From Neomesorhizobium albiziae (lineage in GTDB: Bacteria; Pseudomonadota; Alphaproteobacteria; Rhizobiales; Rhizobiaceae), in NCBI RefSeq assembly GCF_900114255.1, contig NZ_FOSL01000002.1, forward strand, positions 310,001 through 374,000: a stretch of 64,000 nt of DNA, given 5' to 3'. The notes beneath the pieces are model-generated. The model saw nothing but the letters and a program-made list of their open reading frames with translations. It did no database searches and was not told where the DNA came from. Below are positions 1-64,000 of the stretch, in pieces; position 1 is the first letter of the stretch; every line of letters begins with the position of its first letter. The position numbers and the translations under genes were made by a program.

Positions 1-104
1 ACGGCCGCCTGATAGGGCGTATCGAGGCCCGATTTGCGGCCGCAGCCCGCCACCACGCCGAGTGCGGCGAGAACCACCAGTGCCGCGAAGAGCCTGCCCG
101 TCAT
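1..104 (-). CDS. Small LptM/YifL-like lipoprotein, 3' end outside the window
   Basis: The visible 34 residues form a lipoprotein signal peptide: a short basic start, a hydrophobic stretch rich in Ala, Leu and Val, then a lipobox ending in Ala-Gly-Cys followed by GRKSGLDTPYQ. That Cys-Gly-x-Lys-x-Gly start of the mature part is typical of the tiny LptM-type lipoproteins, which in many proteobacteria lie just downstream of argH and next to lysA. It follows argH on the same strand by about 100 bases, so the context fits. In enterobacteria LptM assists the LPS-export protein LptD; transfer of that role here is inference. Only the N-terminus is in the window. Confidence 0.7.
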   Translation of the reverse strand, partial: MTGRLFAALVVLAALGVVAGCGRKSGLDTPYQAA

Positions 105-207
105 CGATCGATCATCCCTGAAAATTCGTTCGCCTGTAGTAGCGCATGTCCGCGAGAGCTGGAAACCGGTTTTTCAACAGATCTGTGGAGTTGCGGCAGC
201 CGCAGAT

Positions 208-1608
208 TCAAGCCTTCGCCAGCCGCTCGCGCCAGTAGGCGACCTGCTTCTTCACTTGCTCTGGGGCGGTGCCGCCGAAGCTGGTGCGGCTCTGGACCGA
301 TTTCTCCACCGTCAACACGGAATACACGTCGGCGGTGATCGCGGCATTGAGCTTCTGCAATTCGGCCAGCGGCAGTTCCTCCAGCCCGATCTTCCTTGCC
401 TCGGCCAGCGCCACCGCCTTGCCAGTGACGTGATGCGCCTCGCGGAATGGCAGGCCGGCCTCGCGCACCAGCCAGTCGGCAAGGTCGGTCGCGGTCGCAT
501 AACCGGAGCCGGCAGCGCGTTTCATCGCCTCGGCGTTGATGCTCATGTCCGTCACCATGCCGGCCATCGCAGCCAGCATCAGCTCCAGCGTCTCGGCGGC
601 GTCGAACACCGCTTCCTTGTCTTCCTGCATGTCCTTGGAATAGGTCAGCGGCAGGCCTTTCATCACAGTCAGGAGGCCGATCAGGTGGCCGTTCACCCTG
701 CCCGTCTTGGCGCGGATCAGTTCCGCCGCGTCCGGGTTCTTTTTCTGCGGCATGATCGAGGAGCCGGTGGAGTAGGAATCCGACAGCCGCACGAAGCCGA
801 ATTGCGGCGTCGACCAGATGACGATCTCTTCGGCCAGCCGCGACAGGTGTGTCGCGCAGATCGCCGCGAGCGACAGAAATTCCAGTGCGAAATCGCGGTC
901 AGAAACGCTGTCCAGCGAGTTCCTTGTCGGCTCGCGGAAGCCGAGCGCCTTGGCCGTCATGTGCCGATCGATCGGGAAACCGGTGCCGGCCAGCGCCGCA
1001 GCGCCCAGCGGGCTTTCGTCCATGCGCTCGATGGCGTCGCGCACGCGGGAGAGATCGCGGGAAAACATCTCGACATAGGCCATCGCGTGATGGCCGAAGG
1101 TCACCGGCTGCGCCGTCTGCATATGGGTGAAGCCCGGCATCACGGTCTCGGAATGCTCCTCAGCCTTGTCAAGGAAGGCTGCGATCAGCTTCTTCAGTGC
1201 TTCCGCGGTGCGCAGCGCTTCGGCCTTCACCCACAGCCGGAAATCCACCGCCACCTGGTCGTTGCGCGAGCGCGCCGTGTGCAGCCGTCCGGCGGCCGGG
1301 CCGATCAGCTCGGCGAGGCGCGCCTCGACGTTCATGTGGATGTCTTCCAGCCGTGTCGAGAACTCGAACGTGCCGCTCTCGATCTCTGACAGGATCGTGT
1401 TCAGCCCGTGAGCGATTTGTTTTTGATCGGCCGCCGAAATGATGCCTTGTTCGGCCAGCATCTCGCTGTGCGCGATCGAGCCGGCGATGTCCTGCGCATA
1501 GAGTTTTTTGTCGAATGAGATCGAAGCGTTGATGGCTTCCATGATGGCGGCCGGACCCGAGGCAAAACGTCCGCCCCACATAGCGTTGCTGGCCTTCTTG
1601 TCGCTCAT
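208..1608 (-). CDS. argH: Argininosuccinate lyase
   Basis: A 466-residue cytosolic enzyme that splits argininosuccinate into arginine and fumarate, the last step of arginine synthesis. The family signature loop [12 protein letters not shown], which carries the catalytic serine, is present, as are the early MWGGRF motif and the TARSRNDQ substrate-binding segment. The length is normal for the family. The open frame runs further upstream, but the ATG at 1608 (MSDKKASN) is chosen because homology starts there and the upstream part is antisense to the divergent thioredoxin gene. Only 27 bases separate it from that gene, so the two promoters must overlap the opposite coding starts. The small lipoprotein gene follows downstream. 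Confidence 0.97.
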
Positions 1609-1635
1609 CGTGATATCCGATCCCCGGAGAATGAA

Positions 1636-2328
1636 ATGGCAGATGGAAAAAGCAAACTCTTTCCGGCCTGGCGGCTGGTGGTGATGGCCGCGCTTGCCGG
1701 CACCGTTGCCGGCGCGGTCGCGGTATATGTCAGCGGCCCCCCGTCTGGCAACGCCCCGCCGCCGCAACCGGCGGTCGCCAGGACGGTCAACGACGCCGAT
1801 GTCGCCGCCTGTGCCGCCAAATCAGACAAGGCGAAGGCCGTGGGCGAAGCCGCCACCGGCGAGGTTGCCGCAGTGCTCGCCGCCAACCCGCCGCAATCCG
1901 TCAAGACGCTTGCCTTCAATGCGCCCGACGGGACGCCGATGACAGTTGCCAAGCTCTCCGGCAAGGCGCTGCTGGTCAATCTCTGGGCAACATGGTGCGC
2001 GCCATGCCGTGCCGAGATGCCGGCGCTGGATACGCTGCAGAAGGAACTCGGCAGCGACAGATTCGAGGTCGTCGCCGTCAATGTCGATACCGGCGACGAT
2101 GTGAAACCGAAAAAGTTCCTCGACGAGATCGGCATCAGGAGCCTTGGTTACTACCGCGACAACACGCTCGACCTGTTCAACGAACTGAAGAAGCGCGGCC
2201 TGGCTCTGGGCCTGCCGGTGACGCTGTTGGTCGATACCGAGGGCTGCCTGCTCGGCCACATGAACGGCCCGGCCGAATGGGCCGGGGAAGACGCCAAAAG
2301 GCTGGTGGGAACGCTTGCGGGCCAATGA
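1636..2328 (+). CDS. tlpA: TlpA-like membrane-anchored thiol:disulfide oxidoreductase
   Basis: A 230-residue protein with one N-terminal membrane segment (about residues 12-32), a Pro/Ala-rich linker and a periplasmic thioredoxin fold. The redox motif WCAPC lies at residues 120-124 in the context [15 protein letters not shown], as in TlpA and ResA proteins, which keep cytochrome c or oxidase copper-site cysteines reduced. Two extra cysteines (about 59 and 203) recall rhizobial TlpA, which has a second disulfide. A GGAGA ribosome site lies 5 bases before the ATG. The gene is divergent from argH, a common arrangement in rhizobia. The role in cytochrome oxidase assembly is inferred from the family. 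Confidence 0.88.
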
Positions 2329-2470
2329 CGGCGGCAAGGGCATGCGCGGGTAGAGCCACCTGGAGCGCTCCAGAAAAATGCGCAGTGGTTTGCGGTTCGC
2401 AACCACGACAAAACAAAGAGGTGGAGCAGTCCACGATTTTTTGGGAATCGTGAACCGCTCTTGATTGCAA
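2329..2470. repeat. Convergent intergenic spacer with a dispersed palindromic element
   Basis: The spacer separates two convergent genes. It holds a hairpin (GTGGTTTGCG at 2385-2394 against CGCAACCAC at 2398-2406, one bulged base) inside a longer element that begins with CACCTGGAGCG near 2358 and ends with an ACAAAGAGGTGGAGC-like segment. The same beginning and a similar end occur at 17735-17790, so both are probably members of one dispersed rhizobial repeat family. It may also act as a terminator for both genes, although no clean U-tract follows the stem. Confidence 0.45.
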
Positions 2471-3988
2471 TCAGGTTGCGCTGTGGAGGGCTATCCGGTC
2501 CTCGCCGCCGACGAGATGCGTCGAGGCCCCGCGCGCCTTGCGTCGTTGCACCCAATCCCGCAGCATCTCGGCACAGCTGTGATCGATATGGGTAAGACGC
2601 TCCAGATCGAGTTTCAGGGAGGCGCTTGCCGGTATCGCGTCGAAGACACGATAGAGTTTTGGCAAGGTAATAAAGGTCGCCCGCCCGATCAACGCAATCT
2701 CGTGCTTGCCGTCCCGCTGCTCCTCATCGATGCGCAATGACAACCGGCGCCGGTGCGGAATCAGCTCGACCAGCGACAAGGCAATGCCCACGAGCACTCC
2801 GGTGAGAAGATCGGCAACGACGACTGCAATCAATGTGGCCGACCAGATCAGCGCCGGCAACAGACCGTAGGCCTTTTTGAGGTGCGTTACATGGTTCACG
2901 TCGACCAGGCGCCAGCCCGTGACCACCAGCACGCCGGCCAGCGAGGCCATCGGGATCAGGCTCAAAAGCCCTGGAAACAACACGACCAGGGCGAGGATCC
3001 AGGCTCCGTGCAGGATGGTGGAGAGCCTCGTCGCCGCCCCGGCCTGGACATTGGCGGAACTGCGCACGATCACGCCCGTCATCGGGATGGCGCCGAGAAT
3101 GCCGCACAGGAAATTGCCGATACCCTGGGCCCGCAATTCCTTGTCGTAATCGGTCCGCACGCCATCGTGCATGCGATCGACCGCCGCCGCCGACAGCAAG
3201 GTCTCGGCGCTGGCGATGAATGCAAGGGCAAGCGCCATTATGACAACTGCCGGGCTGAGCATCTGCACGAAGCCCGCGGCATCAGGCAGCGACAACGTCG
3301 ATAGGATCGAAGCGGGAACGTTGATTGTCTCGACGCCGAGACCGGCTGCCGACACCAGCACCGTCGCGGCGAGCACGCCGACCAGCGCTCCGGGAACGGG
3401 TTTCAGGGCAGCGGGGCGCAAGCGTTCCCAACCGAGCATGCCGATGATGGTGAGCAGGCCTACGCACAGGGTGGCTACGACCGACCCGCTACTGCTGGAC
3501 AGCTTGCCAGCCATCAAGCCGAGCAAATCGAGAGGCAGTTCAAGCAGGTTCTCGATACCGCTGGGTTGAGGTTTGTGGCCGAACAGAATCTGCAGTTGGC
3601 TGACGACGATGAGTACGCCGATGCCGGCGAGCATGCCATGCACGACCGATGGCGATATGGCGCGGAACCAGCCGCCCAGGCGCAGGACGCCGGCGATAAG
3701 CTGGATCAGCCCGGCGAGGGTCAGGATGACGGCAAGGCCGGTCAGGCCGAAGTCGCGGACGATCTGGAAGACGACCACGGCCAGGCCTGCGGCCGGGCCC
3801 GAGACCTGGAGCGGCGAGCCGGCCAGCATGCCAACCACGAGGCCGCCGACAATGCCGGTGATCAGTCCCTTCTCGGCCGGAACGCCGGACGCTATGGCGA
3901 TGCCCATACACAGGGGCAAGGCCACGAGCAATACGACGATCGAGGCGGTGAAATCGCGGCCGAACTGGGGTGCAATCGGAAGCTTCAT
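2471..3988 (-). CDS. SulP-family anion permease with STAS domain, probable bicarbonate or sulfate transporter
   Basis: A 505-residue inner-membrane protein. Residues about 1-400 form the multi-span SulP core, including the early LPLCMGIAIASG and the SAxTLLSAAAVDRM and TGVIVRSSANVQAGA segments. A shorter cytosolic STAS domain follows at about 415-500, with the conserved LDLERLTHIDHSCAEML stretch. SulP proteins move sulfate, bicarbonate or other anions. Its start overlaps the stop of the carbonic anhydrase gene by 4 bases (ATGA), so the two are translationally coupled. SulP-carbonic anhydrase pairs and fusions are well known and favour bicarbonate as substrate here; that choice is inference. 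The STAS serine/threonine region resembles anti-sigma antagonists but its regulation is unknown. Confidence 0.88.
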   Translation of the reverse strand: MKLPIAPQFGRDFTASIVVLLVALPLCMGIAIASGVPAEKGLITGIVGGLVVGMLAGSPLQVSGPAAGLAVVVFQIVRDFGLTGLAVILTLAGLIQLIAGVLRLGGWFRAISPSVVHGMLAGIGVLIVVSQLQILFGHKPQPSGIENLLELPLDLLGLMAGKLSSSSGSVVATLCVGLLTIIGMLGWERLRPAALKPVPGALVGVLAATVLVSAAGLGVETINVPASILSTLSLPDAAGFVQMLSPAVVIMALALAFIASAETLLSAAAVDRMHDGVRTDYDKELRAQGIGNFLCGILGAIPMTGVIVRSSANVQAGAATRLSTILHGAWILALVVLFPGLLSLIPMASLAGVLVVTGWRLVDVNHVTHLKKAYGLLPALIWSATLIAVVVADLLTGVLVGIALSLVELIPHRRRLSLRIDEEQRDGKHEIALIGRATFITLPKLYRVFDAIPASASLKLDLERLTHIDHSCAEMLRDWVQRRKARGASTHLVGGEDRIALHSAT

Positions 3989-4692
3989 GCGCGCAACTCC
4001 GCCCCGGCGGCCTGCCGGCCGGAAGACAGGGCGCGCGGACTACGCCGCGGCATGGCCACGGGCAAGGTGTTGCCTTCGCGAACGGCAACGAAGGCGCCGT
4101 TTTCAGCATTCAGAGCCAAGATTTCGCCGGCGTGGATGTCGACGAACCAGCCATGCAGCGCCAATCGTCCCTGCGCGATCGCTGCCGCCACCGACGGATG
4201 CGTCTTCAACTGGGTGAGCTGGACATTGATGTTCTCCAGAGCCACGGCATGAAGGCGCGCCTTGTCGTCGAGCCCGGGATCGAGCTCGTCCACCACTTTG
4301 CGGGCGGCTTCGGCATGGCGCAGCCAAGCGGAAACATTCGGCATCTGGGCGAGCGCTTCGGGGCGGGCCAGCGCCTTCATTGCACCGCAATCGGAATGAC
4401 CGCAGACAACGATGTCACGGACCCCCAGCGCGGTAACGGCATATTCGACCACCGAGGTGACGCCGCCGTTGGCTTGGGAAAACGGCGGAACGATGTTGCC
4501 AACGTTGCGGGTTACGAACAGATCCCCCGGCTCAGCCTGCATGATATGTTCGGGGGCGATACGGGAATCCGCGCAAGCTATGATGAGCGCCTGGGGGCTT
4601 TGTCCATGCCTTGCCAACCGCCCATAGAGCTCAAGGTTGCTTAGAAAGACCTTCTTTTCGAAACTGAATATGCGTTCGATAACCTCGACCAT
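3985..4692 (-). CDS. Beta-class carbonic anhydrase
   Basis: A 235-residue cytosolic zinc enzyme that interconverts CO2 and bicarbonate. The zinc and active-site motifs are present: CADSR, with the first Cys ligand and the Asp-Arg dyad, and GHSDCGAM, with the His and second Cys ligands. The GDLFVTRNVGNIVPP segment is also typical. The ATG at 4692 is preferred over one at 4707 because GAGG lies 5 bases before it, while the earlier ATG has no ribosome site. It is first in a two-gene operon with the SulP permease. The C-terminal tail of about 20 Arg/Ala/Ser-rich residues is probably disordered. Confidence 0.95.
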   Translation of the reverse strand: MVEVIERIFSFEKKVFLSNLELYGRLARHGQSPQALIIACADSRIAPEHIMQAEPGDLFVTRNVGNIVPPFSQANGGVTSVVEYAVTALGVRDIVVCGHSDCGAMKALARPEALAQMPNVSAWLRHAEAARKVVDELDPGLDDKARLHAVALENINVQLTQLKTHPSVAAAIAQGRLALHGWFVDIHAGEILALNAENGAFVAVREGNTLPVAMPRRSPRALSSGRQAAGAELRA

Positions 4693-5065
4693 CTTTACCT
4701 CGATCATTGTTGATTCAGTGGATCCTGCCCCAAACCGATGTCGCGGCAGGCGGTCGCTTTAATATCGATTCGTGTCAATAAACAGAGGTTTTTATGACGT
4801 CATAGTGGATTAAAAGAATGTAATGTTATGAAATAGTATACCGTAACGCAGGTTATTTTATATCAGTACAAAGCAAAAAATTATCGAAGACTCATGTTTT
4901 ATTTAAATTATGCAATTTCACTAAAACATAATATTTGTAATGCTTAAATTGTTGGCGATTGGGTGATTGCGGCAAATGAGATGAAGTGCGCCGCGATGAA
5001 CGATATGGAAGCTGCGCGATATGAAAATGGGCGCGGCGGAAAACCAACTCGAGGCAGCACGGCCA
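4693..5065. promoter_or_regulatory. AT-rich promoter island upstream of the carbonic anhydrase operon
   Basis: This 373-base stretch has no gene. Much of 4760-4950 is AT-rich, in sharp contrast with its surroundings. It contains the perfect 12-base palindrome TATGACGTCATA at 4793-4804. On the minus strand, TTGACACGAATCGA (4765-4778) resembles an FNR/FixK box with two mismatches. The carbonic anhydrase promoter must lie here. On the other side the tetraheme gene ends at 5066. The composition could reflect a regulatory region bound by a nucleoid protein, or a remnant of foreign DNA; the sequence alone does not decide. Confidence 0.5.
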
Positions 5066-5998
5066 TCACCAGCCGATCGCACGCGGCCCGTGGCAACCCA
5101 TGCAGTCGTCGATCGGACCCGTCGTCCGGCCGGCGCGTTTGTCGTCCCTGTGGCATTCGCCGCAGAAGGCATGGAACATCCGGTCCACCCGCATGGCTTC
5201 GCTTCTGCCCAGGCGCTTGTGGCACGGGAGGCAATTCTCCTTGCCGGTCCGGTCAACGAAGTTGTGGTGGCAGGTGACGCAGGTCACCTTGGTATGATCG
5301 GCATGCAGGAAACCGGCGTGGTCGATCGGCGAAGTGCGCAAGCTGGCGAGCCGCATTTCCGACAATGGACCCATGGTGAGCAGGGCGGCGATGGCTGCCA
5401 TCAGCAGCAGCACGACGGCAAGCACATGTCCCTCGCGACTGAGGCCCGACGCAAGGACCGCGACGATGCCGCCCGAGAACAGGAGGGCCGGGCCGATGCC
5501 TGCCCCGGCGGCGAGCACGACATGGGCCGCACCGGCCGTGCAGCCCACAATGCCGGCGATCCGGTGCAGGCCCAGTGCCGCAAAGGGGCCCAGCCGCAGC
5601 CGCAGGGTGCGGGAGCGCCGCAGCGCAAGCGTAAGAAAGAGTGCTGCGGCGCCGGTGAGGCCGAATACGATCTCCACCGGAATGGCGGGCGAGAGCCATT
5701 GCCACAATTCCGGCTCCAGGCCGATTGCCAAGACGATGTGCAATCCGAGGCCGGCGGCGGCCAGCCAACCCAGCCAACGGTGCCAGGCAGGCTCCAGCGG
5801 AAACGGCGGTGAGGCTAGTGCGGCTGCGGTCAGGAGCAGCGCGGCCAGTCCCGGTACACGGACGGCCCACCAGATGGCATCCGTCGGCTGCAGCGCCACC
5901 GCAATGCCGGCCGTGACGAGGAAGGCAAGGCCGAGATGAAATCCGTATCGGAGGAACCGCTGCATCTCGCTGAAAAGCCCCGGCGCGCCGGGTGGCAT
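5066..5998 (-). CDS. Membrane protein fused to a C-terminal tetraheme cytochrome c domain
   Basis: A 310-residue protein with two parts. Residues 15-210 hold about six hydrophobic segments with histidines (near 71, 86, 145, 159 and 191) that could bind heme b or simply anchor the protein. Residues 215-310 form a compact c-type domain with four CxxCH motifs (240-244, 256-260, 279-283, 299-303) and further histidines (227, 232, 235, 245, 276) suited as distal ligands, as in class III and NapC-like small multiheme domains. The heme domain should face the periplasm and need the Ccm system. A role as a quinol- or NAD-independent electron conduit is inference. The start is uncertain; an ATG at 5965 is an alternative. 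Confidence 0.72.
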   Translation of the reverse strand: MPPGAPGLFSEMQRFLRYGFHLGLAFLVTAGIAVALQPTDAIWWAVRVPGLAALLLTAAALASPPFPLEPAWHRWLGWLAAAGLGLHIVLAIGLEPELWQWLSPAIPVEIVFGLTGAAALFLTLALRRSRTLRLRLGPFAALGLHRIAGIVGCTAGAAHVVLAAGAGIGPALLFSGGIVAVLASGLSREGHVLAVVLLLMAAIAALLTMGPLSEMRLASLRTSPIDHAGFLHADHTKVTCVTCHHNFVDRTGKENCLPCHKRLGRSEAMRVDRMFHAFCGECHRDDKRAGRTTGPIDDCMGCHGPRAIGW

Positions 5999-6096
5999 GA
6001 TGCCGAAAGCCTGTTCAGCGGTCGATAGGACCTTTGTCCTGCCTACAACGTGTCGCGCCGAATGGGATTCGGCGGTCGCGCTGTAGTTCCTTGTTT

Positions 6097-6145
6097 ATGC
6101 ATGTCGTCTCTCCCGAAACCGAGGACACTTTCGGGCGACATGCAT
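6097..6145. repeat. Bulged palindrome, probable rhizobial intergenic repeat element
   Basis: The outer arms ATGCATGTCG (6097-6106) and CGACATGCAT (6136-6145) are exact inverted repeats. The inner arms CCCGAAA (6112-6118) and TTTCGGG (6129-6135) continue the stem after a 5-base one-sided bulge. The loop is 10 bases. The element lies between hbd and the tetraheme gene, both on the minus strand, so it could cap the hbd transcript. From memory, very similar GCATGTCG...CGACATGC palindromes recur in rhizobial intergenic regions (RIME-like mosaic elements), so a dispersed repeat is the most likely reading. Confidence 0.6.
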
Positions 6146-6196
6146 TAAATAGCCGGCTGGAACCTGTTCCTATGGAGTGCCTAGGGGGCCGGCAGA

Positions 6197-7078
6197 TCAG
6201 CGCGTCGGCACCGGGTGCTCGCCGCGATAGTCGTAGAAACCGCGGCCGGTTTTTCTGCCGAGCCAACCCGCCTCGACATATTTCACCAGCAACGGGCACG
6301 GGCGATATTTCGAATCCGACAGCCCGTCATGCAGCACCTGCATGATCGACAGGCAGGTGTCGAGGCCGATGAAGTCGGCGAGCTGCAGCGGCCCCATCGG
6401 GTGGTTGGCGCCGAGGCGCATCGCGGTGTCGATGGAATCGACCGAACCGACGCCCTCGTAAAGCGTGTAGATCGCCTCGTTGATCATCGGCAGAAGGATG
6501 CGGTTGACGATGAAGGCCGGAAAATCCTCCGCGACGGTCGCCGTCTTGTCGAGCTTCTGCACGAAGTTCCTGGCCACTTCGAAAGTCGCGTCCTCGGTGG
6601 CAATGCCGCGCACCAGTTCGACCAGCTTCATCACCGGCACCGGGTTCATGAAGTGGATGCCGATGAAACGCTCCGGCCGGTCGGTCTGCGCCGCCAGCCT
6701 GGTGATCGAGATGGACGAGGTGTTGGTGGCAAGGATCGCTTCCGGGTTCAGCACCGGGCAGAGCTGCGCATAGATCTTGCGCTTCACCGTCTCGTCTTCG
6801 GTTGCCGCTTCGATGACGAGGTCGGCGCCGGCGAGGTCTTCCATCTTCGGCGCGGCGGAGATGCGGGCGGTCGCTGCCTTGCGGTCCTTCTCCTCGAGCT
6901 TGCCGTGGCTCACCTGGCGCGCCATGTTGCCGCTTACGGTGGCCATGCCCTTCTCGATCTGCTCGGGCGAGAGATCGTAGAGCAGCACATTGTAGCCGGC
7001 GAGCGCGGCGACATGGGCAATGCCGCTGCCCATCTGCCCGGCACCGACGATGCCGACTGTTTCGATCGTTGCGGCCAT
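6197..7078 (-). CDS. hbdA: 3-hydroxybutyryl-CoA dehydrogenase
   Basis: A 293-residue cytosolic NAD(P)-dependent dehydrogenase that converts 3-hydroxybutyryl-CoA to acetoacetyl-CoA. The N-terminal Rossmann motif is [13 protein letters not shown] (about residues 9-21). The catalytic segment [16 protein letters not shown] and the C-terminal helix domain with [11 protein letters not shown] and [18 protein letters not shown] follow, all diagnostic of the short monofunctional family. The length is typical. It lies downstream of etfBA but is separated from etfA by a strong terminator and about 370 bases, so it probably has its own promoter in 7079-7388. It likely serves short-chain fatty acid or PHB metabolism. 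Confidence 0.93.
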
Positions 7079-7388
7079 TACACTGATCCCGTCTTAGGCG
7101 GTTCGCCCAATTTTGTTGCAGTGCAAACTAAGAGAGCGAGGCAGTTTCGTCTACCCCCGCTCTTTTGGATTTTGCGCACAGTCCGCATGAAAGTCAAAAT
7201 GCACGATCTGGCGCGTTTCGCATGCCGCAAAGTCTTGCAAATCCTAGTGGCGCCAGTTGTTTTGTTCGGGGTTACTCGCCGGCTCAAACAACAGTATAGT
7301 CATGACAGAAGATCGCTGGGATGATCGCCGATGCAGATCGCCACAATGGATGGCATGCGGCTGACGATCCTGATGACCTACAAACAAT
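7079..7388. promoter_or_regulatory. Intergenic region upstream of the 3-hydroxybutyryl-CoA dehydrogenase gene
   Basis: About 310 bases without a supported gene. It must contain the promoter of the dehydrogenase gene, but no clear -35/-10 pair stands out. Two overlapping ORFs of about 20 codons lie on the plus strand near 7303-7390; neither has a ribosome site or known motif. Confidence 0.4.
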
Positions 7389-7427
7389 AAACGAATGGCC
7401 GGTCAGGGACTGACCGGCCATTCGTTT
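7389..7427 (-). terminator. Strong intrinsic terminator after etfBA
   Basis: A perfect 17-bp inverted repeat (AAACGAATGGCCGGTCA at 7389-7405, its complement at 7411-7427) encloses a 5-base loop. Read on the minus strand, it lies 22 bases after the etfA stop codon and the second arm ends in CGTTTATTGTTTG, a T-rich tail. This separates etfBA from the downstream dehydrogenase. Confidence 0.88.
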
Positions 7428-7449
7428 GAAGCAATGAACGTCGAGCGCC

Positions 7450-8379
7450 TTACAGCGCCTTTTCGAGTTCCGGCAGAACGACAAAGAGGTCGCCGACGAG
7501 GCCGTAGTCCGCCACCTGGAAGATCGGCGCTTCCTCGTCCTTGTTGATGGCGACGATGACCTTGGAGTCCTTCATGCCGGCGAGGTGCTGGATGGCGCCG
7601 GAGATGCCGACCGCGATGTAGAGATCGGGCGCCACCACCTTGCCGGTCTGGCCGACCTGCCAGTCGTTCGGCGCATAGCCGGCATCGACCGCGGCGCGGC
7701 TGGCGCCGACGGCTGCACCCAGCTTGTCGGCCACCGGCAGGATGACCTCCTGGAACTTCTCCGAGGAGCCGAGCGCACGGCCGCCCGAGATGATGATCTT
7801 GGCCGAGGTGAGCTCCGGGCGGTCGCTTTCCGACAGGCGGTTCTCGACAAACGAGGAAAGGCCCGGATTGGCGGCCGCGCTGACGGTATCGACCGCAGCC
7901 GAACCGCCTTCGCCCGCCGCCTGGAACGACGCCGTGCGCACGGTGATCACCTTGGTCTTGTCGGTTGCCTGCACCGTCTGGATGGCGTTGCCGGCATAGA
8001 TCGGCCGCTTGAAGGTGTCGGCCGAAACCACTTCGATGATTTCCGAGACCTGCATGACGTCGAGCAGGGCGGCGACGCGTGGCGTCACGTTCTTGCCCAT
8101 GGTCGTCGCCGGCGCGACGATGGTGTCGTAGTTGCCGGCCAGCGACACGACCAGTGCGGCCACCGGCTCGGCCAACCGCTCGGCGAGCTCGTCGGCCTCG
8201 GCCAGCAGCACCTTGCGCGCGCCCTTCAGCTTCGCGGCGGCGTCGGCGGCAGCCTTGGCGCCCTTGCCGGCCACCAGGATATCGACATCGCCGCCGATCT
8301 TGAGGGCGGCCGAGAGCGCCTTGGCGGTCTGGTCGGAAACGGATGCGTTGTCGTGCTCGGCGATCAGAAGAATAGCCAT
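7450..8379 (-). CDS. etfA: Electron transfer flavoprotein alpha subunit
   Basis: A 309-residue FAD-binding subunit that takes electrons from acyl-CoA dehydrogenases and passes them to ETF:ubiquinone oxidoreductase. The C-terminal FAD domain shows the family pattern [11 protein letters not shown], then [41 protein letters not shown] and the [21 protein letters not shown] signature. The N-terminal half is the usual less conserved alpha/beta domain. It follows etfB by 20 bases in a two-gene operon. It is the likely electron acceptor for the acyl-CoA dehydrogenase at 36575-37723. Confidence 0.97.
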
Positions 8380-8399
8380 TTTCTTATCCCTTCCCAGCC

Positions 8400-9149
8400 T
8401 TACAAAACGCCGGCTTCGTTCTTGAGCTTGTCGACCAGTTCGGCCACCGTCTTCACCTTGACGCCCGCCTTGCGGCCGCCCGGCTCCTCGGTCTTGACCA
8501 CTTTCAGGCGCGGGGTCAGGTCGGCGCCGAAATCGGCCGCGGTCTTTTCGTCCAGCGGCTTCTTCTTCGCCTTCATGATGTTGGGCAGCGAGGCATAGCG
8601 CGGCTGGTTGAGGCGAAGATCGGTGGTGACGATCGCCGGCATCTTGAGCTCGACCGTCTGCAGGCCGCCGTCGACTTCGCGTGTCACCTTGGCCTTGTCG
8701 CCTTCGACGACGACCTTCGAGGCAAAGGTGCCCTGGCTCCAGCCCAGCAGTGCCGCCAGCATCTGGCCGGTCTGGTTGGCGTCGTCGTCGATCGCCTGCT
8801 TGCCGAGGATGACCAGGCTGGGCTTCTCGGCGTCGACGACGCCCTTCAGCACCTTGGCGACGCCGAGCGGCTCGACCAGTTCGTCGGTCTTGACCAGGAT
8901 GGCACGATCGGCGCCCATGGCGAGCGCGGTGCGCAGCGTTTCCTGCGCCTGCTGCGGGCCGATCGAAACCACGACGATCTCTTCGACCTTGCCGGCTTCC
9001 TTGAGACGGATCGCCTCTTCCACCGCGATCTCGTCGAACGGGTTCATCGACATCTTCACATTGGCAAGTTCGACGCCCGATCCATCCGATTTCACCCGGA
9101 TCTTCACGTTGTAGTCGACCACCCGTTTGACAGGAACCAGAACTTTCAT
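8400..9149 (-). CDS. etfB: Electron transfer flavoprotein beta subunit
   Basis: A 249-residue AMP-binding partner of EtfA. The start [20 protein letters not shown] is the canonical N-terminus, so the ATG at 9149 is chosen although the frame is open further upstream. The [12 protein letters not shown] and [16 protein letters not shown] segments are typical, as is the [16 protein letters not shown] recognition loop that contacts partner dehydrogenases. The gene is first in the operon with etfA. About 200 bases upstream, before the rhomboid remnant, probably hold the promoter. Confidence 0.97.
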
Positions 9150-9352
9150 CGAGTTTCTCACCTCTTCGACGGAAATTTTGAGCGCGCTATAGCAGCGCCG
9201 CGGCCGCCCAGCTTGTCGAATGCCGACATACTTGACGGAAAAAGGGTCGTTGGCATGCGCGCTTCCAGCCCGCACGGGCCTTGGAAACGCGCGGGACCGT
9301 AGTGATGAGTGACGTGAACGTCAATATCCGCGCGCGGCACGAATCGGTTGAA

Positions 9353-10124
9353 TTATTGGCGGCCCCAGCGCGGCGCCGGCTGTGCCTCGACAGGCTGTAC
9401 GGCGCTTGGCTGATCGACCATGACCGAGCGCGGCGTGACGATCTCGCGGTCGAGCACAGGCTGGTCGCGGCGCTTCAGGATCAGCACGAGAATGGCGCCG
9501 GTGACGATGCCGCCGATATGGCAAGCCCACGATATCTGGTCGTCGCCGCCTGCCAGGAACATCAGGAACTGGAACACGATCCACAGCACCAGAGCGATAT
9601 AGGCCGGCAGGGGGAGCGGGATGCGGGCAAAAACCAGCACCCAGATCCATACACGCGGATGCAGGATCAGATAGGCGGTGACCACGCCGGCGATGGCGCC
9701 GGAGGCGCCGATGAGCGGGCTCTGCGAATCCGGTGCGATCAGTCCATGCACCAGCGCCCCGCCCGCCGCACACAGCAGGTAGAAGAGCAGGAACCGGAAA
9801 TGCCCCAGCGCGTCCTCGACATTGTCGCCGAACACCCAGAGGAACAGCATGTTGCCGCCGAGATGGAAAATGTCGCCATGCAGGAAGGAATAGGTCAGAA
9901 AGGTGAAATCCTCGGGAATGTAGGCATATTCCGGCGGCAGTTCCGCGATGTCCGAAGACCACCGATGGAATGTAGCCGAAGCCGATCAGCGTCGCCTCAT
10001 GGAAGCTTTGAGGACCGATGGAGGTGAGGAGATAGACGATCACATTCGCGGCGATCAGACCGAAGGTGACATATTGCAGCTTGATATATTTCAGGCTGTT
10101 GACGTCGTGGAGCGGGATGAACAT
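9353..10124 (-). pseudogene. Rhomboid intramembrane serine protease, broken by a frameshift
   Basis: The reading frame starts at 10124 (MFIPLHDVNSLKYIKLQYVTFG) with a first membrane segment, then loses homology after GYIPSVVFG. The normal continuation (IAELPPEYAYIPEDFTFLTY, then a FLHGDIFHLGGNMLFLWVFG segment) sits in another frame, so the break is near 9950-9957. It is best explained by loss of two bases in a GGCGACATC-like context. The second part keeps the catalytic serine motif GASGAIAG and the catalytic histidine in WACHIGGIVTG. The whole would be about 255 residues. Either the gene is recently inactivated or the sequence contains an error. The shorter part alone could still start at the ATG at 9850, but would lack the first helices. 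Confidence 0.8.
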
Positions 10125-10271
10125 TTTTTCTCCGCCGCTCCTCCGGCAGTATCTAAAGAAGCCTTTTGAGAATTCGCTCTGGTGAGGCAGGTGGCGTGGT
10201 TTTCCGTGAGCACCGGAAGCGGAGAAAACTGCGTCAGATGCCCGCCAGAGTAGAATTATTAAAATGTCTTC

Positions 10272-10853
10272 TCAGCGGTTCTTGCCGGGCACCCATAACA
10301 CATCGGCGTTTCCGTTGTCATTGACCGTGCGGGCGGCGACGAACAGAAAATCCGAGACGCGGTTGATGTATTTCAGCCCTTCGCGATTGACGTGCTCGGC
10401 CGGGTCCTGAGCAAGCGCGACCATGATGCGCTCGGCACGGCGCGCGACGGTGCGGGCCAGATGTAGTGCCGCCGAGGCTGGTGAGCCGCCGGAAAGCACG
10501 AAGGAGCGCAGCGGCTGCAGGTCTTTGTTGAGAAGGTCGATGTCGGTTTCGACGCGCTTCACCTGCGAGGCGACGATGCGCAGCGGCTCGTAGCCGAGAT
10601 CCCTGCCGGCGTCGGGCGTTGCCAGATCGGCGCCGAGATCGAAAAGGTCGTTCTGGATGCGGCCTAGCATGGTGTCGATTTCGGGATACTGCTTGCCGGT
10701 GTGCACGCGCGCCAGGCCGATGCAGGCATTGGCTTCGTCGACGGTGCCGTAGGCGTCGACGCGAAGGTCGGATTTCAGCCGGCGCTCGCCGGTGCCGAGC
10801 CCGGTGGTGCCGTCGTCGCCGGTGCGCGTGTAGATCTTGTTGAGCTTGACCAT
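10272..10853 (-). CDS. PduO-type cob(I)alamin adenosyltransferase
   Basis: A 193-residue cytosolic enzyme that adds the adenosyl group of ATP to cob(I)alamin to form coenzyme B12. The N-terminal ATP-binding segment TRTGDDGTTGLGTG, the following RRLKSDLRVDAYGTVDEANA, and the C-terminal RRAER and YINRVSDFLFVAAR motifs define the PduO (EutT-unrelated) family. Length is normal. It follows the HIG1-type gene by 15 bases, an arrangement common in Rhizobiales. It would serve B12 enzymes such as methylmalonyl-CoA mutase and class II ribonucleotide reductase. Confidence 0.94.
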   Translation of the reverse strand: MVKLNKIYTRTGDDGTTGLGTGERRLKSDLRVDAYGTVDEANACIGLARVHTGKQYPEIDTMLGRIQNDLFDLGADLATPDAGRDLGYEPLRIVASQVKRVETDIDLLNKDLQPLRSFVLSGGSPASAALHLARTVARRAERIMVALAQDPAEHVNREGLKYINRVSDFLFVAARTVNDNGNADVLWVPGKNR

Positions 10854-10868
10854 GCCTCCCCCGTCCGG

Positions 10869-11060
10869 TCAGCCGCGATTGAAATAGAACGCCAGGAGGA
10901 TCAGCACCAGCGCGATGAACTGCAGCAGCACCCGCATCTGCATCAGCTTGTTGGATGTGTTGCCGGAACCGCCGCGCAACATGTTGGCGAGGCCGCGGAT
11001 CAGGACGATCACCACGGCGACCATCACGAGGATGGCGAGGATGTTGAATACTGTCGACAT
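10869..11060 (-). CDS. Small HIG1-domain twin-transmembrane protein
   Basis: A 63-residue protein with two membrane helices (about 4-24 and 43-60) joined by a short polar loop that reads GLANMLRGGSGNTSNKLMQMR. This loop matches the bacterial HIG1 (hypoxia-induced) pattern of RGG, then Ser/Asn-rich residues and KLM. An AGGAAGGA ribosome site precedes the ATG. In alphaproteobacteria such proteins usually precede the PduO adenosyltransferase gene, as here. Bacterial HIG1 proteins may associate with respiratory complexes; the function here is unproven. Confidence 0.82.
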   Translation of the reverse strand: MSTVFNILAILVMVAVVIVLIRGLANMLRGGSGNTSNKLMQMRVLLQFIALVLILLAFYFNRG

Positions 11061-11093
11061 GGATCCTTCCTGATCCGGTTCCGTCCGGGCCGT

Positions 11094-11960
11094 TCAGCCC
11101 TGCTTCGACAAGATCCGGTAGAGTGCCGAAGCCGGCAGAATGCGCTTTAAGAACACGCCGATCCTTGCCGGCAGGGTGACAACATAATGCGGTCTGGGGC
11201 GCGGCGACAGCAGGGCGTGGCGCAATACCGCATAAACCGCGTCCGGCTTCAGCTTGAGTCGCGACTTTGAGCCGCCGCCGCGTAGCCTGGCAAGTTGCGT
11301 CTGGTACTCGGCACGGTGGACGGAATTCTCGTGGTCGATGTTCTTCTCGAACCAGAACAGGACGTTCGAGGCGATCTTCGATTCCACCGGTCCCGGCTCG
11401 ATCAACGCGACGTGGATGCCGGAGCCCGCGAGTTCCATGCGCATGCACAGCATCAGCCCTTCGAGCGCATGTTTGGAAGCCGCATAGGCGCCGCGAAACT
11501 TCACCGGTGTCAGGCCGAGGATCGACGAGCAGTGGACGATGCGGCCGTGCCCTTGCGCCCGCATTACCGGTACGACGCGACGGGTCAGGTCGTGCCAGCC
11601 GAAGAAATTCGCCTCGAATTGCGTCCTGAGCGCCTCGGCGGGCAGGTCTTCGACAGCACCGGCTTGCGCATAGGCGCCGTTGTTGTAAAGCGCGTCCAGC
11701 CTGCCGCCCGTGCGCTCGAACACCGCGTCGACCAGGCTGGCGATCGAAGCCGGCTCGCTGTAGTCGAGATAGAAGGCTTCAATGCCTTCCGCCTCAAGCG
11801 TGGCTATGTCCTGCGGCTTGCGCGCCGTGGCGAATACCCGCCAGCCATCGCTTTTCAGCGCACGGGCGCAATGCGCACCGATGCCCGAAGAGGCCCCGGT
11901 GACGATGATTGTGCGCAACCCTTTCGGGTGGAGATTCGTGGTACCGGTTACGCTTGCCAT
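11094..11960 (-). CDS. Short-chain dehydrogenase/reductase
   Basis: A 288-residue classical SDR. The cofactor motif TGASSGIG is at about residues 21-28, NNGAYA replaces the usual NNAG, and the catalytic set is Ser in CSSILG with Tyr-x3-Lys in YAASKHALEG. The C-terminal 70 residues are longer than in minimal SDRs and include a hydrophobic segment, as in SDRs acting on lipids or retinol-like substrates. The ATG at 11960 is preferred to a TTG three codons upstream. Substrate unknown. It is divergent from the YihY-type gene, with about 54 bases between them. Confidence 0.88.
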   Translation of the reverse strand: MASVTGTTNLHPKGLRTIIVTGASSGIGAHCARALKSDGWRVFATARKPQDIATLEAEGIEAFYLDYSEPASIASLVDAVFERTGGRLDALYNNGAYAQAGAVEDLPAEALRTQFEANFFGWHDLTRRVVPVMRAQGHGRIVHCSSILGLTPVKFRGAYAASKHALEGLMLCMRMELAGSGIHVALIEPGPVESKIASNVLFWFEKNIDHENSVHRAEYQTQLARLRGGGSKSRLKLKPDAVYAVLRHALLSPRPRPHYVVTLPARIGVFLKRILPASALYRILSKQG

Positions 11961-12014
11961 TTGCCGCAATCACTTCCCATATTCGCGGCCGGGAAACAAT
12001 TGGAAGGAGATGGG

Positions 12015-12866
12015 GTGCGCAAGATCGTCGCGATACGGCGCGTGCTGTTCGATGCACTCGGTCATTTCAACGACGACGACGGGTGGTCGATGGCCAGCCA
12101 TCTGGCGATCAGCGCCCTGATGGCGCTGTTTCCGTTCCTGATCTTCGCGACGACGCTGGCGAGCTTTCTCGGCGCACAGGCGTTTTCGGAAACCGCCGTG
12201 CATCTCGTCTTCGACACCTGGCCGGACCAGATCGCCGAACCCATCGCGCGCGAGGTCGTCAACGTGCTGACCGTGCAGCGCGGCGACCTCCTGACGTTTG
12301 GCGTGGTGCTCGCGGCCTTCTTCGCCTCCAACGGCATCGAGGCGTTGCGGACTTCGCTCAACCGAGCATACCGCGTCACCGAAACGCGCTCGATCATCTA
12401 CCGCCGCGTGCAGAGCCTTGCTTTCGTTGTGTTGGCCACCATCGCCTTCGTGGCGATCAGCGTGCTCCTGGTGTTCGCGCCGCTGCTTGCACGCCTGGCC
12501 GAGGCGCAGTTCGACTGGATCGAACCCTATATGGGAACCATCACTCTGTGGCGGTTCGTCATCGCCTCGACCGTCATCGTGCTCGGCCTGATCGCCGTGC
12601 ATTTCTGGCTGCCGGCCGGGAAAAGGCGCTTCGTCGACATCGTCCCCGGCATCATCTTCACGCTGGCGGCCTGGCTTGCCGGCTCGACGATCTTCGCCAC
12701 CTATCTCGACAATTTCTCGAACTACGTGACCACCTATGCCGGGCTCGCCTCGATCATGATCGCGGTGGTCTTCCTCTACATCATGTCGCTGATCTTCATT
12801 GTCGGCGGCGAGTTCAATGCCGCGATCAAGCGATATCTCGACGCGCGTGCCCGCGTCGGCGCCTAG
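12015..12866 (+). CDS. YihY/BrkB-family integral membrane protein
   Basis: A 283-residue inner-membrane protein with about six helices and the family landmarks: an early DDGWSMASHLAISALMALFPFLIF, then SNGIEALRTSLNRAYRV, and a late YATYAGLASIM-like segment (YVTTYAGLASIMIAVVFLYIMS) followed by IFIVGGEFNA. GTG at 12015 is chosen because GGAAGGAG lies just before it. The family was once called ribonuclease BN, an assignment now known to be wrong; some members are thought to export or transport small molecules. Function here unknown. Its 3' end meets the EamA gene tail to tail. Confidence 0.87.
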   Translation: MRKIVAIRRVLFDALGHFNDDDGWSMASHLAISALMALFPFLIFATTLASFLGAQAFSETAVHLVFDTWPDQIAEPIAREVVNVLTVQRGDLLTFGVVLAAFFASNGIEALRTSLNRAYRVTETRSIIYRRVQSLAFVVLATIAFVAISVLLVFAPLLARLAEAQFDWIEPYMGTITLWRFVIASTVIVLGLIAVHFWLPAGKRRFVDIVPGIIFTLAAWLAGSTIFATYLDNFSNYVTTYAGLASIMIAVVFLYIMSLIFIVGGEFNAAIKRYLDARARVGA

Positions 12867-12883
12867 ATGCGAAGTCTCAACAT

Positions 12884-13780
12884 CTAGGCAGCGTGCGCCG
12901 GGCGCCTTGCCGATGACCCTTGAGCCGTGGCCAGGCCGACGCCGAACGTGGTCAGCGCCATGCCGACTATCTGGACGAGGGTCAACGTCTCGCCGAACAG
13001 TACCCATGCAATGACCGCGGTGACGGCGGGTACCAGGTAGAACAGCGAGGCTACCTTCGACATCTCGCCCTCGCGGATGAGATACATCAACAGGAAAATC
13101 GCACCGATCGACAGCACCAGCACCAGCCAGGCCATGGCGAAGATCAACTCGCCATTGATGGTGACGGTGCGGGTCTCGAACAACAGCGAACCCACGGCCA
13201 TGACGATGCCGGCGCCGAGATACTGATAAACGGTGCCGGTCACCATGTCGGTTCGCGACCCCCAGCGTTTCTGCAGCACGGTGCCGAGGCTCATCGCTAT
13301 CACCGCCATAACCGCCGCCGCCAGCGTCGCCGCGGTGATGCCGCTGCCCAGCGAGCCGAATTTTGGCGACAGGACAACGATGACGCCGACGAAGCCGATG
13401 ACAAGGCCCAGCCAGTGGCGCGGCAGTATCCTTTCGCCGAGCAGCTTGCCGGCCAGCACGGCGGTGATCAGCGGCTGCAATCCGACGATCAGGGCGGAAA
13501 TGCCGGCCGGCATGCCCTTGTGGATCGCCCAGAAAATGCCGCCGAGATAGACGCCGTGCATCAGCGCGCCCGCGGCCATCGCATTGACGATGCCTCTTCG
13601 GCTCGCATGGCGGTGGCGGCTAAAAAGAAGCACTGCCGCCAGAAGGGCAAAAGCCAGGAGGAAGCGGGCGGCGAGGAACGTGAAGGGCTCCGCCCAGGGC
13701 ATCGCGTAACGCGCGCCAATGAACCCGGTCGCCCAGAGCACGACGAAGAGAGCTGGAATGAGCGGTGCTGGCGATGTCAT
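12884..13780 (-). CDS. EamA/DMT-family transporter
   Basis: A 298-residue protein with ten predicted membrane segments in two tandem EamA repeats. The second repeat carries AxxFYLVPAVTAVIAWVLFGE, which is diagnostic of RhaT/EamA transporters, and the first has the parallel GLQPLITAVLAGKLLGE. Drug/metabolite transporters of this type usually export amino acids or other metabolites. The substrate cannot be read from the sequence, and no operon partner is evident. Confidence 0.87.
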   Translation of the reverse strand: MTSPAPLIPALFVVLWATGFIGARYAMPWAEPFTFLAARFLLAFALLAAVLLFSRHRHASRRGIVNAMAAGALMHGVYLGGIFWAIHKGMPAGISALIVGLQPLITAVLAGKLLGERILPRHWLGLVIGFVGVIVVLSPKFGSLGSGITAATLAAAVMAVIAMSLGTVLQKRWGSRTDMVTGTVYQYLGAGIVMAVGSLLFETRTVTINGELIFAMAWLVLVLSIGAIFLLMYLIREGEMSKVASLFYLVPAVTAVIAWVLFGETLTLVQIVGMALTTFGVGLATAQGSSARRPAHAA

Positions 13781-13936
13781 GGGAAGAAACCGGGAGTAAA
13801 GGGAAAACGAAGCGTTTCGCTCTAATGCCGTTCAACCGGGTAAGCAAAGCGAAACAATTTGATCCTTATCCTGAGCGGTATTGAACCGGGGTGGGGTTCA
13901 GGGGCTTTGACGTGTCAGGTTTCGAAAGGACCGGAC

Positions 13937-14224
13937 ATGCTTTGGAAGCTCGATACAGCCTGGCTTATGATGGCCGTCGCCTCCGTGACGGTCATGTCTT
14001 TTCTCTTCGGACTGATCATGGATGCCATCATGGCCGACGACGGTTTCGGACCGTTCGGCAACATGCTGCTCATCACCGGCGGTTTCTTCGCGGCCGTTCT
14101 GATCGCCAACGTCCACGGCATCCGCATGACGAGCCTCGGTTTCGCCGTCGTTACAGGCATGGCCGGGGCGTTCGTCACGCTCGCGGCCCTGGCGCTCGTC
14201 AAGGCGGCGCTGGCGCGATTATGA
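13937..14224 (+). CDS. Small membrane protein of unknown function
   Basis: A 95-residue protein beginning MLWKLDTAWLMM with three hydrophobic segments (about 9-30, 38-58 and 66-92). The frame is open upstream, but ATG 13937 has AAAGGA eight bases before it. It resembles short conserved rhizobial membrane proteins but shows no motif that assigns a function. It ends 4 bases before the stop codon of the convergent gluQRS gene. Confidence 0.72.
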   Translation: MLWKLDTAWLMMAVASVTVMSFLFGLIMDAIMADDGFGPFGNMLLITGGFFAAVLIANVHGIRMTSLGFAVVTGMAGAFVTLAALALVKAALARL

Positions 14225-14227
14225 CGA

Positions 14228-15109
14228 TCAGCCGAGCCCGACCATCCGCCTGATGTCCGCCGGCGTCGCGCCATTTTCCCGCAAGGCGGAAAGCCCGGTG
14301 TCACGGTTGCTCTTGGCGAGCTTGCGCCCGTCCGGGCCATCGATCAGCCTGTGGTGGAGGTAGAGCGGCGCGGGCAGGCCGAGATGCGCCTGCAACAGGC
14401 GCTGCATCCCGGTGGCGTGGTAGAGGTCGCGGCCGCGCACGACATGGCTGACCTCCTGTAAGGCGTCGTCGACCACGACCGACAGGTGATAGCTGGTCGG
14501 GATGTCCTTGCGCGCCAGGATGACGTCGCCCCACATTTGCGGGTCGGCCTTTACCTCTTGAGCAGCCGCCCAGTTTCCCCTTTCGGCCTCCCGCCATGAC
14601 AGCCCGCCCGGCGGCAGCGCCGCGACAGCCTTTTCGACATCCAGCCGCCAGGCAAAAGGTTCGCCGCTGTGCATTCTCCGCCGGCGCTCGCCGGGGGAGA
14701 GAACCTTGTCCAGCCCGGGATAGAGCGGCGTCCCGTCGGGATCGCGCGGCCAGGGTTTGCCGGCTGTTTCATGCTCGACGATGTGCGCGCGGATCTCGCC
14801 CCGGCTCATGAAAGCCGGATAGACGAGGTCTTTGGCGACAAGCTTTTGCAAAGCCGCTTCGTAGTCGGCGAAATGATCGGATTGCCGGCGCACCGGCGTT
14901 TCCCACACGATGCCGAGCCATGCGAGGTCGCGGTAGATCCCCTGCTCGAATTCGGGCGTGCAGCGGGTGAGATCGATATCCTCGATACGCAGCAGCAGAC
15001 GCCCGCCCGCCTGCCTCGCCAGATCCTGGTTGAGCAGCGCCGAATAGGCATGGCCGAGATGCAACTGGCCGTTCGGGCTCGGTGCGAAGCGGAATGTCAG
15101 GAGCGTCAT
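14228..15109 (-). CDS. gluQ: Glutamyl-Q tRNA(Asp) synthetase
   Basis: A 293-residue paralogue of the catalytic half of glutamyl-tRNA synthetase that attaches glutamate to queuosine in the anticodon of tRNA(Asp). The HIGH-type motif appears as HLGHAYSALLN in RFAPSPNGQLHLGH, and the KMSKS-type loop as KLAKSNRDTG. There is no anticodon-binding domain, as expected. The zinc-binding cysteine cluster of the E. coli enzyme is not evident. The ATG at 15109 (MTLLTFRFAPSPNG) matches the family start; a GTG at 15139 is an alternative. Confidence 0.93.
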   Translation of the reverse strand: MTLLTFRFAPSPNGQLHLGHAYSALLNQDLARQAGGRLLLRIEDIDLTRCTPEFEQGIYRDLAWLGIVWETPVRRQSDHFADYEAALQKLVAKDLVYPAFMSRGEIRAHIVEHETAGKPWPRDPDGTPLYPGLDKVLSPGERRRRMHSGEPFAWRLDVEKAVAALPPGGLSWREAERGNWAAAQEVKADPQMWGDVILARKDIPTSYHLSVVVDDALQEVSHVVRGRDLYHATGMQRLLQAHLGLPAPLYLHHRLIDGPDGRKLAKSNRDTGLSALRENGATPADIRRMVGLG

Positions 15110-15185
15110 CGTCGGGGCGGCAATCGGGTTGTGCGGCACTGCCCTCGATTGCTACTTTGCCCTCCCTTCGTGAACAAGGCTTCGC

Positions 15186-15827
15186 ATGCGCCGCATCCGT
15201 TCGATCGCAGATATTTCCGACGGCCTTGACGCGCTTTGCGCCATCGACCCTCGTCTGGCCGGCGTGCGGGAAGCGGCTGGCGAGGTGCCGCTGCGGCTCA
15301 CCGAGCCGGGGTTCGAAAGCCTCGCCTCGATCATCGTGTCGCAGCAGGTCAGCCGGGCCAGCGCCGACGCCATCTTCGGCAGGCTGACGAAACTGGTCGA
15401 CCCGCTGACGCCGCAAGGCCTGTTGGCAGCCGGCGAAGGGATATTCCGCGAGGCCGGGTTGTCGCGGCCGAAACAGAAGACGCTGCTTGCCATCGCCGAG
15501 GCGGTCGCGGGCGGCCTCGACCTTCACCACCTCTGCGGCCTGGAGGCGAAGGACGCCATTGCCCGCCTCACCGCCATCTCCGGCATCGGCCCGTGGACGG
15601 CGGAATGCTACCTGCTTTTTTCCGCCGGCCATCCGGATGTCTTTCCCGCCCGCGACGTCGCCCTGCAGAGCGCGGTCGGCCATGCCTTCGGCCGCGAATC
15701 ACGTCCCGGCGAGAAGGAGCTCATCGCGCTGGCCGAATCATGGACCCCGTGGCGCGGTGTCGCATCGCGGCTTTTTTGGGCCTACTACCGCGAATGGAAG
15801 GGCCGCGAAGCCGCCCCGTCGGCCTGA
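15186..15827 (+). CDS. DNA-3-methyladenine glycosylase II, AlkA-like
   Basis: A 213-residue HhH-GPD base-excision enzyme that removes alkylated purines. The helix-hairpin-helix reads LTAISGIGPWTAECYLLF, and the catalytic aspartate follows in PDVFPARDVALQ. There is no iron-sulfur cluster motif. It lacks the N-terminal domain of E. coli AlkA, like many short bacterial family members. It is divergent from gluQ (76 bases). Repair of methylated bases is inferred from the family. Confidence 0.92.
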   Translation: MRRIRSIADISDGLDALCAIDPRLAGVREAAGEVPLRLTEPGFESLASIIVSQQVSRASADAIFGRLTKLVDPLTPQGLLAAGEGIFREAGLSRPKQKTLLAIAEAVAGGLDLHHLCGLEAKDAIARLTAISGIGPWTAECYLLFSAGHPDVFPARDVALQSAVGHAFGRESRPGEKELIALAESWTPWRGVASRLFWAYYREWKGREAAPSA

Positions 15828-15956
15828 AACCGTAAAAAAGCCGGAAAAACAGGGTGTTTTGGGGGCTGATGTAACGCCGTGGCGGCTTCACATTCCTGTC
15901 ACCTCGGGCTTACACTATCCGCGCCGATCGCTTCGCGAGCCAAAGGAGGTGCCTAA

Positions 15957-16514
15957 GTGACGATCGCAGTGTCGCCTGATGGGCTTCCAGCGCTCGTGCT
16001 GAACGCGGACTATCGCCCGCTCAGCTATTATCCCCTGTCGCTCTGGTCCTGGCAGGACGCCATCAAGGCAGTGTTCCTCGACCGGGTCCATATCGTTGCC
16101 GAATACGAACACTCGGTGTCGTCGCCGACCTTCTCGATGAAGCTGCCAAGCGTCGTCAGCCTGAAGACCTACGTCAAACCGTCCCGCAACCCGGCCTTCA
16201 CCCGGTTCAACGTATTCCTTCGCGACCGTTTCCAGTGCCAGTATTGCGGCACCCCTGAAGACCTGACCTTCGACCATGTCATTCCGCGCCATTGCGGCGG
16301 TGCGACGACATGGGAAAACGTCGTGGCCGCCTGCTCGCCCTGCAATCTCAGGAAAGGCGGCTTGCTGCCGGCGCAGGCCAAGATGTGGCCGATCCAGCGC
16401 CCGTATCATCCGACCGTCCACGACCTGCACAACAACGGCAAGCGTTTCCCGCCGAACTACCTGCACGAAAGCTGGATGGACTATCTCTACTGGGACGTCG
16501 AACTGGAGCCGTAA
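15957..16514 (+). CDS. HNH endonuclease family protein
   Basis: A 185-residue protein with a C-terminal HNH domain (about 95-145). The zinc ribbon pairs are CQYCG and CSPCN, the catalytic segment is FDHVIPRHCGG, and the NVVAACSPCNLRKGG part is standard. The N-terminal 90 residues carry the LNADYRPLSYYPLSLWSWQDAI motif of a widespread alphaproteobacterial HNH group with no proven role. The GTG start has a near-perfect AAAGGAGGTG ribosome site. It ends 12 bases before the convergent dsbB. Confidence 0.9.
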   Translation: MTIAVSPDGLPALVLNADYRPLSYYPLSLWSWQDAIKAVFLDRVHIVAEYEHSVSSPTFSMKLPSVVSLKTYVKPSRNPAFTRFNVFLRDRFQCQYCGTPEDLTFDHVIPRHCGGATTWENVVAACSPCNLRKGGLLPAQAKMWPIQRPYHPTVHDLHNNGKRFPPNYLHESWMDYLYWDVELEP

Positions 16515-16526
16515 GGGTACGCCGCT

Positions 16527-17039
16527 TCAGGCTTTGGCGAATGCGCCGCGGAACGCCACCGCGGCCAACATCAGGCTTGCAATCACGTTCCATCCGGCAA
16601 AGGAAAGGCCGAGGAACCGCAGCGCCGCCTTGTCGCAGGATGGCGGGATCACCGTGTTGATGGCGTCGAGAACGCCGGCGCCGCCGGTGTCGACATTCGC
16701 GCCGGCCGCGCAGTCTGTCGGCCCCGGCCACCACGCCCATTCGACGCCGGCGTGGAAGACACCGAGATAGAGGCCGTAGGCCATCAGGAGGCCGCCGACC
16801 ACCAGCAGGCCACGACTCACGACGCCTGGCCAGTGCAGCGTCGAGGACACCACCGCCAGCGCCATCAACGGCACGCCGATGTAATAAGGCAGCCGCTGCT
16901 CGAGGCAAAGCTTGCACGGCATGTAGCCGCCGATGTGCTCGAAGCCGAGCGCGGCGCCGACAGTCGCCGCCATTGCGACGAGCAGGAAGGCTGCGGTCAA
17001 GGTCTGCAAGCGTCCCGAAGGAGCGGTCACGGCGGTCAT
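16527..17039 (-). CDS. DsbB-family disulfide bond formation protein
   Basis: A 170-residue inner-membrane protein with four helices that would reoxidise a DsbA-like thiol oxidase using quinone. The first periplasmic cysteine pair is CKLC (about 42-45) followed by EQRLPYYIG. The second pair is split over the larger loop (TDCAAG and PPSCDKA). These match the DsbB layout, with the shorter form common in alphaproteobacteria. The yqaA-type gene lies 26 bases upstream on the same strand. Confidence 0.9.
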   Translation of the reverse strand: MTAVTAPSGRLQTLTAAFLLVAMAATVGAALGFEHIGGYMPCKLCLEQRLPYYIGVPLMALAVVSSTLHWPGVVSRGLLVVGGLLMAYGLYLGVFHAGVEWAWWPGPTDCAAGANVDTGGAGVLDAINTVIPPSCDKAALRFLGLSFAGWNVIASLMLAAVAFRGAFAKA

Positions 17040-17065
17040 CGAGTAGTCTCTGTGTCGCGAGGTGG

Positions 17066-17653
17066 TCAGGTCAGATATTTGATCAGCAGATAAAGCAAAA
17101 TGAGGGCAGCCGCGCCTAGACCGGCGATGAGGCCGAGACGTTTCTCGATGAATTCGCGGATCGGCTCGCCATAGGTCCTCAGGAGCCAGGCGAGGAAGTA
17201 GAAGCGGGCGCCGCGGGCGATGATGGCCGAGATGATGAACAGCCAGATGTCGACACCGATGACGCCCGACAGGATGGTCACTACCTTGATAGGCGGCAGA
17301 TGGGCGAGCCCCGAGGTCACCAGCATCAGAACGATGAAACCCATGCCGCTGGATTGCCTGAGCGCTTCGAACTCATCGTATTTGCCGTAGAATTCGAGCA
17401 CCGGCTTGGCGATCGCCTCATAGGCGTAGTGGCCGAGGAACCAGCCGGCAATGCCGCCCAGCACCGATGCGAGGGTGGCGACGAAGGCGTATCTGTAGGC
17501 GCGGTCAGGCCGCGACAGGGCCATCGGCAGATACAGCACGTCGGCCGGAACCAGAAACACCGAGCTTTCGACGAAAGCGATGAAAGCCAGCCACCATTCG
17601 GCGGATTTGCGCGCCGCCAGCGACAGCGTCCAATCGTAAAGTCTGCGAAGCAT
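17066..17653 (-). CDS. YqaA/DedA-like VTT-domain membrane protein
   Basis: A 195-residue inner-membrane protein. The first half carries the VTT-type pattern AFVESSVFLVPADVLYLPMAL and GGIAGWFLGHYAYEAI. The second half shows the re-entrant SGLAHLPPIKVVTILSGVIGVDIWLFIISAIIARGARFY segment. The family is linked to membrane lipid homeostasis through its DedA relatives. It is the upstream gene of a probable operon with dsbB. Confidence 0.88.
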   Translation of the reverse strand: MLRRLYDWTLSLAARKSAEWWLAFIAFVESSVFLVPADVLYLPMALSRPDRAYRYAFVATLASVLGGIAGWFLGHYAYEAIAKPVLEFYGKYDEFEALRQSSGMGFIVLMLVTSGLAHLPPIKVVTILSGVIGVDIWLFIISAIIARGARFYFLAWLLRTYGEPIREFIEKRLGLIAGLGAAALILLYLLIKYLT

Positions 17654-17736
17654 AGGTATCCCCGTTTTGCGCAGCCTGTCTAAAGAGGATCGCTGCGCTG
17701 CACAATGGCCGGGGCTTCACGAATCCGGGAGTCACC

Positions 17737-17777
17737 TGGAGCGGAATGCATTCGGATTGAACGGGCATTCCGCTCCA
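17737..17777. repeat. Palindromic dispersed repeat
   Basis: A perfect 13-bp inverted repeat (TGGAGCGGAATGC at 17737-17749 and its complement at 17765-17777) encloses a 15-base loop. It is followed by TCTGTTTGTTTTA. Its flanks resemble the element at 2358-2450. It lies downstream of the DUF1905 gene read on the minus strand and may also stop that transcript. Confidence 0.55.
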
Positions 17778-17796
17778 TCTGTTTGTTTTAGCCGCA

Positions 17797-17887
17797 TTTA
17801 TGCGACGCCAGGTGATCCCGCCTGGCTGCAAAACGCTGCTTGTTTGGCCGTGTTTATGCGACGCCAGGTCACTGGCTGCAAAAACGC
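17797..17887. repeat. Imperfect tandem repeat of about 40 bases
   Basis: The segment TTTATGCGACGCCAGGT followed by CTGGCTGCAAAA(A)CGCT occurs at 17798-17836 and again at 17853-17887, with a few extra bases between the two parts of the first copy. The second copy runs up to the stop codon of the adjacent gene. Both copies contain CCAGG...CCTGG-like dyads, so each may fold. Confidence 0.55.
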
Positions 17888-18376
17888 TCAGGCGCCGAGA
17901 GCGGCTTCGAGCTCGCCAATCGCCTTGGCGATGCGCCTTTCGCGCGTTTCCGCCGTCTTGGCGCCTGTGATGCCTTCGACGATAACCCGCCGCTTGGTGT
18001 AGGAGAGGCTCTCGAACAATTTCTTGATGTCTGGGTTGCGAGCCAGAGCCTTCTCGAAATCCGCGGGCACCGCGATCTCGCGAATCTCGGTGTCCAACTC
18101 GATCTGGACATCGATCGTGTCGCCACCGGCGACCTTGGCCTTCTCGCGGTTGTCAGCATTGATGCCGACCATGTAGCGCCCGTTCATGACCGCCACTGTG
18201 CTGCGGTAGGTAAAGCCGTTGATCGTTATCTTGACGGCGGGCTTTCGTCCGGCTGCGAGCCTGGCGATCACATCGTCGGGTATCTGGATGCCGGTGGCGG
18301 TTTTCCCCGCGGTAAGGACCTTGGTGCGGAAGTGAAGCGGGCCTGTGCCGGCCGAATTTTCAACTGCGCGTGACAT
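17888..18376 (-). CDS. DUF1905/YdeI-type small protein
   Basis: A 162-residue cytosolic protein. Residues 15-100 match the DUF1905 beta-barrel pattern: FRTKVLTAGKTATGIQIPDDVIARL, the KITINGFTYRSTVAVMNGRYMVGINADNREKA core and the VQIELD strand. The end (ALARNPDIKKLFESLSYTKRRVIVEGITGAKTAETRERRIAKAI) is the YdeI/OmpD-associated helical tail. Biochemical role unknown in the family. Confidence 0.88.
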   Translation of the reverse strand: MSRAVENSAGTGPLHFRTKVLTAGKTATGIQIPDDVIARLAAGRKPAVKITINGFTYRSTVAVMNGRYMVGINADNREKAKVAGGDTIDVQIELDTEIREIAVPADFEKALARNPDIKKLFESLSYTKRRVIVEGITGAKTAETRERRIAKAIGELEAALGA

Positions 18377-18592
18377 GAACGAATCCTCCGTCGAATTAAG
18401 TCATCCGCTCCAAGGACGGCTGTCGCGGTTGCAATCCGACATCGGCCATGCCGATTTTCCCTGCGGAACACAGGCGCGTTCCGCATCGAAATCTTCATAA
18501 GTTCAAGTGTAGGGATGGCCCAGTGCCACGGCTGTCGACCGGTGAGCCTCGTATGGCCGATCGTTTTGTCCGACGCTCTGGCACGCGGCCGA

Positions 18593-18859
18593 TCAGGCCA
18601 TCGGCTCACGCATCCCAGCTTCCCGCATGCGCGCATTCCTCGCCGCCTCGACCATCGGCCACCATTGGTCGAGCAGCTTGCGGCCCATTTCCTTGAGATT
18701 GATGCCTTCGATGGCGGCGCGGGCTTCCACCGCGCTCACCGGCCGCCCGAGCTCACGCGCAATAGCGGTGACGCGCACATGTTGCGCAGCCAGCCGCTTC
18801 AGTTCAGCGATTTCCTGTTGAGACCAACGACGACGATAAACGCGGTGTCGCATTTTCAT
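18593..18859 (-). CDS. Small HTH/SANT-like DNA-binding protein, copy 1
   Basis: An 88-residue basic protein. Residues 10-50 read as a three-helix fold: RRWSQQEIAELKRLAAQHVRVTAIARELGRPVSAVEARAA. The Trp near the start, the acidic first helix, and the IARELGR turn with a following recognition helix resemble the N-terminal HTH of GcrA and SANT/Myb-like domains. A second protein of the same design is encoded at 43686-43901 in this window. A role as a small DNA-binding regulator is inference. No neighbour explains it. Confidence 0.65.
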   Translation of the reverse strand: MKMRHRVYRRRWSQQEIAELKRLAAQHVRVTAIARELGRPVSAVEARAAIEGINLKEMGRKLLDQWWPMVEAARNARMREAGMREPMA

Positions 18860-19045
18860 TGCTCCAAGCTCCGCCCGCGGCGACGCCGCGCGGTCAAGAG
18901 CTCAGGCCGGATGAACTGCCATAAAAGGCCCACGTACATCTGAGCCTCATCATTGTGCTACAGAGCCCTATCACAGGCAACAGCTTTGATGAGACGGAGC
19001 TAATGTTTTTGCACAGAGAGGCGTTTGAGGCGGCTGGTGGTGCGG

Positions 19046-20173
19046 CTACTCAAAGCGGCTCGGCGCGAACAGTTCCGCTGTAAGCCCATGCTCGGCGAAA
19101 TCCGCCGCCACAGCATGGCCGAGTATGAGGTCGGTGGCCAGGCGTCCCAACGCCGGAGCGGTCTGGATGCCGAAACCGCCCTGGCCGGCGAGCCAGAAAA
19201 AACCGTCCCCCTCTCCGGAATAGCCGACGACCGGCGCGCGGTCCTGCGCGAACGTGCGCAACCCGGCCCAACTGTGGGAGACATGGCTGACGGCCACTGT
19301 CGTCGCCTGTTCGAGGTACCAGGCGGCATAGGCGATATCGAGTTCTTCCGGCTGCGCATCGCACGGTTGGCTTTCCGTGGCATCGGCGGGCGAAACCAGC
19401 AGGCGCCCGGCCTCCGGCTTCATGTAGAACGCCTCGTCGATCTCGCTGATTTCCGGCAAGGCGCCGACATCGATGCCGGCCGGCATGGCGACGGTAATCG
19501 CGGTGCGGCGATAGGGTATGATGCCCAGCGGCTTCAGGCCGAACAGTTGCGCGGTGCTGTCGGCCCACGCGCCGGCGGCGTTGACCACTGTCTGAGCGCG
19601 CATTTCGCCGGCGGTCGTTTCAAGAAGCCAGATGCCGCCCTCGCGCCGTGCGCCAAGAACCTCGGCCTTGTTGCGGATCGTGGCGCCGTTGGCGCGCGCG
19701 CCCCTGGCGCAGCCCTGCAGCAGATTTTCGGCCTCGATGTCCCAGCAGTCGGGATCGTAGAACGCGTCAGCGACATAGTCCGGATTGAGGATCGGCGCGC
19801 GTTCGATTGCCTGCTCGACCGTCAGCCGCTCAAGTCCTGGCGCGGCGGCACTTTCCTCGGCGAACACATCAGCCAGCCGTGCGGCTTTTTCCGCGTCCGC
19901 GATCACCAGATTTCCCCGCCGCTTCAGGAGTTCGGTCTCGGTGAACCCGCCGGGAGGATTCGTCAGGAACGGGTAGCTGATCTTCGCCAGCTTGCCGACG
20001 AGCGCGGAATGGAAGCGAAACGCGAATTCGGCCGCGGAACGGCCGCTCGAATGGTAGCCGAGCGCTGTCTCGCGCTCCAACACGGCGACGGAACGATGCG
20101 GGCTCAGGAAATAGGCCAGCGAAACGCCGGCGATGCCGCCGCCGATGATGGCAATGTCAACCGTTTCAGCCAT
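19046..20173 (-). CDS. FAD-dependent DAO-family oxidoreductase
   Basis: A 375-residue cytosolic flavoenzyme. The N-terminal dinucleotide motif is DIAIIGGGIAGVSLAYFL with LERE as the second strand. The GYHSSGRSAAEFAF segment and the C-terminal GxGGFGIQTAPALGRLATDLI belong to the DAO family, which includes D-amino-acid dehydrogenases, glycine oxidases and sarcosine oxidases. The ATG at 20173 (MAETVD) is preferred. Substrate is probably a D- or N-methyl amino acid, by family. It follows the MATE exporter by about 80 bases on the same strand. Confidence 0.87.
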   Translation of the reverse strand: MAETVDIAIIGGGIAGVSLAYFLSPHRSVAVLERETALGYHSSGRSAAEFAFRFHSALVGKLAKISYPFLTNPPGGFTETELLKRRGNLVIADAEKAARLADVFAEESAAAPGLERLTVEQAIERAPILNPDYVADAFYDPDCWDIEAENLLQGCARGARANGATIRNKAEVLGARREGGIWLLETTAGEMRAQTVVNAAGAWADSTAQLFGLKPLGIIPYRRTAITVAMPAGIDVGALPEISEIDEAFYMKPEAGRLLVSPADATESQPCDAQPEELDIAYAAWYLEQATTVAVSHVSHSWAGLRTFAQDRAPVVGYSGEGDGFFWLAGQGGFGIQTAPALGRLATDLILGHAVAADFAEHGLTAELFAPSRFE

Positions 20174-20252
20174 GCAGGGCTCCCGTTCCTGTTTCCTGCT
20201 TCGCATGAAATGCGCCGGGCGGGAACACCGGATGGTGCTCCCGCCGGCTGAA

Positions 20253-21662
20253 TCAGGAGTGGACGGGCTGGTCGGCGCTCAGCCCGAGTTCGTCGCGGCG
20301 CAGCCAACGCCAGAGAAGGAGCACCGCAACGACCGCCAGGCCGGTGGAAAGACCGATCCAGATGCCGGCGCCCTCGAACCCGAAATGGAAGGCCAGCAGC
20401 ACCCCGAGCGGCAGGCCGACGCCCCAATAGCCGATGGCCGCGAGGATCATCGGCACCTTGGTGTCGTGCAGCCCGCGCAGCATGCCGGCCGCGACCGCCT
20501 GCGCGCCATCGAATATCTGGAACAGCGCGGCGAAGGACAGGAAGGTGACGGCGAGTGCGATCACCGCCGTGTTGGCGGGATCGTCGAGATCGATGAAGGC
20601 GCTGATCAGCAGGCGTGGCCATGAAACCATGACCAGCGCCATCAGCGCCATGAAGCCGACGCCGATCGCCAGAGCGGTCCAGCCGGCGCGGCTGACGCCG
20701 TCGGGATTTCCAGCGCCGTGGGCAAGGCCGACGCGCACCGTCACCGCCTGGTTGATGCCGAGCGGCACCATGAAGGAGATCGACGCGATCTGGATGGCGA
20801 TGGCGTGTGCGGCCAGCGACGCGGCGTTGATCAGGCCCATCAGGAAAGCCGCGGCATTGAAGATCGTCACCTCGAAAGCAAGGATGCCGGCGATCGGCAG
20901 GCCAAGCCTCAGGAGCGCGATGAAGCGTGGCCAGTCGGAACGCCAGAAACGTCCGAAAAGACGGTAGCGGCGGAACTTCCGCTCGACCGAGACCACAGTC
21001 GCCAGGCCGATGAACATCAGGGCGCTGGAGAGGCTGGTCGCCAGGCCGGAACCGGCGATGCCCATCTTGGGGAAGCCAAGATTGCCGAAGACCAGGCACC
21101 AGTTGCCGAACGCATTGAAGCTGACGGCGATGAACATGATGACCAGGGCCCAGCCCGGCCGCTCCAGCGCCGAGATGAAGGAGCGCAGTACGATGTAGCC
21201 GTAGAACGGCAGGATCGCCCATTGCAGCCAGCGCAAGTAGATGCCGGCCTGCTGCGCCAGCGGCGGCTCCTGGCCCATTGCCAGCAGGATGGCTTCGCCG
21301 TGCCAGAGCAGCAACCAGACCGGGATAGCGGCCAGGATCGCCAGCCACAGGCCCTGCCTGACCGTGCGCCTGATGTCGCGGACCGAGTGGCGCTTTCGGC
21401 CGAGCTCGGTCGCCATCATAGGCGATGCTGCATAGACGAGGCCGAGCCCCAAGATCAGCGGCGCGAAATAGAGATTGGAGCCGAGCGCGCCGGCGGCAAG
21501 CGTGTCGGCGCCGAGCCTGCCCAGCATCATCACGTCGGTGGCTGTCATCGCCACCTGGGCGAGGTTGGTCAGCACCATCGGCCAGGACAGTGCAAGCATC
21601 GCGCGAATCTCACCGCGCCATAGGCTTTCCGGCATCTCCACGCCGGCTTCGATCGAGGACAT
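20253..21662 (-). CDS. MATE-family efflux transporter
   Basis: A 469-residue inner-membrane protein with twelve helices in two homologous halves. The early [32 protein letters not shown] and the matching half-way [40 protein letters not shown] are hallmark MatE repeats. Such proteins export cationic drugs or metabolites with sodium or proton influx (NorM-like). The start at 21662 ([18 protein letters not shown]) is chosen because the upstream part of the frame is not conserved in appearance. Confidence 0.92.
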
Positions 21663-21833
21663 TTTCAGGTCTTTCCGGTGGCGGCAGGACGCAATTCGCC
21701 AATGCCGGCGTATTTCCGAGCCGAAATTCACGATTTCGACCGTTCGTGGCCGGATTTCTGAACGAAACGACCCGCAATGGCAAGCCACGGCGGGTGTTTT
21801 CGATTGGTACAGCGTGGCGGGTGAACCTGCCCG

Positions 21834-23306
21834 TCAGGCGAATGGATCAGCGACGCGCGGCCAGATCGGCCGGTCGAGCTTGGTGTAATTGGTGGTGCTC
21901 GGATCGCTCGGATAGGAGCTCGGTGCGTTCACATAGATGATCTCCGCCGCGATCGGTTCGAAGCCGGCGTAGAAATGGTTGGTCGACTTGACCAGCAGGA
22001 TGTCCTTCGACATCGGGTCGACCCCGAGATTGGAGAAGATGTCCGGCTCGAAAGTCTGCGTCCGGTTGGTGTTGAGGATGACGTCGATCTCGGTGCCCTC
22101 GATGCGGATCAGCGCCGTCGATCCCAGCGTCACGCGGCTCGGCCCGAAACTTTGCCAGCCTTCGGCGACGGTCTTTAGCACCCGCACGCGCGCATCGATC
22201 GGCTCGCCGGCCTGCGGTCCGGCCTTGCCGCCGAAACGCAGATCGATGGTAGCGCCCTCGCCGGCCGCATGGCAGAAGGTCACGGCGATCGGATCCCAGA
22301 TGGTGGCGACGCCGATGCGACCGGAACCCCGTTCGATCAGCTTTTTCAACACGAAGGTGCCGTCGCCCGGAACGCCGCCGCCCGGATTGTCCCAGACATC
22401 GGCGATGACCGCCGGCTTCGACGCATCGGCCTTGCGTACGGCGAACGCCCGGTCGATGCCGGCATCGGCGCCGACCATCTTCATCACGGTCTTCTCGCGC
22501 ATGGCGAAAAGCTCCTGGCCGAGCCGTTCGGCGAGCGCGTCGCCTTTGGCCTTGTCGTTGTCGGTGACGACGACGATCCTGCTTCCCATCCCAGGCACGT
22601 CCGCCGCCATGAAGCCGTGGATGACGGAAACCGAAAGAATGCCGTCCTTGCCGTGCAGCGCATTGATGCGGTCGACGAAGGAGCGCATCGGCTCGCGGCT
22701 GGTCGGCAGCACGGCGATCATCCGGCAGTCGAAGGTCGAGATGACCGGCTTGATCTCGCCGCGCGCGGCTCTGAGGCCAAGCTCGACGACATGCTCGCCG
22801 CGCTCGTAGAAATCGGTATGCGGAAATTCGAGGAAGGCGGCCAGGATATCGGCGGCCGCGACACGTTTGGCGGTCAAGTGACTATGCGGGTCGAGTTCTG
22901 ACGCAACGACGATATCCGGCCCGACAATGTCACGCACGCGCGACAGCAGGTCACCCTCGCAATCGTCATAGCCCTGCGCCACCATCGCGCCGTGCAGGCC
23001 GAGGATCACTGCGTCTACGGGCAGTGCCGCCCGCAACTGGCCGAGGATTTCGTCGCGCAGCTCCTCGTAGGTCTGGCGCTGGACGAGGCCACCCGGCTCC
23101 GCCCAGGTCGCGGTGCCTTCGATCACCGTCAGGCCGTCGCTCTTCGCGCGCCGGCGCAGCGCAACGATCGGCGACGAGCAGAGCGTCGGCGTTTCCGGAT
23201 GCTCTCCCGGCCCGGCGTAAAAAGCCATATCGAAGGATGCGCGGTCGGTCGGCACCGGCGAAAACGTGTTGGTTTCCGTCGCCAGGGAGGCAGTGAAAAT
23301 GCGCAT
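21834..23306 (-). CDS. M81-family metallopeptidase, MlrC-like
   Basis: A 490-residue protein starting MRIFTASLATETNTFSP, the standard opening of the family. Residues about 1-290 form the DUF1485 domain with metal ligands in LGLHGAMVAQGYDDCEGDLLSRVR and ELDPHSHLT. The C-terminal MlrC domain includes DNPGGGVPGDGT and the LVKSTNHFYAGFEPIA segment. The founding member MlrC degrades linearised microcystin; most relatives, including those common in rhizobia, have unknown peptide or amide substrates. It lies 18 bases downstream of a RidA gene and probably shares its transcript. Confidence 0.92.
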   Translation of the reverse strand: MRIFTASLATETNTFSPVPTDRASFDMAFYAGPGEHPETPTLCSSPIVALRRRAKSDGLTVIEGTATWAEPGGLVQRQTYEELRDEILGQLRAALPVDAVILGLHGAMVAQGYDDCEGDLLSRVRDIVGPDIVVASELDPHSHLTAKRVAAADILAAFLEFPHTDFYERGEHVVELGLRAARGEIKPVISTFDCRMIAVLPTSREPMRSFVDRINALHGKDGILSVSVIHGFMAADVPGMGSRIVVVTDNDKAKGDALAERLGQELFAMREKTVMKMVGADAGIDRAFAVRKADASKPAVIADVWDNPGGGVPGDGTFVLKKLIERGSGRIGVATIWDPIAVTFCHAAGEGATIDLRFGGKAGPQAGEPIDARVRVLKTVAEGWQSFGPSRVTLGSTALIRIEGTEIDVILNTNRTQTFEPDIFSNLGVDPMSKDILLVKSTNHFYAGFEPIAAEIIYVNAPSSYPSDPSTTNYTKLDRPIWPRVADPFA

Positions 23307-23324
23307 GAGGGGACTTGGCTTTCG

Positions 23325-23696
23325 CTATTTCTGCGGCGCGTAGGCGACCGCCTCGATCTCGACCTTGATGTCGATCATCAGCCGCGATTCGACAGTGGTG
23401 CGCGCCGGCGGCTCCTTCGGAAAATAGGTCGCATAGACCTTGTTCATGCCACCGAAATCGCGCGCGTCCTCGATCCATACCGTCGTCTTCACGACATCAT
23501 CCATGGTCGCGCCGGCTAGCGCCAGCGCGGCCTTCACATTCTCCAGCACCTGCCGGGTCTGCGGTTCGATGCCTCCGTCCACCACGGTGCCGTCGGCCCG
23601 CACCGGCACCTGGCCTGAAACATAGACCATGTCGCCGGCGCGCACCGCCGGAGACAGCGGGACATGCGAGGTTCCGAAGGTTTGCTTGCGCGACAT
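23325..23696 (-). CDS. RidA-family enamine/imine deaminase
   Basis: A 123-residue Rid protein. It keeps the residues that bind enamine intermediates: the catalytic Arg in PPARTTVESRLM and the following DIKVEIEAVAY strand, plus VYVSGQVPV and NVKAALALAG. RidA proteins hydrolyse reactive 2-aminoacrylate and related imines made by PLP dehydratases. The start at 23696 (MSRKQTFG) follows the family length. It sits next to the M81 gene and near a D-threonine-aldolase-like PLP enzyme, which could supply such intermediates. Confidence 0.92.
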   Translation of the reverse strand: MSRKQTFGTSHVPLSPAVRAGDMVYVSGQVPVRADGTVVDGGIEPQTRQVLENVKAALALAGATMDDVVKTTVWIEDARDFGGMNKVYATYFPKEPPARTTVESRLMIDIKVEIEAVAYAPQK

Positions 23697-24023
23697 GCCA
23701 ATGCTCCGTTGAAATCGCCCGACGGCTCCTGAACCGGCGCATCCGTTGCGGCAAGGCCTGCCTTGAAAGTTTACGGCGGCGCATCCGGGAGGAATCTGGA
23801 TGCGCCGCCGGTCGGCATCCGAAGCCTGCACAGGCATGAACAAACATGCCCGTGCGGTTTGCCCCTTACGGATGCCACTGCCAACTGAACCAAGAGATCG
23901 CCGCACAACGTGACTTTCCTACATTATAGGCAAAATCGTCTGATTCAAGGGAGTATTCTGTTGTTTATTTACATTTTTGAGCGTAGCACCGGTGAAATCA
24001 AAACCGGCGTTGGAGCGGGCCAC
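23697..24023. promoter_or_regulatory. Divergent intergenic region with a strong GC hairpin
   Basis: About 327 bases between divergent genes. A perfect 13-bp stem (CGGCGGCGCATCC at 23774-23786 and its complement at 23798-23810) with an 11-base loop lies 78-114 bases before the ridA start. It would be in the leader if transcription begins upstream of it. The half next to the SDR gene (23905-23990) is AT-rich and probably carries its promoter. The RpiR regulator encoded nearby is the obvious candidate to bind here. Confidence 0.5.
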
Positions 24024-24794
24024 GTGGCGCTTGAAGGCGAGTTCAGTGGGAAATCGGTTCTTGTCACCGGCGCCGGCGGCGGTCTCGGGCGCGCGCTGGT
24101 GGAGATGTTTTCGGCGCGTGGTGCCAGCGTCATTGCCTGCGACCAGTCGGCCGATGCGATGTCCGGGCTGCCCGCCGCTTCGACCCATGTCTTCGACCTT
24201 CTCGATCGCACCGCCCTGCAGGATGCGGTCACGGCGATCATCGGCCAGGACGGGGTGCCCGACATCGTCGTCAACAATGCCGGCTGGACCCGCGCCGAGA
24301 CAATGCCGTCGCTCACCCTCGACAAAATTGAAAGGGAAGTGGACCTCAATCTCACCAGCGTGATGGCCTTCACCAATGCGATGCTGGAGGCGGTACCGGC
24401 CGACCGCAAAGGCGTCTTCGTGTTCATCTCATCGGTGAATGCGCTTTTGCATTTCGGCAATCCGGCCTACGCCGCGGCGAAATCTGGCATCAATGCCTAT
24501 GCCCGCGCCATCGCGGTCGAATATGGCCGTCGCGGCATCCGCGCTAATGTCGTCTGCCCGGGCTCGATCCGCACGCCAGCGTGGGATCACCGCATCGCCA
24601 AGGACGCCACGATTCCCGGAAAGTTGCAGCGGCTTTATCCGCTTGGGCGGATCGTCAATGCGGCGGAAGTCGCCGAAGCGGTCGCGTTCCTGGCATCGGA
24701 CCGCGCGTCGGGGATCACCGGCGCCGTGCTGCCGGTTGATGCAGGGTTGACGGCAGGCTGTTTGCCCTTCATCGACGACATTCTGGGTGGCTGA
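24024..24794 (+). CDS. Short-chain dehydrogenase/reductase
   Basis: A 256-residue SDR with TGAGGGLGRAL as cofactor motif, NNAGWTRAET, catalytic Ser in VFISSVNALL and Tyr-x3-Lys in YAAAKSGINAYARAIAVEYG. The GSIRTPAW and PLGRIVNAAEVAEAVAFLASD segments show the FabG-like class. The start is uncertain: GTG 24024 has GGAG ten bases upstream, but the frame is open back to 23910. It is first in a likely operon with the RpiR regulator (9 bases downstream), the PLP enzyme and the SnoaL-like gene. Confidence 0.86.
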   Translation: MALEGEFSGKSVLVTGAGGGLGRALVEMFSARGASVIACDQSADAMSGLPAASTHVFDLLDRTALQDAVTAIIGQDGVPDIVVNNAGWTRAETMPSLTLDKIEREVDLNLTSVMAFTNAMLEAVPADRKGVFVFISSVNALLHFGNPAYAAAKSGINAYARAIAVEYGRRGIRANVVCPGSIRTPAWDHRIAKDATIPGKLQRLYPLGRIVNAAEVAEAVAFLASDRASGITGAVLPVDAGLTAGCLPFIDDILGG

Positions 24795-24803
24795 GAGGCG
24801 CCA

Positions 24804-25685
24804 ATGGAACATGTCGCCGATATCATAACGCGCCTGCAGGCGACCACGCGGGACGGGTCGAAGTCGGACCGGCGGCTGGCCGCGCTGGTGCTGGCGGACC
24901 TCGACTTCGCGTCGAAGGCAGCGATCTCCGACATCGCCTCGCGGGCAGGTGTCAGCGAACCGACGGTGACGCGCTTCTGCCGCAGCCTGGGCTGCGAAGG
25001 GGTGCGCGATTTCAAGTTCTGGCTGGCGCAGGCGCTCGCCGTCGGCGGTGTCTACCTCAACCCGGAGCCTCTCAACCGCGATGTCCGCGAGCAGCGCATC
25101 GCCTCCGCGGTGACAGACGCCGCAATCGCTGCGATCCAGCGCGCGAGCGCCAATCTCGACATGGCTACCCTGCTGGCGGTGGGCGAGCGGCTTGCGACCT
25201 CCGCCAACATCCTTGCCATCGGTTCGGGGGGCACCTCGTCGATGCTGGCGACCGAACTGCAGAACCGGCTGTTCCGGCTTGGCCTGCCGGTGACCGCCCA
25301 GGTCGATGGCCAGTTGCAGCGCATGTATGCTGCCGTGGCCACGCCCGAAACCACGCTGGTCGCCTTCTCGACTTCGGGCTATGCGAGGTCGGTCGTCGAG
25401 GCGGTGACGCTCGCCCGTCAATACGGCGTCCACACCGTGGCGATCACGGCGCCCGGCTCGGCGCTCGCCGCGGCCGCCGAAACGGTGATCACCTTCCAGC
25501 CCATCGAAGACGGCAATATCTACAAGCCGACCTCGTCGCGCTTCGCGCTGCTTGCCGTTCTCGACATGATCGCCACCGCGACCGCCGAAAGCCGCGATAC
25601 CAAGATCATGGAGGGCCTGCGCCGCATCAAGCAGACCCTGAATACCTTGAAAATAGACGACCCACGCCTGCCGATCGGTGACTGA
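24804..25685 (+). CDS. MurR/RpiR-family transcriptional regulator
   Basis: A 293-residue regulator. The N-terminal HTH_6 domain (about 1-80) includes SKAAISDIASRAGVSEPTVTRFCRSLGCEGVRDF. The C-terminal SIS domain (about 130-260) has ILAIGSGGTSSMLATELQNRLFRLG and TLVAFSTSGYARSVVEAV, and normally senses a phosphosugar. Many rhizobial RpiR regulators control amino acid or sugar catabolism next to them. Its stop codon overlaps the start of the PLP-enzyme gene by 8 bases, so it is co-translated with its probable target operon. Confidence 0.92.
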   Translation: MEHVADIITRLQATTRDGSKSDRRLAALVLADLDFASKAAISDIASRAGVSEPTVTRFCRSLGCEGVRDFKFWLAQALAVGGVYLNPEPLNRDVREQRIASAVTDAAIAAIQRASANLDMATLLAVGERLATSANILAIGSGGTSSMLATELQNRLFRLGLPVTAQVDGQLQRMYAAVATPETTLVAFSTSGYARSVVEAVTLARQYGVHTVAITAPGSALAAAAETVITFQPIEDGNIYKPTSSRFALLAVLDMIATATAESRDTKIMEGLRRIKQTLNTLKIDDPRLPIGD

Positions 25686-26754
25686 CGTGCCAACGCCCCG
25701 CACTATCCACGATATCGAAACCCCCGCCGTCATCATCGATGTCGACCGCGCCGACGCCAACATCGTGCGTGCGCAGGCCGACGCCGACAAACACCGGTTG
25801 AAGCTCAGGCCGCACATCAAGACCCACAAGCTGCCCCACTTCGCCAAGAAGCAGGTCGCGGCAGGCGCGGTCGGCATCACCTGCCAGAAGATCGGCGAAG
25901 CCGAAGTGATGGCCGAGGCCGGGCTCTCCGACATTTTCCTGCCCTACAACATCCTCGGACGGGCGAAGCTCGATCGGCTGTTTGCGTTGCATGGGCAGGT
26001 GACGCTCTCCGTCACCGCTGACAGCCTCGACACGATTGCCGGGCTGTCCGCTACCTTCACCGACACCGGGCACCGGCTGAAAGTGCTTGTCGAATGCGAC
26101 ACGGGCATGGGCCGCTGCGGCGTGCAGACATCGACGGAGGCGCTCGCACTCGCCCGGCAGATCGACGGCGCCTCCGGCCTGTCGTTCGGCGGCCTGATGA
26201 CCTATCCGGCGCCGGGGCTCTCCCGCGAGACGGATGCCTGGCTCATCGACGCGCGCGACCTGTTGAAGTCGGCCGGCCTCGACTGCGAGACGATATCGAG
26301 CGGCGGCACCCCCGACATCTGGCGGGCCGGCGACACCAAGGTCGCCACCGAATACAGGCCGGGCACCTACATCTACCTCGACCGCTACCAGGTGGCCAAA
26401 GGCGTCGGCACCAACGACGACTGCGCACTGACCGTGCTGTCGACCGTCGTCAGCCATCCGACACCGACACGGGCGATCCTCGACGCCGGCTCGAAAGCGC
26501 TGTCCAGCGACACGCTCGGCCTGCCGGATTTCGGCGAACTGGTCGGCATTCCCGGCGCGCTGGTCACTGGCCTCAGCGAAGAACATGGCAACGTCACCCT
26601 TTCAGGCGAAGCGAGGCTGGCGATCGGCCAGCGGGTGCGCGTCCTGCCCGACCATGCCTGCGTCGTTTCAAACCTGTTCGACATGGTGCACCTCGTTTCC
26701 GGCGAAACCGTTGTCGACATCCTTCCGGTCGCCGCGCGCGGCCGCGTCACCTGA
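25678..26754 (+). CDS. D-threonine aldolase/D-serine dehydratase-like PLP enzyme
   Basis: A 358-residue fold-type III PLP enzyme. The PLP lysine is in LRPHIKTHKLPHFAKKQ, the glycine-rich phosphate site is in ISSGGTPDIW, and the C-terminal metal site His-Cys pair is in LPDHACVVSNLFDMVH. This set is typical of D-threonine aldolase, D-threo-3-hydroxyaspartate dehydratase and eukaryotic-type D-serine dehydratase. Which of these reactions it performs cannot be read. A dehydratase would release an enamine, which fits the RidA gene nearby. The start is GTG, overlapping the regulator gene. Confidence 0.88.
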   Translation: MTDVPTPRTIHDIETPAVIIDVDRADANIVRAQADADKHRLKLRPHIKTHKLPHFAKKQVAAGAVGITCQKIGEAEVMAEAGLSDIFLPYNILGRAKLDRLFALHGQVTLSVTADSLDTIAGLSATFTDTGHRLKVLVECDTGMGRCGVQTSTEALALARQIDGASGLSFGGLMTYPAPGLSRETDAWLIDARDLLKSAGLDCETISSGGTPDIWRAGDTKVATEYRPGTYIYLDRYQVAKGVGTNDDCALTVLSTVVSHPTPTRAILDAGSKALSSDTLGLPDFGELVGIPGALVTGLSEEHGNVTLSGEARLAIGQRVRVLPDHACVVSNLFDMVHLVSGETVVDILPVAARGRVT

Positions 26755-26776
26755 TCTTTTCGAACCGGAGCAAACA

Positions 26777-27250
26777 ATGAGCCACGCTGGAAATCCGTTC
26801 GGCAACGATGCCGATCGTCACGCTATCTGGGACATGCTGGTCGAACGCGATATCGCAGCCTTCGTCGCCGCCGACTGGTCGATGGTGGCGAACGATTTCG
26901 ATGAGCAGCGCTTCCTCGGCATCCATGCCCACAACGCCGAGAATCCGGACGAATGGAACGCCGCTTTTCCGACGCTCGCCGAATACAGGACCGAGTGGCT
27001 GCGCCAGGCCGCAGAGACCGCGGCGACCAAGTTCGCCGAGCCGCTTGCCGCCGGCATTCACCGGGCCACCAACCTCTCCCGGATCGACATCACCGGCGAC
27101 GTCGCGCTGGCGCGCAAGAAGTTCGACGGCAAGATCGCCAAGGCCGACGGCAGCTTCGACGTGCTCAACTGGCAGACGCTGTATTTCTGCCGCAAGGTCG
27201 ATGGCCGCTGGAAAATCAGCGGCTTCGTGGGCTACATGAAATACCGGTAA
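26777..27250 (+). CDS. SnoaL/NTF2-like small protein
   Basis: A 157-residue protein whose second half (IHRATNLSRIDITGDVALARKKFDGK, then WQTLYFCRKVDGRWKISGFVGYMKY) has the curved-sheet pattern and end motif of SnoaL-like/NTF2-like proteins. The first half is helical, with a DMLVERDIAAFVAADWSMVANDFD stretch typical of this superfamily. GGAG lies 6 bases before the ATG. It is last in the operon, 22 bases after the PLP-enzyme gene. Function unknown; many such proteins are small isomerases or hydrolases. Confidence 0.8.
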   Translation: MSHAGNPFGNDADRHAIWDMLVERDIAAFVAADWSMVANDFDEQRFLGIHAHNAENPDEWNAAFPTLAEYRTEWLRQAAETAATKFAEPLAAGIHRATNLSRIDITGDVALARKKFDGKIAKADGSFDVLNWQTLYFCRKVDGRWKISGFVGYMKYR

Positions 27251-27257
27251 GAGGGCG

Positions 27258-27665
27258 TCACGCTGGCAGCACGGCCGTCGCCTCGATCTCCACCTTGGCG
27301 CGGTCTTCCATCAGCGCCACCACCTGCACGGCGCTCATGGTCGGATAGTGCCGGCCCATGACGCTCTTGTAGGCTTCGCCAAGCTCCTTCAGCCGCGCCA
27401 GATATTCCTGCTTGCTGGTGACGAACCATGTCAGCCGCACGATATGTTCCGGCCTCCCGCCGGCTTCGGCGAGCACAGCCACGATGTTCATCAGCGTCTG
27501 CCGCGTCTGCTCGATGAAATCGTCGGTCTCGAAAACCTGATCCACGTTCCATCCGATCTGGCCGCCGAGAAACACCGTGCGGCCTTCCGCGACGATGCCG
27601 TTGGAATAACCCTTCGCCGCTTTCCAGTTGGCCGGGTGAAGTGCCTGATGGGCGGGTTGCGACAT
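27258..27665 (-). CDS. RidA-family protein lacking the catalytic arginine
   Basis: A 135-residue Rid-family protein at the downstream end of the tryptophan/anthranilate cluster. The fold motifs are present: FLGGQIGWN, IEQTRQTLMNIVAVLAEAGG, LTWFVTSKQEYL and KVEIEATAVLP. The position that holds Arg in active RidA (PARS/PART) reads YPTMSAV here, so the enamine-deaminating Arg is replaced by Met. This suggests another Rid subgroup. Similar proteins occur with aminoaryl-CoA and aminomuconate pathways, where an enamine or imine must be hydrolysed; a role in that step here is inference. It follows livF by 36 bases. Confidence 0.86.
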   Translation of the reverse strand: MSQPAHQALHPANWKAAKGYSNGIVAEGRTVFLGGQIGWNVDQVFETDDFIEQTRQTLMNIVAVLAEAGGRPEHIVRLTWFVTSKQEYLARLKELGEAYKSVMGRHYPTMSAVQVVALMEDRAKVEIEATAVLPA

Positions 27666-27701
27666 TTTCGTTCTCCAAACACAAACTTCGTCGGCTAATT
27701 T

Positions 27702-28385
27702 TCAGACGCCGAGGTAGCGATCCTGAAGCTCGCTCGTCAGGTCGGCGGGCTTGCCGCTCCACACCGTCTGGCCCTTTTCGAGCACAAAGGCGCGATCTGC
27801 CACCGGCAGCAGCTCCGACAGCGTCTTGTCGACGACCAGGATGGACTGGCCTTCCGATTTCAGCTTGCGGATCGCCGCCCAGATATCCTGCCGGATCACC
27901 GGCGCCAGCCCTTCGGTCGCCTCGTCGAGGATCAGTAGCTTCGGATTGGTCATCAGCGCGCGGCCGATCGCCAGCATCTGCTGCTCGCCGCCGGACAGAG
28001 TGTTGGCATATTGGTCGCGCCGTTCGGAAAGGCGCGGAAACAGCGCGTTGACGCGTTCCAGCGTCCAATCGCCCTTGCGCGCGGCCGCCACAAGGTTTTC
28101 GCGCACGGTGAGGTTGGGGAAACAGCGGCGGCCTTCCGGCACCAGCCCGATACCCAGCCGGGCGATGCGGTGGGCGCTCATGCCGGAGATCGCCTTGCCG
28201 CCAAGCCTGATGGTGCCTGCACGCCCGCGAACCAGGCCGAGGATCGACGAAATCGTCGTCGTCTTACCCATGCCGTTGCGGCCCATCAGCGCCACGACCT
28301 CGCCCTCGCCGACCGACAGTTCGACGCCGAACAACGCCTGCGAAGCGCCGTAAAAAGTTTCGAGGCCGGAGACTTCGAGCAACAT
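27702..28385 (-). CDS. livF: Branched-chain-type ABC transporter, ATP-binding protein LivF
   Basis: A 227-residue cytosolic ATPase. Walker A is GRNGMGKTT, the signature is LSGGEQQMLAIGRALMTNPKLLILDEATEGL, and the LivF-type EGLAPVIRQDIW segment follows. The ATG at 28385 overlaps the livG stop (TGATG); a GTG one codon earlier is possible. It belongs to a full HAAT-family importer. Given its position among tryptophan and anthranilate genes, the ligand is more likely aromatic (tryptophan, kynurenine or anthranilate) than leucine, by context only. Confidence 0.93.
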   Translation of the reverse strand: MLLEVSGLETFYGASQALFGVELSVGEGEVVALMGRNGMGKTTTISSILGLVRGRAGTIRLGGKAISGMSAHRIARLGIGLVPEGRRCFPNLTVRENLVAAARKGDWTLERVNALFPRLSERRDQYANTLSGGEQQMLAIGRALMTNPKLLILDEATEGLAPVIRQDIWAAIRKLKSEGQSILVVDKTLSELLPVADRAFVLEKGQTVWSGKPADLTSELQDRYLGV

Positions 28386-29134
28386 CACGCATGCTCCCCG
28401 AGATAGGCGCGGCGGACTTCCGGATCACGGCGGATCTCGTCGACCGTGCCCGTCGCGATGATGCGGCCGTAGACCAGCACCGAGATACGGTCGGCGAGTG
28501 CGAAGACCGCATCCATGTCGTGTTCGACCAGAAGGATGGGTGCTTCCCGCCTCAGACCGTCGAGGAAACCGGTCAGGTCCTTCGAACCTTCCGGCCCCAT
28601 GCCGGCCATCGGCTCGTCGAACAGGAAGGCCTTCGGCCCCAGGGCGAGCGCGATGGCGATCTCCAGCTTGCGGCGCTCGCCATGCGACAGTTCCGCGGCT
28701 GGCAGCCGGGCGCGCTGAGCCAACCCGACACGCTCCAGCACGGCGAGCGCCGGTTCGGTCAGCGACGTGTCGTGCATGACCGGCTTGAAGAAGCGGAAGC
28801 TCGATCCTTGCGCCGCCTGCACCGCCAGCATGACGTTGCGCAGCGCCGAAAACTCAGAGGCCAGCGACGAAATCTGGAATGAGCGGCCGAGCCCCTTTCG
28901 CGCCCGCGCCGCCATGCCGAGCGCGCCGACATCCTCGCCAAGAAATTCGATGGCGCCGCTGTCAGGGCGGATCGCGCCGGAAATCTGGTGGATCAGCGTC
29001 GTCTTGCCGGCGCCGTTGGGACCGATCAGCGCGTGGATTTCGCCCGGTCTCAGGTCGAGGCTGACATTGTCGGTTGCCTTCAGCGCGCCGAAATTCTTGC
29101 GAAGCTCGCGGATGGAGAGGACCGGCTCAGCCAT
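28385..29134 (-). CDS. livG: Branched-chain-type ABC transporter, ATP-binding protein LivG
   Basis: A 249-residue ATPase with Walker A GPNGAGKTT, signature LSHGERRKLEIAIALALGP, Walker B AFLFDEPMAGM and the LivG-type long insertion with GLGRSFQI. The C-terminal segment YGRIIATGTVDEIRRDPEVRRAYLGE is standard. It overlaps livM by 8 bases upstream and livF downstream, so the four components are tightly coupled. Confidence 0.94.
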   Translation of the reverse strand: MAEPVLSIRELRKNFGALKATDNVSLDLRPGEIHALIGPNGAGKTTLIHQISGAIRPDSGAIEFLGEDVGALGMAARARKGLGRSFQISSLASEFSALRNVMLAVQAAQGSSFRFFKPVMHDTSLTEPALAVLERVGLAQRARLPAAELSHGERRKLEIAIALALGPKAFLFDEPMAGMGPEGSKDLTGFLDGLRREAPILLVEHDMDAVFALADRISVLVYGRIIATGTVDEIRRDPEVRRAYLGEHA

Positions 29135-30113
29135 GGCGAGGCTTCCCTGCGACGAGCCCGATCAGCCCGCCGCGCGCGAACAGGACAACGCCGAGCAGGA
29201 TCAGGCCGAGGAAGAACTGCCAGCGTTCGGTCAGCCCCCCCAATACCGATTCGATCAGCACGAACAGCATGGCGCCGGCGACCGGTCCGAACAGCCGGCC
29301 GGTGCCGCCGAGGATGATCAGCACGATCAACTCGCCCGACATCTGCCACGACAGCATCGACGGGCTAGCGAAGCGGTTGAGGTCTGCATAAAGCGCTCCG
29401 GCCAATGCGGTGATCATCGCCGAGAGAACGAAGGCGGCAAGCCGCACCGGAAACGGGCCGATGCCGACTGCGGCAAGCCGCGTCTCGTTTTGCCTGGAGG
29501 CCTGCAATGCTGCGCCGAAACGCGAATCTCTGACAAGGGCGAAGAGCACCAGGACGGCGACAAGGACCGCGTAGCAAACGAGGAAGAAGGTCAGCGGCAC
29601 GGCCGTGTTGACGCCGGGAAAGGCGCCGCGCGTGGCGATGGAAAGGCCGTCCTCGCCGCCGTAGGCCGGCCACGAAATGGCGAAATAGTAGATCATCTGC
29701 GCGAAGGCGAGCGTGATCATGATGAAGTAGACGCCGGAGGTTCTGAGGCTGATCGCACCGATGGCGAGCGCCACCAGGCCGGAGACGGCAATCGCCACAA
29801 GCCAGATGACCGGCATCTGATCCGAAGCGCCGATCTCGAGCGGCCAGGTCAACAACGGCTGCATGTTCAGCACATGCGTCGACAATATGCCGGCGGCATA
29901 ACCGCCGAGGCCGAAGAAGGCGGCGTGGCCGAACGACACCAGCCCGCCCAGCCCAAGCGCCAGGTTGAGCCCCACCGCCGCCAGCGCCAGCACCGCCATG
30001 TGTGTCGCCAGCGTCACGTAAAACGGTTCGTCCAGCGCGAGTGCGGCGAATGGCATGGCAAACAGCAAAGCCGCCAGCACAAGATTGATCGGGGTTTCAC
30101 GGGACATCGTCAT
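29127..30113 (-). CDS. livM: Branched-chain-type ABC transporter, permease LivM
   Basis: A 328-residue inner-membrane permease with about eight or nine helices. It shows the family landmarks AAVGLNLALGLGGLVSFGHAAFFGLGGYAAGIL, LRTSGVYFIMITLAFAQMIYYF and the late cytosolic coupling region MLSWQMSGELIVLIILGGTGRLFGPVAGAMLFVLIE. It forms the transmembrane pore together with LivH, whose gene it overlaps by 4 bases. Confidence 0.94.
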   Translation of the reverse strand: MTMSRETPINLVLAALLFAMPFAALALDEPFYVTLATHMAVLALAAVGLNLALGLGGLVSFGHAAFFGLGGYAAGILSTHVLNMQPLLTWPLEIGASDQMPVIWLVAIAVSGLVALAIGAISLRTSGVYFIMITLAFAQMIYYFAISWPAYGGEDGLSIATRGAFPGVNTAVPLTFFLVCYAVLVAVLVLFALVRDSRFGAALQASRQNETRLAAVGIGPFPVRLAAFVLSAMITALAGALYADLNRFASPSMLSWQMSGELIVLIILGGTGRLFGPVAGAMLFVLIESVLGGLTERWQFFLGLILLGVVLFARGGLIGLVAGKPRHG

Positions 30114-31030
30114 GTATTCGCCGCGAACAGGCCTTGCGGCCGGAATGCCAGGATCAGCGCCATGACAATGTAGATCAACATCGAGGCAAGCGCCGCGCCG
30201 ACGGTTGCCCCCTGCGAGGCTCCCATCGCCAGCGCGAAGGCCTTCGGCAGCAGGAAGCGGCCGAGCGTGTCGACCAGCCCGACCAGGATGGCGCCGACCA
30301 GTGCGCCCTTGATCGAGCCGATGCCGCCAATGACGATGACCACGAAGGCGAGGATCAGTACCGGCTCGCCCATGCCGACCTGCACCGATTGCAGCGCACC
30401 GACCAGCGCACCGGCGAGCCCGGCAAGGGCCGCGCCCAGCGCGAAGACGATCGTGTAAAGCGTGCGGATGTCGACGCCGAGCGCCCCGATCATCTCGCGG
30501 TCGGATTGGCCGGCGCGTATCTGCATGCCCAGCCTTGTCTTCGAGATCAGCAGATAGAGCCCTGCCGCGACGGCGACGCCAACCGCGATGATCGCCAGCC
30601 GGTAGAGCTGGTAGCGCGCGCCGCCTGGCAGGTCGACAGCGCCGGCAAGCACGGGGGGAATGTCGAGATAGAGCGGGAAGGAGCCGAACAGCCAGCGCGT
30701 GCCTTCCGAAAAGATCAGGATCAGCGCGAAGGTCGCCAGCACCTGGTCGAGGTGGTCGCGGTCATAAAGCCTGCGCACGACCAGCAGTTCGACGATAGCG
30801 CCAGCCGCCGCTGCGGCGGCGAGACTTGCCGCAAGGCCGAGCCAGAACGAGCCGGTCGCCGCAGCGACAGCCGCGCAGGCGAAGGCGCCGACCATGTAGA
30901 ACGACCCATGGGCGAGGTTGATCAGCCCCATGACGCCGAAGATCAGCGTCAGCCCCGCCGCCATCAGGAACAGCATGACGCCGAACTGCAGGCCGTTCAG
31001 CATCTGCTCGATGAAGAGGGCGCTAGACAT
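30110..31030 (-). CDS. livH: Branched-chain-type ABC transporter, permease LivH
   Basis: A 306-residue permease. LQFGVMLFLMAAGLTLIFGVMGLINLAHGSFYMVGAF is the canonical start, and VLILAFVVIVIGGIGSIKGALVGAILVGLVDTLGR is the conserved coupling region. It is the first of the four overlapping membrane and ATPase genes. Its upstream neighbour on the same strand, the binding-protein gene, is separated from it by a ferritin-like gene read the other way, so the permease and ATPase genes may need their own promoter in 31031-31151. Confidence 0.94.
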   Translation of the reverse strand: MSSALFIEQMLNGLQFGVMLFLMAAGLTLIFGVMGLINLAHGSFYMVGAFACAAVAAATGSFWLGLAASLAAAAAAGAIVELLVVRRLYDRDHLDQVLATFALILIFSEGTRWLFGSFPLYLDIPPVLAGAVDLPGGARYQLYRLAIIAVGVAVAAGLYLLISKTRLGMQIRAGQSDREMIGALGVDIRTLYTIVFALGAALAGLAGALVGALQSVQVGMGEPVLILAFVVIVIGGIGSIKGALVGAILVGLVDTLGRFLLPKAFALAMGASQGATVGAALASMLIYIVMALILAFRPQGLFAANT

Positions 31031-31151
31031 AAGCTTTGCTCGTCCCCTTCAGGCGCTCGCCTATGCGCTTTTGCAGTATTTCGTTCGCCCAACGGAACCA
31101 AAGCGGAGCCGCGCAATTGCCTTTCGGTGAAACAAACAGTGGAGGACGCCC

Positions 31152-31625
31152 GTGAAAACCCTGGCTGAACTGTTCGAACATTCCTTGCAAGACATCTACT
31201 ACGCCGAAAACGCCCTGACGAAAGCGCTTCCCAAAGCTTCGAAAGCCGCCGGCGACGCCAAGCTGAAGCAGGCGATCGACGGTCACCTCAAACAGACCAG
31301 GGGTCACGTCCAATCGCTCAAGAAGGTCTTTGCATCCCTGAACCTTCCGGCCAAGGGCGAGAAGTGCGACGCGATCGAGGGCCTGATAAAGGAGACCGAC
31401 GGCGTTATCGCCGAAGCCTCCGGAAAGGCGCTCAATGCCGGTCTGCTGGCAGCCGCCCAATGCGTCGAGCACTATGAGATCTCGCGCTATGGTTCGCTGC
31501 GGGAATGGGCGAAAGTGCTTGGTCATGACGAGGCGCATAAGCTGCTCAGTGAAATCCTCGATGAGGAAAAGGCTGCCAACAACAAGCTGACGGATTTGGC
31601 CGTCAGCGGGATCAACAAGAAGTAG
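31152..31625 (+). CDS. Ferritin-like DUF892/YciE protein
   Basis: A 157-residue four-helix protein. The opening LAELFEHSLQDIYYAENALTKALPK and the later HYEISRYGSLREWAKVLGHDEAHKLLSEILDEEKAAN carry the Glu and His residues (E in YYAEN, E and H near HYE, E in DEEK) that form the di-iron site of YciE/YciF proteins. These are stress-linked ferritin-like proteins. The GTG start follows GGAGG. It is inserted in the opposite orientation between the liv binding-protein and permease genes, which looks like a later arrival. A bidirectional hairpin follows. Confidence 0.9.
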   Translation: MKTLAELFEHSLQDIYYAENALTKALPKASKAAGDAKLKQAIDGHLKQTRGHVQSLKKVFASLNLPAKGEKCDAIEGLIKETDGVIAEASGKALNAGLLAAAQCVEHYEISRYGSLREWAKVLGHDEAHKLLSEILDEEKAANNKLTDLAVSGINKK

Positions 31626-31633
31626 CGATTGCC

Positions 31634-31667
31634 GCCGTCAGCCCCTCCGCGTGGAAGGGCTGACGGC
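31634..31667. terminator. Hairpin between convergent genes
   Basis: A perfect 11-bp stem (GCCGTCAGCCC at 31634-31644, complement at 31657-31667) with a 12-base loop lies between the ends of the convergent ferritin-like and liv binding-protein genes. There is only a weak T-rich tail on the plus strand, so it may act in both directions without a classic U-tract. Confidence 0.6.
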
Positions 31668-31681
31668 TTCGAACCCTTTCG

Positions 31682-32824
31682 CTATTGCAGCGCGCAGTCC
31701 TTCGCATAGGCGTCGGCATGGTCGGTGAAGCTGGTGCCGACGATCTTGTTTGTCAGCACGTCGCCTTCCTTGACCACCTCGCGCACATAGATGTCCTGGA
31801 TCGGGTGGTTGTTGGTGTTGAACTTGAACTTGCCGCGCACCGATTCGAACTCGGCGGCCTTCAGCGCGGCGCGGAACGCGTCGGCGTCCTTGACGCTTAC
31901 CTTGCCGGCGGCGGCGATGATCAGGTTCGCCGTGTCGTAGGCCTGTGCGGCGTAGATCGAAGGCAGGCGGTTGTAGGCCTTCTGGAATTCCTCGACGAAC
32001 TTCTTGTTGGCGGCGTTGTCGAGATCCTTCGACCATGAGGCCGAGTTCTTGGCGCCCAGGGCCGCGTCGCCGATGGCGCCGAGCACGTCCTGGCTGAACG
32101 AGAAGCCGGGGCCCATCAGCGGAATGCCGACACCCGACTGCGCATATTGCTTGACGAAGGCGATGCCCATGCCGCCGGGCAGGAAGAAGAACACCGAGTC
32201 GGCGCCGGAATCGCGGATTTGCGCAATCTCGGCGGCATAATCGGTCTGGCCGAGCTTGGTATAGACCTCGCCGACGAGCTCGCCCTTATAGAAGCGCTTG
32301 AAGCCATTCAGCGAGTCGGTGCCGGCGGGGTAGTTCGGCGCCAGGATGAACATCTTCTTGATGCCGTGCTTCTCGGCATAATTGCCCATCGCCTCGTGGA
32401 AATTGTCGTTCTGGTAGGCGACGTTGAAATAGTTCTTGTCGCACTTTGCCCCTGCCAGCGGAGAAGGCCCGGCGTTTACCGAGAGGTAGAATTTGCCCTG
32501 CGCCACCGCATTCGGCACCACGGCCATGGCGAGGTTCGACCAGATGATGCCTGTCAGGACATCGACCTTGTCGCTCTGGATCATCTTGTCGGCGATCTGC
32601 ACCGCCAGTTCCGGCTTCATCGCGTCGTCTTCGGTGACGACTTCGATGTCCTTGTTGCCGGACAACGAAAGCGCCAGCATGAAGCCGTCGCGCGCGTCGA
32701 TGCCGAGGCCCGCGCCGCCGCCCGAAAGCGTGGTGATCATGCCGACCTTCACCGGTTCGGCAAATGCCATGCCCGAGACGCCGAGTGCGAGCCCGAACAG
32801 GCCCGCCGCAAAAATCTTCCTCAT
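31682..32824 (-). CDS. livK: Branched-chain-type ABC transporter, substrate-binding protein
   Basis: A 380-residue periplasmic binding protein with a Sec signal peptide (MRKIFAAGLFGLALGVSGMAFA, cleavage after AFA). The mature part has the Leu/Ile/Val-binding-protein pattern: VKVGMITTLSGGGAGLGIDARDGFMLAL, the ILAPNYPAGTD hinge and a late IYAAQAYDTANLIIAA. It captures the ligand for LivHMGF. The ATG at 32824 is chosen because the signal peptide starts there. It lies 96 bases after the tryptophan dioxygenase gene on the same strand, which supports an aromatic amino acid or anthranilate ligand. Confidence 0.92.
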   Translation of the reverse strand: MRKIFAAGLFGLALGVSGMAFAEPVKVGMITTLSGGGAGLGIDARDGFMLALSLSGNKDIEVVTEDDAMKPELAVQIADKMIQSDKVDVLTGIIWSNLAMAVVPNAVAQGKFYLSVNAGPSPLAGAKCDKNYFNVAYQNDNFHEAMGNYAEKHGIKKMFILAPNYPAGTDSLNGFKRFYKGELVGEVYTKLGQTDYAAEIAQIRDSGADSVFFFLPGGMGIAFVKQYAQSGVGIPLMGPGFSFSQDVLGAIGDAALGAKNSASWSKDLDNAANKKFVEEFQKAYNRLPSIYAAQAYDTANLIIAAAGKVSVKDADAFRAALKAAEFESVRGKFKFNTNNHPIQDIYVREVVKEGDVLTNKIVGTSFTDHADAYAKDCALQ

Positions 32825-32920
32825 ATTACTCTCTCCCTTTTGTTGCCGTTCCTGCATTTGCACCATGCCTTGGACTGTTTCGCCTCAGGCATGTCCTCTT
32901 GCGGACCGCTTTTCGCGGCC

Positions 32921-33760
32921 TCAAAGTTCTGTACGCAGTTTCCAGAGTTCGGGAAACAATTCCACCTCCAGCATGCGCCGCAGATAGGAAACGCCCGCCG
33001 TGCCGCCGGTGCCGCGCTTCAACCCGATGATGCGTTCGACCGTGGTGACGTGGTTGAAGCGCCAGCGGCGGAAATAGTCCTCGAAGTCGACCAGCTTTTC
33101 GGCGAGCTCGTACAATGCCCAATGCTCGGCCGGCGCCTGATAGATCGCTTTCCACGCCGCCAGAACGTCGTCGCTCGCCTGCCGGCTCTGGCGCCAATCC
33201 GTTCGTTTCGCATCCGGTCCGATATCGAAACCCTCTCGGGAAAGCAGCAACAAAGCCTCGTCATAAAGGCTGGGTTCGGCGAGGATGTTTTCCAGTTCGG
33301 CAATCACCTCTGCGCGGTGCGCATGCGGTTTCAGCATCGCCTCGTTGCGATTGCCGGCGAGAAATTCGATGGCGCGGTACTGCCATGACTGGAAGCCGGA
33401 AGACTGGCCGAGCGAATCGCGGAACTCGGTATATTCGCTGGGCGTCATCGTGCGCAGCACGTCCCAGGCGCTGTTCAGCTGCTCGAAGATGCGGGCGACG
33501 CGGGTCAGCATCTTGAAAGCCGGCTGCAGCTGGTTGTCGCGGATCGCTACCTTGGCCGAGCGGATTTCATGGATGGCAAGCCGCATCCACAGTTCCGACG
33601 TCTGGTGCTGGATGATGAACAGCAGTTCGTCATGCGCGGTCGATAACGGCGTCTGCGCATCGAGGATTTTCTCAAGATGGAGATAGTCGCTGTAGGACAT
33701 GCGTTCCCTGAACGACATCTGGGCGCCCTCGCGCGCCGGATCGTAAGGCTGTCGGCTCAT
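32921..33760 (-). CDS. kynA: Tryptophan 2,3-dioxygenase
   Basis: A 279-residue heme enzyme that opens the indole ring of L-tryptophan to give N-formylkynurenine. Signature segments are [43 protein letters not shown] (distal histidine region), [15 protein letters not shown] and the heme-ligand area [35 protein letters not shown]. Length matches bacterial TDOs. It overlaps kynU by 4 bases. It is the first step of the pathway encoded by this cluster. Confidence 0.97.
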
Positions 33761-34953
33761 GTCACCAGCGCCTTCTTGCGATAATCCGGTGCGTCCCAGA
33801 GCCGGTTGTTGACGACATCTTCGATAATGCCGACCGCCGCGCGCACTTCGGCCTCGCCGATATAGAGCGGCGTGAAGCCGAAACGGATGGAATCGGGCGC
33901 CCGGAAATCGCCGATCAGGCCGCGGGCGATCAGCGCCTGCATGATCGCGTAGCCTTCCCTGTGGCGGAAGGAGACCTGGCTGCCACGCCTGGCGCCGTCG
34001 CGCGGCGAGTTCAGCGAGAGCTCGGGGCAGCGCTTTTCGATCTCGGCGATGAAGAGGTCGGTAAGGCCGATCGACGCCCTGCGGATGTCGGCCATGTCGA
34101 TGCCGTTCCAGGCGTCGAGCGCAGCATCGAGTGCGGCTAGCGCAATGATCGGCGGCGTGCCGACCCGCATGCGGTCTATGCCGGCGCCCGGCCGATAATC
34201 GAGATCGAAAGCAAACGGCGCCTCGTGGCCGAGCCAGCCGGACAGCGCCGGCCGCGCGGCGTCCTGGTGTTCGGGCGCGACATAGATGAAGGCCGGCGCG
34301 CCGGGTCCGCCGTTCAGATATTTATAGGTGCAGCCGACGGCGAAATCGGCCTTAGCGCCGGCAAGATCGACCGGTATGGCGCCGGCCGAATGGGCAAGGT
34401 CCCAGACGGTCAAGGCGCCGGCGGCATGCGCCTTTTCGGTCAGCGCCTTCATGTCGTGCAGGCGGCCGGTGCGGTAGTCCACCTCGGTCAGCATCATAAC
34501 CGCCACGCTTTCGTCGATAGCCGCTTCGACCGCTTCCGGTTCGACGACCTTCAGCGTGTAACCCTTGTCGAGCGATTTCAGCAGGCCTTGCGCGATATAG
34601 AGGTCGGACGGGAAATTGCCGTTGTCGGACAGCACGACGCGGCGCTCTGGATTAAGCTCCAGGGCGGACGCCAGCGCCTGATGCACCTTGATCGACAGCG
34701 TATCGCCCATGACCACCGTGCCTTCGGCAGCGCCGATCAACCGCGCGATGCGGTCGCCGATGCGGCGCGGCTGCAGCATCCAGCCGGCCGAATTCCAGCC
34801 CTTGATCAGCTGGTTGCCCCATTCTGCGGCCATCATGTCGACGACGCGCGCCCTGGCTGCCAGCGGCAGCGGCCCCAGCGAATTGCCGTCGAGATAGATC
34901 ACCCCGTCCGGCATGTGGAACAGCTTTTTGGTTTTCGCGAAATCGCTCATCAT
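33757..34953 (-). CDS. kynU: Kynureninase
   Basis: A 398-residue fold-type I PLP enzyme that splits kynurenine into anthranilate and alanine. The family features are [11 protein letters not shown] near the start, [50 protein letters not shown] with the PLP lysine in YKYLNGG, and the substrate loop [12 protein letters not shown]. The end [16 protein letters not shown] is also typical. The start is one of two adjacent ATG codons that overlap the ligase stop codon; the first (34953) is given. It stands between kynA and the aryl-CoA ligase, exactly as the pathway demands. Confidence 0.97.
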
Positions 34954-36572
34954 GCCTCGCCCATGCGCAGCCTGAAGCGCTGAATCTTGCCCGTCTGCGT
35001 TTTCGGCAACGTGTCGGTGAACCGGACCGAACGCGGATATTTGTAAGGTGCGATCGTCGCCTTCACATGGTCCTGCAGACGCTTTTTCATCAGTTCGTCG
35101 GGCAGCGCGGATTCGACCAGGACCACATGCGCCTCGACGATCTGGCCACGCTCGGCGTCGGCGACGCCGATCACGGCGCATTCCTTGACGTCGGGGTGCG
35201 ACAGCAACGCCGCCTCGACCTCCGGTCCGGCGATGTTGTAGCCCGCCGAAATGATCATATCGTCGGAACGGGCGGCGAAGTGGAATCGGCCTTGTTCATC
35301 CTGCACGAAGGAATCGCCGGTGAGGTTCCAGCCGTTGCGCACATAGTTTTTCTGCCGGTCGTCCGCCAGATAGCGGCAACCGGTTGGCCCGCGCACTGCA
35401 AGCTTGCCGATTTCGCCGCGCGGCAGTTCGTTCATGTCGTTGTCGACGATGATCGCCCGGTAGCCCGCGACAGGCCTGCCCGTGCAGGCCGGAGCCATGT
35501 CGTCCAGCCGGTTGGAGATGAAGATATGCAGCATCTCGGTGGCGCCGATGCCATCGAGGATCGGCTTGCCGGTCTTCTTTTTCCAGTCTTCGAACACCGG
35601 CGCCGGCAGCGTTTCGCCGGCCGAGACGGCGATGCGCAGCGACGACAGGTCGGCGCCCGCGTCCATCGCGGTCAGCATGGCGCGATAAGCGGTCGGCGCG
35701 GTGAAGCTGATCGTCGCTTTATAGGTCTCGATGATCTCGATCATGTTGGGCGGTGACGCGTTTTCCAGCAGTGTCGCGGCGGCGCCGAAGCGCAAGGGAA
35801 AGATCGCCAGGCCGCCGAGGCCGAAGGTGAAGGCGAGCGGCGGCGAGCCGACAAAAACGTCGTCCGGCTGCACGTTGAGCACCTCTTTCGCGTAGGCGTC
35901 CGCGATGATCAGCAGGTCGCGATGGAAGTGCATGGTGGCTTTTGGCACGCCGGTCGTTCCGGAGGTGAAACCAAGCAGGGCGACGTCGTCGCGGCCTGTT
36001 TTCACCGCCTCGAAGCGCACCGGCTTGTTGAGCGCGATGCGGTCGAGCTCGGCGTCGTGATTGGCGGTGCCGTCGAAGCCGATCACCTGCTTCAGGAATT
36101 TGCTTTCCTTGGCGCAGGCGACCAGTTCGTCCTTGATGCGGGTATCGCACAGCGCCAGGCCAATCTCGGCCTTGTCGACGATCTGAGCCAGTTCGCCAGC
36201 GCGCAGCATCGGCATGGTGTTCACCACCACCGCGCCTGCCTTGGTGGCGGCCAGCCAGCACGCAACCATGGCCGGGTTGTTGGCCGAGCGGATCAGCACC
36301 CGCTGTCCCGGCTTGACGCCGTAGTTCTCGACCAACGCATGCGCCAGCCGGTTGGTCCAGTCGGACAATTCCTTGTAAGTGCGCCGGCGGCCGTTGCCGA
36401 TCAGCGCGGTGTTATCGCCGAATCCCTGCTCGACCAGCCGGTCGGTCAGTTCCACCCCGGCATTCAGATATTCCGGATAGTCGAAACCTTCGAGCGGCAG
36501 CTCCGGCCATTCTTCGAACGGCGGAAGATTGTCCCGCGAAAATGTGTCGACATGCCCTGTCGGCCCCAGCAT
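34950..36572 (-). CDS. abmG: Aryl-CoA ligase, probable 2-aminobenzoate-CoA ligase
   Basis: A 540-residue adenylate-forming enzyme that would activate anthranilate to anthraniloyl-CoA with ATP and CoA. It has the AMP-binding P-loop FTSGTTGVPKATMHFHRD, the core motif GATEMLHIFIS, the GDSFVQDEQGRFHFAARSDDMIISAGYNI hinge, and the C-terminal lysine motif KTQTGKIQRFRLR. The whole matches the benzoate-CoA ligase subfamily, not long-chain ligases. Position between kynureninase and the anthraniloyl-CoA enzymes strongly supports 2-aminobenzoate. The gene name follows the Azoarcus evansii anthranilate operon. It overlaps kynU and lies 2 bases after the dehydrogenase gene. Confidence 0.9.
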   Translation of the reverse strand: MLGPTGHVDTFSRDNLPPFEEWPELPLEGFDYPEYLNAGVELTDRLVEQGFGDNTALIGNGRRRTYKELSDWTNRLAHALVENYGVKPGQRVLIRSANNPAMVACWLAATKAGAVVVNTMPMLRAGELAQIVDKAEIGLALCDTRIKDELVACAKESKFLKQVIGFDGTANHDAELDRIALNKPVRFEAVKTGRDDVALLGFTSGTTGVPKATMHFHRDLLIIADAYAKEVLNVQPDDVFVGSPPLAFTFGLGGLAIFPLRFGAAATLLENASPPNMIEIIETYKATISFTAPTAYRAMLTAMDAGADLSSLRIAVSAGETLPAPVFEDWKKKTGKPILDGIGATEMLHIFISNRLDDMAPACTGRPVAGYRAIIVDNDMNELPRGEIGKLAVRGPTGCRYLADDRQKNYVRNGWNLTGDSFVQDEQGRFHFAARSDDMIISAGYNIAGPEVEAALLSHPDVKECAVIGVADAERGQIVEAHVVLVESALPDELMKKRLQDHVKATIAPYKYPRSVRFTDTLPKTQTGKIQRFRLRMGEA

Positions 36573-36574
36573 CT

Positions 36575-37723
36575 CTATCCTCCCGCCAAAACCTGCCGCG
36601 CGATCACGACTTTCTGCACGTCGGACGCGCCTTCGTAGATTCGGAGCGCGCGTATCTCGCGGTACAGGCTCTCCACAATGTGGCCGCACCGCACGCCGTC
36701 GCCGCCATGCAGTTGCACCGCCTTGTCGATGACCGCCTGCGCGCGGTCGGTAGCATAGAGCTTGGCCATCGCCGCCTCGCGGGTCACTCGGCTCGCGCCC
36801 CTGTCCTTGGTCCAGGCGGCGCGATAGACCAGCAATGCCGCGGCATCGACGTCCAGCGCCATGTCGGCAATGTGGCCCTGAACCATCTGCAGGTCGGCCA
36901 TCGGCGCGCCGAACAGTTCTCGCCCCGAAGCGCGCTTGATGCTCTCGTCGAGCGCCCGCCGCGCAAAGCCGAGAGCTGCAGCCCCGACCGTCGAGCGGAA
37001 AACGTCGAGCACAGACATGGCGACGCGGAAACCGTCGCCGGCTTTACCGATCATTGCCGTCGCGGGGACCTCGACATTATCGAATTTCAGCCGGGCCAGC
37101 GGATGCGGCGCGATCACTTCGAGCCGTTCGGCGACCGAGAGGCCGGGCGTATCTGCAGGCACGAGAAATGCCGACAGGCCTTTCGCGCCGGGGGCTTCGC
37201 CAGTTCTTGCGAAAACCACGTAGAAGTCCGCAATTCCGCCATTCGAAATCCAGGTTTTTTCACCGGAAAGCACATAACCTTTGGATGTTTTCCGGGCTTC
37301 CATGTCCATGTTCGCCACATCGGAACCGGAGCGCGGTTCGGAAAGCGCGAAGGCCGAGATCGCCTTGCCGGTGCGGGTCTGCCTCAGCCACTCTTTCTGC
37401 GCATCGTTGCCGAACAGGCTGATCGCGCCGGTGCCGAGCCCCTGCATGGCGAAGGCGAAGTCGGCGAGGCCGTCGTGGCGGGCCAGAGTCTCACGTGTGA
37501 TGCAAAGCGTGCGCACGTCGAGCGGCTGCGGATTTTCCGGATCGACCGCCGTCGGCTTCAGCCAGCCATCGCGGCCGAGCATGGCGACCAGTTCGCGGCA
37601 GGCAGCGTCGATATCGTCATGGGCGACTGGCAAGTTGGCCTCGCACCATGCTTCCAGCCGCTCCGCCAGATCGCGGTGGCGGTCTTCGAAAAACGGCCAG
37701 TTGAGGAAGGAGCGATCAGGCAT
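36575..37723 (-). CDS. Acyl-CoA dehydrogenase
   Basis: A 382-residue FAD enzyme. It shows [21 protein letters not shown] (flavin-binding), [19 protein letters not shown], the [29 protein letters not shown] middle helix region and the C-terminal catalytic glutamate in [15 protein letters not shown]. The family oxidises acyl-CoA to enoyl-CoA and gives electrons to ETF. Here it would act on an alicyclic or ring-opened product of anthraniloyl-CoA; that substrate is inferred from position. The ATG at 37723 is chosen; the upstream frame runs into a palindromic repeat. Confidence 0.93.
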
Positions 37724-37752
37724 GGTGAGCCTCTTGGCCACCTTGCGTTTGC

Positions 37753-37912
37753 ACACCCCCCTCTGGCCTGCCGGCCATCTCCCCCTCAAGGGGGGAGATC
37801 AGCCTGCCGCTTTGCGCTCGCCAAGCTACGACCCTGAAGTGGATGCGAGGACGACGGAGCGAATAATCTCCCCCCTTGAGGGGGAGATGGCCGGCAGGCC
37901 AGAGGGGGGTGT
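37753..37912. repeat. Long perfect inverted repeat inside the catabolic operon
   Basis: Two 47-base arms (37753-37799 and 37866-37912) are exact reverse complements and start with ACACCCCCCTCTGG at the outer ends. Each arm contains smaller palindromes (GGCCTGCCGGCC-like and CTCCCCCTCAAGGGGGGAG). The 66 bases between are unique. The element fills the spacer between the crotonase and acyl-CoA dehydrogenase genes. Similar C-rich palindromes recur in rhizobial genomes (from memory). The stem could stabilise or partly stop the polycistronic mRNA. Confidence 0.85.
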
Positions 37913-37930
37913 TGACGGCTGAACTCATCC

Positions 37931-38740
37931 TCAATCCCCCTCGAACACCGGCTTCTTTTTCTCGACGAAGGCACGATACGCGCGCTCGAAATCCTTGGTC
38001 TTCATGCAGATCGCCTGCGCCTGGGCTTCCGCCTCGATTGCCTGGTCGAGCCCCATCGACCATTCCTGGTTGAGCTGCGTCTTGGTGATGCCGTGGGCGA
38101 ACGTCGGCCCCGAGACGATGCGCGTGGCAAGGTCCATCGCCTCGCCTTCGAGTTGCTCCGCCGGCACCAGCCTGTTGTAGAAGCCCCAGCGGTCGCCTTC
38201 CTCGGCGCTCATGGTGCGGCCGGTGTAAAGCAGTTCGGCGGCGCGCCCCTGGCCGATGATGCGAGGCAGGATGGCGCAGGCCCCCATGTCGCAGCCGGCA
38301 AGCCCGACGCGGGTGAACAGGAACGCGGTCTTCGCCTCCGGCGTCGCCAGCCTTATGTCGGAAGCCATGGTGACGATGGCGCCGGCGCCGACCGCCACGC
38401 CGTCGACCGCGGTGATGATCGGTTTGCCGCAGTTCAGCATCGCCTTGACCAGATCTCCGGTCATGCGGGTGAAGGCGAGCAGGCCCTTCATGTCCATGTC
38501 GACAAGCGGCCCGATGATGTCGTGCACATCGCCACCAGAGCAGAAATTGCCGCCATTGGGCAGGAACACGATGGCATCGACATCGTCGGCGTAGACGAGA
38601 TCGCGGAACGTGTCGCGCAGTTCGGCATAGGATTCGAAGGTGAGCGGGTTCTTGCGCTCCGGACGGTCGAGCTGCACGCGCGCGATGCGGCCTTCGACCT
38701 TCCAGAGGAAATGCTTCGGCTTGAGGCCGGCCAATTTCAT
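37931..38740 (-). CDS. Enoyl-CoA hydratase/isomerase (crotonase) with altered active site
   Basis: A 269-residue crotonase-fold protein. CoA and oxyanion segments are clear: [47 protein letters not shown] and the [30 protein letters not shown] end. Both glutamates of classical enoyl-CoA hydratase appear to be missing: the first site reads GAGAIV instead of GGGCEL, and the second region reads [11 protein letters not shown]. An aspartate lies where dienoyl-CoA isomerase has its catalytic Asp. It may be an isomerase or a ring hydrolase in the anthraniloyl-CoA route. It lies 5 bases after the MarR gene. Confidence 0.88.
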
Positions 38741-38745
38741 GCCCT

Positions 38746-39222
38746 TCACGCCTCGCCCTCCCAATTGCTGCGGAACGATTTCAACATCGCCGAAAGCCGT
38801 CGCGCATCGTCTTCCGCGACGTCGCCCAACAGTTCGCCGATCCAGCCTTCGTGAATGGCCGCCATCGAGCGGAATTCCTCTTCGCCGCGCGCGGTGAGCC
38901 GCACGATCGAGGTGCGGCGGTCGCCTTCTCGCTGCGCGCGGACGACGAAACCGTCGGAGACAAGCCGGTCGACGATGCCGGTGACGTTGCCGTTTGAGAC
39001 GAGCAGGAAGCGTGAGAGGTCGCTCATCAGCATGCCGTCGGGCGCGCGGTAGAGCGCGGCCATCACATCGAAGCGCGGCAGCGTCGAATTGAACTCGCGC
39101 TTCAGCCTTTCGCGCAATTCACTCTCGACGATGCGCGAGGCCCGCAACAGCCGTATCCACAGGCGCAACCGCTCCTTGGCCCCGTTGCCGACCGAGACCG
39201 AAGAAAGCGGCGCACTTACCAT
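38746..39222 (-). CDS. MarR-family transcriptional regulator
   Basis: A 158-residue winged-helix regulator. The core is [74 protein letters not shown], with the recognition helix and the DRR wing typical of MarR proteins. The start at 39222 overlaps the SDR stop by 7 bases. MarR proteins that sit inside aromatic-CoA operons (for example those for hydroxycinnamoyl- or benzoyl-CoA) are usually repressors released by the aryl-CoA. By analogy this one may respond to anthraniloyl-CoA and bind the palindromes at 42321-42354. Confidence 0.93.
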
Positions 39223-39980
39223 GTCTCGCCTCCCGAGACCGAGATCGACTGGCCGGTGATCGAAGCCGCGGCCGCGCTGCACAGGAACAAAACGCTGGCG
39301 GCGATTTCCTCGGGCTGGACGAACCGGCCTTGCGGGTTCGACGCCATCAGGCTTGCACGCGCTTCCGCCTCGCTGCGGCCGGTCCTTTCGACGATGCGGC
39401 CGATCGATTCTTCCAGCATGTCGGTCTCGACGAAGCTCGGGCAGATGGCGTTGACGGTGACGCCGGATTTCGCGGTCTCGGCCGCCAGCGCCCGCGTCAA
39501 GCCGACGACGCCATGTTTTGCGGCAACGTATGGGGCTACGTAGGCATAACCCTTGAGGCCTGCGGTGGAGGCGATGAAGATGATGCGACCGCCCTTGCGC
39601 GCCGTCATGCCGGCAAGCGCCGCCTTCACTGTCAGAAACGCGCCGGTGAGATTGACGTCGATGGTTTTTTGCCAGTCGGCAAGCGCGGTCTTGGCCGCCG
39701 GCGCACTGCCGGCCATCCCAGCATTGGCGACAATGATATCCAGCGGCCCGCGCGCTGCCTCGGCGGTTTCGTAGAGCTTTGCCATCGAGGCTTCGTCGGT
39801 CACGTCAGCCGCGACGGCATGAATGCGGTCGTGAAGCGCCGCAACGGCCTCAAGCGCCGTCAGCCGCCGCCCGCAGATGGTGACGTCGACGCCAGCCTCT
39901 GCCAGCGCCAGCGCGACCGCCTTGCCGACGCCGCTGCCGCCACCCGTGACCAGAGCATGCCTGCCGACGATCATGCTCAC
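39216..39980 (-). CDS. SDR dehydrogenase of the anthraniloyl-CoA cluster
   Basis: A 254-residue SDR with [14 protein letters not shown] as cofactor motif, [12 protein letters not shown], catalytic Ser in [12 protein letters not shown] and Tyr-x3-Lys in [22 protein letters not shown]. It resembles 3-hydroxyacyl-CoA or 3-hydroxybutyrate dehydrogenases of the FabG class. It would oxidise a hydroxyacyl-CoA made by the crotonase. It overlaps the monooxygenase/reductase gene upstream by 4 bases and the MarR gene downstream, so it belongs to the same transcript. Confidence 0.9.
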
Positions 39981-42268
39981 ACCTTGCCCGTCATGACGTC
40001 CTGCCGCTCGGCCAGGCGGTAAAGCTGGTCGCGGCCGGGAAGATAGGGATCAGGCCATTTCACATGGCGGTCGCCGAGCTTTGCCGCCGCATGCAATGTC
40101 CAGTATGGGTCGGCAAGATGCGGCCGCGCCAGGCAGACCAGGTCGGCGCGGCCTGCCATCAGGATCGAATTGACGTGGTCCGGTTCGTAAATATTACCGA
40201 CCGCCATCGTTGCCATGCCAGTCTCGTTTCGGATGCGGTCCGAAAACGGCGTCTGGAACATGCGGCCATAAACCGGCCTGGCGCGCTGCGATGTCTGGCC
40301 GGCGGAAACGTCGCAGATGTCGACGCCGGCCGCCTGCAGCATGCGCGCGATCTCGACGGCTTCGCTTGGATGGACGCCGTCGTCGCCGACCCAATCATGT
40401 GCAGAGATGCGCACCGAGATCGGCTTTTCCCCCGGCCACACCGCGCGGACCGCATGGAAAACCTCAAGCGGATAACGCATGCGGTTTTCCAGCGAACCGC
40501 CATATTCGTCGGTCCGCAAATTGGTCAGCGGCGTGATGAAGGACGACAGCAGATAGCCATGCGCGGCGTGGATCTCCAGCATGTCGAAGCCGCAGCGCTT
40601 CGCCATCTCTGCAGCCGCAACAAATTCGTTTCGCACCCGGTCCATATCCGAGCGGTCCATGGGTTTAGGCGACTGGTTGCGCGGCGACCATGCCACGTCG
40701 GACGCCGCCATGACCGGCCAGTTGCCTTCGGCAAGCGGTGCGTCGCTGTCTTCCCAGCCGACCTGCGTCGAACCCTTCGGGCCGGAGTGGCCGATCTGCG
40801 CGCAGATCTTCGCCTCGGTTTCGGCATGCACGAAATCGACCAGCCGCGTCCATGCAACCTCGTGTTCAGGCCGATAGAAACCGGTGCAGCCGGGCGTGAT
40901 GCGGCCTTCCGGACTGACGCAGGTCATTTCGATATAGATCAGACCGGCGCCGCCTTTGGCCCGCTCGGCATAGTGGGCGAAATGCCAGTCCGTTGGGCAG
41001 CCGTCGACCGCCTTGTATTGCGCCATCGGCGACACCACCACGCGGTTTTTCAGATGCATGTCGCGCAGCCGGAACGGCGCGAACATCGGTGCGCGCGCAC
41101 CGTTGAAGTTGCTACCGGCCTGCCGCTGGAACCATGCCTCGGCGCCGTCCAGCCAGGCCTTGTCGCGCAACCGCAAATTCTCGTGGCTGATGCGCTGCGA
41201 GCGGGTGAGCAGCGAATAGTTGAACTGGACGGGGTCGAGGCTGAAATATCGCTCGACATCCTCGAACCATTCGAGCGAATTGCGCGCCGCCGACTGCAGG
41301 CGCAACACCTCGGTGCGCCGCGCCTCCTCATATTTCCTGAAAGCCGCATCGAGGCTCGGCTCGGAATGTACATAATCGGCCAGAGCGACCGCGCTTTCGA
41401 GCGCCAGCTTGGTGCCCGAGCCGATCGAGAAATGCGCCGACGCCGCCGCATCGCCCATCAGTGCCAGGTTCTTGTACGACCAGCGTTCGCACAGAACCCG
41501 CGGGAAGCTGATCCAGGCCGAGCCGCGAACGTGGGCGGCGTTGGACATCAGCGCGTGGCCGCCGAGATGCCTTGCAAAGATGCGTTCGCAGGTGGCGATC
41601 GACTCTTCTTTCGACATCGACCCGAAGCCGAACTTTTCCCACGTCGCTTCCGAGCATTCGACGATGAAGGTCGCCGTGTCAGGGTCGAACTGGTAGGCAT
41701 GCGCCCACACCCAGCCGTGCCCGGTTTCCTCGAAGATGAAGGTGAACGCGTCGTCGAATTTCTGGTGGGTGCCGAGCCAGACAAACTTGCATTTGCGGAC
41801 GTCGATGTCGGGCTTGAACACATCGGCAAGTGCGGTGCGCGTGCGCGAGTTGACGCCATCGGACGCAACGACGAGGTCGTAGGCATCCATATAGAATTGC
41901 GGCTCGCGCGCCTCCGTCTCGAATACGAGATCGACGCCAAGCTCGCGCGCACGCTTCTGAAGCAGGATCAGTATCTGCTTGCGGCCGATGCCGCAGAAGC
42001 CATGGCCGGTGGAGACGGTGCGCACGCCCTTGTGGACGACGGCGATGTCGTCCCAGTAAGCGAAATGATCACGGATCCAGGCCGCACTGACCGGGTCGTT
42101 GGCCGCGAGATTGTCGAGCGTTTCGTCGGACAGCACAACGCCCCAGCCGAACGTGTCGTCGGGCTTGTTGCGTTCGATGACGGTGACCTGATGCGCGGCA
42201 TCGCGCAGCTTCATCGAGATGGCGAAATAGAGCCCGGCGGGCCCGGCCCCGAGAACCGCGACTTTCAT
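39977..42268 (-). CDS. abmA: 2-aminobenzoyl-CoA monooxygenase/reductase-like fusion enzyme
   Basis: A 763-residue two-domain flavoprotein. Residues 1-380 are an FAD aromatic hydroxylase domain with [36 protein letters not shown] and [28 protein letters not shown]. Residues about 390-763 are an FMN old-yellow-enzyme domain with [55 protein letters not shown] and a late [14 protein letters not shown]. This fusion is found in 2-aminobenzoyl-CoA monooxygenase/reductase, which hydroxylates and then reduces the ring; databases also call relatives salicylyl-CoA 5-hydroxylase. The neighbouring ligase and kyn genes favour anthraniloyl-CoA. It is the first gene of the minus-strand operon; GGGAGGAG lies before the ATG. 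Confidence 0.92.
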
Positions 42269-42320
42269 CGTGCGATCTCCTCCCATGTCTCGACGAGCCA
42301 ACCATCGCACTCGCGACGAG

Positions 42321-42354
42321 ATATTTCAAGCATGAAATTTCAAGATTGAAATAT
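42321..42354. promoter_or_regulatory. Overlapping palindromic operator in the divergent promoter region
   Basis: Two 16-base palindromes overlap by two bases: ATTTCAAGCATGAAAT (42323-42338) and ATTTCAAGATTGAAAT (42337-42352). The outermost arms ATATTTCAA (42321-42329) and TTGAAATAT (42346-42354) also pair. The site is 53-86 bases before the monooxygenase/reductase start and about 80 bases before the divergent hydrolase start, so it can control both. The AT-rich dyads fit a MarR-type operator, and the cluster encodes a MarR protein; that match is inference. Confidence 0.7.
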
Positions 42355-42432
42355 TTTTGACCGAACGCTGCGCGGCGATTGACAGGATGACGGATTTCGG
42401 ATGGCTTTGCCCCGCAAGCTCTGGAGGGGTTG

Positions 42433-43263
42433 ATGATCCATCGCCGCGTTTCGAACTGGGACGACGCCTATTCCAATGCCATCAACATTCCGGGTGGCGA
42501 CCGCTGGCCTGCGGCCTGGATCGGCCCGGCTGAGGCATATCGGGATGCGATGAGCGCCAAGGGCAGGGCCAAACTCGACATTGCCTATGGCGAGCGCGAG
42601 CGTAACCGCTTCGACCTCTTCCTGCCGCAAGGTATGCCGAAGGGGCTGGTGGTCTATATCCATGGCGGCTGGTGGAAAGCATTCGACAAAAGCGTGTGGT
42701 CGCATCTGGCCAGCGGCGCGGTTGACAGCGGTTATGCGGTGGCGATGCCCTCCTACACGCTGTGTCCCGAAGTGCGTATCCGCGACATCACGCGCGAAAT
42801 CGCCAGGGCGGTCGAAACGGCCGCGGAAATGATCGATGGACCGATCATGTTGACCGGCCACTCCGCCGGCGGCCATCTGGCCACGCGCATGGTGACGACC
42901 ACTTCGCCTTTGTCGAGAGCGGTGGCGGGCCGTGTGCGTCACGTCCTTTCAATCGCCGGCCTGCACGATCTGAGGACGGTGATGCGCATTCCCATGTACC
43001 GCGAACTGAATGTCGACGAAGCCGAGGCGCTGGCCGAAAGCCCGGCGCTTTTGTCGCCGATCGAGAACACAAGGCTGACCTGTTGGGTGGGCGCCGCCGA
43101 GCGCGCCGAGTTCATCCGCCAGAATGCGCTTCTCGCCAACATCTGGACCGGGCTGGGCGCCGAGACCGCGACGGTGGAGGAACCCGACCGGCACCATTTC
43201 ACCATCGTCGACGGGCTTGCCGATGCCGCCCATCCGCTGACCAAAACCTTGTTGACAGCATAG
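42433..43263 (+). CDS. Alpha/beta hydrolase, candidate kynurenine formamidase
   Basis: A 276-residue alpha/beta hydrolase. The oxyanion motif is HGGWW, the nucleophile elbow is GHSAGGH, and the last catalytic histidine is in EPDRHHFTIVDGLAD. HGGxW with GHSAGxH is the pattern of the AFMID-type arylformamidase branch. N-formylkynurenine hydrolysis is the one step between KynA and KynU not covered by the opposite operon, and the metal-dependent KynB is absent from the window. Divergent placement across a shared operator supports this role, which remains inference. GGAGGGG precedes the ATG. Confidence 0.85.
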   Translation: MIHRRVSNWDDAYSNAINIPGGDRWPAAWIGPAEAYRDAMSAKGRAKLDIAYGERERNRFDLFLPQGMPKGLVVYIHGGWWKAFDKSVWSHLASGAVDSGYAVAMPSYTLCPEVRIRDITREIARAVETAAEMIDGPIMLTGHSAGGHLATRMVTTTSPLSRAVAGRVRHVLSIAGLHDLRTVMRIPMYRELNVDEAEALAESPALLSPIENTRLTCWVGAAERAEFIRQNALLANIWTGLGAETATVEEPDRHHFTIVDGLADAAHPLTKTLLTA

Positions 43264-43342
43264 GCCGATACGCCGAAGCTTTTTGGTAAAACGGGCGGCC
43301 TCGCGATCCTTGTGCCGCAATGAAATCTGACAGGAAGATGCG

Positions 43343-43579
43343 ATGAGAGCCGTTTTTGTCCAGTTGCAATGCCAGCCCGGATCGACTTACCAGGTCGCCG
43401 ACGAACTGTTCGAGCGCGAGGTTGCCTCCGAACTCTATTCAACCAGCGGCGAGTATGATCTGCTGATGAAGATCTACATCGAGCCAGAGGTCGACATCGG
43501 CAAGTTCATCAACGAGAATGTCGCCAATGTGCCGGGTATCGTGCGCTCGCTGACGACCCTGACCTTCAAGGCATTCTAG
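43343..43579 (+). CDS. Stand-alone Lrp/AsnC effector-binding (RAM) domain protein
   Basis: A 78-residue protein that consists only of the RAM domain of Lrp/AsnC regulators: MRAVFVQLQCQPGS, then EREVASELYSTSGEYDLLMKIYI and NVANVPGIVRSLTTLTFKAF. There is no HTH. Such domains bind amino acids at a dimer interface and form octamers. AGGAAG precedes the ATG, and it lies 79 bases after the hydrolase gene on the same strand. Since kyn genes of other proteobacteria are controlled by a full-length Lrp-type regulator (KynR), a sensor for tryptophan or kynurenine is a reasonable guess. Confidence 0.85.
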   Translation: MRAVFVQLQCQPGSTYQVADELFEREVASELYSTSGEYDLLMKIYIEPEVDIGKFINENVANVPGIVRSLTTLTFKAF

Positions 43580-43685
43580 CCTTCCGATCGGGGCGAAATA
43601 TTCGCCTCAGTTTCTGCAGACCTGCTGCACCGGCAGAGCCCCCCGCCCGGCCGGTGCCGCAGGCCTTCCGCCTCTCCGGGAGACG

Positions 43686-43901
43686 TTACAGAAAGTAGCT
43701 GATCGGACCCGCCACACGGAAGCTGCCGCGCTCCCTGAGGCGAATGCCGTCATGCGCCGCCCGGGCGCGAATGCCGATCCGCGTGCGCCCCAGTTTGCGG
43801 GCAATCGAGCCGATGCGCTCGTTGTGGGCGGCAAGCAATCTCAGTTTTGCGAGTTCTTCTTCAGTCCACGGCACAAGGTATTTTGCCAACGGATCGTCCA
43901 T
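43686..43901 (-). CDS. Small HTH/SANT-like DNA-binding protein, copy 2
   Basis: A 71-residue protein of the same design as the one at 18593-18859. It reads VPWTEEELAKLRLLAAHNERIGSIARKLGRTRIGIRARAAHDGIRL, with matching Trp, acidic first helix, LLAAHNERIGSIARKLGR turn and ARAA-x-x-GI end. The C-terminal extension of copy 1 is absent. Function unknown; DNA binding is inferred from the fold pattern. No operon partner is visible. Confidence 0.65.
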   Translation of the reverse strand: MDDPLAKYLVPWTEEELAKLRLLAAHNERIGSIARKLGRTRIGIRARAAHDGIRLRERGSFRVAGPISYFL

Positions 43902-44010
43902 GGCCGTCCCCTCTCAAAGTCGGGTAAGATGACCATGAAGCTCGTGACAGGCGCGTGAATCGATATGAGCGCGCAAGGGCGCGCCGATTGCGAACCGGTG
44001 TTGCAGAACC

Positions 44011-44439
44011 TTACTGGCAGACGACGCGGACCCGGGCGCCGGCCGAGGTCGCATTGTTGCAGGTAATCGGGTTCTCGGGATCGGATCGAGTGAATGGCGG
44101 CCTGACCACTGCCGGTTTCCAGGCCTGCACCTTGCCAACGGACGCTGACGACGGGCGCCGAGTGGCTGGCCGCGCCGGCGCTTCCATCACAGGCTCGGCG
44201 GAGGCCGCCAGCTCCTGCTGCTGCATGGCGGGGCTAGCGTAAGATGGAGACGGCGTCGCACCGGGCGTGAACTGCCTTGCCAGCACCACCGAGCCGTCGG
44301 ATGTGCGCGTGCAGCCGGAAACCAGCGACAGTCCGAAAATGGACAGCCCACAGACGGTAATTGCCGCGATGGGAAACCGCGACAGGTTGCCAATCCGGCT
44401 GAGGCTGCGCGGGCGCGCGCTGTGGCAATGCTGTTCCAT
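44011..44439 (-). CDS. Predicted small lipoprotein or secreted protein
   Basis: A 142-residue protein. A basic N-terminus is followed by a hydrophobic stretch (FPIAAITVCGLSIFGLSLVSGC) ending in a plausible lipobox LVSGC at about residue 43. The mature part is rich in Pro, Ala, Ser and Thr and ends in ITCNNATSAGARVRVVCQ with two cysteines that could pair. The start at ATG 44439 is the most sensible, but the signal then begins unusually late. No family recognised. Confidence 0.6.
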   Translation of the reverse strand: MEQHCHSARPRSLSRIGNLSRFPIAAITVCGLSIFGLSLVSGCTRTSDGSVVLARQFTPGATPSPSYASPAMQQQELAASAEPVMEAPARPATRRPSSASVGKVQAWKPAVVRPPFTRSDPENPITCNNATSAGARVRVVCQ

Positions 44440-44520
44440 GAAAATTCGCCTGCACACAAAGCGCGGCAAAAGTTTGTCATGGCTCTCAAACTTCACCGAA
44501 ACCTCTCCAACAGGCGGCAA

Positions 44521-44766
44521 TCAGTCTTCCCCCTCATCGTCGCCCGAGCTCCAGGAATGCGGTTCGATACGCTTCTCGGTATCGCCGTCGACGAAGGTCC
44601 ACCACCCGGCATCAGTTTCGTCCCAGTCGCCGCCCGCCGCCTTCAGGCGTTCCGGCGAGCGGTAACGGGCGATGGATTCGTTTTCCTGGCCAACGGCGTC
44701 GGTCCAGTAGACCCGGACCTTGCTTCCGTCCTTCGGAGCCGTCGCTATGGGTTTGTTGCCCGACAT
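44521..44766 (-). CDS. Small hypothetical protein
   Basis: An 81-residue acidic protein starting MSGNKPIATAPKDGSKVRVYWTD, with several tryptophans (including DAGWWTFVDGD) and a very acidic tail (SSGDDEGED). The start IATAPKDGxxVxVYW resembles short phage-like or rhizobial proteins of unknown function that open with a PxxTAPKDG-type motif. It lies 81 bases upstream of the lipoprotein gene on the same strand. Confidence 0.6.
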   Translation of the reverse strand: MSGNKPIATAPKDGSKVRVYWTDAVGQENESIARYRSPERLKAAGGDWDETDAGWWTFVDGDTEKRIEPHSWSSGDDEGED

Positions 44767-45116
44767 CGAATTACCTCGCCGCATTATACCAGCTGCATCG
44801 AACAATGAGGCGTCCCGCACTGCTTCGCAAGCCGTCATGACCGACAACGAACGGCGGCGTTCGCAGTTCCAGAATGTTAAGCCGTTGGTAATCCTGTCGA
44901 AATATTATCCGCGCGATCGGGTTGGTAGGGGCTCTGAATGCGCGGAGCGTGCCGTTGTTTTTGCACAGGATCGGAATCGTCTGCCTTCTTTCGGCGGCCT
45001 TCGCCGGCGCGTTCGCGAGTGTCGTCCACTATTCCGGCGATTCACGCGCGAGAGCGTTCGATTCGGGCTGCCGGGTTTCGACGAATCCGGCCTGCTTCGG
45101 ACCGAACCTGAGATAG
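44767..45116. other. Mostly non-coding stretch with one weak small-protein candidate
   Basis: This 350-base gap has one open frame on the plus strand ending at 45116 directly before the next ATG. If started at GTG 44949 it gives about 55 residues with a signal-peptide-like opening (VPLFLHRIGIVCLLSAAFAGAFAS) and two cysteines. There is no clear ribosome site, so it is only a candidate. Nothing else was recognised. Confidence 0.3.
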
Positions 45117-45365
45117 ATGGCGACGCGCGACACCGAACAGTTGCAGATGGCGGTGCTCGAGATCGCCACATGTATTGCGCAAGCACTTCACGAGACCGAT
45201 GCAAGCGCCACGCAGCGCATGAACTTCGCCGCCGGCATGGCCTACAACAGGCTGAAGAGCCGGGGAGACGATGCCGCGGCGGAGATGCTTTATCAGTTCG
45301 GCCGGGCACTGTTGAACCATGATCTGTTTCCAGAGCCGGGCTCAAAACCTGAAGACGAGCAATGA
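45117..45365 (+). CDS. Small hypothetical helical protein
   Basis: An 82-residue protein predicted to be mostly helical: DTEQLQMAVLEIATCIAQALHETD, then MNFAAGMAYNRLKSRGDDAAAEMLYQFGRALLN, and an acidic proline-rich tail. It contains one cysteine and no known motif. Its start codon directly follows the stop of the weak candidate upstream. Codon use looks coding, but no function can be named. Confidence 0.55.
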   Translation: MATRDTEQLQMAVLEIATCIAQALHETDASATQRMNFAAGMAYNRLKSRGDDAAAEMLYQFGRALLNHDLFPEPGSKPEDEQ

Positions 45366-45476
45366 AACCGTCCGCCGAGCAAAGGTTTGCCGTCAAAGCT
45401 GTCGATAAGAATTTGAGCCGCCTTGTAATCGTTGACTTTCGCGCGATACTTGCATCCGAGGAGAAGGGGAGTCGCT

Positions 45477-46070
45477 ATGGTAAAGAAACCAGCAGCAGCA
45501 AAGTCGAGTAAAGCAGGTTCCGGAGCAGCCGCGGCCGTTGCCGCGCGGGCGAAGGATGCAAAGAAGGCAGTTGCAGCAAAGCCCGCCGCAGCCGCCAAGA
45601 AACCTGCCGCCAAACCGGCGGCAGCCAAGGCAGCCAGCAAGGCCGCCGCACCGGCGAAGAAGCCGGCGGCAGCCGCCAAGGCCAACGGCAAGGCAGCAAG
45701 CAAGACCGCAGCGCCGGCGAAGAAGCCCGCTGCGAAGGCAGCCGCGGCGAAGAAGCCTGCAGCCGCCAAGGCAGCAAGCAAGACCGCGGCGGCGAAGAAG
45801 CCCGCCGCGAAGGCGGCCGCGGCAAAGAAGCCCGCGGCAGCCGCCAAGTCAAACGGCAAGGCAGCAGCGAAAGCTGCTCCGGCCAAGGCGGCAGCCAAGA
45901 AGCCTGCCGCCGCAGCAAAGCCGAAGGCCGCGGCCAAGTCCGTCGCGGCCAAGGTGACGAAGGGCGTCAAGGCGGCAGCGACCGGCGCACTCGGCGCGGT
46001 GTCGATGGCGGCGAAAGCACTGACGTCCGACAAGAAATCGTCAGCGAAGAAGCCCGCCAAGTCGAAATAA
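45477..46070 (+). CDS. Histone H1-like Lys/Ala/Pro-rich nucleoid protein
   Basis: A 197-residue protein made almost entirely of Ala, Lys and Pro in degenerate repeats such as KKPAAKAAAAKKPA, KANGKAASKTAAPAKKPA and KSNGKAAAKAAP. This is the composition of bacterial histone H1-like proteins (AlgP/Hc2 type), which bind DNA through the charged tail. The C-terminal 45 residues (VTKGVKAAATGALGAVSMAAKALTSDKKSSAKKPAKSK) are less repetitive. AAGGGGAG precedes the ATG. The repetitive coding sequence makes length changes by slippage likely. Confidence 0.85.
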   Translation: MVKKPAAAKSSKAGSGAAAAVAARAKDAKKAVAAKPAAAAKKPAAKPAAAKAASKAAAPAKKPAAAAKANGKAASKTAAPAKKPAAKAAAAKKPAAAKAASKTAAAKKPAAKAAAAKKPAAAAKSNGKAAAKAAPAKAAAKKPAAAAKPKAAAKSVAAKVTKGVKAAATGALGAVSMAAKALTSDKKSSAKKPAKSK

Positions 46071-46391
46071 TTTCGGGGCCGGCGACCGCATCGGCCCGCC
46101 GGCCTCTACCCATCAAGACCTGGAGCCAGTTCCATTCCGATCATGTCGGAATGAGGCTCTGTTTCTTTGTTGGGTATTTTTCCGAAACCAGTCGCCACTT
46201 TTAAGGCCACGTTCTGGAAGCCAGCCGCATTCCGATCATGTCGGAATGGTGCTGGTTGGTGCGGCTCGTTGATCCTGCAAGGTCGCGCTCTGTGGCCTTG
46301 ATCGCGTAGCTGTCGCGAGACGTCTTTTCGTTGCAGTCAAACAAAAGGCGGCAGGGCAAAGCCCCGCCGCCTTTTTGTTCGACCGAGAAAA
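46071..46391. repeat. Intergenic region with two copies of a palindromic repeat
   Basis: The palindrome ATTCCGATCATGTCGGAAT occurs at 46134-46152 and again at 46229-46247, 95 bases apart, each with related flanks (a CCAG start and GGxxCTG after it). Between them lies a T-rich segment. These look like dispersed rhizobial repeat elements. A terminator at 46343-46375 fills the remaining part. No gene was seen. Confidence 0.7.
46343..46375 (-). terminator. Intrinsic terminator of the sugar-oxidoreductase operon
   Basis: AAAAGGCGGC (46343-46352) pairs with GCCGCCTTTT (46366-46375), with a further GGGC-AAA-GCCC stem inside. Read on the minus strand it follows the stop codon at 46392 by 17 bases and ends in a TTTTGTTT tail. 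It is nearly symmetric and could work in both directions. Confidence 0.85.
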
Positions 46392-47564
46392 TCAGAGCTT
46401 CATCCAGGCGGCATTCTTCTTCGACGAGCGCACGCAGGCTTCCACGAAGGCAACGCCCTCGACGCCATCCTGCACGGTCGGGAAGATGACATCCTTGGCG
46501 GGCTTGCCGTTCTTCTTGCGCGCGGCGCGGATGGCGCGTGCTGCTTCCGCGTAGATGTTGGCGAAACCCTCGAGATAGCCCTCGGGGTGGCCTGACGGAA
46601 CGCGGCTGACGCGCGCCGCGGCAGGACCCGCACCGGCGCCGGCGCGGGTGAGCAACTGCTTGGGCTGGCCGAACGGTGTGAACCAGAGATAGTTCGGATC
46701 AGCCTGCACCCATTCGATGCCGCCCTTGGTGCCATAGACCCTGAGCTTCAGGCCGTTCTCGTGGCCTGGCGCTACCTGGCTCGCCCAGATCATGCCCTTG
46801 GCGCCGCCCTTGAAGCGCAGCATGACGTTGGCATTGTCGTCGAGCTTGCGTCCCGGCACGAAGGCGTCGAGATCGGCCGACAGGCTGTCGAGCTCCAGGC
46901 CGGAGACGAAACGGGCGAGGTTGTAGGCATGGGTGCCGATGTCTCCGGTGGCGCCGCCGGCGCCCGACTGTTTCGGATCCGAGCGCCACGATGCCTGCTT
47001 CTGGCCGGTGGCGGCGAGATCCTCGGTCAGCCAGTCCTGTGGATACTCGGCCTGCACGATGCGAATGTCACCGAGTTGGCCCTTCTGCACCATCTCGCGC
47101 GCCTGCCTGACCATCGGGTAGGCGGTGTAGTTGTGGGTGAGCACGAACACCTTGCCGGTCTTTTCCACCAGCGCCGCGAGTTTTTTGGCTTCGGCGAGGG
47201 TGGCTGTCAGCGGCTTGTCGCAGATGACGTGAATGCCGGCTTCGAGAAACGCCTTTGCCGCCGGAAAGTGGACGTTGTTGGGCGTGACAATGGCGACCGC
47301 CTCGATGCCGTCTGGCCGCTTCGCTTCCGCCTTCGCCATCTCGGCATAGGAACCATAGCTGCGTTCCGGGTCGAGACCGATCTCGGCGGCGGACGCCTTG
47401 GCGCGCTGAGGGTCCGACGACAGGGCGCCGGCAACCAGCTGGAACTCGCCGTCCATGCGCGCCGCGATGCGATGCACGGCGCCGATGAAGGCGCCCTGGC
47501 CGCCGCCGACCATGCCGTAGCGGATCGGACCGACGCCTGATTCAATTTTTGTGCCGCTGACCAT
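46392..47564 (-). CDS. Gfo/Idh/MocA-family oxidoreductase 1
   Basis: A 390-residue NAD(P)-dependent sugar or cyclitol dehydrogenase. The Rossmann start is RYGMVGGGQGAFIGAVHRIAARMDG, the catalytic lysine is in HVICDKPLTATLAEA, and SGAGGATGDIGTHAYNLARFVSG carries the catalytic histidine region. The C-terminal half is the usual substrate domain. It is the last gene of the minus-strand sugar cluster; an adjacent isomerase-like gene suggests they act in sequence. Exact substrate unknown (inositol- or glucoside-type by family). Confidence 0.9.
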   Translation of the reverse strand: MVSGTKIESGVGPIRYGMVGGGQGAFIGAVHRIAARMDGEFQLVAGALSSDPQRAKASAAEIGLDPERSYGSYAEMAKAEAKRPDGIEAVAIVTPNNVHFPAAKAFLEAGIHVICDKPLTATLAEAKKLAALVEKTGKVFVLTHNYTAYPMVRQAREMVQKGQLGDIRIVQAEYPQDWLTEDLAATGQKQASWRSDPKQSGAGGATGDIGTHAYNLARFVSGLELDSLSADLDAFVPGRKLDDNANVMLRFKGGAKGMIWASQVAPGHENGLKLRVYGTKGGIEWVQADPNYLWFTPFGQPKQLLTRAGAGAGPAAARVSRVPSGHPEGYLEGFANIYAEAARAIRAARKKNGKPAKDVIFPTVQDGVEGVAFVEACVRSSKKNAAWMKL

Positions 47565-47583
47565 TTTTTGTCCTTCCTTTTTT

Positions 47584-47649
47584 GGGCAGTAGGCAGCGGG
47601 CAATCGGCAGTAGGCGATGGTTTCGCGGGCTACCTACTGCCTACTGCCC
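47584..47649. repeat. Short inverted repeat between cluster genes
   Basis: GGGCAGTAGGCAG (47584-47596) and its exact complement (47637-47649) flank a 40-base loop that itself holds another GGCAGTAGGC copy. It sits between the isomerase-like gene and the downstream oxidoreductase gene. Repeated GCAGTAGGCAGTAG runs are common in rhizobial spacers (from memory). Confidence 0.7.
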
Positions 47650-47658
47650 ATTGCCGTC

Positions 47659-48714
47659 TCAAATCCCCATCATCGCCCGCAGCATTTTCTTGTCGGTGGC
47701 GCCGCCGGCAAAGTCGTCGAAAGCCTTTTCCGTCACCCGAATGATGTGATGCTGGATGAAGGGAGCGCCTTCGGCAGCGCCATCTTCCGGGTGCTTCAGG
47801 CAGCACTCCCATTCAAGAACCGCCCAGCTGTCATAGCCATATTGCGCGAGCTTGGAAAAGATGCCGCTGAAATCGACCTGTCCGTCGCCCAGCGAACGGA
47901 ATCGTCCGGCGCGGTTCATCCAGCCCTGATAGCCGGAGTACACGCCCTGCCTGCCCGTCGGATTGAACTCGGCGTCCTTGACGTGGAACGCCTTGATGCG
48001 CTCGTGATAGATGTCGATGAAGGCGAGATAGTCGAGCTGCTGCAGCAGGAAATGCGACGGATCGTAATTGATGTTGCAGCGTTTATGGCCGCCGACCGCC
48101 TCTAGGAACATTTCGAACGTCGCGCCGTCGAACACGTCCTCGCCTGGGTGGATCTCATAACCGACGTCGACGCCGTTATCCTCATACGCATCGAGGATCG
48201 GTTTCCAGCGCTTGCCAAGCTCGGCGAAGGCTTCCTCGATCAATCCGGCTGGCCGCTGCGGCCAGGGATAGAGATAGGGAAAAGCCAATGCGCCGGAGAA
48301 GGTGACCGAGGCATTCAGGCCAAGATTGCGCGACGCCTTGGCGCCGAACTTCATCTGCTCGACCGCCCATTTCTGCCGCGCCTTGGGATTGTTATGGACC
48401 GAAGGCGGCGCGAAGCCGTCGAACTGGCTGTCATAGGCTGGATGCACGGCGACGAGCTGGCCTTGCAGATGGGTCGACAATTCGGTGATTTCGACGCCCG
48501 CCTCGGCGCAGATGCCCCTCACCTCGTCGCAATAGGTTTTCGACGAAGCGGCTTTCTTGAGGTCGAACAGGCGGCCGTCCCAGGTCGGGATCTGCACGCC
48601 CTTGTAGCCGAGCCCGGCGGCCCACGCCGCGATGCTTTTCAGCGAATTGAACGGTGCCGCGTCACCCGCGAACTGCGCCAGGAAAATCGCCGGCCCCTTC
48701 ATCGTCGTCGCCAT
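47659..48714 (-). CDS. Sugar phosphate isomerase/epimerase (xylose-isomerase-like TIM barrel) 1
   Basis: A 351-residue AP-endonuclease-2-type TIM barrel. Metal-binding residues appear in VGYEIHPGEDVFDGATFEMFL, NINYDPSHFLLQQLDY and IKAFHVKDAEF, with a final VLEWECC. These match the inosose isomerase/hydroxypyruvate isomerase-like superfamily. It probably interconverts a keto-sugar produced by the oxidoreductase encoded next to it. The start is at 48714 (MATTMKGPAIFLAQF). Confidence 0.88.
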   Translation of the reverse strand: MATTMKGPAIFLAQFAGDAAPFNSLKSIAAWAAGLGYKGVQIPTWDGRLFDLKKAASSKTYCDEVRGICAEAGVEITELSTHLQGQLVAVHPAYDSQFDGFAPPSVHNNPKARQKWAVEQMKFGAKASRNLGLNASVTFSGALAFPYLYPWPQRPAGLIEEAFAELGKRWKPILDAYEDNGVDVGYEIHPGEDVFDGATFEMFLEAVGGHKRCNINYDPSHFLLQQLDYLAFIDIYHERIKAFHVKDAEFNPTGRQGVYSGYQGWMNRAGRFRSLGDGQVDFSGIFSKLAQYGYDSWAVLEWECCLKHPEDGAAEGAPFIQHHIIRVTEKAFDDFAGGATDKKMLRAMMGI

Positions 48715-48745
48715 CTTATTTCCTCCCCGATCATTGGCAGGCCGG

Positions 48746-50365
48746 TCAGCCGTCGCGGCCCGTATAGCTGAAATAGTCGAAGTCCGCCGGAAGTGCCGCG
48801 CCGCTCGTATCGAAGGCCGCCATGCCGACGAAAGCGCCGGTAAAGGAACCGTGCTCGCCGCGGCCACCTTCGTCCGAGATCACGCTGGCGTCAAGAACTG
48901 GTCCTACCAGATTCCATCTTTCGTCGTTCCAAACGAAAAATTTCAGCTCCGCACCTTCAATCTCGGCTGCGATGCGAACCGCGCCTTCGCCCGGAAGCGG
49001 CAGTGGCTCGGCCAGTGGAAAGGAAAGCTTGCCGTCCGGCCAGTCTCCTGGGCAACTGAGCACGGTAAGGACGCGACCCTTTGCGGCATCGTGGGTTATG
49101 GCCAGGAAATGGAATTTGTGGCGGTTGTAATAATGAACCAGACCCGCCGCTTGCTGGAATGTCGAAGGGCTGAAAACGAGTTCGGTTTCGACGCGGAAGG
49201 AAAAGTGCTCCTGCCGCCGCGCCACCAAGGATTGGTCGTACCAACTTCCGATGGATTCGCGCCCGTAAAGACGCAGCGACCCCGGCTTTTCAACGAGCGA
49301 GAACAGTCGCTCGGGATAGGGCGTGCGCAGCCATTGAAAGTCGGCGGGCAAATCCTCGGCGTCGAAATCGTAGCGGATTTCCGATGGCGCCGGCCGGATG
49401 CTTTCGGCAACGCCCGAAGGCGCCGGCACCGAGACACGCGGCACCGGTTCGTTGCCGGAAAGCCTCAGCCAGCCGTCGGCGCCCCACGCGCATTTCTGGA
49501 TCGCCGTCTCGCGGCCAAGCGGCGAGCGCCGGAGCCCCGGCAATGGCCGCGAGCAGAGATGGGTGTGGTACACCTCGCCGTCCGGCGTATCGACGATCTG
49601 GCCGTGGCCGGCGCGCTGCAGCGGCGCGTCGGGCGCATCTTTCGATGTGATGACGTGAATGTCGGGATGCAGTTCGTAGGGCCCGTCGATCTGCCTTGAG
49701 CGCGCCATGGTGACCGCATGATCGTAGCCGGTGCCACCCTCCGCCGTGGTGAGGTAATACCAGCCATCCTTCTTCAGGAGATGCGGACCTTCCACCAGGC
49801 CGTGATCGCTGCCGGAAAAAATGTTCTTCACTGGACCAACGAGCCTGCCTGCCGCCGCATCGTATTCCTGCAGCAGGATGCCGGCGAATGACGGATGTTT
49901 CGGATTTCCGCCGACACCATGCGAGACATGATTCCACAGCATGTTGAGGAACCACTTCTTCCCGTCGTCGTCATGGAAGAGCGATGGATCGAAGCCCGAT
50001 GAATTGACATGGACCGGATCGGACCAGGGACCTTCGATCGCCGGCGCGGTGACGATGTAATTGTGTGCGTCCTTGAAATTGCCGTCGAGCCGCTTGACGT
50101 CGGTGTAGACCAGCCAGAACTTGCCGTCGGCATGGGACAGGCAAGGCGCCCAGATACCGCCCGAATCCGGATTGCCGCGCATGTCGAGCTGGCTGGCGCG
50201 GTCGAGCGGCCGCTTCACCAGTCGCCAGTTCACCAGGTCCGTGGAATGATGGATCTGCACGCCGGGATACCACTCGAAGGTGGAGGTGGCGATGTAATAA
50301 TCCCTTCCCACCCGGCAGATCGATGGGTCTGGATTGAAGCCGGGCAGGATCGGATTGCGGATCAT
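48746..50365 (-). CDS. Glycoside hydrolase family 43 enzyme, probable beta-xylosidase
   Basis: A 539-residue protein without a signal peptide, so acting in the cytosol on imported oligosaccharides. The N-terminal five-bladed propeller (1-310) begins NPILPGFNPDPSICRVGRDYY with the catalytic base Asp; the third conserved Asp is in SSGFDPSLFHDDDGKKWFLNM, and the acid Glu is in LVEGPHLLKKDGWYYLTTAEGGT. The C-terminal 200 residues form a beta-sandwich of the xylosidase type (GH43 subfamily 11-like). Xylosides or arabinosides are the likely substrates. It follows the aldo/keto reductase gene by 14 bases. Confidence 0.93.
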   Translation of the reverse strand: MIRNPILPGFNPDPSICRVGRDYYIATSTFEWYPGVQIHHSTDLVNWRLVKRPLDRASQLDMRGNPDSGGIWAPCLSHADGKFWLVYTDVKRLDGNFKDAHNYIVTAPAIEGPWSDPVHVNSSGFDPSLFHDDDGKKWFLNMLWNHVSHGVGGNPKHPSFAGILLQEYDAAAGRLVGPVKNIFSGSDHGLVEGPHLLKKDGWYYLTTAEGGTGYDHAVTMARSRQIDGPYELHPDIHVITSKDAPDAPLQRAGHGQIVDTPDGEVYHTHLCSRPLPGLRRSPLGRETAIQKCAWGADGWLRLSGNEPVPRVSVPAPSGVAESIRPAPSEIRYDFDAEDLPADFQWLRTPYPERLFSLVEKPGSLRLYGRESIGSWYDQSLVARRQEHFSFRVETELVFSPSTFQQAAGLVHYYNRHKFHFLAITHDAAKGRVLTVLSCPGDWPDGKLSFPLAEPLPLPGEGAVRIAAEIEGAELKFFVWNDERWNLVGPVLDASVISDEGGRGEHGSFTGAFVGMAAFDTSGAALPADFDYFSYTGRDG

Positions 50366-50379
50366 CGAGGCAGGCACTT

Positions 50380-51429
50380 CTACTTCTTGCGGGCCGGACC
50401 CTTGCGTTCCGCCGAGGCGGCCCAGAGGTTGATATCGGCGTCACGGGCGTAGGTGTCGATCTCGGCCAGCTCCGCGTCGGTGAAATCGCGGTTTTTCAAG
50501 GCGCCGACGCAATCCTCGACCTGCCCCGGCCGGCTGGCGCCGATCAGCGCGGAGGTGACGCGTCCGCGGCGCAACACCCAGGCAAGCGCCATCTGCGCCA
50601 GCGTCTGGCCGCGCCGTTCGGCTATCGCGTTCAGCGCGCGAATGTTGGCGATGTTCCTGTCATTGAGGAATTCGGGGTTGAGCGACTTGCCCTGCGCGGC
50701 GCGCGCATCGTCAGGAATGCCGCCGAGATATTTCGCGGTCAGCATGCCTTGCGCCAGCGGCGAGAAGACGATCGAGCCGATGCCTTCGCCTTCCAGCGTA
50801 TCGAGCAGGCCATCATCTTCTACCCAGCGGTTGATCATCGAATAGCTCGGCTGGTGGATGAGGCAGGGCGTGCCGAGTTCGCGCAGGATGCTTGCCGCCT
50901 CGCGGGTTCGCTGCGAATTGTAGGACGAGACGCCGGCATAAAGCGCCTTGCCGGAACGCACCGCATGGTCGAGCGCCAGCATGGTCTCCTCCAGCGGCGT
51001 GTCGGGATCGAAGCGGTGCGAATAGAAGATGTCGACATAGTCGAGCCCCATCCGCTTCAGGCTCTGATCGAGGCTGGCCAGCACATATTTGCGGCTGCCC
51101 CATTCGCCATAAGGGCCAGGCCACATCAGGTAGCCGGCCTTCGAGGAAATGACCAGTTCGTCGCGCAAGCCCGCGAAATCGGTGCGCAGGATTTCACCGA
51201 AGGCGCTCTCTGCGGATCCGGGTGGCGGACCGTAATTGTTGGCGAGGTCGAAGTGGGTGATGCCGAGGTCGAATGCCTTCTGGCAGATGGCGCGCTTGGT
51301 CTGGCGCGGCGTGTCCTCGCCGAAATTGTGCCACAGGCCGAGCGAGATCGCGGGCAGCTTCAGGCCGGATCTGCCGCAGCGGTTGTAGACCATGGTTTCG
51401 TAGCGTTTTTCGGCGGGCTGCCAGGGCAT
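50380..51429 (-). CDS. Aldo/keto reductase, YghZ/MgrA-like
   Basis: A 349-residue NADPH-dependent reductase. The opening YNRCGRSGLKLPAISLGLWHNFGEDTP, the catalytic Asp-Tyr-Lys-His set in FDLANNYGPP, SSKAGYLMWPGPYGEWGSRKY and YSHRFDPDTPLEE, and the end TSALIGASRPGQVEDCVGAL identify the AKR14 group (L-glyceraldehyde-3-phosphate reductase). It may reduce a sugar aldehyde in this cluster. The ATG at 51429 (MPWQPAEKRYETMVYNRCG) matches the family N-terminus. Confidence 0.93.
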   Translation of the reverse strand: MPWQPAEKRYETMVYNRCGRSGLKLPAISLGLWHNFGEDTPRQTKRAICQKAFDLGITHFDLANNYGPPPGSAESAFGEILRTDFAGLRDELVISSKAGYLMWPGPYGEWGSRKYVLASLDQSLKRMGLDYVDIFYSHRFDPDTPLEETMLALDHAVRSGKALYAGVSSYNSQRTREAASILRELGTPCLIHQPSYSMINRWVEDDGLLDTLEGEGIGSIVFSPLAQGMLTAKYLGGIPDDARAAQGKSLNPEFLNDRNIANIRALNAIAERRGQTLAQMALAWVLRRGRVTSALIGASRPGQVEDCVGALKNRDFTDAELAEIDTYARDADINLWAASAERKGPARKK

Positions 51430-51580
51430 GATGATTCTCGCAAAGCGTTTACTCTCCCTTGTGGGGAGGGTGGCCCGAAGGGCCGGGGTGGGGAGGTCAG
51501 AGCAAGGGTGTTTTAGGCACCTCGCCGGGTTTTCTCCACCCCCAATCCCGGCTCCGAGCTCCATTCCATTGGGTCCGTTA

Positions 51581-51610
51581 GCCGACCCTCCCCGCTCGGG
51601 GAGGGTCGGC
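51581..51610. terminator. Hairpin between the two halves of the sugar cluster
   Basis: A perfect 13-bp stem (GCCGACCCTCCCC at 51581-51593, complement at 51598-51610) with a 4-base loop lies 12 bases after the stop codon of the second Gfo/Idh gene on the minus strand. No U-tract follows, so it may be a dispersed repeat that reduces read-through. The rest of 51430-51622 contains further GC-rich CCCTCCCC/GGGGAGGG dyads of the same kind. Confidence 0.6.
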
Positions 51611-51622
51611 CACCCCTGCGGC

Positions 51623-52768
51623 CTATTTCTTCTTCTTGCTCAGAAGCGCCTTGGCTTCCTTGATGCCAAGGGCTGCCGGCCTTTCGCAGGTGGTTTGCAT
51701 GTCGATGAACTTGCCGGTTTCACCCGATTTCAGGATAGAAGTCATCACGTCGACGGCATGAAGTGCCGCCTCCAGGGAGCAGCGGTGCGGCCTGCCTTCG
51801 GCAATCGCGATCGCCATGTCGGCGAGGCCCGCGGAACGGTAGTTGGCCATCGCGCCCTGGCTGTGCTTCTGGTTGGGCACGCCGAAGGGATGATCCCATT
51901 TCGGCGCCTTCTTCACCGGCTTGCCGCTCTTCGAATAGCGTACGGCGCCGCCGAAGAAATTCGGGTCGGGAACGTGGATGGTGCCCTCCTCGCCGTAAAG
52001 TTCCATCGGGGCATGGCCGTGGTCCCAGACATCCCAGCTGGCATTGAAGGTGACCGCCGCGCCATTCTCGAATTCCAGCAGCGCCAGGATGGTCGTCGGC
52101 GTGTTCACCGGCACCTTTTCGCCGTAGCGCGGCTTCGAGGTGATGGTGCGCTCCTTGGCGGGGATCGTGGTAAGGGCCGCCACCCGCTTCACCGGGCCGA
52201 TCAGCTGGATCAGGTTGGAGATGTAATAGGGCCCGAGATCGAGGATCGGGCCGCCGCCGGGCTGGAAGAAGAAGTCCGGGTTCGGGTGCCAATGCTCCAT
52301 GCCGTGGCTCATCACATGGCAGGTGCCGCTTGTGATGCGGCCGAGCTTGCCGCTGTCGATGAGATCGCGCGCAAGCTGGTGGGCGCCGCCGAGAAAGGTG
52401 TCGGGCGCCGAACCGACCCGCAGGCCTTTCTTGTCGGCGCGCTTCTTCAGGTCGAGCCCTTCCTTGACCGCAAGCACGAAGGGCTTTTCCGAATAGACAT
52501 GCTTGCCCGCGTCGAGAACCTGTTTGGACACATCGTAATGGACCGCCGGCACCGTCAGGTTGACGACAATGTCGATGTCGTCGGACTTCAGCAGGCCGTC
52601 GACGCTTTCGGCGCGCACGCCATACTCCTTGGCGCGTGCCTTCGCAGCGTCCATGTTGATGTCGGCGCCGGCACGCACTTCGATGCCTTTGAACAGCGGC
52701 GCCAGCTGGAAGTAGGTGGTCGAGATGTTGCCGCAGCCGATGATCCCGACGCCAAGTTTTTTTGCCAT
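51623..52768 (-). CDS. Gfo/Idh/MocA-family oxidoreductase 2
   Basis: A 381-residue dehydrogenase. The Rossmann motif is LGVGIIGCGNISTTYFQLAPLF, the catalytic lysine lies in HVYSEKPFVLAVKEGL, and the conserved PILDLGPYYISNLIQLIGPVKRV follows, with a HWHPNPDFFFQPGGG segment. It is distinct from the first oxidoreductase of the locus. It pairs with the TIM-barrel enzyme encoded 12 bases upstream, and both likely act on the sugar that the ABC system imports. Confidence 0.92.
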   Translation of the reverse strand: MAKKLGVGIIGCGNISTTYFQLAPLFKGIEVRAGADINMDAAKARAKEYGVRAESVDGLLKSDDIDIVVNLTVPAVHYDVSKQVLDAGKHVYSEKPFVLAVKEGLDLKKRADKKGLRVGSAPDTFLGGAHQLARDLIDSGKLGRITSGTCHVMSHGMEHWHPNPDFFFQPGGGPILDLGPYYISNLIQLIGPVKRVAALTTIPAKERTITSKPRYGEKVPVNTPTTILALLEFENGAAVTFNASWDVWDHGHAPMELYGEEGTIHVPDPNFFGGAVRYSKSGKPVKKAPKWDHPFGVPNQKHSQGAMANYRSAGLADMAIAIAEGRPHRCSLEAALHAVDVMTSILKSGETGKFIDMQTTCERPAALGIKEAKALLSKKKK

Positions 52769-52780
52769 GTAAATCTGCTC

Positions 52781-53527
52781 CTAGAAATTCTGCGCGGCTG
52801 CGTATGACAGCCTGGCGAAGCGCGTCGCGTCGCTCGGATTGTCGTGTTCCATGACGAAAAATTTGGCCGGGGTCTTGTCGCGCAGGAGCTTGTAGAGCCC
52901 CTTCCAGTCGACTGTGCCGTGGCCAACGTCGGCCCAGCCATCCTGGTCCTGGTTCTGGCCGGCCGTCGCGATATCCTTGACGTGCACCGCGACGATGCGC
53001 GGGCCGTATTTTTCGATCCATTCCTTCGGATCGGCGCCGCCGCGGATGACCCAGGCGACGTCGATCTCCCAGCCGATATCCGGGGCAGCGTCGAGAATAT
53101 GCTGCTGCGGCACTGAACCGTCGGCAAGCCGCACGAACTCGAAATCGTGGTTGTGCCAGCCGAAGCCGATGCCGGTGCCCTTGAACCGCGCGCCGATCTT
53201 GCCGAGGCGCTGGCCGAATCCGCGCCATCCGGCCGCGTCCGACGGGCGAAGGTCTTCGGTAATGTGCGGGCACGCCACCAGCTTCATGCCGAGCGTGTTG
53301 ACGATGCCGAGGGCCTTGTCGAAGTCGTTTTCCAGCATGTCGAGCGAGAAATGACCGCTCGGCATGGCGAGGCCGTTCCTGTCGAGTGTTGCGCGCAGCC
53401 TGGCCGGGTCGTCATAGAGACCGCCGAAACCCTCGACATTCTTGTAGCCGATCATCCCCAGCGTCTCGAGGACCTTGTCCCAGGGCTGGAAGTTGCGCGC
53501 GCTATAAAGCTGAAATGACCAATCCAT
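52781..53527 (-). CDS. Sugar phosphate isomerase/epimerase (TIM barrel) 2
   Basis: A 248-residue xylose-isomerase-like TIM barrel, shorter than the first one in the locus. Metal-site residues lie in IGFGWHNHDFEF, IGWEIDVAWVIRGG, IVAVHVKDIA and FFVMEHDNPSD. Many members are annotated as inosose dehydratase- or hydroxypyruvate isomerase-like without proven substrate. It is co-oriented and 12 bases from the second Gfo/Idh gene, forming a dehydrogenase-isomerase pair. Confidence 0.9.
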   Translation of the reverse strand: MDWSFQLYSARNFQPWDKVLETLGMIGYKNVEGFGGLYDDPARLRATLDRNGLAMPSGHFSLDMLENDFDKALGIVNTLGMKLVACPHITEDLRPSDAAGWRGFGQRLGKIGARFKGTGIGFGWHNHDFEFVRLADGSVPQQHILDAAPDIGWEIDVAWVIRGGADPKEWIEKYGPRIVAVHVKDIATAGQNQDQDGWADVGHGTVDWKGLYKLLRDKTPAKFFVMEHDNPSDATRFARLSYAAAQNF

Positions 53528-53560
53528 ATCTCTTGTCCGTCTTGTCTTGGGGTGGGGTGA

Positions 53561-54640
53561 CTAGATGCGATTGCCCGCCGTGGAATCGAAGATCGAAGCG
53601 CGGGCAGGGTCGAAGCCGATCAGAACCTTGTCGCCGACGGTGAGGGGCTTTTCGGCCTCGACCCGGAACGAGAGGTTCTGGCTGCCGAGCCTCGTCCAGA
53701 CCAGCGTGTCCGACCCCATCGGCTCCACCAGTTCGACCTCGACCTGCTGTGAAAAGGGCGATGCCTTCGCCGCGTCGCCGAAGGCGATGTGCTCCGGACG
53801 GATGCCGAGGACGGCCGGTCCGATACGGCTTGCGGAGCCATCGAAAGTGTAGCGGGCAAGCGGGACCGCGGTCGCGCCGATCTTGAACGACGGGCCGGCT
53901 GCAAGTTCGCCGTCTAGGAAATTCATTGCCGGCGAGCCGAGGAAGCCGGCGACGAAACGGTTGACCGGCCGGTTGTAGATCGCCTGCGGGGCGTCAAGCT
54001 GCTGGATGACGCCGCCCTTCATCACCGCGATGCGATCGGCCAGCGTCATCGCCTCGATCTGGTCGTGGGTGACGTAGATCATGGTGTTGGCGAGCCGCTG
54101 GTGCAGCCGCTTGATCTCGACGCGCAGCTCCGAACGCAGCTTGGCATCGAGGTTGGACAACGGCTCGTCGAAGAGAAAAACGTCGACATCGCGCACCAGC
54201 GCCCGGCCGATGGCGACGCGCTGCCGCTGGCCGCCGGAAAGCTGCGAGGGCTTGCGCTCGAGCAGCGGCCCGATCTGCAGGATTTCTGAAGTCCGTGCGA
54301 TGCGCTTTTCGATCTCGTCCTTGGCCACGCCGGCGTTTTTGAGGCCGAAGGAGAGATTGCCCTTCACGGTCATCTGCGGATAGAGCGCATAGGACTGGAA
54401 GACCATGCCGATGCCGCGGTCCTTCGGTTCCTCCCAGGTGACGTTCTTGTTCTTGATGAAGATCTGCCCGGCGCTGACATCGAGCAGGCCGGCGATGCAG
54501 TTGAGCAAGGTGGACTTGCCGCAGCCGGACGGACCGAGCAGGACAAGGAACTCGCCCTCCGGAACATCGAGATTGAGCGCCTTGAGAACCTCGACCGTTC
54601 CGAAATTCAGCGACACATCGCGCACAAGAACACTGGTCAT
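53561..54640 (-). CDS. CUT1 carbohydrate ABC transporter, ATP-binding protein (UgpC/MsmK-like)
   Basis: A 359-residue ATPase with Walker A GPSGCGKST, signature LSGGQRQRVAIGRALVR, Walker B VFLFDEPLSNLD and H-loop IYVTHDQIEAMT. The C-terminal TOBE domain includes VLGIRPEHI. It powers the two permeases encoded upstream in the same operon, 4 bases away. These ATPases can be shared between several sugar systems. Confidence 0.95.
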   Translation of the reverse strand: MTSVLVRDVSLNFGTVEVLKALNLDVPEGEFLVLLGPSGCGKSTLLNCIAGLLDVSAGQIFIKNKNVTWEEPKDRGIGMVFQSYALYPQMTVKGNLSFGLKNAGVAKDEIEKRIARTSEILQIGPLLERKPSQLSGGQRQRVAIGRALVRDVDVFLFDEPLSNLDAKLRSELRVEIKRLHQRLANTMIYVTHDQIEAMTLADRIAVMKGGVIQQLDAPQAIYNRPVNRFVAGFLGSPAMNFLDGELAAGPSFKIGATAVPLARYTFDGSASRIGPAVLGIRPEHIAFGDAAKASPFSQQVEVELVEPMGSDTLVWTRLGSQNLSFRVEAEKPLTVGDKVLIGFDPARASIFDSTAGNRI

Positions 54641-54644
54641 CGCG

Positions 54645-55586
54645 TCAACCCTTCACCGCGCCCGCGGCGATGCCGCGCACGAAGAGTTTTCCGGAGATGA
54701 AGTAGATCGCGAGCGGCACAAGGCCGGTGATGATGGTTGCAGCCATGTTGACGTTGTATTCCTTCACGCCCTGCGTCGAGTTGACGATGTTGTTCAGCTG
54801 CACCGTCATCGGATAGGTGTCGGGACGGGTGTAGACGACGCCGAACAGGAAGTCGTTCCAGATGCCGGTGACCTGCAGGATGACGGCCACGACGAAGATC
54901 GGCAGGCTCATCGGCAGCATGATGCGCAGGTAGATGCCCCAGAAGCCGGCGCCGTCGACACGCGCCGCCTTGAACAGCTCTTCCGGCAGCGAAGAAAAAT
55001 AGTTGCGGAACAGCAGCGTCAGGATCGGCATGCCGAAGATCGAGTGGACGATGACGAGGCCGGTCAGCGAGCCATAGAGGCCGATTTCGCGCAGCATGAT
55101 GACGATCGGGTAGATCATCACCTGATACGGGATGAAGGCTCCGAAGATCAGGATTGTGAAGAAAAGGTCGGCGCCCTTGAAGCGCCAGTTGGCGAGCGCA
55201 TAGCCGTTGACCGAGGCGATGGCGATCGACAGGACCACCGAAGGCACGGTGATGCGCACCGAGTTCCAGAAGCCGCGGCTGAGCCCGTCGCAGTTGAGGC
55301 CGGTGCAAGCTGTCGCCCAGGCCTTCACCCAGGGCTCGAAGGTGATCTCAATCGGCGGCGAGAAGATGTTGCCGAGGCGGATCTCCGGCATGCCTTTGAG
55401 CGACGTCACGACCATCACATAGAGCGGGATGAGATAGTAGATCGCCGCGAAGATCAGTGTGCCGTAAAGGATGATGTTGCGGCGCGAAAAGGTGACGCGC
55501 GGCCTCGGTCCGCTCGGGCCGCCGAGTTCGGCTGCGATAGCGTCCGCACCGGCGACAGTCGCGGCGAGCGTGGCGGGGTTCGACAT
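54645..55586 (-). CDS. CUT1 carbohydrate ABC transporter, permease (MalG-like)
   Basis: A 313-residue inner-membrane permease with six helices. It has YYLIPLYVMVVTSLK at the first helix, then VVLSIAIASVNGYALANWRF and the EAA loop EELFKAARVDGAGFWGIYLRIMLPMSLPIFVV that couples to the ATPase. The N-terminal cytosolic extension is about 40 residues. It lies 1 base after the MalF-like gene and is co-translated. Confidence 0.95.
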   Translation of the reverse strand: MSNPATLAATVAGADAIAAELGGPSGPRPRVTFSRRNIILYGTLIFAAIYYLIPLYVMVVTSLKGMPEIRLGNIFSPPIEITFEPWVKAWATACTGLNCDGLSRGFWNSVRITVPSVVLSIAIASVNGYALANWRFKGADLFFTILIFGAFIPYQVMIYPIVIMLREIGLYGSLTGLVIVHSIFGMPILTLLFRNYFSSLPEELFKAARVDGAGFWGIYLRIMLPMSLPIFVVAVILQVTGIWNDFLFGVVYTRPDTYPMTVQLNNIVNSTQGVKEYNVNMAATIITGLVPLAIYFISGKLFVRGIAAGAVKG

Positions 55587-55587
55587 G

Positions 55588-56475
55588 CTACCGCCTCCGC
55601 CCGAATTCGAGATAGGCCCAAGGCACGACGATGATCGCGACCGTGAGCAGCATCATCGTCGAGGCGGCAAAGCCCTGACCGAGATTCTGCGCCCGGAACA
55701 TGAACTCGTAGACGTATTTCGCGGGCACTTCCGACGCATTGCCGGGGCCGCCGCCCGTCTGCGCCACCACAAGGTCGTAGAGCTTGACGATGCCGGAAGC
55801 GATGATCACCAACGTGGTGATGAAGACCGGGCGCATCATCGGAATAACGATGAACAAATAGGTCTTCCACATCGGGATGCCGTCGACGCGGGCGGCTTTC
55901 CATATGTCTTCGTCGATGCCGCGCAGTCCCGCCAGCATCAGGCACATGACGAGCCCGGTGCCCTGCCAGAGACCGGCGATCATGATGCCGTAGATGACTA
56001 TATCGGCGTTGTAGAGCGGGTCGAAGGAAAAGCTTTCCCAGCCGAGGCCGCGCACGATGCCCTGCACGCCGAACTGCGGGTTGAGGATCCATTGCCAGAC
56101 CAGCCCGGTGACGATGAAGGAGAGCGCGAAGGGATAGAGGAAGATAGTGCGAAACGTATCCTCGAAGCGGATCTTCTGGTCGAGAAGGGCCGCCAGCAGG
56201 AAGCCGATCACCAAGCTGAAAACCAAAGACAGGATACCGTATATCGCCAGGTTCTCGATCGAGACGATCCAGCGCTGCGACGCCCACAGCCGCTCGTACT
56301 GCTCGATCCCGACGAAGCGCAAGCGCGGCAGGAGTTTTGAATCGGTGAAGGAATAGACGACGGTCCAGGTCGTGCCGCCAACGAAGACGCAAAGCGCCGT
56401 CAGGATCATTGGGATCGAGGCGATCTTGGCGTTGAGATTCTTGAACAGCTTGCTGGGACGGGTCGCTGCCGACAT
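55588..56475 (-). CDS. CUT1 carbohydrate ABC transporter, permease (MalF-like)
   Basis: A 295-residue inner-membrane permease. TLCVFVGGTTWTVVYSFTDS-like first helix region, IYGILSLVFSLVIGFLLAALLDQKIRFEDTFRTIFLYPFALSFIVTGLVWQWI and the EAA loop EDIWKAARVDGIPMWKTYLFIVIPMMRPVF identify the family. It partners with the MalG-like permease. The SBP gene lies 73 bases upstream, separated by a hairpin. Confidence 0.95.
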   Translation of the reverse strand: MSAATRPSKLFKNLNAKIASIPMILTALCVFVGGTTWTVVYSFTDSKLLPRLRFVGIEQYERLWASQRWIVSIENLAIYGILSLVFSLVIGFLLAALLDQKIRFEDTFRTIFLYPFALSFIVTGLVWQWILNPQFGVQGIVRGLGWESFSFDPLYNADIVIYGIMIAGLWQGTGLVMCLMLAGLRGIDEDIWKAARVDGIPMWKTYLFIVIPMMRPVFITTLVIIASGIVKLYDLVVAQTGGGPGNASEVPAKYVYEFMFRAQNLGQGFAASTMMLLTVAIIVVPWAYLEFGRRR

Positions 56476-56508
56476 TCAATACCTCTCAGGACGACTGATG
56501 GGGCCATC

Positions 56509-56540
56509 GGCAGTGCCGGCCGGCTTCGACCGGCACTGCC
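56509..56540 (-). terminator. Intercistronic hairpin after the sugar-binding protein gene
   Basis: An 11-bp perfect stem (GGCAGTGCCGG at 56509-56519, complement at 56530-56540) with a 10-base loop lies 8 bases after the binding-protein stop codon. It has no U-tract. Such hairpins are common between ABC binding-protein and permease genes and keep binding-protein mRNA more abundant. Confidence 0.75.
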
Positions 56541-56548
56541 TGGTAAGT

Positions 56549-57787
56549 TTAGTCGGCCTTGGCGATGATCTCGGCGAAGCGCTTCTGGGCGTCTTCGGGC
56601 GTGATGGTCGGCGTGCTGAAGAACTCGGCCATCAGGTCGTTCATCTGCTGAGTGGTGTCGGGGCTGATCAGTTCGTCCGTCCACTGCATGGTCTTGCCGG
56701 CGGCAAGGATCTCGAGACCCTTCTTCATGCAGTCGTTGGCAGCCGTGAGATCGACGTCGCCACGCACCGGCAGCGAGCCCTTCTTGAGGTTGAAGGCAAC
56801 CTGGGTCTCCGGCGACAGCATCACATGGGCAAGCGTTTCCTGGGCGGCACTGATGTCGGCGTTGTCGACCTTCGGGAAGTAGAACGCGTCGCCGCCGGTC
56901 GCGATGACGGCGTTGAGGCCGAGGCCCGGCAGGCAAGTGTAATCCTTGCCGGCAACCTGCCCGGCAACCTGGAATTCGCCCTGCGCCCAGTCGCCCATGA
57001 TCTGGCCGCCGGCCTGGCCGTTGATGACCATGGCCGTCGCCTCGTTCCAGTTCTGCACGTTGGAGTTGACAGCCATCTTGCGGGCGTCATCGGCCGCCTT
57101 GAACACCTTGGCGATGTCGGCGCCCGCCGCCACCGTCTCGTCCTTGTCCTTGTAGACCTTGAGGAAAGTCTCCGGTCCGACGATCGCGGCCATCAGCACG
57201 TTGAGGGCGCCGGATTCCTGCCAGGCCTGCTTGCCAAGCGCCAGCGGAACCTTGCCGGCCTTTTCGAGCGCCGGAGCGGCGGCGACGAACTCGTCCCAGT
57301 TCGTCGGCACCGGCACGCCGGCGTCGGCGAAGGCCTTGTTGGACAGCCAGATCCACTGCCATGAGTGGATATTGACCGGCACGCAATAGATCTTGCCGTC
57401 GAGCGTGCAGTTCTGTAGCAGCGTCGGCGGGTTGATAAGCTTGGCCCACTCCTCTTTCGTGGCGAGATCGGTGAGGTCGCGCATCAGCCCTTCCTGCACC
57501 AGTTCCTCGGCCTGGCGGCCGTGGTTGAACTGCGTGGCGCCCATCGGGTCGCCGCCGGTGATGCGGCTGATCATGATCGGCCGGGCGGTGTCGCCGGAGC
57601 CGGCGATGGCGCCGTCGACCCATTTGTTGCCGGTGGCGTCGAAGGCCTTGGCGAATTCCGCGACCGCCGCCGCTTCGCCGCCGGACGTCCACCAGTGGGT
57701 CACTTCGAGATCAGTCGCCGAGGCCGGCGCGCTGACACAAAACGCCACGCTTGCAGCGAGCGCGGCACGATAAAATCCAAAACGCAT
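56549..57787 (-). CDS. CUT1 carbohydrate ABC transporter, substrate-binding protein
   Basis: A 412-residue periplasmic protein with a Sec signal peptide (MRFGFYRAALAASVAFCVSAPASA). The mature start TDLEVTHWWTSGGEAAAVAEFAKAF and later MGDWAQGEFQVAG and NADISAAQETLAHVMLSPETQ are typical of sugar-binding family 1 proteins, close to glucose/xylose or oligosaccharide binders. The GGGAGG ribosome site and an upstream promoter with a LacI-type operator precede it. It is the first gene of the minus-strand sugar operon. Confidence 0.94.
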   Translation of the reverse strand: MRFGFYRAALAASVAFCVSAPASATDLEVTHWWTSGGEAAAVAEFAKAFDATGNKWVDGAIAGSGDTARPIMISRITGGDPMGATQFNHGRQAEELVQEGLMRDLTDLATKEEWAKLINPPTLLQNCTLDGKIYCVPVNIHSWQWIWLSNKAFADAGVPVPTNWDEFVAAAPALEKAGKVPLALGKQAWQESGALNVLMAAIVGPETFLKVYKDKDETVAAGADIAKVFKAADDARKMAVNSNVQNWNEATAMVINGQAGGQIMGDWAQGEFQVAGQVAGKDYTCLPGLGLNAVIATGGDAFYFPKVDNADISAAQETLAHVMLSPETQVAFNLKKGSLPVRGDVDLTAANDCMKKGLEILAAGKTMQWTDELISPDTTQQMNDLMAEFFSTPTITPEDAQKRFAEIIAKAD

Positions 57788-57804
57788 CGGTATTCCTCCC
57801 AGAA

Positions 57805-57818
57805 CTGAAACGTTACAG
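57805..57818 (-). promoter_or_regulatory. LacI-type operator, transporter side
   Basis: CTGAAACGTTACAG is a near-palindrome centred on AACGTT. It lies directly downstream of the -10 element of the transporter promoter, where a bound repressor would block initiation. The identical sequence occurs in the opposite orientation at 58061-58074. The central CG dyad flanked by AA and TT is typical of LacI-family operators. Confidence 0.8.
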
Positions 57819-57823
57819 ATTTT

Positions 57824-57852
57824 TGCATATTGGATTTGACAGGTGAGCGCAA
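57824..57852 (-). promoter_or_regulatory. Probable sigma70-type promoter of the sugar ABC operon
   Basis: On the minus strand, TTGCGC (57847-57852) and TATGCA (57824-57829) are separated by 17 bases, a good match in spacing to housekeeping promoters. The transcript would start near 57817, inside the LacI-type operator, about 30 bases before the binding-protein ATG. Confidence 0.55.
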
Positions 57853-58060
57853 CCCGGCGCGGGCACGCAAAGGCATTTTTTTCGACATTCGAATTATTTC
57901 CTTCGAAAAACCCTCCTGTGCAATGCGGCATTCTCATGCTGCGATGCGTCAAAATAGTCAGCCCTCCTGTCCGAACGATAGTCGCTTATGTGGACTTCGC
58001 TCCACTGACTCAACGCCTTCAGCACACTAGACAGTGCATGCGATGACGCTGCGTTGAAAC

Positions 58061-58074
58061 CTGTAACGTTTCAG
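58061..58074 (+). promoter_or_regulatory. LacI-type operator, regulator side
   Basis: CTGTAACGTTTCAG is the exact reverse complement of the operator at 57805-57818. It lies 80 bases before the LacI gene start, so it suggests autoregulation. The two sites are 256 bases centre to centre, which would allow looping by a tetramer or cooperative binding. Confidence 0.8.
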
Positions 58075-58154
58075 ATTATGAAGCCATCGGGGACGAATTC
58101 CTTGCGTCGCACAGGAATTGCCGTCCGGAGCAGAAGCCTGATAAGGCACGTCGC

Positions 58155-59198
58155 ATGGACATGCGGGACAACAACGACGCGGCCGGGGAACGAACCGGGG
58201 AGGCACAGCGACCGACGCTGAAAACCATTGCCTTCATGACCGGGCTCGGCGTGACGACCGTTTCGCGGGCGCTGAAGGATGCGCCGGAAATCGGCGAGGA
58301 GACAAGAAAGCGCGTCCAGCTCGTTGCCCGGCAGGTGGGCTACCGGCCGAACCGGGCGGGCGTGCGCCTGCGCACCGGCAAGACCAACGTCATCAGCCTC
58401 GTGCTCAACACTGAAGAGCAGGTCGGCGGTTTCGTTTCAGACCTCATCTACGGCATTTCCGAGCATCTGGCTCAAACGCCCTATCACCTGGTGGTGACGC
58501 CCTACTCCCGCACCAACGACCCGATGGAGCCGGTGCGCTATGTCGTCGAGACCGGATCGGCCGACGGCATCATCATCTCGCGCACCGAGCCCAGGGATGC
58601 ACGCGTTCGCTACATGATGGAGCGCGGCTTTCCATTCGCCACGCACGGCCGGACAGACATGGGGGTCGAGCACCCGTTCCACGATTTCGACAACCAGGCC
58701 TATGCGGTGCAGGCGGTGCGCAAGCTCGCTAAACTGGGCCGCAAGCGCCTCGCCCTGCTGGCGCCACCGCCCAACCTTTCCTACCACCACCACATGCGCG
58801 CCGGCTTCCTCGAGGCCCTGGACGAGACCGGGTTGGCGGAGATTCCGTTCACCGGGGCCACCATCGACAATTCGATCGACGAGATCAGGGCGCGTACCGT
58901 CGAACTCATGCGGCGCCCCAATCGCCCCGACGGCATCGTCTCGGGCAGCGGCCAGGCGACGTTCGCGCTCGTCGCGGCGATCGAGGACACCGGGCTTTCG
59001 GTCGGTGAGGACATCGACATCGTGTCCAAACAGTCGTCGCGGCTGCTGCATCTGTTGCGGCCGACCCTTTACGTGGTCAACGAGAGCGTACGCATGGCGG
59101 GTCGGGAACTCGCGCGGGCGGTGCTTGGCGCAATCGACGGCAAGAGCGCCCAGAGCCTGCAGAGCCTGTCGGCGCCTTCGCAGGTGGAATCACGTTAG
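58155..59198 (+). CDS. LacI-family transcriptional regulator 1
   Basis: A 347-residue regulator. The HTH is TLKTIAFMTGLGVTTVSRALKDAPEIGEETRKRVQLVARQVGYRPNRAGVRLRTGKTN (about residues 21-78), with the hinge helix RAGVRLRTG. The effector domain follows with IDNSIDEIRARTVELMRRPNRPDGIVSGSGQAT. Target is most likely the divergent sugar transporter operon, through the two inverted operators. AAGG is the only ribosome site near the ATG at 58155; an ATG two codons later is possible. Confidence 0.94.
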   Translation: MDMRDNNDAAGERTGEAQRPTLKTIAFMTGLGVTTVSRALKDAPEIGEETRKRVQLVARQVGYRPNRAGVRLRTGKTNVISLVLNTEEQVGGFVSDLIYGISEHLAQTPYHLVVTPYSRTNDPMEPVRYVVETGSADGIIISRTEPRDARVRYMMERGFPFATHGRTDMGVEHPFHDFDNQAYAVQAVRKLAKLGRKRLALLAPPPNLSYHHHMRAGFLEALDETGLAEIPFTGATIDNSIDEIRARTVELMRRPNRPDGIVSGSGQATFALVAAIEDTGLSVGEDIDIVSKQSSRLLHLLRPTLYVVNESVRMAGRELARAVLGAIDGKSAQSLQSLSAPSQVESR

Positions 59199-59214
59199 AC
59201 GGCAAAATATTCTT

Positions 59215-59229
59215 TGGGACACGTTCCCA
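59215..59229. promoter_or_regulatory. Candidate operator before the second LacI gene
   Basis: TGGGACACGTTCCCA is a near-palindrome (TGGGA arms around an ACGT core). A half-site-like TTGGGACAACG recurs at 59251-59261. It lies between the two LacI genes and 146 bases before the start of the second one, so autoregulation is possible. Confidence 0.45.
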
Positions 59230-59374
59230 GCATCCTGCGGGCAGATTGTATTGGGACAACGAAGCAATTAGTGTTTCGTCGCAATCGACTACGGCTATCC
59301 GGCTTCAGAGGACAGTCGTCGGGTGGCTTCCGGCTCCAAGCCCGGTCGACGCTTGCAGGGGGTGGACGAGGATC

Positions 59375-60406
59375 GTGAACAAGGCGTCGCCGACCATACA
59401 GGACGTCGCCCGCATGGCGAATGTGTCGACCGCGACAGTCAGCCGTGCGCTGTCGACGCCGGGCAGCGTTGCCGAGGGCACCCGCCGGGCGGTGATCGAG
59501 GCGGTCGAGCGCAGCGGCTACCGGGTCAACCAGACCGCGCGCAACCTTCGCCGCAAGCAGGCCGGCGCCATCGTCGTGCTTGTGCCCAACATCGGCAATC
59601 CCTTCTTCTCGCGTATCCTTGCCGGCATCGAGGCAACCGCCTCCAAGGCGGGCCTCAATGTGCTGATAGCCGACACAAGGCAACCGCAGGCCGACGAAGG
59701 CCCGCTCGGCGAATATCTGCACAACAACCACGCCGACGGAATGCTTGTGCTGGATGGTTCGTTGCGCGATGACTTTTTCTCGCATGGCAACCACGCGCAT
59801 CCGCCGATCGTCTACGCCTGTGAATGGAGCGAGGGAACAAGCCTTCCGTCGATCCGGTTCGACAACGCCGGCGGTAGCGCGCTTGCGGTCGACCACCTCG
59901 CCGGGCTCGGTCACACCAGCATCGGCCACATCCTCGGACCGCTCGACAACGTGCTGACCCAGGAACGGCGGCGAGGTTTCGAGGCCGCGCTTGCAAGACA
60001 CGGCCTGCGCGTGCGGAACGACTGGTATTTCGACGGCGATTTTACGCTGGCGTCAGGCGCGAATGCAGCACTCAGTTGGCTGGCGCTGGCCGACCGCCCA
60101 ACCGCTATCACCACGTCCAGCGACGAGATGGCATGCGGCTTCATGTCGGAGCTTTACCGGCACGGCGTCCACGTGCCGGACGATGTTTCGGTGGTCGGTT
60201 TCGACGACATCGACATCGCCGAGCGGTTCATTCCGGCACTGACGACGATCCGGCAGCCACGCATGGAGATCGGCGAGGTTGCGGCCAACGCGCTGATCGA
60301 CCTGATCCGCGCGCCCGACCGCACACCGGTCGGAACCGCCTTCACCAAAGTGCTCGACGCGACGCTGATCGTGCGGTCGAGCACCCGCGCCACCGCGGAA
60401 GCTTAA
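59375..60406 (+). CDS. LacI-family transcriptional regulator 2
   Basis: A 343-residue regulator. The HTH is PTIQDVARMANVSTATVSRALSTPGSVAEGTRRAVIEAVERSGYRVNQTARNLRRKQ, followed by the periplasmic-binding-protein-like domain (VLVPNIGNPFFSRILAGIE, then DDVSVVGFDDIDIAERFIPALTTIRQPRMEIGEVAA). GTG 59375 is chosen because the HTH begins six codons later; GAGG precedes it closely. It ends tail to tail with gnd. Target unknown; the flanking sugar genes or gnd are candidates. Confidence 0.92.
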   Translation: MNKASPTIQDVARMANVSTATVSRALSTPGSVAEGTRRAVIEAVERSGYRVNQTARNLRRKQAGAIVVLVPNIGNPFFSRILAGIEATASKAGLNVLIADTRQPQADEGPLGEYLHNNHADGMLVLDGSLRDDFFSHGNHAHPPIVYACEWSEGTSLPSIRFDNAGGSALAVDHLAGLGHTSIGHILGPLDNVLTQERRRGFEAALARHGLRVRNDWYFDGDFTLASGANAALSWLALADRPTAITTSSDEMACGFMSELYRHGVHVPDDVSVVGFDDIDIAERFIPALTTIRQPRMEIGEVAANALIDLIRAPDRTPVGTAFTKVLDATLIVRSSTRATAEA

Positions 60407-60407
60407 C

Positions 60408-61829
60408 TCAAGCCTCCCCGGCCCAGGGGCCGTGGTGGGCGCCTTCGGCGTCGATGCGCTCGAAGCCGTGGGCGCCGAAGAAGTCGCGCTGCGCCTGGAT
60501 CAGGTTCGAGGTGCCGCGGGCCTGGCGATAGCTGTCGAAATAGGCAAGTGCGGAACTCAGCGCCGGCACGGGCAGTCCCTCCTCCGAAGCGCGCGCCACC
60601 ATGCGCCGCAGCGACGGGTGCGCCTCCTTCATCATGGCGATGAACGCCGGCGCCATCAGCAGGTTCCTGGTGGCGCCGCCGGCTTCGAAAGCCTCCGCGA
60701 TCGTGCCGAGGAACTGCGAGCGGATGATGCAGCCGGCGCGCCAGATCTTGGCGATGGTCGGCAACGGTAATCCCCAGCCGAATTCCTTCGATGCCGCGTC
60801 CATCACCGCGAACCCCTGCGCATAGGCCGCAACCTTGCCGGCGAAAAGCGCCAGTTCAAGATCGGCAAGGATGGCCGCCTTGTCGCGGCCGAAGGAGCCG
60901 GCCGACAGCTTGCCATAGGCGGCTTCTGCTGCCTCGCGTTCGGCCTTCATGGAAGACAGCACCCGGGCGGCGACCGCCGCCTCGATGGCGGTGGCGGGAA
61001 TGCCGAGCGTCTGGGCTTCGATCACCGACCATTTGCCGGTGCCTTTCTGGCCGGCCCGGTCGAGGATCATGTCGACGATCGGCTTTCCGGTCGCTGCGTC
61101 GTCGGCGGCAAGCACCGTTGCGGTGATCTCGATCAGATAGGAGTTCAGCCGGCTGCGGTTCCATTCGCCGAAAACCCCGCCGATTTCCTTCGGCGGCATG
61201 CCGAGCCCGTCGCGCAGGATGCCGTAGATTTCGGCGATCATCTGCATGTCGGCATATTCGATGCCGTTGTGGATGGTCTTGACGAAATGGCCGGCACCGC
61301 CATTGCCGAGCCAGGCGGCACATGGTTCGCCTTCGTACTTCGCCGAAATCGCGGTCAGCACCGGCTCGACGCGCCGCCACGAGTCCTCGGTGCCGCCGAC
61401 CATGATGGAGGGGCCGTGGCGAGCGCCTTCCTCGCCGCCCGAGACGCCCATGCCGATGAAGGTGAGGCCGCTGCCCCGCAGCTCGGAGAAGCGGCGCACG
61501 GTGTCGCGGAAATTGGCGTTGCCGGCGTCGATGATGATGTCGTTGGCGGAGAGCACGCCGCGTAGCAGCGTGATCTGCTCGTCGACCGCCTTGCCTGCCT
61601 GCACCATCAGGATGATCGGCCGCGGCGGGCGGATCGCGGCGGCCAGCGCCTCGATGGTGTCGCAGGCCACGATGCGCTCGGCCAGGGCTCCGGCGGATTG
61701 CGCGAAGGCGGTGGTGCGGGCAGTCGTGCGATTGAAGACGGCGACGCGATGGCCTTTCTCCGCGATGTTGAGCGCCAGGTTGGAGCCCATGACTCCGAGG
61801 CCGATAAGGCCGATATCCGCTTTTTGCAT
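60408..61829 (-). CDS. gnd: 6-phosphogluconate dehydrogenase, decarboxylating
   Basis: A 473-residue enzyme that converts 6-phosphogluconate to ribulose 5-phosphate with NADP. It starts IGLIGLGVMGSNLALNIAEKGHRVAVFNRT (cofactor site), and has GVSGGEEGARHGPSIMVGG, FVKTIHNGIEYADMQMIAE with the catalytic lysine, and DRAGQKGTGKW. The length is that of the standard long form. In this setting it would channel pentose or hexose carbon into the pentose phosphate pathway. Confidence 0.97.
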   Translation of the reverse strand: MQKADIGLIGLGVMGSNLALNIAEKGHRVAVFNRTTARTTAFAQSAGALAERIVACDTIEALAAAIRPPRPIILMVQAGKAVDEQITLLRGVLSANDIIIDAGNANFRDTVRRFSELRGSGLTFIGMGVSGGEEGARHGPSIMVGGTEDSWRRVEPVLTAISAKYEGEPCAAWLGNGGAGHFVKTIHNGIEYADMQMIAEIYGILRDGLGMPPKEIGGVFGEWNRSRLNSYLIEITATVLAADDAATGKPIVDMILDRAGQKGTGKWSVIEAQTLGIPATAIEAAVAARVLSSMKAEREAAEAAYGKLSAGSFGRDKAAILADLELALFAGKVAAYAQGFAVMDAASKEFGWGLPLPTIAKIWRAGCIIRSQFLGTIAEAFEAGGATRNLLMAPAFIAMMKEAHPSLRRMVARASEEGLPVPALSSALAYFDSYRQARGTSNLIQAQRDFFGAHGFERIDAEGAHHGPWAGEA

Positions 61830-61951
61830 CTTTTGTCCGCCGATGGTTGAAGGCTTTTGCCGCTTGGCCGGGAAGCGGATGTTTGACCGGCCATCGCCGC
61901 CACGTCAACCGCAGCGGCTGGACTGCGCCAGAGCGCCCGCCGGAGCGCAAA

Positions 61952-62575
61952 TCAGGCGGGCGCGGAGCGGAGGACCAGATCCGCCTCCCTGCGATTCTGA
62001 AGCACCCGGTCCACATTCGGCATGTCATTGGAGGCCACCCAGGCGCGGGAATCCTCTTCGGAACGGCCATGCTCGTGCCAGCGCTGCAGCAGCCGGCGCT
62101 CGAGTTCGTCGCGCGGCACGTCGAGGAACACGGCAAGGTCGAAGAGCGGCGCAAGCGCTGCCCACGGCGCCTCGTCGAGCAGAAGGTAGTTGCCTTCGGC
62201 GAGGATGAACTTGACGTCTCCGTCGACGATCGCGGCGCCCGCGCGCGCAAGCTCCATGCTGCGGTCGAACACGGGAATGGCGATGTCGGGTTCAGCGGCG
62301 CGTATGCGCTTCAAAAGATGCTCGAAACCGGCGAGGTCGAATGTTTCCGGCGCGCCCTTGCGGCTGCGCAAACCGCGCTGTTCCAGGATGATGTTGTCGT
62401 AGTGGAAGCCGTCCATCGGCACCACGATCGCCGAGCCCTCCGGCAAAAGGGCGCACAGTTCCTCGGCAATGGTCGATTTCCCGGCGCCCGGCGGGCCCGC
62501 GATGGCGACGACGAACCGTTTGGCCTTGGCGGCACGCTTGAAGATGGTGGCGGCGAGACTGGCTATTTCTGACAT
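61952..62575 (-). CDS. P-loop sugar/nucleoside kinase-like protein
   Basis: A 207-residue P-loop NTPase of the uridine kinase/pantothenate kinase fold. Walker A is VVAIAGPPGAGKST, with MDGFHYDNIIL as the second conserved segment, and FILAEGNYLLLDEAPWAAL as the substrate region. The ATG at 62575 (MSEIASL) is chosen. Similar rhizobial proteins include FrcK, linked to fructose uptake genes. The sugar substrate is uncertain. It lies about 120 bases before gnd on the same strand and may be co-transcribed with it. Confidence 0.86.
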   Translation of the reverse strand: MSEIASLAATIFKRAAKAKRFVVAIAGPPGAGKSTIAEELCALLPEGSAIVVPMDGFHYDNIILEQRGLRSRKGAPETFDLAGFEHLLKRIRAAEPDIAIPVFDRSMELARAGAAIVDGDVKFILAEGNYLLLDEAPWAALAPLFDLAVFLDVPRDELERRLLQRWHEHGRSEEDSRAWVASNDMPNVDRVLQNRREADLVLRSAPA

Positions 62576-62667
62576 GACAAAAGCCTGCTGGTCGGGCGAG
62601 CATTCTGCCGCCATCGCATGGAACTTCAAGCCTTTTCAGAATTGTCCGCAAAGCGCCGACGCGGCCG

Positions 62668-63693
62668 TCATTCCGCGTCGAAGAAGCTGAAGCGGCCCTT
62701 GCCGCCCGCCTTGCTCCGGTAGAGGGCGGCGTCGGCCTTGGCGAGTATATCGTCGGTCGACACGCCGTCATGCGGCGACAGCGCAATGCCGATCGAGGCG
62801 CCGATCTTCACTTCGGTGCCGCCGATGACGAAAGGGGTTGCGAATTTCGACATGACCCGGCGCGCCAGCACGGCGGCATCGGCCTGCTCGCGGATGCTCA
62901 TCTGGACAATGGCGAACTCGTCGCCGCCCAGCCGCCCCACCGTGTCGTTCTCGCGAACCGCTTCGCGAAGCCGGTCGGCGATGGCCACCAGCATTTCGTC
63001 GCCGCCCTTGTGGCCGAGCGTATCGTTGACGGGCTTGAAGTTGTCGATGTCGACATAGTGCACGGCCATCATGCCGCCCCGCTTGGCCAGCGCGATCGCG
63101 GTGCGCAGCCGATCGGTGAACAGCGTCCGGTTGGGCAGGTCCGTGAGGCCGTCATGATGCGCCATGTGGGCAATCATCGCCTGGTTGCGGCGCTGCTGGG
63201 TGACGTCGAGATAGGTGGTGACGAAGCCGCCGCCCTCCAGCGGCACGCCGCGGATTTCAACGATCATGCCGTTCGGCCGGGTGCGCTCATAGGTGTGGGC
63301 GTGGCGCTTCTTCACCAGCGCGATGCGGCGCGCGACGTGTTCTTCCGGGTTGCCCGGCCCGTATTCACCGCGCGCGGCGTTGAAGCGGAACAGGTCTTCC
63401 AGCGTCGGATTGCCGTTTTCGAAAAGCGCGGCGGGATAGTCGAGCATCTTTTTCTGCTGTTCATTGCAGAGCACCATCTCGTGGTTCTTGTCGAACAGCG
63501 AGAGCCCGCTCGGAAAATTCTCGACGACCGCTTCGAGGAGCCTTATGCGCTCGCGCAGCCTGTCGACATAGGCGCCCATGTGGCGCACGGCGGTGGCCAG
63601 GTCCTGAAGGCCACCGGTGGTTATGGATTCGATCTGTTCAGCTCGCCCCATCGTTCCCCTGGATCGCCGCCGCCGCGCCCACGCGTCGCGCAT
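62668..63693 (-). CDS. PAS-GGDEF diguanylate cyclase
   Basis: A 341-residue cytosolic protein. Residues about 50-155 form a PAS domain (LLEAVVENFPSGLSLFDKNHEMVLCNEQQKKML, then GGGFVTTYLDVTQQRRNQ). The GGDEF domain follows (MAHHDGLTDLPNRTLFTDRL and the active motif GRLGGDEF). An inhibitory RxxD site lies five residues before GGDEF (RENDTVGRLGGDEF), so c-di-GMP feedback is likely. A coiled segment precedes the PAS domain. GGGAGG lies seven bases before ATG 63693. No EAL domain, so it should only make c-di-GMP. Confidence 0.92.
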   Translation of the reverse strand: MRDAWARRRRSRGTMGRAEQIESITTGGLQDLATAVRHMGAYVDRLRERIRLLEAVVENFPSGLSLFDKNHEMVLCNEQQKKMLDYPAALFENGNPTLEDLFRFNAARGEYGPGNPEEHVARRIALVKKRHAHTYERTRPNGMIVEIRGVPLEGGGFVTTYLDVTQQRRNQAMIAHMAHHDGLTDLPNRTLFTDRLRTAIALAKRGGMMAVHYVDIDNFKPVNDTLGHKGGDEMLVAIADRLREAVRENDTVGRLGGDEFAIVQMSIREQADAAVLARRVMSKFATPFVIGGTEVKIGASIGIALSPHDGVSTDDILAKADAALYRSKAGGKGRFSFFDAE

Positions 63694-63904
63694 GGCAATC
63701 CCTCCCGGCATGAAGTTACGACGTGAAAATTGCATTTGAATTAATTTTCAATCAGGATCGGATTGCGATCCCCGTTGACCCTGACCAGACACTTGCTATG
63801 TCGGCACCGTAAATATACTGGCAATCTCTGTTGGGTTAGGTTGTTGCGAATTGCGATGGACATTCTTTGCAACCTGGTCGCCATCATCTTCAGGCAGGTC
63901 GTTC

Positions 63905-64000
63905 TTGAACAGCTTTCTTGACAATCTCCGGTCGGGCTTCCAGCCGGCAATCCTCATTCTGGCGCTGCTGGTCGCCGGTTGTTCGACCACCGAGGCCTTG
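63905..64000 (+). CDS. Lipoprotein or secreted protein, only the N-terminus in the window
   Basis: The visible 32 residues (LNSFLDNLRSGFQPAILILALLVAGCSTTEAL, first residue read as Met) are a lipoprotein signal peptide with lipobox LVAGC followed by STT. The TTG start has AGGCAGG seven bases upstream. No ATG or GTG fits better in this frame. The rest of the gene is outside the window, so function cannot be given. Confidence 0.6.
   Translation, partial: MNSFLDNLRSGFQPAILILALLVAGCSTTEAL

Follow-up and report, generated by a model that had tools for sequence, protein, structure and literature searches.

A tandem palindromic operator upstream of a predicted 2-aminobenzoyl-CoA pathway operon is very probably recognized by the operon's own MarR-family regulator

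The 34-bp element at positions 42321-42354 of the window (the whole 64,000-nucleotide stretch of Neomesorhizobium albiziae DNA analysed here) is, in our view, highly likely to be the operator of the MarR-family regulator encoded in the adjacent operon, to overlap the operon's promoter and to be vacated in response to a metabolite of the encoded pathway. Comparative sequence evidence supports the site itself, its tie to the MarR gene, its overlap with the -35/-10 layout of the first gene of the operon (ACMR) and the fixed spacing of its two halves.

From these comparisons, we infer a mechanism in which one MarR dimer would bind each of two 16-bp palindromes, the dimers lying side by side with their centres 14 bp apart. 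The TTGAAA half-site that faces ACMR would be the -35 box of an ACMR-SDR-MarR-ECH-ACAD-ligase-kynureninase-TDO operon, and MarR on the operator would keep RNA polymerase off, thereby repressing its own gene too. The half-site that faces the divergent, formamidase-like hydrolase gene would probably play the same -35 role for that gene. MarR would be released on binding a metabolite of the pathway, most likely anthraniloyl-CoA (2-aminobenzoyl-CoA) or anthranilate.

The tandem operator and the genes around it

The operon lies on the minus strand and begins with ACMR (39977-42268), an FAD monooxygenase-OYE fusion that matches NCBIfam PRK08255 and is probably a 2-aminobenzoyl-CoA monooxygenase/reductase, a substrate that we assign provisionally. 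ACMR is followed by an SDR oxidoreductase (39216-39980; assigned by family), the MarR-family regulator that is the predicted operator binder (38746-39222; Pfam MarR/MarR_2), a member of the enoyl-CoA hydratase (ECH) family (37931-38764; PRK08258), a member of the acyl-CoA dehydrogenase (ACAD) family (36575-37789; below the curated cut-offs), a benzoate-CoA-ligase-like protein that is probably a 2-aminobenzoate-CoA ligase (34950-36689; just under the TIGR02262 cut-off, start uncertain), kynureninase (33757-35181; above the TIGR01814 cut-off, start likewise uncertain), tryptophan 2,3-dioxygenase (TDO; 32921-33760; above the TIGR03036 cut-off) and the periplasmic substrate-binding protein of a branched-chain amino-acid/urea-type ABC transporter (31682-32866; below cut-offs). 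The original prediction had located the MarR ORF within this operon, at the position where it is indeed found. On the plus strand, the divergent gene (42430-43263) encodes an alpha/beta hydrolase, a hormone-sensitive-lipase family member according to NCBIfam, for which the neighbouring genes suggest the role of kynurenine formamidase. From the family assignments and background knowledge of the 2-aminobenzoyl-CoA pathway, we take the encoded route to lead from tryptophan to anthranilate, then to anthraniloyl-CoA and ACMR.

The original prediction of two overlapping 16-bp palindromes was confirmed by pattern search. The ACMR-proximal palindrome, ATTTCAAGCATGAAAT (42323-42338), has one mismatch to ATTTCAANNTTGAAAT, and the hydrolase-proximal palindrome, ATTTCAAGATTGAAAT (42337-42352), has perfect 7-bp arms. 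With 2 bp in common, the two make up an imperfect 34-bp palindrome, ATATTTCAAGCATGAAATTTCAAGATTGAAATAT, in which 15 of the 17 pairs are palindromic (arms of 17, 88% complementary). The element had been described as three half-sites; it actually contains four, which form two dyads, with a third dyad where both abut. It does lie between the divergent genes, as had been claimed, but 'midway' is only approximate: the distance from the operator centre is ~70 bp to the ACMR start codon (42268) and ~92 bp to the hydrolase start (42430 or 42433).

Nowhere else in the 6.27-Mb genome is ATTTCAANNTTGAAAT matched with one mismatch or none; the genome-wide search for further copies that accompanied the original prediction as a suggested check returned none beyond these two palindromes at this level. 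Four further places in the genome have exactly two mismatches, and a reversed-pattern control matched three places at two mismatches or fewer. Within the window, four matches with up to three mismatches were found vs 0.91 expected, and none of 100 shuffles reached four. A chance palindrome was ruled out by the genome-wide uniqueness, the shuffles and the conservation upstream of ACMR. Two other 34-bp stretches of the window, at 31634-31667 and 51579-51612, are equally palindromic (15/17) and of other sequence; these are possibly terminators.

Conservation of the site and its link to MarR

Two samples of ACMR loci were compared. The first consisted of the best 80 of 585 confirmed ACMR stretches, from named genomes. 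The second was phylum-wide: ACMR was found at E 1e-150 in 69 of 398 genomes, the window's own included, and the 68 other genomes provided 70 loci, one of which, L174, duplicates L045. In an untrained test, the window's own palindrome was the sole query against the 450 bp upstream of ACMR. With up to two mismatches, it was matched at 66 of the 80 first-sample loci vs 4 of 3225 control stretches, and with up to three mismatches at 73 loci vs 24 controls. The corresponding counts for the second sample were 25/70 vs 9/1738 and 41/70 vs 33/1738.

A PWM trained on the first sample, with a site threshold of 12 bits, detected a site at 45 of the 56 second-sample loci that have a MarR orthologue within ~6 kb, against a background of 40 in 2272 windows. 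Eight of the 11 loci with MarR nearby that fell below the threshold belong to ACMRs 55-70% identical to the window's; this is the weakest group, in which 6 of 14 loci with MarR nearby reach 12 bits. The palindrome drifts to forms such as ATTTTAGGCTTAAAAT in more distant relatives. When the first sample and the window were scored together, 79 of 81 promoters had a site of at least 12 bits between -200 and -45, a count with some circularity, since these loci had served to train the matrix. The first-sample promoters of L036 and L040 have no site, and both are outside the promoter counts. A palindrome-like stretch also occurs inside the ACMR coding sequence of distant relatives, at about codon 150 (position 10449 in L058, L060, L061, L069, L070, L071 and L073; 10455 in L066), and may just reflect coding conservation.

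Of 76 loci with a contig that extends 1.5 kb past ACMR, 75 include MarR; in the remaining one, L051, a 49% identical MarR lies ~20 kb off on the same contig. Taken alone, this co-occurrence cannot separate MarR from ACMR as the partner of the site. The two genes are apart in genomes G160 and G021, in which MarR belongs to a separate SDR-MarR-ECH-ACAD-ligase operon that is preceded by the site (22.1 and 15.5 bits, respectively); the ACMR upstream region has no site in G160 (-7.1 bits) and a weak site in G021 (14.3 bits). We also compared regions around MarR orthologues with regions around paralogues. The orthologue set contained 15 of the 18 MarR hits at E <=1e-34, including L246 and L247 from training-set genomes; the window's own hit was left out, as were G001 and G021, which were examined separately. 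The 25 paralogue regions were chosen from weaker hits, and in four of them (L268, L272, L280 and L282) the MarR placed there was not recovered by BLAST at 1e-4; the intermediate hit G002:C2 (E 7.6e-23) was in neither group. Within 6 kb, sites scoring 14 bits or more were found in 13 of the 15 orthologue regions vs 4 of the 25 paralogue regions.

Several of the orthologue regions are free of ACMR: the site lies just upstream of the MarR gene in L245 and L253, and precedes an SDR-MarR operon in L248 and L251 (at just 14.5 bits in L251). No site lies within 6 kb of MarR in two orthologue regions, L254 and L255, and the sites of several further regions are weak (14-18 bits), some of them oddly positioned. 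In three of the four paralogue regions with a site, it is a related palindrome adjoining the paralogue itself, probably that paralogue's own operator.

The paralogues concerned are 28-31% identical to MarR, and TGTTCATGCTTGAACT or a similar palindrome (AGTTCAAGCATGAACA) lies just upstream of each, at L260 6417 (C5 of the window's own genome), L266 5959 and L267 6437; with the same TTCA..TGAA core, this is probably a sister operator. The palindrome of L245 (5926-5941) is 17 bp before the start of a stand-alone MarR orthologue (68% identical) whose neighbours resemble, on visual inspection, a TonB-type receptor and an ABC exporter, a layout that suggests autoregulation without pathway genes.

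We consider it improbable that the operator belongs to another regulator encoded elsewhere, for example one of tryptophan/kynurenine catabolism, and that the operon MarR controls something else. The genome does contain several MarR-family paralogues, and a site that reaches 12 bits is retained at 11 of the 14 second-sample loci with no MarR nearby. Of the eight such genomes that were checked, seven carry an orthologue elsewhere (44-50% identical), and G393 has no MarR match at E 1e-6, with a site of 12.5 bits, just above the threshold. In G373, which has no MarR match either, the region upstream of ACMR scores just 1.2 bits, that is, no site; the two genomes thus give one case for the MarR link and one weakly against it. 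Another regulator is at odds with the sites that precede the MarR operon when ACMR is elsewhere (G160 and G021) or MarR orthologues in regions that lack ACMR (L245, L248 and L253), and with the contrast between orthologues and paralogues. Because the site precedes MarR operons without ACMR and tracks the MarR orthologues, the operon MarR is very probably the cognate regulator of the operator, as the original prediction had proposed.

The protein itself has the features expected of the family. It matches Pfam PF01047 and PF12802 above the gathering cut-offs, and its predicted model (pLDDT 86) has a generic MarR fold, with MarR structures as the top fold matches. The recognition-helix residues V75, S76, N77, G78, N79, T81, I83, R86 and L87 are invariant in 58 MarRs.

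Promoter overlap and the second palindrome

The right half of the ACMR-proximal palindrome contains TTGAAA (42324-42329, minus strand), the putative -35 box of the ACMR promoter, in a layout that is conserved in relatives. At a distance of 17 nt lies GATGGT (42301-42306, minus strand), a candidate -10 hexamer with 3 of 6 consensus bases, preceded by a TG at 42309-42308 that would make it an extended -10; the resulting TGC-GATGGT (42309-42301) is 32 nt before the ACMR start codon. Among 79 aligned promoters, the right half of the palindrome is exactly TTGAAA in 62, and a -10-like hexamer (A2 and T6) is exactly 17 nt away in 65; for each of the other spacers between 12 and 23, the count is 8 of the 79 or fewer. 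A G is found at -14 in 69 of these promoters and TG at -15/-14 in 45. A generic sigma-70 scan of 42200-42520 found no promoter and did not report the -10 of the window, so the assignment comes from the alignment of relatives. On this alignment, the ACMR promoter is predicted to be of sigma-70 type, with one half-site of the operator serving as its -35 box. An operator over the -35 box is also a feature of CouR-type control, and is seen here in 65/79 promoters, the window's own -10 being weak. With a half-site in this double role, a MarR dimer is expected to exclude RNA polymerase directly, the mechanism proposed for CouR.

A 34-bp inverted repeat could also fold as RNA, and a terminator, attenuator or riboswitch might be considered in place of a DNA operator. 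We find this scarcely credible: the putative promoter would put the element upstream of the transcript, no terminator-like site was found in 42200-42520 and no Rfam match in 38500-43500, and what is conserved is sequence and spacing, single-palindrome promoters included.

Returning to the DNA operator, the tandem arrangement was surveyed in 151 ACMR promoters (counting L174 and L045, the same locus, twice). In the 68 pairs of sites that reach 12 bits, the spacing is 14 bp in 54, 15 bp in 11 and another value in three, a distribution that supports a strong constraint on how the two palindromes are placed. The second palindrome is kept in all 28 promoters with an adjacent divergent hydrolase gene vs 17 of 51 others. 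The 28 include the window; this conservation count takes in L052, with a 31% identical hydrolase, and omits L005, with a longer gap, and the tree test and -10 analyses include L005 and leave out L052, again making 28. L062 and L075, where the hydrolase gene is ~900 bp away and the second site is missing, are among the 51 others. On the ACMR tree, the association comes down to six independent contrasts, of which about three are concordant, none discordant and three without difference (median p 0.25), so the link between hydrolase and second palindrome is suggestive.

The outer half-site on the hydrolase side, TTGAAA at 42346-42351 (plus strand), is a candidate -35 box of the hydrolase gene, without a convincing -10 in the window. 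Across the 28 divergent promoters, a -10-like hexamer on this side was found in 17, at a spacer of 17 in 12 promoters and of 16 in five; control pairs of neighbouring spacers gave no more than 3 of 28. The window itself falls outside the 17 and has no hydrolase-side -10 at spacer 16-17. The original prediction of an operator shared by both sides of the locus thus holds in part: the second site is invariably kept beside a divergent hydrolase and most of these promoters have a -10-like hexamer on that side, but the window does not. The hydrolase-facing half-site probably plays the same -35 part for the divergent, formamidase-like gene.

Tandem sites also occur beside co-directional upstream genes, namely those for glyoxalase-family proteins (L017 and L037), a pantoate ligase (L048), an ABC ATPase (L053) and an amidase (L070). 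Divergence alone therefore does not explain the second palindrome, and an origin in divergence alone was not upheld, given also that the tree test offers six contrasts. These co-directional cases, the missing hydrolase-side -10 in the window and the few tree contrasts would fit a simpler arrangement, in which only the ACMR-proximal palindrome is the operator and the second reinforces repression of ACMR, cooperatively or by bridging, with no control of the hydrolase gene. This arrangement seems to us rather unlikely, as it leaves aside the 28/28 vs 17/51 conservation of the second site, the hydrolase-side -10 at the two favoured spacers and locus L035, where a site is flanked by hydrolase and ligase genes in divergent orientation.

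The fullest form of the shared-operator model is a composite bidirectional switch. Each outer half-site would be both half of an operator and the -35 box of one of the two divergent promoters, two MarR dimers at a 14-15 bp phase would cooperate across the inner half-sites, and a single anthraniloyl-CoA signal would open both promoters. We put this forward tentatively, as a possibility. If it is true, MarR would be a previously undescribed anthraniloyl-CoA sensor of a tryptophan-to-anthranilate pathway in many proteobacteria.

Candidate ligand, wider occurrence and comparison with known systems

Release of MarR by anthraniloyl-CoA is plausible by analogy with related regulators. Among 64 well-covered loci, 30 lack any local kynureninase, TDO or hydrolase gene of at least 45% identity, and the site is retained in 29 of the 30. 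This speaks against kynurenine or tryptophan as the ligand and in favour of anthranilate, its CoA ester or a later intermediate, although the missing genes may sit elsewhere in these genomes. It is quite possible, though we lean the other way, that the ligand is free anthranilate or an intermediate of the tryptophan/kynurenine route and not a CoA thioester. Some aromatic-catabolism MarRs bind free acids, PMC5487221 giving PcaV with protocatechuate and a structure of HcaR with an unesterified ligand. CoA thioesters, on the other hand, are described as the effectors of CouR, FerC and R. palustris CouR in PMC4737184 and PMC5487221, and the 29/30 loci tell against the kynurenine and tryptophan part of the alternative. 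An invariant Arg50 opens the second helix of MarR, a putative match to the Arg36/Arg38 of CouR; these contacts belong to RHA1 CouR and are reported to be non-conserved in the R. palustris and SYK-6 homologues (PMC4737184). The structure search gave generic MarR folds as matches, which do not discriminate between these ligands.

Beyond the ACMR promoters, an off-locus search found a match with at most one mismatch in 23 of 34 genomes, many of them at ACMR. Among nine off-locus places that were inspected, those in L124 and L128 resemble regulon members and several of the rest fall inside ORFs. In Mesorhizobium (L022 17323, L029 15099, L024 17457 and L128 1501), the site lies between two divergent ORFs. 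On visual inspection in L124 and L128, and by similarity of the flanks in L029 and L024, these ORFs resemble those for an LLM-type flavin oxidoreductase and an HpcH/HpaI-type aldolase; it is possible that these loci are further members of the regulon. In Reyranella- and Rhodospirillales-type loci (L039 4201, L040 4329, L047 4362 and L053 4467), the palindrome ACTTTAGGATTGAAAC (ACTTTAGATTTGAAGT in L053) occurs 5.5-5.7 kb upstream of ACMR at 16.9-17.6 bits, and in L047 and L053 it is followed by an ABC substrate-binding-protein-like ORF.

A full-text literature search with the 12-base core TTCAAGCTTGAA returned three papers, all with unrelated titles. In listings of the PMC literature (PMC9613470 and PMC2572626 included; most subscription journals lie outside it), we found no description of a regulator of the aerobic 2-aminobenzoyl-CoA pathway. 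Our analysis proposes a concrete regulator, operator motif and promoter for this pathway. The motif can be used for regulon annotation in relatives of the organism, and MarR may be usable as a biosensor part for anthraniloyl-CoA or anthranilate.

Several characterized repressors invite comparison by regulator type. FerC of Sphingobium SYK-6, CouR of R. palustris and HcaR of Acinetobacter are aromatic-catabolism MarR repressors with reported CoA-thioester inducers (PMC5487221), and serve other pathways than the one considered here. MarR_73/IadR of Variovorax regulates auxin catabolism, an indole pathway that ends in anthranilate, and is reported in PMC9613470 to bind indole-3-acetate, upstream of anthranilate. 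MarR chains of Variovorax paradoxus, ~25% identical, are among the best 50 of 1772 fold matches to the predicted structure. The closest solved relative by sequence is 3BOQ, a Silicibacter pomeroyi MarR of 34-35% identity, whose records give no operator or ligand.

The nearest parallel by description is CouR of Rhodococcus jostii RHA1, which is not named among the best 50 of the 1772 fold matches or in the MarR sequence hit lists. As described in PMC4737184, CouR is a MarR-family regulator that responds to p-coumaroyl-CoA and binds an inverted repeat over -35 boxes, a single operator spanning both -35 boxes of a divergent promoter pair. Like CouR, the regulator considered here is a predicted MarR-family repressor of an aryl-CoA pathway, with an inverted repeat that overlaps a -35 box. 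Unlike the CouR box, a single repeat (cATTGA--TCAATg, 5-bp spacer) in the same source, the element described here has two ATTTCAANNTTGAAAT repeats in tandem, 14 bp from centre to centre, and its regulator is encoded inside the operon. The type of switch is thus already known, and the tandem MarR operator over a -35 box is most likely a new and well-conserved example of it.
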